A stretch of DNA of 40,247 nucleotides, from the NCBI GenBank assembly GCA_946546925.1, contig CAMNOS010000010.1, positions 1 to 40,247 of the forward strand, read 5' to 3'. Positions 1 through 40,247 of this stretch are shown here, piece after piece. This stretch comes from an uncultured Butyrivibrio sp. GTDB lineage: Bacteria; Bacillota; Clostridia; Lachnospirales; Lachnospiraceae. The notes below the pieces were generated by a model. It made no database searches. It was not told the origin of the DNA and saw nothing but the letters and a program-made list of their open reading frames with translations. Position numbers and translations under genes: made by a program. How positions within the stretch are numbered: the stretch's first letter is position 1; every line of letters starts with the position of its first letter.

Positions 1-1696
1 CCTCAATTTCCTTGTATGTAGCCTTCGACTCAGCACTTGTAGCATCAATCTCATCAAGATTAATTTCTATCTCGATATGATCATCAGGCTTTTGTTGGGA
101 CAGAAGAACAACAGTCTCCACATGTCCGCTCCAGGGGAACATATCGCAGGGGCGCACTTTTTTAAGCTCATACCCTCCATCGCACAGGATCCTGAGGTCC
201 CTGGCTAAGGTAGCAGAGTCGCAGCTGACGTAGACAATGCGGGTTGGCGCCATCCTGAGCATGGTATCAAGGCATTTCTCATCACATCCCTTTCTGGGCG
301 GGTCAACCACGATGACGTCGGGGTGGAGAGCAGAGCTGCTGCTTAACATATGCATGTCACCTATCGCATCTGCAGTTCCGGCCCCGGACTCAGAAGCCGG
401 GTCTTCGGCTGCCACAGCTGCAGATTCTGAGCCATCAGTTGCCACAGCTGCAGATTCTACGACACCATCAGGCATGGCTCCAGCCTTGGCTGCTTCCGCT
501 TCCCGTTCATAGAACCCGGGCAGTACCTCCTCGGCCTTGCCGCACATGAAGGTGGCATTGTCTATGCCGTTGCGCAACGCATTCTTTTTAGCATCCTCGA
601 TGGCCTCGGGGATGATCTCGACACCGTATACGCTTCCTGCGCTCTTTGCCATTGAAAGCGTTATGGTACCGATGCCGCAGTAAAGGTCCCAGACCGTCTC
701 CTTTCCCGTAAGTCCTGCATATTCAAGGGCCTGTCCGTAGAGTTTCTCTGTCTGAGCGGGGTTAACCTGATAAAAAGACAGGGGTGATATCTCAAACTCA
801 AGTCCCCTGAGGGTGTCCCTGATGACGGGTTCTCCCCAGATATTGTGTATCTTGAGCCCCATTATCACATTGGTCTTTTGGGTGTTAATGCTGACAGAGA
901 TTGATGTCATTCCGGGGATCTTAGAAAGCGCACTCACCAGCTCCTGCTGCCCGGGTATAAATTCGGTGAATGAATTTTTCCCGCTGATGTGACCTTTTTT
1001 ACCTTCAACGTAATTCACTACAAGGCACACCATGATCTGCCCGCTCTCAAAACCTTTGCGGATCAGCAAATGACGGACCAATCCAAGTCCGGTAGTCTCA
1101 TCATATGCGCTGACATGGAACTTATCCATGTGCTGCAGGAGAATATCCAGGATCTCCTTATTCTCCTCTACTCCGATAAGACAGTCTTCAACAGGAATGA
1201 TGCTATGGGTCCTTCCTGCGTAGAAACCTGCCACGATCCTGCCGCTCTTATCCCGCCCGATGGGGTACTGGGCCTTGTTCCTGTATCTCCAGGGTTCATC
1301 CATTCCGATGACCGGCTCTATTATCCCGTCGATAAAGTCCCCGTCAAAGCCTCCAAGCCTCACGATATTGTTCCGGACCTTGTTCTGTTTGAACTCGAGC
1401 TGCCTTGCATAGGTCATGTTCTGAAGCTGACATCCGCCGCACTGTCTGGCGATTGGACACAAAGCCTTTTGCCTGTAAGGCGATGGGGCGATGACCTCCT
1501 CCAGGTGCGCGTAGGCATAGTTCTTTTTGGCCTTCATGATCTTGGCCCGAACCTCATCCCCGATAACCGCATCTTTAATAAAGAGGGTATAGCCATCAAC
1601 CTTGCCTATGCCCTCTCCGTCATTTCCTATATCTGTAATTTCCACTGTCAGTATCTGATCCTTGCTGTACTGACTTAGAGACTTTTCTTTTCCCAT
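1..1696 (-). CDS. 23S rRNA (uracil-5-)-methyltransferase, RumA/RlmD/TrmA family (3' end outside window)
   Basis: Minus-strand reading frame from ATG at 1696 (MGKEKSLSQYSKDQILTVEI..., TRAM-like N-terminus; CPIARQCGGCQLQHMTY Fe-S cysteine cluster; VWDLYCGIGTITLSMA SAM motif; VDPPRKGCDEK catalytic-region motif; WSGHVETVVLLS). Frame is open to position 1. Missing from the supplied ORF track because it is partial. Confidence 0.93.
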   Translation of the reverse strand, partial: MGKEKSLSQYSKDQILTVEITDIGNDGEGIGKVDGYTLFIKDAVIGDEVRAKIMKAKKNYAYAHLEEVIAPSPYRQKALCPIARQCGGCQLQNMTYARQLEFKQNKVRNNIVRLGGFDGDFIDGIIEPVIGMDEPWRYRNKAQYPIGRDKSGRIVAGFYAGRTHSIIPVEDCLIGVEENKEILDILLQHMDKFHVSAYDETTGLGLVRHLLIRKGFESGQIMVCLVVNYVEGKKGHISGKNSFTEFIPGQQELVSALSKIPGMTSISVSINTQKTNVIMGLKIHNIWGEPVIRDTLRGLEFEISPLSFYQVNPAQTEKLYGQALEYAGLTGKETVWDLYCGIGTITLSMAKSAGSVYGVEIIPEAIEDAKKNALRNGIDNATFMCGKAEEVLPGFYEREAEAAKAGAMPDGVVESAAVATDGSESAAVAAEDPASESGAGTADAIGDMHMLSSSSALHPDVIVVDPPRKGCDEKCLDTMLRMAPTRIVYVSCDSATLARDLRILCDGGYELKKVRPCDMFPWSGHVETVVLLSQQKPDDHIEIEINLDEIDATSAESKATYKEIE

Positions 1697-1768
1697 ATAT
1701 AACCTCACCTTCCGAAACCACTTCCCTCTAAGGCGCTAACTGTGGCCAAATGGCATAGCCCGTTCCTG

Positions 1769-2266
1769 TCACTTTTCATTCCACTTGAGTCTGTGCAGCT
1801 CGCCTTTTTTCTCAAGACCGGCGAAATCGTTCTGCCTCAGGGCTTCGTAAAGCACTATGGCCACGGAGTTGGACAGATTAAGGCTCCTGATGTCCTCTCC
1901 CATGGGAATCCTTATGCAGAACTCCTCGTTGTCCACAAGGATCTCCTCAGGTATCCCGGCGCTCTCCTTGCCGAACATGATGTAGTCATCCATGGCAAAA
2001 GAGACATCGCAGTAGCTCTTCTTCGCCTTGGTGGTGGCGTACCAGATCCTTGCTCCGGGGTGCTGCGCCTTAAAATCCGCGTAGTCTATATAGCGGGTTA
2101 CGTCAAGCTTCTCCCAGTAGTCCATGCCCGCGCGCCTAAGTTCTTTTTCTCCAAGGCGAAACCCCAGAGGCTCTATGAGGTGTAGGGGTGTTCTCGTGGC
2201 TACGCAGGTTCTTCCTATGTTTCCGGTATTCTGTGGTATTTCAGGCTGATGCAAAACTATATTCAT
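1769..2266 (-). CDS. trmL: tRNA (cytidine(34)-2'-O)-methyltransferase, TrmL (SPOUT family)
   Basis: MNIVLHQPEIPQNTGNIGRTC...IPMGEDIRSLNLSNSVAIVLYEALRQ: typical TrmL/YibK motifs. Confidence 0.93.
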   Translation of the reverse strand: MNIVLHQPEIPQNTGNIGRTCVATRTPLHLIEPLGFRLGEKELRRAGMDYWEKLDVTRYIDYADFKAQHPGARIWYATTKAKKSYCDVSFAMDDYIMFGKESAGIPEEILVDNEEFCIRIPMGEDIRSLNLSNSVAIVLYEALRQNDFAGLEKKGELHRLKWNEK

Positions 2267-2313
2267 TGAAAATCATTAACCTTCTAAATTCTGTATGCTC
2301 AAAAGTGGCACCC

Positions 2314-2376
2314 TGACCCCTGGGGACGGAGTCGAGGGGACAAATTTTGTCCCCTCGACTCCGTCCCCAGGGGTCA
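2314..2376. repeat. Perfect 31-bp inverted repeat with 1-nt centre (REP/MITE-like palindrome)
   Basis: tgacccctggggacggagtcgaggggacaaa t tttgtcccctcgactccgtccccaggggtca; the two arms are exact reverse complements. The right edge is the TGA stop codon of the adjacent kinase gene. Confidence 0.95.
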
Positions 2377-3810
2377 TTCGTCTTCGTCCGCATCCATGGC
2401 GGCGGACTTGGGAAGGGAGAAGATGAACTCCGTTCCGACTCCAGGTGTGCTTATGACGTTGATGTTCTCGTCGTGGGCCTTGATTATTTCTTTGACGATG
2501 GAAAGGCCGAGTCCTGTGCCCTTCTTGTCCTTGCCCCTTGAAAGGTCGGACTTGTAGAACCTGTCAAAGATAAGCTTCTGGTCCTCCTTGGGGATTCCTA
2601 TTCCGGAGTCCTTGACGGAGACAAAGACCTTGCTGTGTTTCTCGGTGGTCTCGATCTTGATTGAGGAGTCATGGTGACTGAACTTAATGGCGTTGTCCAC
2701 CAGATTGTAGAGCACCTGCTGAATTTTGCTGACATCTGCGCTCACCAGCATCTTCTCATCCGTAAGTACAAGCTCTATGGAGATATTCTTCTCAATACAG
2801 GTTCCGCCGAAGGACTCGGCAACCTTTCTTATAACGCCGTTTATGTCAAAGTCGCTCTTATCAAGAAGCATTCCCTTGGTGCTCATGTTGTTGAGAGTCA
2901 GCATCTCGTTGGTGAGCTTTGTGAGCCTGTCTGTCTCATTGATGACTATACCGAGATACTTCTCGTACATCTCGGGTGGGATCGTCCCGTCCTGCATCGC
3001 CACTAGATATCCTCTGATGGATGTCAGCGGCGACCTGAAGTCATGCGAGACGTTGGCTATAAACTTCTTCTGGTCATCTTCCTGCCTTGCGATCTCTCCC
3101 GCCATATATGCCAGCGACGCGGCAAGATAACCCATCTCGTCCTCTGACTCCACAGAAAACTCGTAGCTCATGTTCCCTGCAGCATACTGCTCGGTGGCAG
3201 TTGTGATCTTGCGAAGCGGCACATATACCAGCTCCGTGAAGAATATGAGGATTATCATGGACAGCAGGAAAAGAACTATCAGCATCAGATAGGAGATGTT
3301 CAGAAACGTATTGGCCTTCTCCTGAATGGCTGCGATCGGAGTATGTATCACCACGTAGGCCTGCACCTTGTAATCCGCAGTTATCGGTGCAAAGACGCTG
3401 AGCATCTCGCGGTTAAAAGAGCCCCAGAAGTCGCCTGTTGTGTAGTATGAGCTTCCGGTGACCGTGGGATCAAATCCATCGATCACTATCTCATCTTTTG
3501 GTCCGATGCTCCTTGCAGAGTCAAGAACAAGTCTCCCTGAAGGGTTGACTATCCATATGGGGGAGCCGTCCATGTAAACAGACAGAGATGAGAGCTCTCC
3601 GTACACCGTCTCAAGAGAAGTCTCTGCATTATATAGATCCGCAGCATATGTGTTGGCTATCTGGGTCGCCATCCGGTACATGCCATCTGCCTTGTCACGC
3701 CGTAGTCTGTCATATGTCATGCCATAGACAAAGGTCGCCACAACAATAAACCCAAATATGCCAAACAAAAGATATGCCAGCAGAAATTTCAGGTAAAGAG
3801 TTCTTTTCAT
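2374..3810 (-). CDS. Membrane sensor histidine kinase (extracytoplasmic loop, HAMP, HisKA, HATPase)
   Basis: Two TM segments, HAMP-like linker, FIANVSHDFRSPLTSIRGY H-box, QQVLYNLVDNAIKFSHH N-box, [30 protein letters not shown]. Confidence 0.95.
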   Translation of the reverse strand: MKRTLYLKFLLAYLLFGIFGFIVVATFVYGMTYDRLRRDKADGMYRMATQIANTYAADLYNAETSLETVYGELSSLSVYMDGSPIWIVNPSGRLVLDSARSIGPKDEIVIDGFDPTVTGSSYYTTGDFWGSFNREMLSVFAPITADYKVQAYVVIHTPIAAIQEKANTFLNISYLMLIVLFLLSMIILIFFTELVYVPLRKITTATEQYAAGNMSYEFSVESEDEMGYLAASLAYMAGEIARQEDDQKKFIANVSHDFRSPLTSIRGYLVAMQDGTIPPEMYEKYLGIVINETDRLTKLTNEMLTLNNMSTKGMLLDKSDFDINGVIRKVAESFGGTCIEKNISIELVLTDEKMLVSADVSKIQQVLYNLVDNAIKFSHHDSSIKIETTEKHSKVFVSVKDSGIGIPKEDQKLIFDRFYKSDLSRGKDKKGTGLGLSIVKEIIKAHDENINVISTPGVGTEFIFSLPKSAAMDADEDE

Positions 3811-4512
3811 TTACTGCTGTACCTCAAACTTATAGCCTATGCCCCAGATGGTTGCGAGCTTCCACTTGTCATGGTCACTAAGCTTCTCCCTGAGGCGCTT
3901 TATGTGGACATCAACGGTTCTGGTATCGCCAATGTACTCATAGCCCCATATCTGGTCAAGCAGCTGCTCCCTGGTAAATACATGGTTGGGTGAAGATGCA
4001 AGGAAGTACAATAGTTCCAGCTCCTTGGGAGGCATATCCACCCTCTCGCCCATATATGTAACCGAATAATTGGTCATATTGATCTCGAGATCCGGATATC
4101 TTACCACCTTGTCATCAGATTGCTGTATCTCTGCCACCTGAGGCTTGTATCTCCGAAGAACAGCCTTGACTCTTGCAACCAGTTCTTTTGAATCAAAGGG
4201 CTTCTCCATGTAGTCATCAGCTCCCATCTCAAGGCCGAGCACCTTGTCAAACACCTCTCCCTTTGCAGAGAGCATGATGATCGGAACCTGTGACCTGGTC
4301 CTTATCTCGCGGCAGACCTGATAGCCGTCGATTCCCGGAAGCATCAGATCAAGCAGCACAAGGTTGGGTCTGAAGCTGTCAAAGGCTCCTATGGCCGTCT
4401 CCCCATCGTTGCATATCCTGGTCTCAAAGCACTCTTTAACAAGGTAAAGAGATATCAGCTCTGCAATATTGTTGTCATCGTCCACAATTAAAATCTTCTG
4501 TTTGCTAACCAT
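3811..4512 (-). CDS. OmpR/PhoB-family response regulator
   Basis: ILIVDDDNNIAELIS, VLLDLMLPGIDG, GADDYMEKPF receiver motifs and winged-helix DNA-binding end (TREQLLDQIWGYEYIGDTRTVDVHIKRLREKL). Directly upstream of the kinase gene. Confidence 0.96.
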   Translation of the reverse strand: MVSKQKILIVDDDNNIAELISLYLVKECFETRICNDGETAIGAFDSFRPNLVLLDLMLPGIDGYQVCREIRTRSQVPIIMLSAKGEVFDKVLGLEMGADDYMEKPFDSKELVARVKAVLRRYKPQVAEIQQSDDKVVRYPDLEINMTNYSVTYMGERVDMPPKELELLYFLASSPNHVFTREQLLDQIWGYEYIGDTRTVDVHIKRLREKLSDHDKWKLATIWGIGYKFEVQQ

Positions 4513-4522
4513 TTCCCCACTC

Positions 4523-6913
4523 CTACTTTATAAATGTAACTATTGTAACCCCTGCGTCCCCTTCGCCGAACTCCCCAAGCTTAAAGGACTTGACATACGG
4601 AACCCCCTTCAGATACGTATGAACCGCCTGTCTGAGCGCCCCTGTGCCTTTTCCGTGCACCACCCTGACGCTGCCAAGATGTGACATGTACGCGTCATCA
4701 AGGTACTTATCAAGGGCAGCCACCGCATCATCCGAGTTCTTTCCTATAAGATTGATCTCAGTCCTGATATTGGCTGCTCTTGTGAGATCCATCTTCCCGG
4801 AAGAATTGTTCCTTCCGTAGAATTTCTTCATCGCAGCTTTAGGATCCTCATCCCCTATGAGAACCAGGTCTTTGATGTTGGCCTTGGTCTTCATTATGCC
4901 GCACTGTATAAAGAGATTGCCGTCCTTGTCAGGCTTTGAGCTGATCGTACCCTTAAGCCCCATCGACACGATCCTGACGCTCTCGCCCAGTTTAAGCTGT
5001 GACTCCTTGAGGATCGGATGAGTCTCCTTTGGCTGCTCCTTTTTGGCTGCTGCCTTATTCCTGTCTGAAATCCTGTTGCTGAGCTTTGTCCTCTCGCGCT
5101 CAAGGTCCTGCATAGAAGCACCGGGACCGGCCTTCCTGAAGGCTTTTATCGTCTCATCCGCAACTTCCTTGGCTTCCATCAGGATCTCTCTGGCCTCTTC
5201 ATTGGCCTTTCTAAGGATCTCATCCCTCTGGGAATCTAAACGGTCAGTCTTTTTCTCCAGTTCACTCCTCAGCTCTGCGGCCTCTTTCTTGTACTGCTCA
5301 ATCTCAAGGCGCTCATTTTCTATGATCTTGCGGCTCTTCTCAAGGTCCGCTAAAAGGTCCTCAAACTTCCTGTCATCTGTACCGATCTGCTGCCTCGCCG
5401 CTTCGATGATGCGGTCCGAGAGCCCAAGCTTTGAGGATATGGCAAAGGCGTTGCTCTTACCCGGAAGCCCTATGAGAACCCTGTAAGTAGGCCTTAGGGA
5501 TTCCACATCAAACTCGCAGCTGGCATTTTTTACGCCCTTTGTATTGAGGGCATAGACCTTGAGCTCGCTGTAGTGTGTGGTTGCCATTGTGCGTATCCTT
5601 CTCTGATGAAGGTCATTGAGGATCGCGATGGCAAGGGCCGCACCCTCTGTGGGGTCCGTTCCCGCGCCAAGCTCATCAAACAGACACAGTGAGTTCTCAT
5701 CGGCATTGTCCAGTATAGAAACAGTGTTTGTCATATGGGACGAGAACGTGGACAGAGACTGCTCTATGCTCTGCTCGTCTCCGATATCCGCATAGACCTC
5801 TTCAAACACTGAAAGTTCCGACCTGTCGCCGGCAGGAATCGCCAGCCCCGCCTGTCCCATAAGGGTCAAAAGACCTACAGTCTTAAGTGTGACTGTCTTA
5901 CCACCGGTATTGGGTCCCGTTATTATCAGCATATCAAAATCACGACCCACGTATACATCTATAGGAACCACTTTTTTCTTATCTATAAGAGGATGCCTTG
6001 CCTTCTTGAGATCTATTGCGTGATGCTCATTGAATATAGGCGTTATGGCATTTATCTCAAGCGCATAGGAGGCCTTGGCAAATATAAAGTCAAGGTCCGT
6101 CATGATATCACAGTCATATCTGATGGACTCGATATACTCTCCCGCCCTGAGACTGAGTTCCGAGAGTATCTTGTCTATCTCAGCCTTCTCCTGAAGTGCC
6201 ATCTCCCTGAGCTTGTTGTTCAGTTCCACAATTGCCGAAGGCTCTATGAAAAGAGTTGACCCCGATGATGACTGGTCGTGAACGATACCGCTTATCTGTG
6301 ACTTGTACTCTGCCTTAACAGGAATGCAATATCTGTCCCCTCTCATTGTGACAACCGCATCCTGGAGATAAGATCTCATGCTGCCACTCAGCATCCTGCC
6401 CAGCTGGTCGTGGATCCTGTCGTTGGTGAGCATGATCCCCCTCCTTATGTGCCGTAGCGCAGGACTTGCATCCGGGCTCATCTCATCCTCGGAAACTATA
6501 CACCTTCTTATCTCAGTTGAAAGAGGGGTCAGCGGTTCAAGAAGGTCAAAACTCTCAGCCAGCGAATCCTTCTCATCATCTTCCCTGGCACTTCTTCCGT
6601 AGTTTTTAACCCTTCCCACATTTTCAAGGAAGGCCGCCAGCTGCAAGAGTCCTCTCATATCCAGTGAGCTGCCTATCTTAAGCGCCTTGAGGGTTCCATC
6701 AAAATTCCTGTTGTCGCCGAAATTAACGGATCCTTTTTTGAATATCCTGGCTATAGCATCTCCGGTTCTTGTCTGATCCGCTCTTATCTGCCTTATGTCA
6801 GTCGAAGGAAGAAGATCCCGGCAGAGTTTCCTTCCCGGATCTGATGTTGCATGCTCTGAGAGCCTTTCTATTATCTTATCGTACTCAAGTACGTGAAGAG
6901 CTTTTGCATTCAT
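4523..6913 (-). CDS. mutS2: Endonuclease MutS2 (MutS core ATPase plus C-terminal Smr domain)
   Basis: ITGPNTGGKTVTLKTVGLL Walker A, LCLFDELGAGTDPTEGAALA, TTHYSELK, C-terminal Smr-like VRVVHGKGTGALRQAVHTYLK. Confidence 0.96.
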   Translation of the reverse strand: MNAKALHVLEYDKIIERLSEHATSDPGRKLCRDLLPSTDIRQIRADQTRTGDAIARIFKKGSVNFGDNRNFDGTLKALKIGSSLDMRGLLQLAAFLENVGRVKNYGRSAREDDEKDSLAESFDLLEPLTPLSTEIRRCIVSEDEMSPDASPALRHIRRGIMLTNDRIHDQLGRMLSGSMRSYLQDAVVTMRGDRYCIPVKAEYKSQISGIVHDQSSSGSTLFIEPSAIVELNNKLREMALQEKAEIDKILSELSLRAGEYIESIRYDCDIMTDLDFIFAKASYALEINAITPIFNEHHAIDLKKARHPLIDKKKVVPIDVYVGRDFDMLIITGPNTGGKTVTLKTVGLLTLMGQAGLAIPAGDRSELSVFEEVYADIGDEQSIEQSLSTFSSHMTNTVSILDNADENSLCLFDELGAGTDPTEGAALAIAILNDLHQRRIRTMATTHYSELKVYALNTKGVKNASCEFDVESLRPTYRVLIGLPGKSNAFAISSKLGLSDRIIEAARQQIGTDDRKFEDLLADLEKSRKIIENERLEIEQYKKEAAELRSELEKKTDRLDSQRDEILRKANEEAREILMEAKEVADETIKAFRKAGPGASMQDLERERTKLSNRISDRNKAAAKKEQPKETHPILKESQLKLGESVRIVSMGLKGTISSKPDKDGNLFIQCGIMKTKANIKDLVLIGDEDPKAAMKKFYGRNNSSGKMDLTRAANIRTEINLIGKNSDDAVAALDKYLDDAYMSHLGSVRVVHGKGTGALRQAVHTYLKGVPYVKSFKLGEFGEGDAGVTIVTFIK

Positions 6914-6997
6914 GAAAACATAATTACCTTTTCTTTTACCTATTAATCCAAATTACAGTTTATCATTTATAAACAGGCATGGCTAGTGCGCTTTGCT

Positions 6998-8536
6998 TCA
7001 ATACGCCCCCTTCTTTACAACTCTTGCAGCCTCTTCCTGTATGTTTCTGTCATAAGAAAGTACAGGTTCAGTATCCCTGCCACGTATCCTTCTGTCTATG
7101 TAGTTGCGGGTAATGCGGACCACAAGAGGTGTAAGCATCAGTATTCCCACAAGGTTCGGTATCATCATAAATCCGTTAAAGGTATCTGAAATGTCCCAGG
7201 CAAGCGAAGGTTCAAGGACAGCTCCAAGAACGATGATCAGTATGAACAGTACTCTGTAAAGCTTGGCCCAGAACACTCCGAAGAGGTACTCAACCACCTT
7301 GGAACCGTAGTAGGACCAGCAGACTACCGTTGTAAAGGCAAACAGTGTCACTGCCATGACTACAAAGATTTCACCCGGATATCCCAGTGTATCGCCGAAG
7401 ACCTTGGCCACCAGAGTGGCATCATCAGTTCCTGCAGCAACCGCGCCGCTCTCAAGGTCGATAGCACCTGAGCTTAAGACGACAAACGCAGTCATGGTAC
7501 AGATCACGATGGTATCAAGAAACACCTCTGCAATTCCCCACAGCCCCTGCTTGACGGGTTCTCTTGCACAGGAATTGACGTGAGCCATAACAGAGGAGCC
7601 AAGCCCCGCCTCATTGGAGAAAACACCCCTTTTGCACCCGCTTTTTATGGTGTTCATGGCCACCTGCACAGCAGTACCTGCAGCACCTCCCCGAAGTGCA
7701 TCAGGCCCCAGGGCGAATCTGAATATCGAAGCTGCAACAGCCGGGAGCATCTTAACATGAAAGATGATGACAACCAGGCACCCGGCAATATAGACAGCAG
7801 ACATCACCGGGATGATCTTTTCCGAAAAATAAGAAAGACGCCTGAATCCGCCCATGATGATAACAGCGCCTGCCAGCATTAAAGCGACGCCTATCCCCAG
7901 ATCAACCATGGATGCCCCGGCAAAGGTCCCCATGTCAATGCCCTCAAAAAACGTCGCATGGACATTTAGCGTGATCTTGTTAATCTGTCCCAGATTGCCG
8001 ATACCGAATGATGCAAATATGGTAAATACACAGAACATCACCGCCAGTACTTTCCCCAGCCTTTTCGTGCTCTTTTTTGCCCCAAGTCCGTCTTCGAGAT
8101 AATACATTGCACCACCTGACCAGGCTCCTTCCTGATTCCTTCTCCTGTAATAGATGCCAAGGACATTCTCAGAGAACTTGATCATCATTCCCAGTATGGC
8201 TGCGATCCACATCCAGAAAACCGCGCCCGGACCGCCTATGCATATGGCTGTAGACACTCCGGCAATATTGCCGGTTCCTATAGTGGAAGCCATGGCAGTG
8301 CAGAAAGCCCTGAACTGCGATATCGCGCCGGCATCGTTGATGACTCTGCCCTCGCCCTTAACACTTCCAAAGGTATTCTTCCACCAGTGCCCCCCATGTC
8401 TTATCTGAAATGCTCCCAAAGAAACCATGCAGACAAGTCCGGTTCCCAGAAGCAGTATGAGACCAAAGGTTCCCCAGACAAAAGAATTCAGCGAACTATT
8501 TACTTTTTCAACAACCCGAAATAAAGATTCGATCAT
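6998..8536 (-). CDS. Alanine/glycine:cation symporter (AGCS/AlsT family)
   Basis: Polytopic membrane protein with TGNIAGVSTAICIGGPGAVFWMW, GVFSNEAGLGSSVMAH. Start codon overlaps the upstream stop by 4 nt (ATGA, 8533-8536). Confidence 0.93.
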   Translation of the reverse strand: MIESLFRVVEKVNSSLNSFVWGTFGLILLLGTGLVCMVSLGAFQIRHGGHWWKNTFGSVKGEGRVINDAGAISQFRAFCTAMASTIGTGNIAGVSTAICIGGPGAVFWMWIAAILGMMIKFSENVLGIYYRRRNQEGAWSGGAMYYLEDGLGAKKSTKRLGKVLAVMFCVFTIFASFGIGNLGQINKITLNVHATFFEGIDMGTFAGASMVDLGIGVALMLAGAVIIMGGFRRLSYFSEKIIPVMSAVYIAGCLVVIIFHVKMLPAVAASIFRFALGPDALRGGAAGTAVQVAMNTIKSGCKRGVFSNEAGLGSSVMAHVNSCAREPVKQGLWGIAEVFLDTIVICTMTAFVVLSSGAIDLESGAVAAGTDDATLVAKVFGDTLGYPGEIFVVMAVTLFAFTTVVCWSYYGSKVVEYLFGVFWAKLYRVLFILIIVLGAVLEPSLAWDISDTFNGFMMIPNLVGILMLTPLVVRITRNYIDRRIRGRDTEPVLSYDRNIQEEAARVVKKGAY

Positions 8537-11500
8537 TCTTCATCAAGCCTCTGCAATATCCCGCTGTAATCAAAACCATCTGCCAGTTTCTTAATATCTT
8601 CATACTTCTTAAGGTGCTTATCGGGAACTGCATAATCAGACAATTCCTTCAGAGCAGCTTCTATGACATCTGAGTCCATATCATCCGCGCCTTTTGCAAC
8701 CGCCTCATAAACCCTCCTTATCAGGTCATCATCTGCAACCGGCAGGTCCTCTGCCCCGTCCCTTGCGCTGTCTTTTTCCGCATACAAAGGAGCCAGGATC
8801 TCCTTATATTCAAGGAAGTGCTCCATGCAGCTTTGATGGTGCTCTCTGATAAAGTCATAATCCCCGGTCTTGCCTGCCGTTTCCAGCTCTCTGGCCTCAT
8901 CCGATACAGACAGTGCACCGATAAGCCTTGCGGAACTCTTCAAGGCATGTACTTTTATCGTGTAGTCTTTCCAGTTCTCATTGTCATAAAATCCCTGTAT
9001 TTCCTCTGCCTTTTCGTCGATCGCTTCATAGAACAGCTTAAGCACAACGGCAAAGGACTCCGCCGAACCACTGTTTTCTATCCCTGTCTGATAGTCAATT
9101 CCCTCAATGTTCTCATACCAGGCGCCCTGTGAGGAAACCGCACCGTCTTTGGATCCTTCCGAAAGACCTCTGCCAGCGGACTGTCTGTTCTCATCTGCGC
9201 TGTCAGATGCGCCGCTGTCTCCGGTTCTGTTCATATCACGAAGTTCCGAATCGGTGACAGGGAGGATGGAGGAAATATTAAAGAACTTGTTACCTTTTAC
9301 AAAGTACAGTATTCCGAAAGCTCCGGGACCGCAGTTTGATGCAACGGCGGCGGAAGCTTTCTGGAAGATTACCCGCTCAAAATATGCAATCTTACTGATC
9401 TCTTCCTTAACCCAGAGGAGAGTTTCCTCCGGTACATCCACGTAGGTGATAAATGCCACCTCAGAGTCCGGAATGATGTCCACAGGAAAGGCCTTTCTGA
9501 TGTACTTGCGATATGCATGTTTCCTGTCACCCATCCATATGCCGCCTATCATCGACCGGTCATTGCTGAATATAATTCCGGGTCTTAGATCAAGCGCGCC
9601 CGCTATGGCATTTACCCTTCTGCTCACAAGGCCTTTTTTGGCCATGAACTCAGTGGTGTCCATTACAAAGCTGCACCTTAACCTCTTTTTCACCGACTCC
9701 AGCTCAGACACCATCTGCTCGACGGAAATGTCCTGCTGCGCCAGCTTGCACGCTATCAGTGTAAGTATGCCCATGGCACTTGATACACATTCCGAGTTTA
9801 TAACGGATACGCTTTCAAATGACCTTGATGCCTCCAGCGCTCTGTTGTAGTCCTCGCTCAGACTTGTTGAGAGAGCAATATATATCAGATGTCTTGCGTT
9901 CTTTAGATTCTTAGCAAAAAAGTCCCTGTATTCCACTACGCTTGGCGGGGAAGAAACAGCATTTTTGCCGCTCTTAATGTACCTTAAAAGTTCATCCGAC
10001 TCCATCTGGTACGTATCCTTGAACTCTCCCTCCTCCGTGATGATCTTAAACGGGAGTATCGGAAGATACGGGTTATTCACTATCTGATCGGGCATATCAC
10101 ACATACTGCTCGTGGTGATGACAAAAGGAATCCTCTTCCTGTAGCTGTCCAGAGTATCAAACTCCCTGCTCATCTGCTCGGAATTGTTCTTAAGAAGAAT
10201 CTTGTCAACTGAAATGTGGTTGATAAGCGCGTTCTCCAGCTGTTCTCCGGAAACAGGCTTTACCAGATACCCGTCAAAGCCGGAGCGCATGTAGAACTCG
10301 CGGTTTTCAGAGCCGGCATTGGCCGTGAGCACAATGACAGGTGTTGTATTGTTGAGACCTCCCGTCTGTCTGCGCAGCAGCTCAAGGCACTTTATACCGT
10401 CCATCTCGGGCATGAGGTGATCCATGAGAACAGCATCATATTTGGTACTCAGCGTCCGCTCCAGTGCCTCCTTGCCGCTCTTTACAGTATCAATACGCAT
10501 TCCAGTCTGCGACAGAAGTCTCTTTTCCACATCCAGATTGATCTCGTTGTCATCAACAATGAGCACACTTGCTTCAGGCGCAGAAAACCTGCTCTCATAG
10601 GATGATTTTCTGGCACTTCCGTAATTCTGAATATGTAGATCTCCGATTTCTGTGGCATCAGCAATGCTCTGCTTCAGGACAACGTTAAAGGTAGAGCCCT
10701 CTCCGTACACACTGTTTACTGTAATATCGCCGCCCATCAGGTTTACAAGCTGCCTGACTATACTAAGTCCAAGGCCTGTCCCTTCTATGTGACGGTTCTT
10801 TTCCTCATCCACACGCTTGAATGCATCAAAAAGATACGGAAGGGTATCATTCTTAATGCCTATTCCGGTGTCAGTGACGCTGAACCTCAGAAGAACTGTG
10901 CCCTCTTCCACGACCTCACTCTCTAAGTGAAGTCCCACCTTGCCTTCTCTTGTATATTTCACGGCGTTGTTAAGAAGGTTTATGAGTATCTGCTTTATCC
11001 TGACCTCATCGCCGTACAACACCGCAGGGACATTCGGATCGACGCTGACATCGAGCTCAAGCCCCTTCTCCTGTGCCCTTATCCATATCATGCCAACTAT
11101 CTCGGAAAGAAGCTCTGCCACGGAGTAGTCCTCCGAAACCAGGTCCATGCTTCCGGCTTCTATCTTGGAAAAATCGAGGATGTCGTTGATCAGGGCAAGA
11201 AGCATCTTACCGGAACCTGCTATACCGTTGGCATCCTTTACAATCTCCTCAGTTGCGTCAGGGTCCCTTAAGATCAGCTCGTTAAGCCCCAGTATGGAGT
11301 TGATGGGTGTCCTGATCTCATGGCTCATGCTGGAAAAGAATCTGTTCTGAGCGCGGTTGAGCTCCTCAGCCCTGTCCGCCTCTTTTTTGGCTATCATATT
11401 CTCTATCTTAAAAAGCCTGTTCTGGAAGATGACCATGACAAGGCACACTATTCCAACCAGTATCATGGATATGAAGGAGTCCACGAAGAACATGCTCCTT

Positions 11501-11967
11501 GAATGCTTAAATACCAGTTCAGGGTAGTAGTATGCAGCAAGATAACAAACCGTAGTCATAATGAAGAGAAGTACAAGCATTACCGTGCGCCATCTGCCTG
11601 ACAGAACAAGACCGGCGTAAAGAAATGCAAATATAAACCATAGGGCACCGCCGCCCTCTACACCTCCGCCGAAGAAAAATATGGCGGGGAGGATCAGAAA
11701 GATCAGCCCTATGATCACCAGCCTTACCGCTATCTCGACCCTGTTAAAATAAATCCCCACGTAGGTAAGCACGGGAACAATGATGAGAGTAGCAATGAGC
11801 GTTGCTATCTCAACAATGCTCTCGCCAAAGATGATGTCACATATCAGCGCTGTAATAACCGCCAGCGAGCTTATAAAAGTCAGCAGCACAAAGACACGGT
11901 CCGCAAAATTTCTCTTCGGATCCTTGATAAGACTGACTGTATTTTTTATGATCCTTATCAGCCTCAT
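8533..11967 (-). CDS. Membrane hybrid histidine kinase: TM region-HisKA-HATPase-REC-DegV-Hpt
   Basis: [19 protein letters not shown]-box; [31 protein letters not shown]...[13 protein letters not shown]...LVKP; DegV-like [16 protein letters not shown]...[14 protein letters not shown]...[16 protein letters not shown]...[33 protein letters not shown]...[13 protein letters not shown]; Hpt [14 protein letters not shown]. Confidence 0.9.
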
Positions 11968-14015
11968 TTGCCATCACCTCCCCCGGTCTTTCTGATCTTC
12001 GGAAGCAAACGAGCCATTACTCTTTCAAATTCATTTATGTTGATAGGCTTTCCAACAAATCCGTCAAATCCCTCTCTTATAAACATCTCTTTTGCCCCGG
12101 ATACCACATTTGCAGTCAGTGCGACAAACACGGTTCCGTGCTCGGGAACCATCCCTCTTGTCTTGAGAATTCTCATTGCCTCGACGCCATCCATCTCCGG
12201 CATCATATGATCCATGAAAATGACATCATACCGCTCCTTGAGGCACATTTCTATTGCCTGTTTTCCGCTTCCGGCTGTTTCTGTAACAATGCCGTAATCT
12301 TTGAACAGACCGCAGGCAACCACCAGGTTCATAGGCTCATCATCCACCACAAGAGCCCTTATTCCCGCAAGGTCCGGCCTCTCGACACGATCCGCAAGCT
12401 CCAAATTTCCTGCATTACTGCCCTCATTGATGACGCTGATCACAGGATAGGCATAAAGAGGTTTGGGCATGACAATCACCTTGCTGCCATCTCCTGTCTT
12501 AAAGCCCTCCGACGCAGACACCGCCACCACAACGTCGTTCGTGCTGATCTCATCAAAGAATCCGGCATTATCCAGATACTCTTCCTCACCCATAAAAATG
12601 TATTTAACACTGAGCTTTTCCATAAGGCTCTTAACTTCGCCTATACTGTCAGCCTGATACAGCGGCACACGCAATCCCGCAGCCAGGTTTAAAGCCATGG
12701 TCCTGTAAAAATCGCGAAGCTTCGGAATCTTGTACTTATCAGGTCTTACATGGAAAAGGATATCGCCATCACAAAAGCTCCTGAGCTTAAGGCACGGCGT
12801 GGAGTCAACCACCCTCTGCGGTATCGTGATCTTCACAACAGTTCCTTCACCTCTTGTACTCTCAAGTTTTACAAAGCCTCCCATACTGTGGACAAAGCCG
12901 TATACTATTGAAAGCCCAAGACCTACGCCTCCGGAACTTCTGTCCCTTCTTTTGTTGGCCTGATACAGCCCGAGAGAGGCCATATAGATGTCCTTGCGGC
13001 TCATTCCGCTGCCGGTATCCTTAACTTCAATGCACAGATTCACTCCGTAGTCCTTATTCTCGGTATAGACCCTTAAAAGTATTCCTCCGTGTCTGGTGAA
13101 TTTAACTGCGTTGGAAAGGACATGTCTGAATATCTTATGTATCTTTTTTATATCGCCTCTCATCACAGAGGGGACTGCCGCGTCAATATCTACCACAAGC
13201 TCAAGCTCGTCATTGTCGTGATTCATCCGGAAGCTTTTTACCACGTCCCTGATGATCCTGGTGCTTGAATAATCCTCTTCCTCCAGGAAAACATCTCCCG
13301 ACTTGACCTCAGTGTAATCCTGTATATCATCTATCTGTCCGGTAAGCCTTAGGCCCGCCTCTTTTATCGCATATGCCTCGTCGAACTGTCCCTTCTTTAT
13401 CAGAAGATCAGACATTCCGCTCACCACATTGACCGGAGTTCGCAGCTCATGCGAAATATTTGAGAGGAAATCATCCACGTTATTGGCATTGGCTTCAAGG
13501 AGTCTGTCTTTTTCCTTCGCAGACTCCATCAGCTCCCTTCTTATCTGTATTACTCTTATGCTTGAGAGATAGATAAAGAACATGACGATCACATGCAGAA
13601 TGATTCTTGAAACAGACAGACGGTCAGACCACAGATTGTCTTTCCGATGAATATAAAAGAGCTGGACAATGAGTATTACATAGTACTCCAGCATAAACAG
13701 ATTCATCATGTAAATATGATCAAGGAATGAAAACGCAAAAAGAGCCAGTGCCACTATCGCTACCGAGTCAAAAAGGCTGGTGGCGTGGATTCCATGGAAA
13801 AGAACCGTGAACATGGTAAATACACAGTAGTATACTTCCCTTATATCCTCGGAGGGACTTCCGGTGATGTGCATGATCCAGATAGATACCGTTCCAATGA
13901 TGATAAGTGGTGGCACCCAGAATTCCCATCCCATAAGAATGCTTTCTATTATAAGTCCCAAACACGAAAGACTTATAAGCGTGATAATAAACTGGTTTAT
14001 TTTCGATCTTTCCAT
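11964..14015 (-). CDS. Membrane hybrid histidine kinase with degenerate receiver-like segment and C-terminal intact REC
   Basis: TM N-terminus; FLSNISHELRTPVNVVSGMSDLL; GVGLGLSIVYGFVHSMGG; C-terminal REC ALVVDDEPMNLVVACG...VIFMDHMMPEMDGVEAM...GFVGKP. ATGA overlap with the next gene at 11964-11967. Confidence 0.93.
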   Translation of the reverse strand: MERSKINQFIITLISLSCLGLIIESILMGWEFWVPPLIIIGTVSIWIMHITGSPSEDIREVYYCVFTMFTVLFHGIHATSLFDSVAIVALALFAFSFLDHIYMMNLFMLEYYVILIVQLFYIHRKDNLWSDRLSVSRIILHVIVMFFIYLSSIRVIQIRRELMESAKEKDRLLEANANNVDDFLSNISHELRTPVNVVSGMSDLLIKKGQFDEAYAIKEAGLRLTGQIDDIQDYTEVKSGDVFLEEEDYSSTRIIRDVVKSFRMNHDNDELELVVDIDAAVPSVMRGDIKKIHKIFRHVLSNAVKFTRHGGILLRVYTENKDYGVNLCIEVKDTGSGMSRKDIYMASLGLYQANKRRDRSSGGVGLGLSIVYGFVHSMGGFVKLESTRGEGTVVKITIPQRVVDSTPCLKLRSFCDGDILFHVRPDKYKIPKLRDFYRTMALNLAAGLRVPLYQADSIGEVKSLMEKLSVKYIFMGEEEYLDNAGFFDEISTNDVVVAVSASEGFKTGDGSKVIVMPKPLYAYPVISVINEGSNAGNLELADRVERPDLAGIRALVVDDEPMNLVVACGLFKDYGIVTETAGSGKQAIEMCLKERYDVIFMDHMMPEMDGVEAMRILKTRGMVPEHGTVFVALTANVVSGAKEMFIREGFDGFVGKPININEFERVMARLLPKIRKTGGGDGK

Positions 14016-14058
14016 GCGTGCTCCTTATGACAGTTAAGGCGAAACTATCTTCCCGGCA

Positions 14059-15384
14059 TCAGCACTCGTCCATGACGTATTCCACTTCGCACCATTCAGA
14101 TTCCGGACAGTTCTTCCACTCTTCCATAATACGGTTTACAACTCCGTCAATGTTTGTCTCATCCAGCATTGACAGTACCGCCAGATATTCATTGGCTTTG
14201 TTCTTCATAACGATATCGCTCCTGCTGAGGTTCTTTTTCAGATGCTCGCCGAAGGCGTTCATTATGTTGTCCAAAGACACCTCGTTCTCATTTTGAGGCG
14301 ACAGCAGGAACAAAACCTTCATGGCCTTGCAGCCATACTTTTTGTTGAACCTGATGAGAAAGTGATATACAGCCGAAAAAGACTCAATGCCAAGCACAAG
14401 GGCCTGTCTGCCCTCGTTCCTCTCCTCAAGGATCTTGGATATGCGCTCCATTTCTCCAACGGCCGAAAGCCCGTCCTCTTCTGATGTTTTCTCTCCGCTA
14501 TATACACAGCAGCAGTGCTTTCCGTTTTCTTTTGCTTTGTACAAAGACTCATCTGCAAGCCCAAACAGATCCTCATATACCCTGCCGTATTCGGGAACCA
14601 TTACAGCTCCCGCAGATATACCAAGGGGAACACCATGGTCTGCTCCCATGAGCCTTATGGCCATCTCCGCGAGCTGGTCATTGAGGCGCGATGTCAGAAG
14701 ACATGCAGCATCCTCTTCCTCCATTCCTGTCAGAAAAGCCAGGAACTCATCTCCTCCGATCCTGCATACCAGGTCCACGTTTCGGGTATTGTTCCTCATA
14801 ATGTCAGCAAATGCCACAAGAACATTGTCTCCCATCTCGTGTCCAAACAGATCATTGACCAGTTTAAAATTATCCAGGTCAAGAATCGTAAGAGCTCCGT
14901 TCATCCTGCTGCACATGTCAGTGACCTTCTCAATGCCGCTGGCCTTATTGAGAAGTCCTGTAAGCTTATCAATAGTCGCATTTTCCGTGAGTATTTCTAT
15001 TTTTCTGCTGTTCTGTATTGTGTTCTGTATACGCCTTATAAGCAGATCTTTGTTGAAGGGTTTGTGGATATAGTCCGAGGCTCCAACCCCTAGCCCCCGA
15101 TGCTCCGTCTCGTCGTCAGTATCCCCCGTGAGGAAGATGACCGGAGTCTCAAGTCTTCCCATGGCACTCTCCTGCCTGCGCAGTGCATCCAGAGTCTCAA
15201 AGCCATCCATCTCGGGCATCACAACGTCAAGAAGTATCAGATCCGGATTATTTTTCTCCATAAATCGGAGCAGATCCGGGCCAGACCTAAGGCAGCTTAT
15301 CTTTAAATCTTCAGAACCAAGAAGAGTCTTGGCACTTGTAAGGCTCAGTACTTCATCATCAACAACAACAATCCAGTTACCCAC
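14059..15384 (-). CDS. Response regulator with diguanylate cyclase domain (REC-GGDEF) plus degenerate GGDEF-like C-terminal domain
   Basis: REC WIVVVDDEVLSL...LILLDVVMPEMDG...YIHKPF; GGDEF domain LTGLLNKASG...DLDNFKLVNDLFGHEMGD...RNVDLVCRIGGDEFLAF with RxxD I-site spacing; C-terminal ~140 aa lacks the GGDEF motif. Confidence 0.93.
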   Translation of the reverse strand: MGNWIVVVDDEVLSLTSAKTLLGSEDLKISCLRSGPDLLRFMEKNNPDLILLDVVMPEMDGFETLDALRRQESAMGRLETPVIFLTGDTDDETEHRGLGVGASDYIHKPFNKDLLIRRIQNTIQNSRKIEILTENATIDKLTGLLNKASGIEKVTDMCSRMNGALTILDLDNFKLVNDLFGHEMGDNVLVAFADIMRNNTRNVDLVCRIGGDEFLAFLTGMEEEDAACLLTSRLNDQLAEMAIRLMGADHGVPLGISAGAVMVPEYGRVYEDLFGLADESLYKAKENGKHCCCVYSGEKTSEEDGLSAVGEMERISKILEERNEGRQALVLGIESFSAVYHFLIRFNKKYGCKAMKVLFLLSPQNENEVSLDNIMNAFGEHLKKNLSRSDIVMKNKANEYLAVLSMLDETNIDGVVNRIMEEWKNCPESEWCEVEYVMDEC

Positions 15385-15511
15385 CTAAGATCATCCTCAC
15401 TCAAATCAACAAACAATTGGCAATAAATATACTTAATATCATAATATCATGTAAAACTGTACCCCCACAACAGGCATATAATAAAGCTGTCTTCAATATG
15501 TGCGGTCGTTG

Positions 15512-15541
15512 TTGGCAGTTTTTGAGGTGATATACTATAAT
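15512..15541 (+). promoter_or_regulatory. Sigma-A-type promoter for the HtrA-like gene
   Basis: TTGGCA (15512-15517), 18-bp spacer, TATAAT (15536-15541); gene starts at 15575. Confidence 0.6.
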
Positions 15542-15574
15542 ATTAAGTAAAATTCACAGAAAAAGAGGTCAGAC

Positions 15575-16921
15575 ATGCCACTTGGATCAGATGAAAACAA
15601 AGAAAAACTAGCCGATACAGGCTTTATAAGTGAAAAGATAAAACAGCGCCCGATTAATAGGAAGAAGCTCTTTCGTCGAACAGTCATCACCTTCTTTCTT
15701 GCTATTGTATTTGGTATCGTTGCCTGTTTCACTTTTCTTTTGCTTCAGCCCGTCTTTTCCGACAGGCTCTATCCGGAAGCGGAACCTGAAGAGATATCTT
15801 TTCCTGAGGAAAACGTTCTTAACGAGCTGACTCCCGAGGAGATGTATGCAGATGACAACGCCATCGCTGCAGAAGAGGCAGAGAACCTGGAAGCCACGCA
15901 GAAGGATCAGATAGCTGCGGCAATTTCCAACTACCCCTTTGCTGCCAAGGACTATGGCAAGATGATGGCCTCACTTAAGGCTGTCGCAACAGACGTCACT
16001 AAGAGCATGGTCAAAGTCACTGCCGTGTCCAATGACACCAACTGGTTCAGTGATTCTTTTGAGAGCAGCGGTTCTGCCTCAGGGGTAATAATCGCCAACA
16101 ACGGCACCAGCTATTACATCACAGTTCCATCGGCGGCAATTGCAGATGCTGAGAGCATTCGTGTCACTTTCTTTGACGGTTCAGTAGCATCTGCTGAACT
16201 TAGCCTCTCGGATGACATCACAAACTTAAGCGTCATAAGCGTAAAGAGGACGCTTCTTAACGAATCGACGCGGGAAAAGGTTTCCACCTCAACCCTTGGC
16301 AGTTCCAATGCAGGAACCCTGACCGGACTACCTGTAATTGCTGTGGGGAGCCCCCTTGGAATTCAGGACTCCATAGCCTATGGAATAGTCACTTCCGAAA
16401 AAACAGCTCTCGGCCTTGAGGATTCCTACTACAAACTCCTTACAACCGATATATACGGCAGCACTCTCGGAAGCGGTGTGATAGCCAACTTAAACGGGCA
16501 GGTCATCGGAATAATCGATATGTCCTACAACACAGAAGATCTTCAGAATCACATCTGCGCCATCGGTATCACAGAGCTCAAGTCTCTTTTTGAAGATCTG
16601 TCCAACGGCAGGGACAGGGCTTATATGGGAATTCACGGAACAACCATTCCGACAGACATCCAGATATCCCAGAATATCCCCGCAGGCGCTTACATAACAC
16701 AGACAGAGCTCAACTCCCCCGCCATGATGGCAGGCATCCAGAGCGGAGATATCATCACGAACGTCGCGGGAACAGAGATCGCATCCTATGAACAGCTTGT
16801 GTCAAGGCTTGCACAGTGCTCTCCGGATGATATAATAACAGTTACTGTCCTTAGACAGGCACCAAACGACTATGTTGAGCTTGAACTTGAGATCACACTC
16901 ACAAGCTCGACACACAGCTAA
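15575..16921 (+). CDS. Membrane-anchored HtrA/DegP-like (S1C) protein with PDZ domain, predicted catalytically inactive
   Basis: N-terminal TM; S1C-like fold motifs (VIAVGSPLGIQDSIAYGIVTS, NLNGQVIGIIDMSYN) and PDZ segment (GAYITQTELNSPAMMAGIQSGDIITNVAG). The expected His, Asp and GNSGGP positions read YYITVPSAAI, DDITNLSVI and GSTLGSGVI. Confidence 0.85.
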   Translation: MPLGSDENKEKLADTGFISEKIKQRPINRKKLFRRTVITFFLAIVFGIVACFTFLLLQPVFSDRLYPEAEPEEISFPEENVLNELTPEEMYADDNAIAAEEAENLEATQKDQIAAAISNYPFAAKDYGKMMASLKAVATDVTKSMVKVTAVSNDTNWFSDSFESSGSASGVIIANNGTSYYITVPSAAIADAESIRVTFFDGSVASAELSLSDDITNLSVISVKRTLLNESTREKVSTSTLGSSNAGTLTGLPVIAVGSPLGIQDSIAYGIVTSEKTALGLEDSYYKLLTTDIYGSTLGSGVIANLNGQVIGIIDMSYNTEDLQNHICAIGITELKSLFEDLSNGRDRAYMGIHGTTIPTDIQISQNIPAGAYITQTELNSPAMMAGIQSGDIITNVAGTEIASYEQLVSRLAQCSPDDIITVTVLRQAPNDYVELELEITLTSSTHS

Positions 16922-16941
16922 ACAGAATCGAGGTTTTTTAC

Positions 16942-17886
16942 ATGAAATTCATCAAAGATTTTAAACCCGGAGACAGGATCGCAGACATATACATGTGCAA
17001 GCACAAGCAGTCTGCCACCACCAAGAACGGCAAGGAGTACTTCTCAGTTATACTTCAGGACAAGACAGGTACTGTCGATGCCAAGATCTGGGAGCCTGCC
17101 GGTGCGGGAATAGAAGAATTCGAAGCCACAGACTGCATTGATGTGTTCGGTGAAGTCACAAGCTTTAACGGCGCTCTTCAGGTCAATATAAAAAGAGCAA
17201 GAAAATGCAGGGAAGGCGAAACTGACCTGTCCAATTATCTTCCTGTTTCTTCCAAGGACAATGATGAGATGTACAGACAGCTTCTTGGGATAATAGGAAC
17301 CATATCAAATCCCTACCTCAAGAAGCTTTTGGAGGAATTCTTTGTTCACGACACCGCTTTCATCGAGCTCTTCAGGAAATCAAGTGCCGCCAAAACAGTG
17401 CACCACGGCTTTATAGGCGGTCTTCTTGAGCACACCTTAAGTGTAACAAGACTCTGTGACTACATGGCAGGTGCTTATCCAATGCTCAAGAGGGACCTTC
17501 TCCTGACAGCCGCTATCTGCCACGATATAGGTAAGACCAGGGAACTGGCTCTTTTCCCCATTAATGACTACACAGACGAGGGGCAGTTTCTGGGGCACAT
17601 CGTCATGGGCTGCGAGATGGTAGGCGAGAAGGCAAGGAACATTGAGGGCTTTCCCGAACTCTTAAAGCAGCAGCTCCAGCACTGCATTCTGGCCCACCAC
17701 GGCGAATTTGAATACGGCTCTCCCAAAAAGCCTGCGATCATGGAAGCAGTTGCACTCAACCTTGCGGACAACACCGATGCCAAGATGGAGACCTTCACCG
17801 AAATTCTTTCAAACACAGTCAATCCGGGCTGGCAGGGCTTTAACAAGTTCTTTGAATCAAACATATACCAGACCAAAATAGACTAA
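16942..17886 (+). CDS. YhaM-like 3'-5' exoribonuclease (OB-fold plus HD domain)
   Basis: N-terminal OB-type KNGKEYFSVILQDKTGTVDAKIWE; HD domain HHGFIGGLLEHTLSVTRLC...LLTAAICHDIGKTREL...HCILAHHGEFEYGSPKKP. Confidence 0.9.
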   Translation: MKFIKDFKPGDRIADIYMCKHKQSATTKNGKEYFSVILQDKTGTVDAKIWEPAGAGIEEFEATDCIDVFGEVTSFNGALQVNIKRARKCREGETDLSNYLPVSSKDNDEMYRQLLGIIGTISNPYLKKLLEEFFVHDTAFIELFRKSSAAKTVHHGFIGGLLEHTLSVTRLCDYMAGAYPMLKRDLLLTAAICHDIGKTRELALFPINDYTDEGQFLGHIVMGCEMVGEKARNIEGFPELLKQQLQHCILAHHGEFEYGSPKKPAIMEAVALNLADNTDAKMETFTEILSNTVNPGWQGFNKFFESNIYQTKID

Positions 17887-17983
17887 ACCACGTCCCGGTC
17901 TTTTATACTTTAAAAAAACAACTTTAGTTTTTTGTATAAAACGGCAAATATTTAAAATATTTAAGATAAATCTAAAATAACTA

Positions 17984-18156
17984 TTGACGCAGGCAGCCTT
18001 TGCCAAGATGGATTTCAGAGGTAAGAACGCACTGTTTCTTGCACTTCTTGCAACAATCATGATTCCCTTTGCGGTTGTCATGATCCCGCAGTACATGCTC
18101 TTTACCAAGCTCCACTGGACCAACTCCTTAGCGCCCCTTATCATCCCCGGGGCTGT
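17984..18156 (+). pseudogene. Internal fragment of a carbohydrate ABC transporter permease (MalG-type), truncated at both ends
   Basis: Translates as QAAFAKMDFRGKNALFLALLATIMIPFAVVMIPQYMLFTKLHWTNSLAPLIIPG, the recognisable core of MalG-type permeases; no start region, and homology stops at the junction with the antisense regulator gene. Confidence 0.8.
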
Positions 18157-19057
18157 AGGCCATCTTGACGTTGATGTCCTGATTGTAGTTGCCAAAGCCT
18201 CTTCCGAAGATGGTAAGACCTCCCACATGCTCTGCGCTGTCGGGCACCTCAAGCTTGAGCTTTAGCTGGCTCTTGGAGGTGAGCCCGAACTGGTCGATAT
18301 TCACATCCGAGATCTGAAGACCGTCAATGTAGGTGCCCTTGTGATTGATCACTAGCATCTTGAGAAGTCCGTACTGATTCCAGTTGGGGAACCACCAGTC
18401 AGGTGTAAAGATACCCTTTACATCACCGAAATCGCCCGGAGATGTCCAAGTGCCAAGAAGCACCTCGTTCAGGTAAAAGTATATGTCAGAGGGCCACACG
18501 TTGTTGACTCCGGGCGCCTCGGAGCTTAGCTCCAGGGAGACGCAGATCTCATCAATCTTCTGATTGGCGGGAACAAAGTTGGGAATGGCATACTCCACAT
18601 ATCCCTTGGTAAACCACAGTATATCGGCCTCGTACCTGTCCGGATGGGCAAAATACCTGGTGTCATCCACCTCTCCGATTAGCCTTCTGCTGTTGGCAAG
18701 GCCGCAGGTCGGGAACACTTTGTAATCCGAGAACAGGCCCACCTTGATGTCAGTGGTGTAGATGTTCTCGTTCTGGGGCTTATCCTGCAGCTCTATAAGG
18801 ATCTTGTCCAGATGTACAGAGCACATCTTCTGGTTGCCGTGGCCTGAAGCCTCAGAGGATACAGTCACAACTCCGCACTCCTCCAGCTTCTTGATATGGC
18901 TGGTAAGCGCTCCGTTTGTGATATTAAGGCGCCCTGCCAGTTCGTTCATGTTCATGGAATTCTCATTCAGAAGAATCTTGACGATCTCTACTCGTATATC
19001 GGAACCAAGGGCCTTAAAGAGCTCAAGTCCCTCGTCCAGTGTCTTAATGTGTAACAT
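18128..19057 (-). CDS. ArsR-type winged-helix regulator with C-terminal beta-rich domain; 3' end apparently altered by a rearrangement junction
   Basis: LFKALGSDIRVEIVKILLNENSMNMNELAGRLNITNGALTSHIKKLEECGVV wHTH. Start placed at MLHIKTLDEG (19057), preceded by AGGGGAG-taac-ATG, rather than the longer ORF starting at 19096. Last ~8 codons (SPGDDKGR) read antisense through the permease fragment. Confidence 0.8.
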   Translation of the reverse strand: MLHIKTLDEGLELFKALGSDIRVEIVKILLNENSMNMNELAGRLNITNGALTSHIKKLEECGVVTVSSEASGHGNQKMCSVHLDKILIELQDKPQNENIYTTDIKVGLFSDYKVFPTCGLANSRRLIGEVDDTRYFAHPDRYEADILWFTKGYVEYAIPNFVPANQKIDEICVSLELSSEAPGVNNVWPSDIYFYLNEVLLGTWTSPGDFGDVKGIFTPDWWFPNWNQYGLLKMLVINHKGTYIDGLQISDVNIDQFGLTSKSQLKLKLEVPDSAEHVGGLTIFGRGFGNYNQDINVKMAYSPGDDKGR

Positions 19058-19086
19058 GTTACTCCCCTGTGTAAACCTGTTTAAAA

Positions 19087-19122
19087 AGCCGGACACAAAA
19101 TCCCAAGTATTTCTGTCCGGCT
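19087..19122 (-). terminator. Hairpin followed by T-run between GH51 and regulator genes
   Basis: 9-bp perfect stem AGCCGGACA/TGTCCGGCT; on the minus strand followed by TTTTTAA. Confidence 0.65.
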
Positions 19123-19146
19123 CTGTCTTATTTTCACATTATACAA

Positions 19147-20649
19147 TTATTTTAGTCTTATCTCAACCACACTTGCAGCCGGAACAGTTACCTTAAGGCC
19201 GCCATCAAGGCTGTAGCCATCAAAGCTCTTTTCTGTAACCTTTGAAGGCTCGTCAAAGGTATTGTGATCCTTAACATCTGCACTGCTGAGGATATTGGCT
19301 TCAACAACCTCAAAACTCTTCTTCTCGGTAAATACGACATCAAGCTCCTTAGCCTCAGTAAGTGACAGGTTGTTGAGTGTGATGGTGTAGATGCCTTCCT
19401 TCTCAGATACTGACTCAGTAACCTCAGGAACCATGAACTCGCCCGTTCCGGTCTCGCCTGTGCCTGTGATGTTGCTGTCCACAAGGTTTGCGCCCTGGTG
19501 ATGACGGAACATGTGGAAGACATGGTAGGTAGGAGTCTTTAACATCTTCTCGCCCTCTGTGAGGATCACGGACTGAAGAACGTTGACCATCTGAGCTATG
19601 CAGGCAAGCTTAACCCTGTCGCAGTGCTTGTTGAAGATGTTCAGTGTTATTCCAGCAACAAGAGCATCCCTAACGGTGTTCTGCTGGTAGAGGAATCCGG
19701 GATTTGTTCCGGGCTCAACATTGAACCAGTTGCCCCACTCATCCACAGAAAGTCCGATCTTCTTGTCAGGATCATACTGGTCGATTATTGCAGAGTGCTT
19801 CCTTATGAGCTCCTCCATCAGATATGCCTTCTTAAGAGTCTTGTACCACTCCTCATCATCAAAAGCTGTGGCACTTCCCTTGTCGCTCCAGGGTCCTGGA
19901 ACAGTGTAGTAGTGGAGGGAAATCAGATCCATAAAGCCGTGCTGCTCCTCGGGCACATGGTCAAAGCAGGTCTTCATAACTGCTTCCGTCCAGTGATAGT
20001 CACCTGAGTTAGGTCCGCAGCAGACCTTCTTTATTGGCTTTTTGGAGTTGTAGTTGCGAACGTAGGTCTGATATCTTCTGTACTCGTTGCCGTAGTACTC
20101 AGGAGTCATGTTGCCGCCGCATCCCCAGTTCTCATTGCCTACGCCGAAGTAATCGACCGTAAAGGGCTCCTCATGGCCGTTTTCTTTTCTGAGGTCAGCC
20201 ATTGGTGATACCCCGTCAAAGGTCATGTACTCAACCCACTGGCTCATCTCCTGAACAGTGCCGCTTCCAAGATTGCCGTTTACGTAGGTCTTGCAGCCAA
20301 GCTGCTTGCAGAGTTCCATGAACTCATGGGTTCCGAAGCTATTGTCCTCCATAACTCCGCCCCAGTGAGTGTTGATCATCTTCTTTCTCTTCTTTTTGTC
20401 ACCTATGCCGTCCATCCAGTGGTACTCGTCGGCAAAGCAGCCCCCGGGCCAGCGAAGAACAGGAACCTTGATCTCTTTGAGCGCTTCAACAACGTCCTTA
20501 CGCATTCCGTTGACGTTGGGGATGTCTGAATCCTCGCCTACATAGAGTCCCTCATAGATGCATCTTCCCAGATGCTCGGAGAAATGTCCGTAGATCTCCG
20601 GTGCTATCTCTCCCAATACTTTTGTTTCGTTGATAACAAGTTTAGCCAT
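19147..20649 (-). CDS. Alpha-L-arabinofuranosidase, glycoside hydrolase family 51
   Basis: [20 protein letters not shown]...[20 protein letters not shown]...[20 protein letters not shown]...[12 protein letters not shown]51 signatures including the acid/base NEN motif. Confidence 0.95.
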
Positions 20650-20670
20650 TTTCTTCCCTCTCTTTTGCTT

Positions 20671-20988
20671 TTACTCATTAACGTCTTCTGCGTCCTGCAG
20701 ATACTTAACACCCCATATCGAGTGGTTGTTGTCACCGACCGCGCAAAACACAGGGTATTGTTGCCCGCTTCATCGGTCATTGATACAAGAACTGCGTAGT
20801 AGATGTACCAGGCGCCGTCCAGATAAGGGAGCTCCGGTGCCCAGATATGTATGCTCATAGGTCCGGACTCGTGTTTGTGCCAGATTTCCGTCTCTGGAAC
20901 TGAAGGGAGCTCCTCAAGGCTTTTAGCTTTTCTTAAAACAATCCGGTCGTACTCCGGAACAGAAGCAGTGAAATAATTTGAATCATTA
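20671..20988 (-). pseudogene. GH43-family (arabinosidase/xylosidase-like) gene remnant
   Basis: Minus-strand translation NYFTASVPEYDRIVLRKAKSLEELPSVPETEIWHKHESGPMSIHIWAPELPYLDGAWYIYYAV matches the GH43 blade I-II region. The N-terminal ADP segment and most of the enzyme are missing; downstream there is an apparent frame change to GDNNHSIWGVKYLQDAEDVNE-stop. Confidence 0.8.
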
Positions 20989-20996
20989 CATAATAA

Positions 20997-21025
20997 ATTC
21001 TAAAATGCAGGGGTGGCAGTGTCAA
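20997..21025 (-). promoter_or_regulatory. Sigma-A-type promoter driving the GH43 remnant-GH51 operon
   Basis: Minus strand TTGACA (21025-21020), exactly 17 bp, TAGAAT (21002-20997). Confidence 0.7.
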
Positions 21026-21067
21026 CAATCATTTTAGATGTATTTGAAGTATTTTAGATGATTGTTG
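21023..21067. promoter_or_regulatory. Operator-like element overlapping the -35 box
   Basis: 10-bp inverted repeat CAACAATCAT (21023-21032)/ATGATTGTTG (21058-21067), enclosing a direct repeat ATTTTAGATG at 21031-21040 and 21051-21060 (20-bp period). Confidence 0.6.
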
Positions 21068-21075
21068 TATTTTGC

Positions 21076-21124
21076 AAAAAGCTCCTGCTTTTTGTGCAAT
21101 TTTCCCACAAAGCAAGAGCTTTTT
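21076..21124. terminator. Bidirectional intrinsic terminator
   Basis: AAAAAGCTC...GAGCTTTTT hairpin with inner stem ctgctttttgtg/cacaaagca; lies 3' of the aminotransferase gene. Confidence 0.7.
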
Positions 21125-21169
21125 AACATAATTCCAAGAAATATTTAAACTATTTTATTAAAGAAAACA

Positions 21170-22327
21170 TCAAAGCCTGCTGATGAATCTCTCAAATCTC
21201 TCCATGGCTGCCTTTAGGTTCTCCAGTGAATATGCATAAGAGATCCTGATATAGCCCTCTCCGCAGTCGCCAAAAGCGGTTCCCGGAACGACTGCCAGCT
21301 TCTCTTCCTTGAGGAGCCTTGTGCAGAATTCGTCACTGCTCATACCGAATTTCCTGATGCACGGAAATACATAGAACGCGCCGAACGGTTCGAAGCAGGG
21401 AAGACCTATCCGTTCAAATTCACTGAGAAGATACCGTCTTCTGTGGTTGTACTGCTCTCTCATCTTCCTGACATCTTCATCGCCGTTCCTCAAAGCCTCG
21501 ACGGCTGCGTACTGACTGGTTGTCGGAGCGCACATGATTGCGAACTGATGGATCTTGACCATCTGAGCCATGATCTCCTCGGGTCCGCAGGCATAGCCCA
21601 GACGCCATCCCGTCATGGCATATGCCTTGGAGAAGCCGTTTATCAGAATCGTCCTCTCCTTCATGCCGGGGACGGAAACGATGGACACATGCTTGCCGCT
21701 ATATGTCAGTTCGCCGTAAATCTCATCCGATATGACATAGAGGTCTTTTTCCAGAACCACTTTGGCTATCTGTTCCAGATCACTCTTTTCCATGATCGCC
21801 CCGGTGGGGTTATTGGGGAAAGGAAGAACCAGAATCTTGGTCTTGTCAGTAACTTTCTCAAGGATCTCTTCTGCAGTAAGTCTGAACTGGTTCTCCTCTT
21901 TAAGTTCAATAATTACAGGAACAGCATCCGCAAGGATCGCACACGGCTCGTAGGAGACGTAGCTTGGCTGCGGGATAAGGACTTCATCACCGGGATCCAC
22001 CATGGCTCTTAGCGCCAGATCGATGGCTTCCGAACCTCCAACCGTTATGAAGACCTCTTTTATCGGATCATAAGATACGCCCTGAGATCTCTTTATATAT
22101 TCAGAAACCTCTGTCCTTAGCTCCTTAAGTCCTGAATTGGAGGTATAAAACGTCCTTCCTTTCTCGAGGGAATATATGCCTTCATCCCTTATATGCCAGG
22201 GAGTATCAAAATCAGGTTCTCCAACGCCCAGCGATATTGCCCCTTCTGTCTCAAGGACTATGTCAAAAAATTTTCTTATTCCGGACGGCTTGATGTCGAC
22301 CACCTTTTTTCCGATAGGACTTCTCAT
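21170..22327 (-). CDS. PLP-dependent aminotransferase, class I/II (aspartate aminotransferase-like fold)
   Basis: ISLGVGEPDFDTPWHIRD, LPFPNNPTGAIM, YVISDEIYGELTY, ILINGFSKAYAMTGWRLGY (Lys in SKxxAMTGWR). Confidence 0.94.
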   Translation of the reverse strand: MRSPIGKKVVDIKPSGIRKFFDIVLETEGAISLGVGEPDFDTPWHIRDEGIYSLEKGRTFYTSNSGLKELRTEVSEYIKRSQGVSYDPIKEVFITVGGSEAIDLALRAMVDPGDEVLIPQPSYVSYEPCAILADAVPVIIELKEENQFRLTAEEILEKVTDKTKILVLPFPNNPTGAIMEKSDLEQIAKVVLEKDLYVISDEIYGELTYSGKHVSIVSVPGMKERTILINGFSKAYAMTGWRLGYACGPEEIMAQMVKIHQFAIMCAPTTSQYAAVEALRNGDEDVRKMREQYNHRRRYLLSEFERIGLPCFEPFGAFYVFPCIRKFGMSSDEFCTRLLKEEKLAVVPGTAFGDCGEGYIRISYAYSLENLKAAMERFERFISRL

Positions 22328-22812
22328 GGTGAAACTATCTCCCTTGTATCTTCATATTGTTTGGTAAGTATTGTTCCGTGATCCTTGTACTTCTTAAGAA
22401 TGAAATGTGTGGCTGTACTTAAGACCGTATCAAGAGTCGAGAGTTTATTGCTGACAAATCCCGCCACCTCCTGAAGGGTCTTGCCCTCGAGGATCACCAT
22501 GAGATCGAAGCCTCCGCTCATCAGATATACGCTGGTAACTTCGGGGTACTTGTAAATCCTCTCCGCTATGCTGTCAAATCCAAGACCCCTTTGAGGTGTA
22601 ACCTTTACCTCGATCAGAGCGTTGACCTTCTCTATACTTGTCTTGGACCAGTCTATCATGGTGTGATAACCGCATATTACACCCTGCTCCTCCAGAGCCT
22701 TCAGTTCATTGGCAACAAGCAGCTCATCCGCACCAAGCATCACGCTCAGATCGTGCACACCAATCCTGCTGTTCTTCTCAATAAGATTCAGTAACTCTTC
22801 TCTTGTACTCAT
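22324..22812 (-). CDS. Lrp/AsnC-family transcriptional regulator
   Basis: N-terminal HTH (LLNLIEKNSRIGVHDLSVMLGADELLVANELKALEEQGVICGYH) and RAM-type C-terminal domain. ATGA overlap with the aminotransferase gene. Confidence 0.92.
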   Translation of the reverse strand: MSTREELLNLIEKNSRIGVHDLSVMLGADELLVANELKALEEQGVICGYHTMIDWSKTSIEKVNALIEVKVTPQRGLGFDSIAERIYKYPEVTSVYLMSGGFDLMVILEGKTLQEVAGFVSNKLSTLDTVLSTATHFILKKYKDHGTILTKQYEDTREIVSP

Positions 22813-22963
22813 ATGATTCTCCCGTTTAATCTGTCAAATAGTCATATTCATGGAATGTAAGTCTGATGCGTTATCGCATTAAGACCTTTTGCCCTGTCAT
22901 CTTTCTATGATACTACATAAAGCATCTCTTCGTACACAAAATATAGCTCTATGTCTCAGTGAT

Positions 22964-23980
22964 TCAAGTCATTACCCTGACCAGCTCATCTGCCTTGGGC
23001 ATGTCGAGAAATCTCATCTCATCGTCATTTTTGAGGATTCTCTCGTTGCCTTCCTTAAGATGACCGATAACAGCTGCATTTATGCCTCTTTCAGAGAGCT
23101 TTTGCAAAAGAGCTTCCTCATCGTCGCAGGCTATAAGCGCAGAGCCCGCGGATGTCAAAAGATAGGGATTAACTCCAAGAAATTCACAGACCTCTATCGT
23201 CTCCTGGCGTATGGGAATCGCCTTCAGATCCGCCTCAAGGCCGCACCCTCCCCTCTCAGCCATCTCCCAAAGGGCTGCAAATATCCCTCCTGATGAGATG
23301 TCGTGGACTGATATTCGCACCTTACCATCTTCAGGGCTCCCTGCTTCGGATCGGTTTGCAAGCTCTGACAGAACTTCGGCTTCCTTCCTCAGATCAAGAC
23401 GCTCTTTAAAAGCAACGGCATCTTCAATAAAAGGAACAGGGTATCTGCTCACCAGTTCCTCCTTCTTCTCCCGAGCGAGAATTGCAGTGCCCTCAAGTGC
23501 GATCCACTTGGTCACAACAAGTGCCTGCCCGGCCTCTGGTCTGACATCAAATAACGAAGCTGCATTCCCATCAGCATGGCCCGCCGCATGTGCTATGACC
23601 ACTGGCCTCGTCACTGCAGTTGTGACTTCGGTATGTCCGCCCGCATAGGGAACATCCATTATCTTTCCGGCGCAGCAGGCATCCTTCACTATAGTTTTGA
23701 GAAGCGGCTCCTCTGTATCAGGCGGAAGAAGGACGGTAAGCGTAAAGTGATCTGCTCTTATCCCCTGGCAGACAAGAGCGTTTACAGCCTTTACCACAGC
23801 GTAGTAGGCTCCATCCGAGACGCCTGCCGTCATAGGAGATGCTGCGCTAAAGCACCTCTCATCATTAGAAAAAGCGCAGTCTGACCCTACAGCTGCGCTC
23901 TTTACATCCTTAAATTCTGTTCTGATAATTTTCAAAACCGACCGCTTAAGGGCGTTCTCGGTTATTTTCCCAATTCTCAT
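22964..23980 (-). CDS. AIR synthase-related (PurM/HypE-like superfamily) protein
   Basis: VVKAVNALVCQGIRADHFTLTVLLP, YAGGHTEVTTAVTRPVVIAHAAG, ISVHDISSGGIFAALWEMAERGGCGLEADL. Confidence 0.85.
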   Translation of the reverse strand: MRIGKITENALKRSVLKIIRTEFKDVKSAAVGSDCAFSNDERCFSAASPMTAGVSDGAYYAVVKAVNALVCQGIRADHFTLTVLLPPDTEEPLLKTIVKDACCAGKIMDVPYAGGHTEVTTAVTRPVVIAHAAGHADGNAASLFDVRPEAGQALVVTKWIALEGTAILAREKKEELVSRYPVPFIEDAVAFKERLDLRKEAEVLSELANRSEAGSPEDGKVRISVHDISSGGIFAALWEMAERGGCGLEADLKAIPIRQETIEVCEFLGVNPYLLTSAGSALIACDDEEALLQKLSERGINAAVIGHLKEGNERILKNDDEMRFLDMPKADELVRVMT

Positions 23981-23995
23981 GCATTCTCCGGTTGA

Positions 23996-25636
23996 TCAGT
24001 TAGTCTGTACGGTTTCCGCTGTATCCTGACTCTCGGCATCTGCAATTACTGCCGCAACCTCAGCCTGCTGCTGCGCTTGTTCCTGTTGCTGCTGAGCTTG
24101 CTCCTGTTGCTGCTGCAACTGGGCCTGAGCTGCATTCACCGCATCATTTACCGCCTGGGCTGCTGCCGCCTCATTTTCTGTTCCAACTGAACTCTGAACT
24201 GAGGCAAGGGCTGCTGCCACAGCCTTAACGGTTCCAACATCACCGGTTGCCATCGCCGTCTGGAGCTGTGCCATTGCTGTGCCGTCAGCTCCACCTGTGC
24301 CTATCGTGATGATCCTCGGAACCATCTTGTAGTTGCTGGTGTTGACCACCTCCTTTGTGGTCTGACCATTCTCAGTAACCACCTTCATCAGCCTCGCCTT
24401 GTAGCCAAGATGTGCCGACTGTGTTCCCACGTATCCTATCGCATGCGAGGGATCCTGTACATACTGATCCGCAGAAGCAGGAGTTGTCTCAAGTACCTCA
24501 CTCTCATAGGAAACCCTGCGGGAAGGATCTCTCTGCTCAACTCCGTAGATAGTAAAGGTGATATGTTTGTCTGAAGTAGTGTAACCGTCTATATAGATCG
24601 GATAATCCGTGCTGTTAACAAACCTGAAGTTCTTACCGCCCGACTCAGCGATGGCAGCGTCCGCAGAAGGATCCACATAGTTGACGATCATCGAATGGTT
24701 GTGTCTCTCCGTCACTTCAAGTTCCGATAAAAGGACTGCATTGTAGAGCGTTGTCGAAACCTGACAGATTCCGCCGCCTATACTCTCGACAACAAGGCCG
24801 TTTAAGTATGAGCCCGCCGGAAAATATCCGTTTTCTTCCGTAAAAGGTGTGATCGTATCAAGGACCGAGAACTCCTCACCCGGATATATGGTAGCACCGT
24901 TTATGAGCCTGCATCCATTTGCGACATTGGCACTTCTGGATGCACCTGAAGACTTATAGCTTGTGGTAAAAGTCCCGAGAACATCCTTAACCATTGCAAG
25001 CTCCTGAGCACTTCCCTCAGGCTCATCAGCTTCCACAGTCAGGCTGATAAGGTTGCTCTCATCTCCAAGTCCGTTCTGGATAAAGCTTTCTATAGTAGAA
25101 ACAGACTTATCTCTGTCAACGAGGTACCCCGTCTGACCGTCTGTTACTTCAAACCCGCTTTCTGTCTTTTTCAGGGTGTAGTTCTTTTTCTCCTGGTCAA
25201 ATTCTCTGGCACAATCTGCCACTATTTCCTCTATGGCATCTTTCTCATAGCCGTAGACTATATCAAAGACATAATTGTTCTTCTTAAGGTCTTTTAAAGC
25301 CTTGTATCTGCGGATTATGTTGCCCTGATGTCCGAGAGCATATGCATCCTCCACAATTCCCGTGTTGCTCCAGTACAGGCCGATATCCCATCCGTTAAAC
25401 GTCCTGCTCCTCCCATCGTCTACAGAGAGTGTGATTTCTTCATCGGAGAGCTTGTCCACATATTTCGAAACAGCTTCCTCAGCATCGGCGAGATTCATTC
25501 CGGAGACGTCCACACCACCTATAAATACGCCGTCCGCAATAGTTCTGTGGTCCGTGTCCCCGGCAAAAGACCTGTTCCCCGGGATCAGCACTCCCAAAAT
25601 AAGTGCCAGCACAAGACCTCTAAAAAATTTTTTCAT
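23996..25636 (-). CDS. VanW-family secreted/anchored protein with N-terminal PG-binding-like domain and Q/A-rich C-terminal tail
   Basis: N-terminal hydrophobic segment; GVFIGGVDVSGMNLADAEEAVSKY; VanW core INGATIYPGEEFSVLD...GSYLNGLVVESIGGGICQVSTTLYNAVLLSELEVTERHNHSMIVNYVDPSADAAI. Confidence 0.92.
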   Translation of the reverse strand: MKKFFRGLVLALILGVLIPGNRSFAGDTDHRTIADGVFIGGVDVSGMNLADAEEAVSKYVDKLSDEEITLSVDDGRSRTFNGWDIGLYWSNTGIVEDAYALGHQGNIIRRYKALKDLKKNNYVFDIVYGYEKDAIEEIVADCAREFDQEKKNYTLKKTESGFEVTDGQTGYLVDRDKSVSTIESFIQNGLGDESNLISLTVEADEPEGSAQELAMVKDVLGTFTTSYKSSGASRSANVANGCRLINGATIYPGEEFSVLDTITPFTEENGYFPAGSYLNGLVVESIGGGICQVSTTLYNAVLLSELEVTERHNHSMIVNYVDPSADAAIAESGGKNFRFVNSTDYPIYIDGYTTSDKHITFTIYGVEQRDPSRRVSYESEVLETTPASADQYVQDPSHAIGYVGTQSAHLGYKARLMKVVTENGQTTKEVVNTSNYKMVPRIITIGTGGADGTAMAQLQTAMATGDVGTVKAVAAALASVQSSVGTENEAAAAQAVNDAVNAAQAQLQQQQEQAQQQQEQAQQQAEVAAVIADAESQDTAETVQTN

Positions 25637-25695
25637 AATACTTCCTCTATGTTATTATTGAATTATAACCCCGATTTTCTGAAAGGATATTATAG

Positions 25696-26340
25696 ATGAA
25701 ATTCCCCTTTTTAGCAAGTTTCATACTGCTCATCATATTCTTCAACATACGCAGCCGCAGCGTGTCCAGAAAGATGGAACAGAACGAACAGGACTTCTGG
25801 GCAAGGGAATCAGCATCCAACAGCGTCAGAAAAAAAAGTCTGGACACTCTTGAGTACATACACATTCCCTTCGACCTGCTCCCCTTTGGAACAGCAGGCG
25901 ATAATGCCATTTTGCAGCAGGCTGAAGATGACCTCACAGCCCTTAAAGATGAAAAGATCGTCAACCTGACAGGTATCTCCAATACCGACTTAAAGCTCGA
26001 ATACGGAACAGCCAACATAACGCCCCTCACCCAGTATGACCAGAACTACACTTCACTGGTATGTGCACTTCAGAACTGGGGGCAGGAGCTGTACAATCAG
26101 GGCAGATATGAGGATGCCGCCAAAGTACTCGAATTCTCCGTCAGGACAAGAAGCGATATCACCGCAACATACAGGCTGCTGACAGACCTTTACAGAACCA
26201 AGCTCGGCTACAGTGAGAGCGAGATAAACAGAAAGATCGACGGACTCATCCCCATTGCCAAAAATCTCAACTCCTTGAGCCGCATGACTATCTTAAAACT
26301 TCTTGAGCCCCAAAACAGCTCCGAAGATAAGGAAATCTAA
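25696..26340 (+). CDS. Hypothetical protein with N-terminal hydrophobic anchor and TPR-like C-terminus
   Basis: Hydrophobic N-terminus FPFLASFILLIIFF; QNWGQELYNQGRYEDAAKVLEFSVRTRSDITATYRLLTDLYRTK resembles a TPR; intrinsic terminator follows. Confidence 0.75.
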   Translation: MKFPFLASFILLIIFFNIRSRSVSRKMEQNEQDFWARESASNSVRKKSLDTLEYIHIPFDLLPFGTAGDNAILQQAEDDLTALKDEKIVNLTGISNTDLKLEYGTANITPLTQYDQNYTSLVCALQNWGQELYNQGRYEDAAKVLEFSVRTRSDITATYRLLTDLYRTKLGYSESEINRKIDGLIPIAKNLNSLSRMTILKLLEPQNSSEDKEI

Positions 26341-26388
26341 AAAATATGCTCATCTCCCCAGATACTGCACAGGAGATGAACATATTTT
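26341..26388. terminator. Bidirectional intrinsic terminator between convergent genes
   Basis: AAAATATGCTCATCTCC...GGAGATGAACATATTTT followed by T-run. Confidence 0.8.
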
Positions 26389-26394
26389 TTTGTT

Positions 26395-27936
26395 TTATTT
26401 AAGTCCCAAAGTACTTATGAATCTGTCGAAAGCCTCCCGGCCCTCTTTGGTCCTCTTGTACACTCCTGCATCTTCAAGGACGTGCATGAATACTTTACCT
26501 ATCTCGTTCTTTAATATCTCATCAATATTATTCTCGTTGATATCAGAATATTCAGATCTGAAAGCATCCACCCAGTCGGCATGCTTTTCAAGATCGGCAT
26601 CAGCCCTTAGATCCCTGCCGTTTAATATAGCATCCTTAAGTTCTGCCATCTCACCCTTCAGGCGGGCAGGCAGAACAGCAAGTCCCATAACTTCAATAAG
26701 TCCGATGTTCTCCTTCTTGATGTGATGGAGCTCTGCATGGGGATGATATACTCCAAGGGGGTGCTCATCAGTCGTAATATTGTTCCGAAGGACAAGGTCA
26801 AGCTCAAAGTTTTCTCCGCGCTTTCTTGCGATAGGAGTGATGGTATTGTGCGGAACCCCATCCGTAAAGGCATAGATAAATGCAGCTTCATCGGTGTAAG
26901 ATCTCCACTTTTCAAGTATCACATCTGCCAGTTCAATGATCCTCTCATATGAGGGAGCAGAGAGCCTTATGACAGACATGGGCCACTTCACGATACCGCT
27001 CTTTACATCCTCAAAACCTTTCACGGTAAAGCTACTCTCAACCTCCGCCTTTGCCATGGCAAAGGTGTAATGCCCGCCCTGGAAGTGATCATGGCTGAGG
27101 ATCGAACCTCCTACAATCGGAAGGTCTGCATTGGATCCCACAAAGTAGTGAGGAAACTGTTTTACAAAGTCAAAGAGCTTGCAGAAGGTATCATGCTCGA
27201 TCTTCATCGGGATGTGCTTCGAGTTGAAGACGATGCAGTGCTCATTGTAATAGACGTAAGGAGAATACTGAAATCCCCACTTTGAATCCTGAATAGTCAC
27301 AGGAATAATCCTGTGGTTCTCTCTTGCCGGATGATCAACTCTTCCCGAATATCCTTCATTCTCCCAGCACAGCTGGCATTTCGGATAGCCGCTCTGCCTG
27401 GCATTTCTTGCTGCAGCAATTGCCTTGGGGTCCTTCTCAGGTTTGGAGAGATTGATCGTAATATCAAGGTCACCATACTCAGTTGGCGCAACCCACTTCA
27501 TGTCCCTGGCAATCCTGTATCGCCTTATATAGTCTGTGTTCTTGGAGTATTCATAATAAAAGTCCGTTGCTTCCTTGGGGCTTTCTTTATACTTATCCCA
27601 AAACTTCCTTATGATGCTGCTGGGACGCTCTGTCATTGTTCCCATAAGCTTTGTATCGAAAAGATCCCTGTACACAACGCTGTTACTTTCCAAAAGACCC
27701 TTTTGGGCAGCGTAGTCGCACAGTTCTTTGAGGACTTCTTCAAGGTAGGCGGCGAGCTCTTTTTCATCGGTGGGAACCTCCCCTGCCATAGCCCTTATAA
27801 GATCCGTATCATACTCGGCGCTGTCAAGCCCCAGCTCTATGAGTAATGAATTGACGGTATAGATTATGTCCTCTTCTTCTATGAGACCTGTGGAAAGACC
27901 ATAGGCAACAAGTCTGTTAACTGCTTCCATATCCAT
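26395..27936 (-). CDS. galT: UDP-glucose--hexose-1-phosphate uridylyltransferase (class II GalT)
   Basis: YPKCQLCWENEGYSGRVDHPARENHRIIPV; YYNEHCIVFNSKHIPM; GGSILSHDHFQGGHY; HPHAELHHIKKENIGLIEVMGLAVLPARL. Sits 6 nt downstream of galK. Confidence 0.95.
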   Translation of the reverse strand: MDMEAVNRLVAYGLSTGLIEEEDIIYTVNSLLIELGLDSAEYDTDLIRAMAGEVPTDEKELAAYLEEVLKELCDYAAQKGLLESNSVVYRDLFDTKLMGTMTERPSSIIRKFWDKYKESPKEATDFYYEYSKNTDYIRRYRIARDMKWVAPTEYGDLDITINLSKPEKDPKAIAAARNARQSGYPKCQLCWENEGYSGRVDHPARENHRIIPVTIQDSKWGFQYSPYVYYNEHCIVFNSKHIPMKIEHDTFCKLFDFVKQFPHYFVGSNADLPIVGGSILSHDHFQGGHYTFAMAKAEVESSFTVKGFEDVKSGIVKWPMSVIRLSAPSYERIIELADVILEKWRSYTDEAAFIYAFTDGVPHNTITPIARKRGENFELDLVLRNNITTDEHPLGVYHPHAELHHIKKENIGLIEVMGLAVLPARLKGEMAELKDAILNGRDLRADADLEKHADWVDAFRSEYSDINENNIDEILKNEIGKVFMHVLEDAGVYKRTKEGREAFDRFISTLGLK

Positions 27937-27942
27937 TCTCCT

Positions 27943-29121
27943 TCAGATGACCTCAGGGCCGCCGCCAATCTCAACTGTATAGAAGGTTGCATCGTACCCG
28001 ATTTTCTTTTTGTAGTTCTCGCCTACCGTCTTCTTGAATTCCTCTATGGCCTCGTCTCTTACGATGGATACCGTACAGCCTCCAAAGCCGCCACCGGTCA
28101 TCCTTGATCCGATGACTCCGGGAATCTTCCAAGCTTCCTCAGCAAGGGTATCAAGCTCAACTCCCGTCACATCATAGTCGTCCCTCAGGGACTCGTGTGA
28201 CTGCCTCATAAGCTCTCCAAAGCGGTTTATATCACCGTCCTTAAGCGCCTTAACAGCCTGTATCGTACGCTGGTTCTCATATACTGCATGCTTTGCCTTC
28301 TTCTGCATATCAGGATCTTCAAGGAGATGTTTGTTCTTCTCAAACTCCTCTATTGTGAGGTCACCCAAGGATTTGATATCAAGGCTCTTTTTGAGGATAG
28401 CAAGAGCTGCCTCACAGGTGCTTCTTCTGGCATTGTACTGAGAGTCGGTGAGCTTGTGCTTTTTGTTGGTGTTGGCGATTATTATCTTGGCGCCGTCAAG
28501 CTTTATGGGTGCATATTCAAAAGAAAGGTCGGCTGTATCAAGGAAGATCGCACTTCCCTCCCTGCCCATGGCAACCGCGAACTGATCCATTATTCCACAG
28601 TTACAGCCGTTATAATTGTTCTCAGAGTACTGACCGATGAGGGCAAGATCCTGATTGGTGGTATCAAATCCATATATATCCCTGAGGATAAATCCCGTGA
28701 GGACTTCCAGGGACGCAGATGAAGACAGGCCTGATCCGTTGGGAATGTTGCCGTAGATGACCATATCAAATCCGGTATCGAGCCTCATTCCTCTCTTTTC
28801 AAAAGCCCACACGACTCCCTTGGGATAGTTGGTCCATCCGGCCTTGTCGCTGGGATTAAGATCATCCAGAGAAGTTTCCACAACTCCGAGTCTGTCCTGG
28901 TTTACAGAGTAGAAGCGCATCTTCCTGTCGTTTCTTCTGGCTGCCGCCCCGTAGGTTCCGATTGTAAGTGCACAGGGGAATACATGACCTCCGTTATAGT
29001 CAGTATGTTCTCCGATGAGGTTGACTCTGCCGGGTGCAAAGTAAGCCTTCACATTGTCGTTTGATCCGAATACCTTCTCAAAATTATCAAGAACCGCCTT
29101 CTTCATCTCCTGATCGATCAT
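27943..29121 (-). CDS. galK: Galactokinase
   Basis: YFAPGRVNLIGEHTDYNGGHVFPCAL (GHMP/galactokinase signature); NIPNGSGLSSSASLEVLTG; GSRMTGGGFGGCTVSIV. Confidence 0.96.
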   Translation of the reverse strand: MIDQEMKKAVLDNFEKVFGSNDNVKAYFAPGRVNLIGEHTDYNGGHVFPCALTIGTYGAAARRNDRKMRFYSVNQDRLGVVETSLDDLNPSDKAGWTNYPKGVVWAFEKRGMRLDTGFDMVIYGNIPNGSGLSSSASLEVLTGFILRDIYGFDTTNQDLALIGQYSENNYNGCNCGIMDQFAVAMGREGSAIFLDTADLSFEYAPIKLDGAKIIIANTNKKHKLTDSQYNARRSTCEAALAILKKSLDIKSLGDLTIEEFEKNKHLLEDPDMQKKAKHAVYENQRTIQAVKALKDGDINRFGELMRQSHESLRDDYDVTGVELDTLAEEAWKIPGVIGSRMTGGGFGGCTVSIVRDEAIEEFKKTVGENYKKKIGYDATFYTVEIGGGPEVI

Positions 29122-29227
29122 ATTGCCTCCTTCTGAAATATTAATTGTCTTTCATTTGATAATAATCATATCCCAAAAAAGTCATAATATCCATGACTCA
29201 TTGTTTATGGTATCAGTCAAAATGTTA

Positions 29228-29295
29228 TGTTGTACAACAGACACTGCGCCCTTTAGTGCGTGCACATTGCGTGCATACAAAAAGGCTGCTGCACC
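29228..29295. promoter_or_regulatory. Operator-like repeats upstream of galK
   Basis: Perfect 12-bp palindrome TGTTGTACAACA (29228-29239) and direct repeat TGCGTGCA at 29257-29264 and 29268-29275 (11-bp period). Confidence 0.4.
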
Positions 29296-29314
29296 AAAAG
29301 CGGTGCAACAGCCT
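29283..29314 (-). terminator. Intrinsic terminator for the XpaC-TelA operon
   Basis: Minus strand AGGCTGTTGCACC-gcttttGGTGCAGCAGCCT followed by TTTTTGT. Confidence 0.8.
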
Positions 29315-29343
29315 GTATCCACGCATTTCAGTTCTCTGTATGA

Positions 29344-30495
29344 TCAGCTCTTTGCTGCCTCTAAAAGCTTGTCCTTGAGCTGATTCTCTATCTGAGCAAG
29401 CTCTGCCTCTGCTTCGTGACGCTTCTGCTTGCCCTCTGTCTGGATCTTGAGGACCTCATCGAGAGTAGTGATAAGTGACTCGTTGGTGTGCTTGAGTGTC
29501 TCAATATCAACAATACCTCTCTCTGCTTCCTTGGCTGACTCAACGGTTGCAACCTTGAGCGCATCCGCATTCTTACGAAGCAGCTGATTGGTCATGTCGT
29601 TGACTTCACGCTCAGCCCTTGCAGCCTGTGTGGCATGCTCAATGCCCATTGCAATGACCATCTGGTTCTTCCAGAGAGGAATTGTGTTGACGATGGTCGA
29701 CTGAATCTTCTCAGCCATCATGGTATCTGAAGACTGCACCATGCGGATCTGAGGGCCTGTCTGCATCGCAATCGTCCTTGTAAGTTCAAGGTCATACAGC
29801 TTCTTTTCAAATCTGTCGCACTTATTGGCAAAGTCTTTGGCTGCCTCAGCATCCTCAGGAAGTCCTGATGCTGCCGCCTTGTTCTGGAGCTCAACAAGTG
29901 TTGTTGCTCTCTCCTGCTCCAGTCTCTTCTTACCTGCAAGGATGTACATCGTAAGTTCCTTGTAATAATTGAGGTTGAGGTCGTACATCTTATCAAGTAC
30001 CTCAACATCCTTAAGAAGTGTGACCTGGTGCTTCTCAAGTTCATTGGAGATGGTCTGAACATTGGTCTCTGCCTTGGCATACTTGGCCTTGAGTCCCTCC
30101 AGCTTGTTGGTGCTCTTTTTGAAGAGGGCTCTTATGCCCTTCTCATCCTCGTCGATCTCAAATCCCTTGAGCTCTGTGACAAGGTTAGTGATCATATTAC
30201 CCACTTCGCCCATATCCTTGGTGCGGACGTTCTCAATGGCCTTCTCGGAAAAATCTGCCAGCTTCTTCTGGGTTCCTACGCCGTAGTTCATTACACCGGT
30301 GGTGTTGGAGATATCGATCTGCTGGCTGAAGTCCTCAACCTGCTTGAGTTCCTCAGGTGTGAGCTGCGCTTCCATTGCCAGATTGCCGTTGGACTCTTCC
30401 TTGGCCGGCTCTGCAGGTGCCTCCTGTGCCTGCGCTGCTCCAAATTCAAGTGATGGTGCTGCCGGAGCCGCACCGAATTCTAATTCTGCTCCCAT
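29344..30495 (-). CDS. TelA-family (toxic anion/tellurite resistance-like) protein
   Basis: TPEELKQVEDFSQQIDISNTTGVMNYGVGTQKKLADFSEKAIENVRTKDMGEVGNMITNLV; QIRMVQSSDTMMAEKIQSTIVNTIPLWKNQMVIAMGIE. Confidence 0.93.
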   Translation of the reverse strand: MGAELEFGAAPAAPSLEFGAAQAQEAPAEPAKEESNGNLAMEAQLTPEELKQVEDFSQQIDISNTTGVMNYGVGTQKKLADFSEKAIENVRTKDMGEVGNMITNLVTELKGFEIDEDEKGIRALFKKSTNKLEGLKAKYAKAETNVQTISNELEKHQVTLLKDVEVLDKMYDLNLNYYKELTMYILAGKKRLEQERATTLVELQNKAAASGLPEDAEAAKDFANKCDRFEKKLYDLELTRTIAMQTGPQIRMVQSSDTMMAEKIQSTIVNTIPLWKNQMVIAMGIEHATQAARAEREVNDMTNQLLRKNADALKVATVESAKEAERGIVDIETLKHTNESLITTLDEVLKIQTEGKQKRHEAEAELAQIENQLKDKLLEAAKS

Positions 30496-30530
30496 ATTGA
30501 CCTCCTAAATACTTTTATAGAAAATTCTTC

Positions 30531-31742
30531 TTATTTGGGCTGAGTAAGAACCTGTCCCTGAGACTGTCCCGCCATCTGAGCTCCGATTCCCTGCCCCTCA
30601 ACGGTAAGTCCGTCCTGAGCCATCATAGTCTTCATAACAGAGATGTCAGAAGAAATATCCCATGCCATATCCTGGAACATGTTGTCCAGAAGGCTCTCAA
30701 ATGCCATGTTGATGGTATCCATGGCTGCGTCGATCTCTCTCTTGGTCTGGGTTATGTTCTCTCCCACTTCAGGCTGCTTGTCAAGCTCCACATAGGCGCT
30801 CAGAAGCTTCTTGGTTGTGGGAAGATAATAGTTCATCAGCTTATGGAGCTCGTCAGCGCTTGACGGATCCTTTTTGACCTGCGCAAAGATCCTGTTCATG
30901 ATCTCCTCAAGCCTGTAGAGCTTGTTGCTCATCTCCTCGGTGTCAGGGATCACATCGTTGATCTGCCTCACGAAAGTAATATATTCCTTGCCCTCTTCGA
31001 GTATCTGAACCGCGTTGGCGGGAAGATTCTTATACTCGGCATTCTCAGCACGAACCTTCTCAGCCTGCACTCTCTTCTCTTCCTGCTGCCTCTGCTCCCT
31101 GGCAATCCTGTCGCTCTCGGCCCCCAGATACTGTTCATATGCCCTGTCGGTAACCATGCAGACAGTCTCAGTATTGTCGAGTCTTGCTCTTGGAAGGAAT
31201 CCTTCCTTAATCATGGCCTTAATGTCCCTTAGAACCGACTTGTCGTTCTTGAGCGTAGCCTTTGCAAGGTCAGATATATTGAAATATTCAGCATCCTTGA
31301 GGATTGAGCCGTACTGGTAAAATTTCCTGGACAGTTCATACTTGTGCTTGCCCCGGAAAAAGAAATATCCGCAGGCTGCCACAATGAGCCCCAGCACAAT
31401 CGATCCGGGAACCGATGAGCTAAGAAGCGCTCCAAGAAACGACAGGAAGAGAAAAGCTCCGATTGAGCCCGCCACAGCCATCTGCGGAACCCCAAGATAT
31501 TTGCTGACTCTCTTTTGAAGGAAAGGGAAAACTCTTTGCTGAGTCCGCACCTGAGCGCTGTTGCCCGGCTGCTGTCCCCTCATCTGGCTTGAGTAATTGA
31601 CCTTCCTGTCGATACTCACCGACTTAACAACTCTTGCCACATCTGCATGGAGCGTGCTGTAATCATTCCTGTCTATGGCACTTGACACACTGTTCAGTAT
31701 TTCATTGCCCGCTTGTAAAAAATCCTGTATATCCTTTTGCAA
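30531..31742 (-). CDS. XpaC-like (5-bromo-4-chloroindolyl phosphate hydrolysis family) membrane protein
   Basis: Upstream partner of TelA; central TM pair and C-terminal YYLPTTKKLLSAYVELDKQPEVGENITQTKREIDAAMDTINMAFESLLDNMFQD. Confidence 0.88.
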   Translation of the reverse strand: MQKDIQDFLQAGNEILNSVSSAIDRNDYSTLHADVARVVKSVSIDRKVNYSSQMRGQQPGNSAQVRTQQRVFPFLQKRVSKYLGVPQMAVAGSIGAFLFLSFLGALLSSSVPGSIVLGLIVAACGYFFFRGKHKYELSRKFYQYGSILKDAEYFNISDLAKATLKNDKSVLRDIKAMIKEGFLPRARLDNTETVCMVTDRAYEQYLGAESDRIAREQRQQEEKRVQAEKVRAENAEYKNLPANAVQILEEGKEYITFVRQINDVIPDTEEMSNKLYRLEEIMNRIFAQVKKDPSSADELHKLMNYYLPTTKKLLSAYVELDKQPEVGENITQTKREIDAAMDTINMAFESLLDNMFQDMAWDISSDISVMKTMMAQDGLTVEGQGIGAQMAGQSQGQVLTQPK

Positions 31743-31879
31743 AACATTTTCCTTTCACATTTATAATTCAAAATGCAACTTACATTTTACAGTAAATCCC
31801 GCGAAAACACAATTGTTTCGAAGTCTTGTAAAAGTGATATTCAGCATATTAAAATAATGAGAAGGAGACAAGTACTGAT

Positions 31880-32794
31880 ATGGAAAAGGCATACAAACTA
31901 CTTTTTAATACTGAAGAATCAGATGATCTGTACGTATACTGCTGCGGTCTGTCACAGACCCTCCCCGGTCATAGCTTCGGTCCCGCGCTGAAGCCTCATT
32001 TCATGATCCACTACTGCCTGAGCGGCAAGGGTACTTTCTCCATTGGAGGCAAGACCTATCCCTTAAGACAGGGCTACGGTTTTCTCATTGTTCCCGAGGA
32101 GCTTGCCTATTACATAGCTGATGAACACGATCCCTGGACCTACACCTGGATAGGTTTCGGCGGCAAAAAAGCTGCGGAAGTGGTGTCGCAGCTTGGCCTC
32201 TCCCTCCAGCAGCCGGTGTTCAAGAGTGGGGATCAGAATGAAATCTACAATATCGTCAAAGACATGATGGATCACAACACCTTCAGCGTTGAGGATGTCC
32301 TGAGGCGCAATGGCCTTTTGTCCATGTTCCTGTCAGTCATTGCATCCGGAATCAGCGTCACTGCAAGGTCAGACTCGGGCAGTGCCAACAACTACGTGAC
32401 AAAAGCCCAGGCATTTGTAAGGAGCAATTACTGCAACCCCATAAAGGTAACGGACATAGCGGACTATGTCTGCATCAACAGAAGTTATCTGTACACTCTT
32501 TTTGAAAAGACCCTCGGCATATCCCCGCAGCAGTATCTGACAAGTTATAGAATAGCCAAGGCCACGGAACTGCTACAGCTTACTCAGCTCCCAATAGAAT
32601 CAGTGGCAATCTCCTGCGGCTATACCGATCCTCTGGTATTCTCCAAGGCCTTCAAGCAGGAAAAGAAAATGTCTCCATCCTCCTACCGCAAGTCCCTTCC
32701 CAAAAGCGACACCCCCGCAGGCAGCAAGGAGAACCTTCTTAAGGTAGAAAAACTCATTGCGGAGAGGCACAGCGAGTCCAACGATCCCAACTAA
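31880..32794 (+). CDS. AraC-family transcriptional regulator (cupin-like sensor domain plus double HTH)
   Basis: YCLSGKGTFSIGGKTYPLRQGYGFLI; C-terminal ITDYVCINRSYLYTLFEKTLGISPQQYLTSYRIAKATELL...AISCGYTDPLVFSKAFKQEKKMSPSSYRK (read as VTDIADYVCINRSYLYTLF). RBS gaaggaga upstream. Confidence 0.94.
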   Translation: MEKAYKLLFNTEESDDLYVYCCGLSQTLPGHSFGPALKPHFMIHYCLSGKGTFSIGGKTYPLRQGYGFLIVPEELAYYIADEHDPWTYTWIGFGGKKAAEVVSQLGLSLQQPVFKSGDQNEIYNIVKDMMDHNTFSVEDVLRRNGLLSMFLSVIASGISVTARSDSGSANNYVTKAQAFVRSNYCNPIKVTDIADYVCINRSYLYTLFEKTLGISPQQYLTSYRIAKATELLQLTQLPIESVAISCGYTDPLVFSKAFKQEKKMSPSSYRKSLPKSDTPAGSKENLLKVEKLIAERHSESNDPN

Positions 32795-32804
32795 AATACA
32801 TGCA

Positions 32805-32849
32805 TGGCAAGTCACGTGGACGGTTCTTTTGACTTCCCGTGACTTGCCA
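32805..32849. repeat. REP-like inverted repeat (12-bp perfect arms)
   Basis: TGGCAAGTCACG-tggacggttcttttgacttcc-CGTGACTTGCCA between convergent genes. Confidence 0.75.
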
Positions 32850-32857
32850 CGAAAAAA

Positions 32858-32886
32858 GAGGCTGTTGCAAAATCTGCAACAGCCTC
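32858..32886. terminator. Bidirectional intrinsic terminator (glgP and AraC gene)
   Basis: 12-bp perfect stem GAGGCTGTTGCA/TGCAACAGCCTC, 5-nt loop; minus-strand U-run from aaaaaa at 32852-32857. Confidence 0.88.
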
Positions 32887-32901
32887 GAATTTTCTGTATC
32901 T

Positions 32902-35373
32902 TTACAGTTGTAATTTATCCAGGTGCCATACCTCATCCACGTACTCCTGGATTGTTCTGTCTGATGAGAACTTACCGCAGGATGCAGTATTGAGAAGTGA
33001 CATCTTGGCCCAGCGCTTCTTGTCGGCATAAGCATCAGAGATTCTTCTCTGTGCATCGAGATATGCCTCAAAGTCCTTAAGGATGAAGTACTGATCTGCC
33101 TTGTTGGAATTGATCGTATTGAGCAGGCAGTTGTAAAGCGGTCTGAAGAGTTCTCTGTCCTGAGAGAAGGTTCCGTCTACAAGACTGTCAAGAACCTGCT
33201 TGACGTTGGGATCAGAGTTGTAGATATCCATCGGATTGTATCCGCCGTGCTTCTCATAGTCCATAACTTCCTGAGATGTCAGACCAAAGATAAAGGCGTT
33301 CTCCTCGCCGACTTCATTTACGATCTCCACATTGGCTCCGTCAAGTGTTCCAAGAGTAACCGCACCGTTAAGCATCATCTTCATGTTGCCGGTTCCGGAA
33401 GCTTCCTTACTTGCTGTGGATATCTGCTCAGAGATATCTGCTGCCGCAAAGATGAGCTCTGCGTTTGAAACCTTGTAATCCTCAATGAATACAACCTTGA
33501 GCCTTCCCTTGATATCAGGGTCGTTGTTCACGACATCGGCAACTGAGTTGATAAGCTTGATCGTAAGCTTCGCTGTCAGATATCCTGCTGCCGCCTTGGC
33601 TCCAAAGATGTATGTCTTCGGATAGAAATCATTACCCGGATGAGCCTTGATCTCTTTATACTTGTGTATAACCTGAAGGATGTTGAGGAGCTGCCTCTTA
33701 TACTCATGAAGCCTTTTTACCTGCACATCGAAGATGGACTTTGGATCAACCTCAATCCCATTGTGCTCCTTGATGTAGGCAGCCAGGCGCTTCTTGTTCT
33801 TGTACTTGATATCCATGAACTCCTCAAGGGCCTTCTTGTCATTGACAAGGCTCTTGAGCTTGTCCATCTCGGAGAGATCTGTTATCCAGCCATCGCCGAT
33901 CTTGTCTGTAACCCAGTCAGCAAGAAGCGGATTGGCGTGAAGCAGGAATCTTCTCTGTGTAATACCGTTGGTCTTGTTGTTAAACTTCTCCGGCATCATC
34001 TCGTAGAAGTCCTTGAGTTCTCTCTTTTCAAGGATCTCGGTGTGAAGCTTTGCAACACCGTTTACCGAGTGTCCGCCGACAATCGCAAGATGAGCCATCT
34101 TGACCTGATTGTCATAGAGGATCGCCATGCTCCTTATCTTGGCCTGAACATCGATTCCTGCAGAACCTGTGTACTGGCGCATGATCTGGTCAACGAATCT
34201 TCTGTTGATCTCGTCAACGATCTGATAGATTCTCGGAAGGAGCCTCTGGAAAAGATCTACAGGCCACTTCTCAAGAGCCTCTGCCATAATTGTGTGATTG
34301 GTGTAGCAGCAGGTCTTAAGTGTTACATCCCACGCCTCGTCCCAGGTGAGATAATACTCGTCCATGAGGAGTCTCATGAGCTCAGCAACCGCAACCGTAG
34401 GATGTGTATCGTTGAGCTGGAATACAGCCTTCTCGTAGAATTTCCTGATATCGTCGTGCTTCTTGAGATATCTCTTAAGAGCAGTCTGAACAGAAGCGGA
34501 GATAAAGAAATACTGCTGTTTGAGACGCAGCTCTTTACCTGCAATGTGGTTGTCATTTGGATAGAGCACTTCACAGAGCTGGCTTGCAAGATTCTCCTGC
34601 TCAACAGCCTTCTGATAGTCACCCTTGTCAAAAGAATCCAGCTGGAAGCACTGAACAGGCTCCGCATCCCAGATCCTTAGTGTGTTGACAACGCCGTTGC
34701 CGTATCCAACAACCGGGAGATCATAAGGAACAGCCTTAACTACCTGATAGCCTTCCTGCTTGAACACGGTTCTGCCGCGGTCATCAGTGTACATATTGAC
34801 ATATCCGCCAAACTTAACTTCCTTGGCATATTCATTTCTTCTAAGCTCAAAGGGGTTGCCGTTGTCCAACCAGTTGTCCGGCACCTCAACCTGGTAGCCG
34901 TCCTTGATCTTCTGGCGGAACATTCCGTATTTGTAGCGGATTCCGCAGCCGTAAGCCATATATCCGAGTGTTGAAAGAGAATCCAGGAAACATGCAGCAA
35001 GTCTTCCGAGGCCTCCGTTTCCAAGGGCGGGGTCCGGCTCCTGGTCCTCAACCATGTTTACATCGATACCAAGCTCATCGAGTGCCTCTTTAACCGGCTT
35101 GTAAGCCTGGAGATTAATAAGGTTGTTGCCGAATGCTCTTCCCATGAGGAATTCCATGGACATGTAATAAACAATCTTGGGATCCTGCTCGTCTGCAGCC
35201 TTCTGGGTAGTCATCCAGTGATCAACGATTGCATCCTTGATGGCATAGGCACAAGCCTGATACAGCTCCTGCTCCGTAGCTTCATCCATTGTCTTTCTGT
35301 ACAGCGTCTTGACGTTGTACTGAACGCTCCTCTTGAACAGGTCCTTATCAAAAGATAACTTCTTTTTTTTCAT
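32902..35373 (-). CDS. glgP: Glycogen/starch phosphorylase
   Basis: EDQEPDPALGNGGLGRLAACFLDSLSTL; VQVKRLHEYKRQLLNILQ; EASGTGNMKMMLNGAVTLGTLDGANVEI (PLP site). Confidence 0.97.
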   Translation of the reverse strand: MKKKKLSFDKDLFKRSVQYNVKTLYRKTMDEATEQELYQACAYAIKDAIVDHWMTTQKAADEQDPKIVYYMSMEFLMGRAFGNNLINLQAYKPVKEALDELGIDVNMVEDQEPDPALGNGGLGRLAACFLDSLSTLGYMAYGCGIRYKYGMFRQKIKDGYQVEVPDNWLDNGNPFELRRNEYAKEVKFGGYVNMYTDDRGRTVFKQEGYQVVKAVPYDLPVVGYGNGVVNTLRIWDAEPVQCFQLDSFDKGDYQKAVEQENLASQLCEVLYPNDNHIAGKELRLKQQYFFISASVQTALKRYLKKHDDIRKFYEKAVFQLNDTHPTVAVAELMRLLMDEYYLTWDEAWDVTLKTCCYTNHTIMAEALEKWPVDLFQRLLPRIYQIVDEINRRFVDQIMRQYTGSAGIDVQAKIRSMAILYDNQVKMAHLAIVGGHSVNGVAKLHTEILEKRELKDFYEMMPEKFNNKTNGITQRRFLLHANPLLADWVTDKIGDGWITDLSEMDKLKSLVNDKKALEEFMDIKYKNKKRLAAYIKEHNGIEVDPKSIFDVQVKRLHEYKRQLLNILQVIHKYKEIKAHPGNDFYPKTYIFGAKAAAGYLTAKLTIKLINSVADVVNNDPDIKGRLKVVFIEDYKVSNAELIFAAADISEQISTASKEASGTGNMKMMLNGAVTLGTLDGANVEIVNEVGEENAFIFGLTSQEVMDYEKHGGYNPMDIYNSDPNVKQVLDSLVDGTFSQDRELFRPLYNCLLNTINSNKADQYFILKDFEAYLDAQRRISDAYADKKRWAKMSLLNTASCGKFSSDRTIQEYVDEVWHLDKLQL

Positions 35374-35529
35374 TTTGCCTCCTCAAAGAAAATCTACTTG
35401 TGATATGCGGTTCTTTATTTCACATAAGACACCATATACGTAATTATTTTACAGCAAAAGCATACACAATTCTATAAAATATCCCTAAATTCTGCATTCA
35501 TCGGCATGCTCTGTCCTTTGCAATTAAAA

Positions 35530-35560
35530 AGCCCCCTCTGAGCATGGTCCAAAGGGGGCT
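35530..35560 (-). terminator. Intrinsic terminator for flagellin gene
   Basis: AGCCCCCT/AGGGGGCT stem; minus-strand T-run follows (aaaaa at 35526-35530 on +). Confidence 0.8.
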
Positions 35561-35601
35561 GATGCAAAAAATACGTCATAAATCATTTGTCTCATTCTCA
35601 T

Positions 35602-37533
35602 TTACTGAAGAAGTGACAATACTCCCTGGCTGGTCTGATTTGCCTGTGCCATCATCGACTGACCTGCCTGGGCCAGAATGTTGAGATTGGAGAACCTGAC
35701 CATCTCTGCTGCCATATCCGTGTCCCTGATGATGGATTCAGCACTCTGTGTATTCTCAACCACATTGCCGAGGTTATTGTAGGTATGTTCCATTCGGTTC
35801 TGGTATGCTCCGAATACAGCTCTCTGCTCGTCCACTATCCTCGCGGCATTCTTTACTTTGGAAAGCCCATTCTGGGAGCTTTCCACCGTGAGAGTATTCA
35901 GATCATTTATCTTCAGGGAGTGATTATTGAGGATGTCATATATAATAGGAATCCTGTTGTCCTGCGTTCCGTCAGCTCCGGCCTGGATCTCAACCCTCAT
36001 CGTGCCGCCGTAGATATTGCCCTCAAATGTCTGATACGCATAATTTCTCATGTTCACAGAATTTCCGCCGCTTGAAGAGAGGTCAAGTCCGGTAATACTG
36101 TTTATCCTGTCAATGACGTCCTGAGCACTCTCGGTTGAATTAACATCTACTCTCAGCGTGATATTTGCAAAATTATTCGGCAGCTGACTTCCTTCTGTAG
36201 TGCCTTCGGAACCTGTAAAACTGTATTTAACCTCCTCATTGGGGCTTATATTAAATCCTATAAACAGACTGCCGCCGACTTCGCTGTCATCTATGACAGA
36301 GTTAGCTTCATCTTCAAGTGCCATCCTTATTGAATCCGCAAGGCCGCTTCCGGAAAAAGTATGGGAAATTAAAACCTTTGATCCATATATATTATAGTTC
36401 CACCACTGCCCTTGTTTCTCAGGCCTTAAATCTGACGCATTCGTCGAAACATAGATATTGCTTGTAGCAGTCGCTGTAAAAGTATTCGGGGATGCCGGAA
36501 GTGCGTCCTCATCCTTGGTCATGGTAAAAGTAAAACTCATCGTGTCGGCAGTATCACCCGCCGGACTTTTATTATCCCCCGTTCCCACAATATGATCCGT
36601 ATCTGATGAAGCGCCCACAGTTCTTCCGCTCACAAGCCCGCCAAGATAGCTCATATGCCCCGTGTTCACAGTTATTCTGGGATTACTCATGGATGAATAC
36701 ACTGTTCCGGTCAGGCTATGTGATGAAGTGGCCGATACTACCGCATTATTGATCGCAGATACGACATCTGACATTGTGGCATCTTCATCCACGGTGAGTG
36801 ACAGCTTCGGATTTATCCCTTCAGCACTCGGATACCTGCCGTAGTCCATCGTCTCGCTGTTCAGGTTCAGATTAAGCCCGTTCTCTTTAAGGTCTTCCAA
36901 TGAAGGCATTGCAATCTCATTGCTTTCATAGTCAACCCCGTCGTATCCTTTCCATTTTACCTTCACGCCGCTGCTTGTGGCTTCAAATTTGAACTGACTG
37001 TTCCCCGGCCATGCGCCTTTATTGGTGTCTGTAATTGTTCCGCTGTAAGAACTTGTGCCGGTGTTCCAGTTGATAACCGGTCTTGTCTCTTTTCCAATTA
37101 TCTTTCGGCCCTTGGAATTTTCGTCCCAGATCGGCAGATCATTGAATGTAGTGGTCTTAAAAGTCCTGTTGCTCTCAAGTTTAAGCTGCTGTATCTCCTG
37201 ATCGATATATTCCCTGTCCTCGTCAGAAAGTGTCTCTGTAGCAGCTTTGACACAAAGCTCTGTCATTCTTGCAAGAATATCATCAATCTCAGCAAGGGCG
37301 CCATCTGCTATCTGTACATAGGAGATGCCGTCCTGAACATTGTCCTCGGCCTGGGTAAGTCCGCGGATCTGTCTTCTCATTTTTTCACTGATTGCGAGTC
37401 CTGCCGCGTCATCTGCTGCGCGATTGATCTTGTATCCTGAAGACAGCTTTTCAGACGACCTGGCTCTGGCGCCGGTCGTTATTCCAAACTGCCTGTTAGA
37501 ATTCATTGCTGTCAGGTTGTGCTGAATTACCAT
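35602..37533 (-). CDS. Flagellin with large variable central domain
   Basis: MVIQHNLTAMNSNRQFGITTGARARSSEKLSSGYKINRAADDAAGLAISEKMRRQIRGLTQAEDNVQDGISYVQIADGALAEI...FSNLNILAQAGQSMMAQANQTSQGVLSLLQ. Start set at MVIQHN (37533), not the longer ORF at 37587. Confidence 0.96.
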   Translation of the reverse strand: MVIQHNLTAMNSNRQFGITTGARARSSEKLSSGYKINRAADDAAGLAISEKMRRQIRGLTQAEDNVQDGISYVQIADGALAEIDDILARMTELCVKAATETLSDEDREYIDQEIQQLKLESNRTFKTTTFNDLPIWDENSKGRKIIGKETRPVINWNTGTSSYSGTITDTNKGAWPGNSQFKFEATSSGVKVKWKGYDGVDYESNEIAMPSLEDLKENGLNLNLNSETMDYGRYPSAEGINPKLSLTVDEDATMSDVVSAINNAVVSATSSHSLTGTVYSSMSNPRITVNTGHMSYLGGLVSGRTVGASSDTDHIVGTGDNKSPAGDTADTMSFTFTMTKDEDALPASPNTFTATATSNIYVSTNASDLRPEKQGQWWNYNIYGSKVLISHTFSGSGLADSIRMALEDEANSVIDDSEVGGSLFIGFNISPNEEVKYSFTGSEGTTEGSQLPNNFANITLRVDVNSTESAQDVIDRINSITGLDLSSSGGNSVNMRNYAYQTFEGNIYGGTMRVEIQAGADGTQDNRIPIIYDILNNHSLKINDLNTLTVESSQNGLSKVKNAARIVDEQRAVFGAYQNRMEHTYNNLGNVVENTQSAESIIRDTDMAAEMVRFSNLNILAQAGQSMMAQANQTSQGVLSLLQ

Positions 37534-37623
37534 GCCAAGATCCTTCTCAATATCCCACATAATGCGGGATTTCCATAAGTGATGCATCCTTGCATGTAAC
37601 GCGCTTCCCTGCGGTCAATAATA

Positions 37624-37651
37624 ATATCGGCATTGGGGCTGGATTATTTTA
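37624..37651 (-). promoter_or_regulatory. Sigma-28/SigD-type flagellar promoter
   Basis: Minus strand TAAA (37651-37648), 16 bp, GCCGATAT (37631-37624), ~90 nt upstream of the flagellin start; matches the published SigD consensus TAAA-N14-16-GCCGATAT. Confidence 0.85.
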
Positions 37652-37708
37652 GCTTTTGTGAAAATATGTTTCAGATCCGGCAAAAAGACGGATTCATGAA
37701 TAAAAACA

Positions 37709-37766
37709 CCCTGCGACAAAGAAAATTGCGCTGAGCACTTTCAGCCAGTCATTCCTTTACGCAGGG
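37709..37766 (-). terminator. Possible intrinsic terminator for ileS (long-loop hairpin)
   Basis: CCCTGCG (37709-37715)/CGCAGGG (37760-37766); T-rich tract on both sides. Confidence 0.5.
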
Positions 37767-37800
37767 CATTTTTTTGTTTATATATTTAATTACTGTGTTT

Positions 37801-40247
37801 TTATACTTTCTCTACGCCGATTGTAACCTTCTGTCCGTTGATATCCCACTCTTTTGCATTGGCAACATCTGCGCCGTATACGATCTCGTTGGCAAGAACC
37901 TTGGTTGAGATGCTGCTCTCATTGGCCTTAACGATATCGGCGAGCTTGTCATTGCCGTTTAAAGACACTTTGATGTGGTCCATAACTTCGAATCCGGAGT
38001 CCTTACGCATGGTCTGAACCTTGCTGATGACCTCGAGCACAAAGCCTTCATTGATGAGTTCCTCTGAGAGGTTGGTGTCAAGGACAACAGTGATGCCCCA
38101 GTTCTCCTGAGAGACGAAGCCTTCCTTCTGAGTCATCTCGATAAGAAGGTCATCCTTAACAAGCTCTACATCAACGTCGTTGACAGTAAACTTTATGGAA
38201 CCCTTTGTGTTCAGCTCGTCCATGGTGGCGTTGCCATCCAGAGTCTCAAGGTAGCCCTTGATGGCGCCGATGTTCTTGCCGTACTTAGGTCCCAGGGTCT
38301 TGAGCTGAGGCTTGAAGCTGTAGCTGGTAAAGTCTCTTACGTCATCGGTAAATGCCACGTTCTTGACGTTGAGCTCCTCCCTGATGATATCTGTATAAAA
38401 CTCACCAACAGTCTCTTCTGCCTTGACATACATCTGGCCGATGGGCTGACGGTTCTTGATATTGGCTGCATTTCTTGCTGCACGTCCCAGAACAACGATG
38501 TCAAGAACCTCTTCCATGTCTTTTTCAAGCTTCTCATCGATGAGAGACTCATCCACTGCAGGGAAGTCGCAGAGGTGGATACTCTCAGGAGCATCCGCAA
38601 AGCTGTTTCTTACAAGGTTCTGGTAGATCTCCTCTGTCATGAAAGGAACCATAGGCGCTGCTGCCTTGGCAACGGTTACGAGAGCTGTGTAAAGAGTCAT
38701 GTAAGCAGATATCTTGTCCTGCTCCATGCCCTTAGCCCAGAATCTCTCACGAGATCTTCTTACGTACCAGTTGGACATCTCGTCAACGAAGTTGTCAAGG
38801 GTCTTGCCTGCCTCAGGGATCCTGTAGTTACCCAGGTTCTCGTCAACTGCCTTCACGCAGCTGTTAAGCTTTGACAGAAGCCACTTGTCCATGACTGTGA
38901 GCTTGTCCAGCTCAAGCTTATAGTTGGCAGCATCGAATCCGTCGATGTTTGCATAAAGTACAAAGAATGCATAGGTGTTCCAGAGTGTTCCAAGGAACTT
39001 GCGCTGTCCCTCCATAACCGCATCGCCTGAGAAGCGGGAAGGAAGCCAGGGTGCTGAGTTGGTGTAGAAGTACCACCTGATGGCATCTGCTCCGTATTTG
39101 GCAAGGGCGTCAAAAGGATCAACGGCATTGCCCTTACTCTTACTCATCTTCTGTCCGTTCTCATCCTGGACAAGGCCAAGAACTATTACGTTCTTGAATG
39201 CAGGCTTATTGAAAAGAAGTGTTGCCTCTGCATGCAGTGAGTAGAACCATCCTCTTGTCTGGTCCACAGCCTCTGAGATGAACTCAGCGGGGAACTGCTT
39301 CTCAAAGAGCTCCTTATTCTCAAATGGGTAGTGGAGCTGTGCAAAAGGCATTGCTCCTGAGTCGAACCAGCAGTCGATAACCTCTTTTACCCTGTGCATC
39401 TTCTTGCCGCACTTGGGGCAGGTGATCTCAAATTTGTCGATGTAAGGTCTGTGAAGCTCGCAGGTCTCAGCCGCGGGATCTCCTGAGAGTTCTGCAAGCT
39501 CTTTTCTCGAACCAACGGAGAGCTGGTGGCCGCAGTCATCACACTCCCAGATGTTAAGAGGTGTTCCCCAGTATCTGTCACGGGAGATACCCCAGTCCTG
39601 AATGTTCTCAAGCCAGTCGCCGAATCTTCCCTTACCGATGGACTCGGGAACCCAGTTGATCTCCTTGTTGTTGCGGATAAGGTCGTCCTTGACCTCAGTA
39701 ACCTTGATGAACCAGGAAGATCTTGCGTAGTAAAGAAGGGGTGTGGAGCATCTCCAGCAGTGAGGATAGTCGTGTTCCATCTTGGGTGCGGAGAAGAGGA
39801 GCTTTCTTGAATCCAGGTCCTTAAGTACCTCTGGATCCGCGCTCACTGCGCCCTCATCCATCTCCTTCTGAGTGGGCTTGCATCTGTAGCCTGCAAAAGG
39901 AGTCTCAGGCTTAAGTCTTCCCTCTGAGTCAACCATCTGAACGAGAGGAGCGTCATACTTGCGCCCTACTCTTGCGTCATCTTCACCGAAGGCGGGAGCG
40001 ATGTGTACGATACCTGTACCATCTGACATGGTTACGTAGTTGTCGCAGTAGATAAAGAAGGCCTTCTTGTGCTGCTTGTCTGCCTCATCCTTGGCGCACT
40101 GGTAAAGAGGTTCGTACTCCTTGTACTCCAGGTCTGTTCCGACGTAAGTCTCAAGAACCTCGTAGGCTTTCTGACCCTCTTCCCTGGCAAGACCGCCAAG
40201 AACTGTATCTGCAAGAGCCTCTGCCAGGTAATATGTGTAGCCGTCTG
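37801..40247 (-). CDS. ileS: Isoleucyl-tRNA synthetase (5' end outside window)
   Basis: GTGIVHIAPAFGEDDARVG, SRDRYWGTPLNIWECDDCG, GQKMSKSKGNAVDPFD (KMSKS). Frame is open through 40247 (DGYTYYLAEALADTVLGGLAREEGQKAYEVLETYVG...), so the ORF-track start at 40029 is internal. Confidence 0.97.
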   Translation of the reverse strand, partial: DGYTYYLAEALADTVLGGLAREEGQKAYEVLETYVGTDLEYKEYEPLYQCAKDEADKQHKKAFFIYCDNYVTMSDGTGIVHIAPAFGEDDARVGRKYDAPLVQMVDSEGRLKPETPFAGYRCKPTQKEMDEGAVSADPEVLKDLDSRKLLFSAPKMEHDYPHCWRCSTPLLYYARSSWFIKVTEVKDDLIRNNKEINWVPESIGKGRFGDWLENIQDWGISRDRYWGTPLNIWECDDCGHQLSVGSRKELAELSGDPAAETCELHRPYIDKFEITCPKCGKKMHRVKEVIDCWFDSGAMPFAQLHYPFENKELFEKQFPAEFISEAVDQTRGWFYSLHAEATLLFNKPAFKNVIVLGLVQDENGQKMSKSKGNAVDPFDALAKYGADAIRWYFYTNSAPWLPSRFSGDAVMEGQRKFLGTLWNTYAFFVLYANIDGFDAANYKLELDKLTVMDKWLLSKLNSCVKAVDENLGNYRIPEAGKTLDNFVDEMSNWYVRRSRERFWAKGMEQDKISAYMTLYTALVTVAKAAAPMVPFMTEEIYQNLVRNSFADAPESIHLCDFPAVDESLIDEKLEKDMEEVLDIVVLGRAARNAANIKNRQPIGQMYVKAEETVGEFYTDIIREELNVKNVAFTDDVRDFTSYSFKPQLKTLGPKYGKNIGAIKGYLETLDGNATMDELNTKGSIKFTVNDVDVELVKDDLLIEMTQKEGFVSQENWGITVVLDTNLSEELINEGFVLEVISKVQTMRKDSGFEVMDHIKVSLNGNDKLADIVKANESSISTKVLANEIVYGADVANAKEWDINGQKVTIGVEKV

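Follow-up and report, generated by a model that had tools for sequence, protein, structure and literature searches.

Genes and domains at the locus

The window, i.e. the whole stretch of 40,247 nucleotides of Butyrivibrio DNA that was analysed, carries on its reverse strand a gene for a hybrid histidine kinase with an internal DegV domain (Table 1). Its gene and that of a partner kinase overlap by 4 bases.

Table 1. Features of the DegV kinase locus (positions of the window; residues of the 1144-aa protein)
Feature	Positions	Strand	Evidence
Na+:alanine symporter family protein, overlaps DegV kinase gene by 4 bases	6998..8536	(-)	ortholog neighbourhoods
DegV hybrid kinase, 1144 aa, type I: TM-HisKA-HATPase-REC-DegV-Hpt	8533..11967	(-)	ORF call, Pfam, orthologs
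Membrane region, N-terminal, residues ~20-188	11404..11910	(-)	hydropathy
HisKA, residues 206-272, phosphoacceptor His216	11152..11352	(-)	Pfam 2e-17
HATPase_c, residues 319-433	10669..11013	(-)	Pfam 8e-27
Receiver (Response_reg), residues 468-581, phosphoacceptor Asp516	10225..10566	(-)	Pfam 8e-25
DegV PF02645, residues 615-889	9301..10125	(-)	Pfam 7.9e-34
Leu780 at FakB2 Arg170 (catalysis, latch) position	9628..9630	(-)	residue alignment
Ile810-Trp811-Met812, hydrophobic patch at FakB2 Lys200-x-Arg202 (FakA docking, membrane) position	9532..9540	(-)	residue alignment
Asn878-Cys879 (NCGPG) at FakB2 His266-Thr267 position	9331..9336	(-)	residue alignment
Hpt, residues 975-1036, phosphoacceptor His1007	8860..9045	(-)	Pfam 1e-5
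Partner hybrid kinase, 683 aa, TM-HisKA-HATPase-REC, without Hpt	11964..14015	(-)	Pfam, pair survey
REC-GGDEF response regulator, likely diguanylate cyclase, candidate relay output	14059..15384	(-)	Pfam, co-occurrence only

All five Pfam domains of the 1144-aa protein exceeded the curated cut-offs, DegV with 118 bits against 27. The earlier note had read a membrane region, HisKA, HATPase, REC, DegV and Hpt in this order from a single frame and had placed DegV at 9298-10134; Pfam returned the same order and put the DegV limits within a few residues of that placement. The profile search it had proposed also assigned the segment to the DegV family, by Pfam (7.9e-34) as well as by NCBIfam (TIGR00762, 4e-39), and a PDB sequence search matched 1pzx, 2dt8, 4x9x and FakB1/B2. 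In the N-terminal membrane region, the Pfam search gave no sensor family above cut-off. The protein has the residues of a hybrid kinase, i.e. the HisKA His, the N and G motifs of the HATPase, Asp and Lys of the receiver, and the Hpt His. Among the 42 members of type I (see below) that were aligned, the equivalent of His216 is present in 41 and that of His1007 in all 42, N330 and D366 of HATPase_c are invariant, and Asp516 and Lys570 of the receiver are conserved.

For the DegV domain, an AF2 model was obtained with 64 sequences (pLDDT 88.5, pTM 0.86). In a Foldseek comparison, it matched 1pzx (E 1.8e-24, TM 0.85), and the two-domain fold was shared with 1pzx, 4x9x, 5uto and others at TM 0.80-0.85, which bears out the DegV fold proposed in the earlier note. 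The solved DegV-family structures near the top of the match list are mostly described as fatty-acid- or lipid-binding. An AlphaFold model of the three domains REC, DegV and Hpt gave no fixed arrangement of them (pTM 0.50).

Distribution and selection

The genome of the window has six DegV genes, two of them kinase fusions and four stand-alone. At least 70 of 396 sampled Lachnospiraceae genomes carry the fusion, as counted by hand among the listed matches whose open frames are at least 480 aa long. In an order-wide sample, the only fusions seen outside Lachnospiraceae were in two genomes of a single further family (f17); those seen in a phylum-wide sample all came from Lachnospiraceae. Hosts identified by name in a scan of the genome collection with a 16-row query alignment include Butyrivibrio isolates, among them Butyrivibrio sp. 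MC2021, NC2007, XPD2006 and VCD2006, and many rumen assemblies.

Between close orthologs the DegV domain is 82% identical and under purifying selection, with a median dN/dS of 0.087. Of the corresponding ratios, that of REC was lower (0.045), those of Hpt (0.106) and the membrane region (0.14) were higher, and that of the linker following DegV reached 0.34; all these ratios are rough, with synonymous sites near saturation in distant pairs. Since the fusion occurs at the same position in scores of independently assembled genomes, and since the DegV ratio (~0.09) is far below that of the linker, chance, an assembly chimera and a frameshift artefact were ruled out.

Two adjacent kinases with one Hpt domain per pair

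Of 144 distinct loci, 137 have the gene of a second membrane hybrid kinase immediately upstream in the same orientation, and the two genes overlap by 4 bases in 84 loci and by 1 base in 14. Among the seven loci outside this pairing rule, the partner gene is in several cases broken, split or at a contig edge; L183 and L046 appear to have no partner kinase.

Each pair has, with few exceptions, a single Hpt domain. When types were assigned by an Hpt model built from these proteins, 92 pairs had their Hpt solely on the DegV kinase (type I) and 42 solely on the partner (type II); no pair had one on each kinase, and in three pairs neither kinase had one. The assignment was repeated with Pfam, which detected Hpt in 38/42 DegV kinases and 0/42 partners of type I, and in 34/42 partners and 0/42 DegV kinases of type II; Pfam DegV matched the DegV kinases of both types in all cases (42/42 each). 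In the three pairs with Hpt on neither kinase, it lies nearby: in the next overlapping frame at a contig end (L102), on one partner followed by two DegV kinases (L152), or in a downstream REC-Hpt gene (L193).

Across the four sets (both kinases of both types), almost every protein has its catalytic and phosphoacceptor residues. Of the 42 type II partners, however, 7 are without the Hpt His, which makes some copies degenerate; five of the seven are copies flanked by pur/pyr genes in the window's own genus. In a tree of the kinase cores, the Hpt type changes only about two times, and the large pair counts are therefore not independent events. By this tree, the single Hpt per pair is a rule long kept rather than the outcome of many independent events. 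Both the partner kinase and this rule are absent from the earlier note.

Position of the DegV domain

The earlier note had further suggested that DegV, by lying between REC and Hpt, gates the transfer from one to the other. This does not hold as a general rule. DegV is C-terminal in the 42 type II pairs, with Hpt on the partner kinase, N-terminal in L176, L182 and L191, and in one chain with Hpt only in L179. It is also encoded as a separate gene beside a HK-REC-Hpt kinase (L184, L185, L234-L236), in L234-L236 followed by a REC-GGDEF gene. Because the placement is modular, a mechanism that needs DegV between REC and Hpt is disfavoured.

Residue changes in kinase-associated DegV domains

DegV proteins are known as fatty-acid carriers serving the kinase FakA, and many of them have no assigned role. 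For comparison of the functional residues, 166 fused DegV domains were aligned with 33 stand-alone DegVs from the same and related genomes. The SNCGPG motif of the earlier note, where a His would be usual, was confirmed, and its Asn878 aligns with FakB2 His266. At this position, 148/166 fused domains have N and 2/166 have H; the stand-alone proteins have 22 H and 6 Y among the 28 that are readable there. Judged by the alignment, Asn-Cys (NCG) at the His266-Thr267 position is a signature of kinase-associated DegV.

Basic residues at positions 200 and 202 are found in 1/166 fused domains each versus 32/33 stand-alone DegVs each; hydrophobic residues take position 200 in 164/166 and position 202 in 147/166 fused domains. 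The Arg170 equivalent is R in 41/166 fused domains versus 33/33 stand-alone DegVs. The arginines Arg173 and Arg205 of FakB1, which correspond to Arg170 and Arg202 in FakB2 numbering, were reported to be completely conserved and essential, FakB1 needing them to bind FakA, to contact the membrane and for catalysis (PMC8892158); in the window protein Leu780 and Met812 stand in their place. The doubt raised previously about FakA-type chemistry was thus well placed: such chemistry is very unlikely, because both the His and these FakB-essential arginines are gone.

Ser93 is kept in 138/166 and Thr/Ser61 in 150/166 fused domains, so that, by alignment with FakB, the residues holding the fatty-acid carboxylate are mostly retained in kinase-associated DegVs. 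In the window protein these are Ser704 and Ser672, which is compatible with acyl binding. In the carboxylate network Thr62-Ser95-Ser171-His270 (FakB1 numbers), the first two positions are Ser/Thr and the His position is Asn. With His266 gone and this network incomplete, the ligand may therefore not be a free fatty acid.

The unfused DegVs beside a HK-REC-Hpt kinase (L184, L185, L234-L236) share the NCG motif and the hydrophobic patch, whereas those away from such a kinase (nearest: L240-L245) still have HCG and basic residues at 200 and 202. In a quick tree, the kinase-associated DegVs form a single clade (SH-aLRT 100). We read the residue shifts as a change of the DegV partner from FakA to a kinase, with the new patch probably docking on that kinase. 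The Fak role is covered elsewhere in the window genome, which contains an ordinary FakA gene adjoining a stand-alone DegV. In L044, one unfused HCG DegV with its FakB residues kept follows a fused pair.

Gene neighbourhoods and possible outputs

Genes for receiver proteins are frequent near the pairs. Type I neighbourhoods contain REC-GGDEF in 22/92 cases and proteins of ~255 aa with a C-terminal receiver in 57/92, and type II neighbourhoods contain REC-HD-GYP in 14/42 and small REC genes in 11/42. This gene order suggests relay outputs that often involve c-di-GMP. The Na+:alanine symporter is the downstream neighbour in 54 of the 68 close orthologs with enough DNA. Other neighbours of copies are Bmp substrate-binding proteins, pur/pyr and carB genes, and some paralogs sit inside pur/pyr gene clusters. 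A function tied to the symporter was rejected, the symporter being absent near paralogs. A general role as purine/pyrimidine sensor was also rejected, as only some paralogs are located there, five of them with a degenerate Hpt.

Proposed mechanism and alternative explanations

The best reading of the sequence comparisons is that DegV has turned from a substrate carrier into a receptor or docking module within a two-kinase, one-Hpt phosphorelay, often encoded beside c-di-GMP enzymes. The genes directly show the domain architecture, the pairing, the one Hpt per pair and the exchanged residues; from them we infer the phosphate flow between the kinases, docking of the patch, acyl binding and the direction of control. 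In this relay, each kinase would autophosphorylate and phosphorylate its own REC domain, and the two REC domains would then deliver the phosphate to the one shared Hpt, similar to the use of the GacS Hpt by LadS. From Hpt, the phosphate would reach a receiver encoded nearby, i.e. REC-GGDEF in the window and REC-GGDEF, REC-HD-GYP or small REC proteins elsewhere; hence the output would often be c-di-GMP. The DegV domain would act as a cytoplasmic receptor derived from a FakB-like protein, keeping the fold and the carboxylate Ser/Thr and having lost the FakA-docking and catalytic residues. Its hydrophobic patch would dock on the kinase, and the relay would be altered when a ligand binds, the likeliest being an acyl chain or another amphipathic molecule. 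We estimate the probability of this reading, with a FakB-like receptor, a docking patch and a ligand acting on the relay, at about 0.5.

A wider proposal, which we make tentatively and hold to be somewhat less than an even bet, is that such relays form a Lachnospiraceae class in which a FakB-derived receptor has switched its partner from FakA to a kinase and couples the sensing of intracellular acyl lipids to c-di-GMP or receiver signalling. Rumen Butyrivibrio biohydrogenate unsaturated fatty acids and are poisoned by them, and a lipid sensor would suit this exposure. If the proposal is true, DegV is a signal receptor, and gut and rumen Lachnospiraceae could read their own lipid state.

The DegV domain could instead be a docking or dimerisation scaffold without ligand that joins both kinases, or REC and Hpt. 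A scaffold would fit the now hydrophobic FakA-docking surface, the docking of FakB proteins on a protein partner, the gap in the carboxylate network and the variable position of DegV in the chain; a pure scaffold would have no need for the pocket hydroxyls at Ser93 (138/166) and Thr/Ser61 (150/166), and the modelled DegV fold matches structures with bound lipid. We consider this explanation unlikely, though it deserves serious attention. A receptor for a ligand other than a fatty acid, e.g. a peptide, a nucleotide or an amino-acid derivative, linked to the neighbouring transporter or biosynthesis genes, seems a little less likely still. The exchanges of His266 to Asn and Thr267 to Cys alter the carboxylate site, and the neighbours named above (the symporter in 54/68 orthologs, Bmp proteins, pur/pyr, carB) would offer such ligands a context, but these neighbours vary among copies and may be passengers, and the DegV-family structures that match the fold best are mostly described as fatty-acid- or lipid-binding.

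It is highly improbable that an acyl chain offered by DegV is still phosphorylated, be it by FakA or by the histidine kinase in its place. The fold is the same, a phosphate-handling partner lies within the chain and FakA is present in the genome, but Arg170 is lost in 125/166 fused domains, the basic residues at 200 and 202 in 165/166 each and His266 in 164/166, and Arg173/Arg205 are essential in FakB1 (PMC8892158). FakA-dependent acyl kinase activity was rejected for this loss of key residues. That the gene is a functionless assembly or gene-fusion accident could be argued from the draft state of the window genome (260 contigs, 80.6% complete); with the architecture repeated in scores of genomes including isolates and a dN/dS of ~0.09, this idea is already refuted and its likelihood negligible.

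Relation to known systems

The fused domain belongs to the DegV/FakB family (PF02645; FakB1/FakB2 of Staphylococcus aureus) by sequence, two-domain fold and the Ser93 and Thr/Ser61 positions. It differs from FakB1/FakB2 in being fused to or encoded beside hybrid kinases, in lacking equivalents of Arg170, Arg202, Lys200 and His266, and in carrying the NCG signature and the hydrophobic patch. Thereby, one DegV lineage is tied to a signalling kinase by fusion or gene order, with its FakA-docking surface swapped. With BarA/TorS-type unorthodox kinases, the window protein shares the HisKA-HATPase-REC-Hpt core (NCBIfam TIGR02956 and NF008318, below equivalog cut-offs); unlike them, it has DegV between REC and Hpt, no known periplasmic sensor and a near-constant second kinase.

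LadS of Pseudomonas aeruginosa is a hybrid kinase that lacks an Hpt and depends on that of GacS (PMC4866733). The likeness at the gene level is one Hpt for two hybrid kinases; in contrast to LadS/GacS, the DegV pair consists of adjacent, usually overlapping genes, Hpt may lie on either kinase, and a DegV module is added. The location of Hpt on either kinase makes these pairs a direct test case for shared-Hpt signalling between adjacent kinases.

In the open-access literature, to which our search was confined, no description of a DegV-histidine kinase fusion was found; the DegV kinase pair is widespread in Lachnospiraceae and apparently undescribed. FakB4 of Streptococcus pyogenes is a DegV protein outside exogenous fatty-acid incorporation (PMC10138225); unlike the window protein it is stand-alone, and a kinase link is not described for it. 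DegV genes adjoining hemolysin III genes were also reported (PMC3146951).

Gene neighborhoods and variant architectures

Among the close orthologs with enough DNA, 54 of 68 carry a Na+:alanine symporter gene at most 2.6 kb after the DegV kinase gene. At the sampled locus L119, a DUF6976 protein is encoded in this interval, and several other orthologs have a gene of the same length as the DUF6976 gene at this place. A protein of ~255 aa with a C-terminal receiver is encoded near 57 of the 92 type I pairs (Hpt on the DegV kinase); its N-terminal ~130 aa had no Pfam match, and it is a candidate output or relay protein.

Coordinates of neighboring genes and of the kinase tail
Feature	Position	Remark
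Na+:alanine symporter	window 6998-8536	4-base overlap with DegV kinase
DUF6976 protein	L119:7907-8872	between DegV kinase and symporter
~255-aa receiver protein (examples)	L119:10455-11213; L065:1322-2116; L196:6386-7156	
Tail of window DegV kinase	window 8533-8830	~100 residues (1046-1144), C-terminal to Hpt

Five type II pairs (Hpt on the partner kinase) from the window's genus (L042, L043, L047, L063, L064) are flanked by OMP decarboxylase and purE/purM genes, the Pfam run on these flanks covering L043; their partner Hpt has no phosphoacceptor His. For the tail of the window's DegV kinase, a Pfam match was not found; judged by eye, it is similar to the C-terminal end of a different Hpt protein, one encoded in L047.

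In L176, L182 and L191, DegV does not follow REC but stands at the N-terminal end of the kinase, and the upstream partner has 683-686 aa. Three-gene sets comprising an HK-REC-Hpt kinase, an unfused NCG-type DegV (Asn-Cys at the position of FakB2 His266-Thr267) and a REC-GGDEF protein are present in L234, L235 and L236.

Follow-up and report, generated by a model that had tools for sequence, protein, structure and literature searches.

A conserved hybrid kinase pair with one Hpt domain and a fused DegV domain in a candidate c-di-GMP signalling cassette of Lachnospiraceae

Four co-directional genes in an uncultured Butyrivibrio sp. encode a diguanylate cyclase (DGC), two hybrid histidine kinases (HK2 and HK1) and a Na+:alanine/glycine symporter of the AGCS family, and the question that they raise is whether they form a single signalling system and, if so, what it senses, what it controls and which of the four belong to its core. 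The window analyzed here is the whole stretch of 40,247 nucleotides in which they lie (contig CAMNOS010000010.1, positions 1 to 40,247). An initial annotation had proposed an undescribed module in which the kinases feed the DGC, lipid or amino-acid/sodium status is the input and the symporter is translationally coupled to HK1. The four open reading frames are present as described there, all on the minus strand and with the claimed domain content matched by Pfam (NCBIfam concurs on agcS, GGDEF and DegV), and both claimed ATGA overlaps are found in the sequence (Table 1). The DGC and HK2 are 43 bp apart. Promoter and terminator scans of the window gave total sites not above those of shuffles, only the site upstream of the DGC being informative, and an Rfam scan of the window gave zero matches. 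The downstream MutS2 gene was considered as a cluster member and rejected because it is not among the conserved neighbors of the HK2-HK1 pair. As judged by sequence comparison, the arrangement of the cluster exceeds chance.

Table 1. Features of the cluster and its surroundings, in positions of the window
Feature	Position	Strand	Basis or remark
AGCS Na+:alanine/glycine symporter, accessory member	6998..8536	-	Pfam Na_Ala_symp, E=1.5e-120
HK1/AGCS ATGA overlap, 4 nt	8533..8536	-	Common to the window and L007 only
HK1 membrane hybrid histidine kinase, hydrophobic N-terminus	8533..11967	-	Pfam HisKA, HATPase_c, REC, DegV, Hpt
HK1 Hpt, after DegV, sole Hpt of the kinase pair	8860..9045	-	Pfam, E=1e-5
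HK1 DegV/FakB-fold domain, fused between REC and Hpt	9301..10125	-	Pfam, AlphaFold2, Foldseek
HK1 kinase domains	HisKA 11152-11352, HATPase_c 10669-11013, REC 10225-10566	-	Pfam
HK2/HK1 ATGA overlap, 4 nt	11964..11967	-	Same overlap in 50/70 loci
HK2 membrane hybrid histidine kinase	11964..14015	-	Pfam HisKA (13299-13475), HATPase_c (12816-13157), C-terminal REC (12024-12353)
Gap between DGC and HK2	14016..14058	-	Alignment with L007
DGC, REC (15028-15372) and GGDEF (14515-14979) response regulator	14059..15384	-	Pfam
DGC C-terminal alpha/beta domain	14062-14463	-	Resembles a degenerate GGDEF; conserved in homologues
Promoter-like site 5' of DGC	15426..15455	-	10/12 consensus matches, consensus scan only

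When the neighborhood of HK1 is compared across Lachnospiraceae, it is apparent that the two kinases travel together. A scan of species genomes yielded 80 loci with HK1 homologues, nearly all from Lachnospiraceae or Butyrivibrio and many from rumen samples, and in all 70 loci with at least 2.5 kb of upstream sequence the gene immediately before HK1, on the same strand, encodes HK2; these loci share descent, and their counts are therefore not independent. The expected conservation of gene order was thus borne out for the pair, with the 4-nt overlap recurring as given in Table 1. In a sample of 250 Lachnospiraceae genomes, drawn at nearly one per genus, 34 encode HK1-type kinases, that is hybrid kinases to which a DegV domain is fused. 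Together the two proteins carry the HisKA histidine, the HATPase_c boxes, the receiver aspartate and the Hpt histidine of a phosphorelay, the last on one protein only. The active-site residues H216, D516 and H1007 of HK1 are invariant in 81 homologues, all of the window type, and those of HK2 are invariant in 91, mostly of the window type with the form from other genera included. On the evidence of gene order and sequence, the cassette is best described as a Lachnospiraceae signalling unit with a core older than the four-gene form.

The genome of the window has a second HK2-HK1 pair (L107; G000:C23:1-12000), with an HK1 about 47% identical, downstream of a weakly matching GGDEF membrane protein. 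Two sensors that neighbor the pair at other loci (L047:4594-6936 and L023:4841-7498) have HisKA, REC and Hpt domains with no detectable HATPase_c, and may be phosphotransfer-only proteins; hybrid kinases adjoining the pair at L010:6280-9429 and L023:4841-7498 have 4Fe-4S and Fe-hydrogenase large-subunit C-terminal domains, and could possibly be redox or hydrogen sensors feeding the same relay. A DUF6976 protein also recurs beside the pair (L040:15363-16328 and 13 other loci), often between HK1 and the symporter.

The distribution of the Hpt domain bears on whether the two kinases work together. With a custom Hpt HMM, one of several domain profiles made from the sequences of the present analysis, no Hpt was found in the HK2 of the window, and among intact pairs the domain was on HK1 only in 76, on HK2 only in 16, on both in none and on neither in one, so that exactly one partner carries it in 92 of 93 pairs. 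The sole pair with neither (L068) has an HK1 interrupted by a frameshift, its Hpt falling in the following open reading frame, and is therefore taken as a broken gene; the short HK1 proteins of L055 and L068 were considered as real exceptions and set aside, being explained by a contig end and by this frameshift, respectively. A further sampling of 17 pairs, which includes at least one repeat (L176 is the same contig as L016), gave 6 HK1-only, 11 HK2-only and no exception. In most other genera HK1 is of a short type of about 890-900 residues that ends after DegV, and HK2 is longer; of four long HK2 proteins run against Pfam, three have an Hpt, and the short HK1 examined in this way ends in DegV with no Hpt.

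When a tree is built from the kinase-DegV part, sequences of the window type form one group nested among the others, with two truncated rows apart, and the switch of the Hpt was therefore probably a single evolutionary event, for which reason the 76 and 16 pairs are not independent observations. The HK1 Hpt is closer to the Hpts of neighboring sensor kinases (median 116 bits) than to that of the long HK2 (66 bits), so that an intragenic shift of one Hpt from HK2 to HK1 is not supported; the sequences suggest instead that HK1 gained the Hpt of a paralogue while HK2 lost its own. Most simply read, the pattern means that a single Hpt has to serve both kinases, which fits a shared relay. It could be argued that HK1 and HK2 are independent kinases that merely adjoin, with partners of their own, and that the exclusive Hpt is a lineage accident, as the relocation occurred once and the HK1 Hpt resembles those of other kinases. 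We consider this quite improbable: it would need coordinated loss of the Hpt by HK2 and gain by HK1 without any link between them, the unbroken adjacency holds at 30-75% identity, and the active residues are all retained in both kinases.

If the pair is a single relay, the DGC is a candidate for its output in the window. This protein has the features of a receiver-type diguanylate cyclase, namely an intact receiver and GGDEF active site and an I-site whose RxxD lies five residues before the GGDEF (RxxD-x5-GGDEF); the GGDEF and the phospho-acceptor aspartate are invariant in an alignment of 38 DGC homologues. Its AlphaFold2 model has a pLDDT of 86, and the nearest solved structures are WspR, PleD and DgcR, which share its REC-GGDEF architecture with an I-site. 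Unlike these, the DGC has an additional C-terminal degenerate GGDEF-like domain, for which Pfam returned no family and just a weak GGDEF match at E=0.089, and, judged from genomic context, it would be fed by the DegV kinase pair.

In pairs of the short type, the directly upstream gene encodes a c-di-GMP enzyme in 8 of 18 cases, compared with 1 of 102 at other flanking offsets (Fisher p 4e-7). Six of the eight are REC-HD-GYP proteins, one is REC-GGDEF-REC (L156) and one combines REC-GGDEF-REC-HD-GYP in a single protein (L154). The receivers of these regulators match that of the DGC at 38-52% identity, compared with 27% for an OmpR-type receiver and 31-33% for c2, the small gene described below. 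Elsewhere in the genome of the window, which has 59 GGDEF and three PilZ matches, related HK-REC-Hpt kinases adjoin a 50%-identical DGC, a REC-HD-GYP protein or an HD-GYP protein, or are fused to EAL. Many cassettes have no adjoining c-di-GMP enzyme, and some have a REC-only or methyl-accepting chemotaxis protein (MCP) gene upstream. Because the gene immediately before the pair in other genera is often REC-HD-GYP, REC-GGDEF or a fusion of both, c-di-GMP turnover is probably the output, though not a universal one, and it is the best supported output for the cassette of the window. The proposal that two hybrid kinases and a c-di-GMP regulator fed by them make up one module thus gains comparative support, although that output is not found in every cassette. 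Neighboring kinases with Hpt domains of their own could also feed the DGC.

Other contexts were also observed. Three short-type pairs (L158, L160 and L162) have an MCP gene before them, Pfam-confirmed for L160. In one group from a single genus (L168-L172) the pair lies between pyrF/pyrE-like and purE/purM/purN/purD-like genes of pyrimidine and purine synthesis, named from the protein starts read in L168 and L171, and has no adjoining c-di-GMP enzyme. The genome of the window also encodes an EAL domain fused to HisKA-HATPase-REC-Hpt (L110:3823-7620).

The closest relative, L007, has a further gene, c2, between the DGC and HK2 (L007:8705-9499) that encodes a pseudoREC-REC protein and that the window lacks. 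The gap at this place in the window keeps, at 14021-14035, AACTGTCATAAGGAG, which is 15 nt identical to the 3' end and ribosome-binding site of the L007 c2, and the gap is a probable scar of a recently lost c2. No small gene accompanies the pair in window-type loci more often than c2, which is found within 6 kb in 27 of 37 well-flanked loci, and we therefore regard the four-gene form of the window as a reduced version. This raises the alternative that the pair senses fatty acids or lipids and signals mainly to a stand-alone receiver protein, either c2-type or CheY-like, with the DGC an optional downstream or parallel element. A DGC lies within 6 kb in just 12 of the same 37 loci, the receiver residues of c2 are all kept in 60-61 of 61 sequences, and REC-only genes lie upstream of the pair in several genera. 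We nevertheless consider this alternative unlikely. The window dropped c2 and retains the DGC, c2 also adjoins kinases without DegV in the genome of the window, and, having no output domain, it may itself relay to c-di-GMP enzymes.

A further part of the preferred relay is the DegV domain of HK1. It scores above the Pfam cut-off for DegV, its AlphaFold2 model is confident (pLDDT 92.5, pTM 0.90), and the best Foldseek matches of this model are lipid-binding DegV/FakB structures, several of them fatty-acid-bound, at a TM of about 0.8, with palmitate- and oleate-bound structures among those so matched. In FakB1, Thr62, Ser95, Ser171 and His270 form a hydrogen-bond network with the carboxylate; Arg173 and Arg205 are described as completely conserved, Arg205 being key to FakA binding and Arg173 required in catalysis (PMC8892158). 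In FakB2 numbering, the domain of the window has Ser for Thr61, keeps Ser93, has Leu for Arg170 and Asn for His266, and has lost Arg202. Aligned through FakB2, 86 kinase-fused DegVs keep the carboxylate-contacting hydroxyls (Ser/Thr at the Thr62 position in 80, Ser at the Ser95 position in 71), whereas the equivalent of Arg205 is present in none, that of Arg173 in 19 and that of His270 in two, Asn replacing this histidine in 79. Stand-alone DegVs encoded in the genome of the window served as a control: all four have both arginines, and three have the histidine. A FakA-like protein is also encoded there.

The fused domain thus shares with FakB its fold and the hydroxyls that hold the carboxylate, and differs from it in being built into a sensor kinase, in lacking the arginine for FakA docking and membrane encounter in all homologues and, in most of them, the catalytic arginine as well. 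Because the hydroxyls are kept, the FakA-docking arginine is lost and the histidine is changed to Asn, the domain resembles a captured sensor; the residue losses argue against canonical FakA partnering, and we infer that it binds a ligand for sensing and has ceased to act with FakA. The likeliest candidate for that ligand is a fatty acid, although the change from His to Asn in the carboxylate network means that the ligand may be something else. The suggested link to lipid status is thus supported by the FakB-type fold and by residues that fit ligand binding without FakA, with ligand binding itself a prediction. That the domain is instead a ligand-free structural spacer between REC and Hpt seems very improbable to us: the losses at the two arginines and the histidine would fit such a role, but the older forms of the protein end in DegV, which cannot be a spacer there, and besides the hydroxyls an N-C-G signature is 91-92% conserved in the fused domains.

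The symporter is an ordinary AGCS protein, related to AgcS (6CSE) and scoring 387 bits against TIGR00835 (curated cut-off 272.65), and is the only AGCS found in the genome of the window, which is 81% complete. Of 58 window-type loci, 31 have an AGCS homologue no more than 3 kb downstream. In a set of 41 relatives, six AGCS proteins have an identity of 64% or more; five of them, counting that of the window, are encoded within 1.3 kb of HK1, and the sixth is on an 8.2-kb contig next to a DGC. Of 18 other AGCS proteins, none is encoded within 5 kb of HK1. Because this clade is tied to HK1, the symporter stays a plausible accessory. The notion of a dedicated co-sensor, coupled to HK1 in translation, with which the module measures amino acid or sodium flux, could call on this association and on the transporter-kinase precedent of CbrA (PMC7096432), yet it appears highly unlikely: AGCS is absent from all short-type cassettes of other genera sampled and from about half of the long-type loci, and its history on the HK1 tree takes 13 gains or losses. 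Nor is the coupling to HK1 conserved, because the 4-nt overlap has the limited distribution given in Table 1 and most other loci have spacings of 1-36 nt. The symporter was accordingly rejected as a core co-sensor; as judged from its distribution it is a recurrent, lineage-specific accessory rather than part of the core. In the SLC5-STAC kinases CbrA and CrbS (PMC7096432, PMC9100948) a sodium symporter is likewise associated with a histidine kinase, but there an SLC5 transporter is fused to the kinase via a STAC domain, whereas HK1 has no transporter domain and the symporter here is of the AGCS family, encoded by a separate gene, accessory only and without STAC.

Taken together, we think it reasonably probable that the locus is a three-gene phosphorelay cassette, comprising a c-di-GMP response regulator, HK2 and HK1, with an accessory symporter. 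In this model, whose functional steps are read from sequence, structure prediction and genomic context, HK2 and HK1 would be obligate partners that share a single Hpt, here on HK1. Signals at the membrane regions of both kinases would set autophosphorylation, as would an acyl-type ligand, for which a free fatty acid is the best candidate, bound in the DegV domain of HK1. Phosphate would then pass from histidine to the receiver aspartate of either kinase, to His1007 in the HK1 Hpt and on to the aspartate of the DGC receiver, the phosphorylation of which would change c-di-GMP, in whichever direction. The symporter would be co-transcribed and would supply or report amino acid or Na+ uptake from outside the core.

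Among known systems, the cassette would work most like RpfC/RpfG, the DSF system of Xanthomonas, in which a membrane hybrid kinase that has REC and HPt domains is activated by a fatty acid and in turn feeds a receiver-type c-di-GMP enzyme (PMC5391125). RpfG is a REC-HD-GYP protein, as are the regulators upstream of the pair in several genera here. The cassette of the window is not a member of that system: its output is a REC-GGDEF cyclase, no RpfF-like synthase was noted in the cluster, and RpfC is a single kinase that senses DSF via its membrane input region and has no DegV, whereas here two kinases would share one Hpt. The literature searched, which included no preprints and few subscription papers, contained no DegV-fused kinase and nothing on DegV with two-component systems in Lachnospiraceae, and the view that this system is undescribed agrees with the absence of any description there. 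That literature also has almost nothing on c-di-GMP control in Lachnospiraceae: of six papers that name both Butyrivibrio and c-di-GMP, none concerns regulation in this group as judged by title or abstract.

The exclusive placement of the Hpt offers a natural experiment on the division of labor between paired hybrid kinases. We tentatively propose that HK1 may represent a new class of cytoplasmic fatty-acid sensor kinase, in which a FakB-type domain was captured by an obligate two-kinase complex with one movable Hpt that drives interchangeable c-di-GMP synthases or phosphodiesterases across Lachnospiraceae, possibly coupling fatty-acid stress to lifestyle in rumen butyrivibrios. Such a sensor would have an obvious ecological use, because polyunsaturated fatty acids are toxic to Butyrivibrio fibrisolvens (PMC2836310). 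If the model is true, Lachnospiraceae that abound in gut and rumen would have a conserved pathway by which an acyl-type ligand acts on c-di-GMP.
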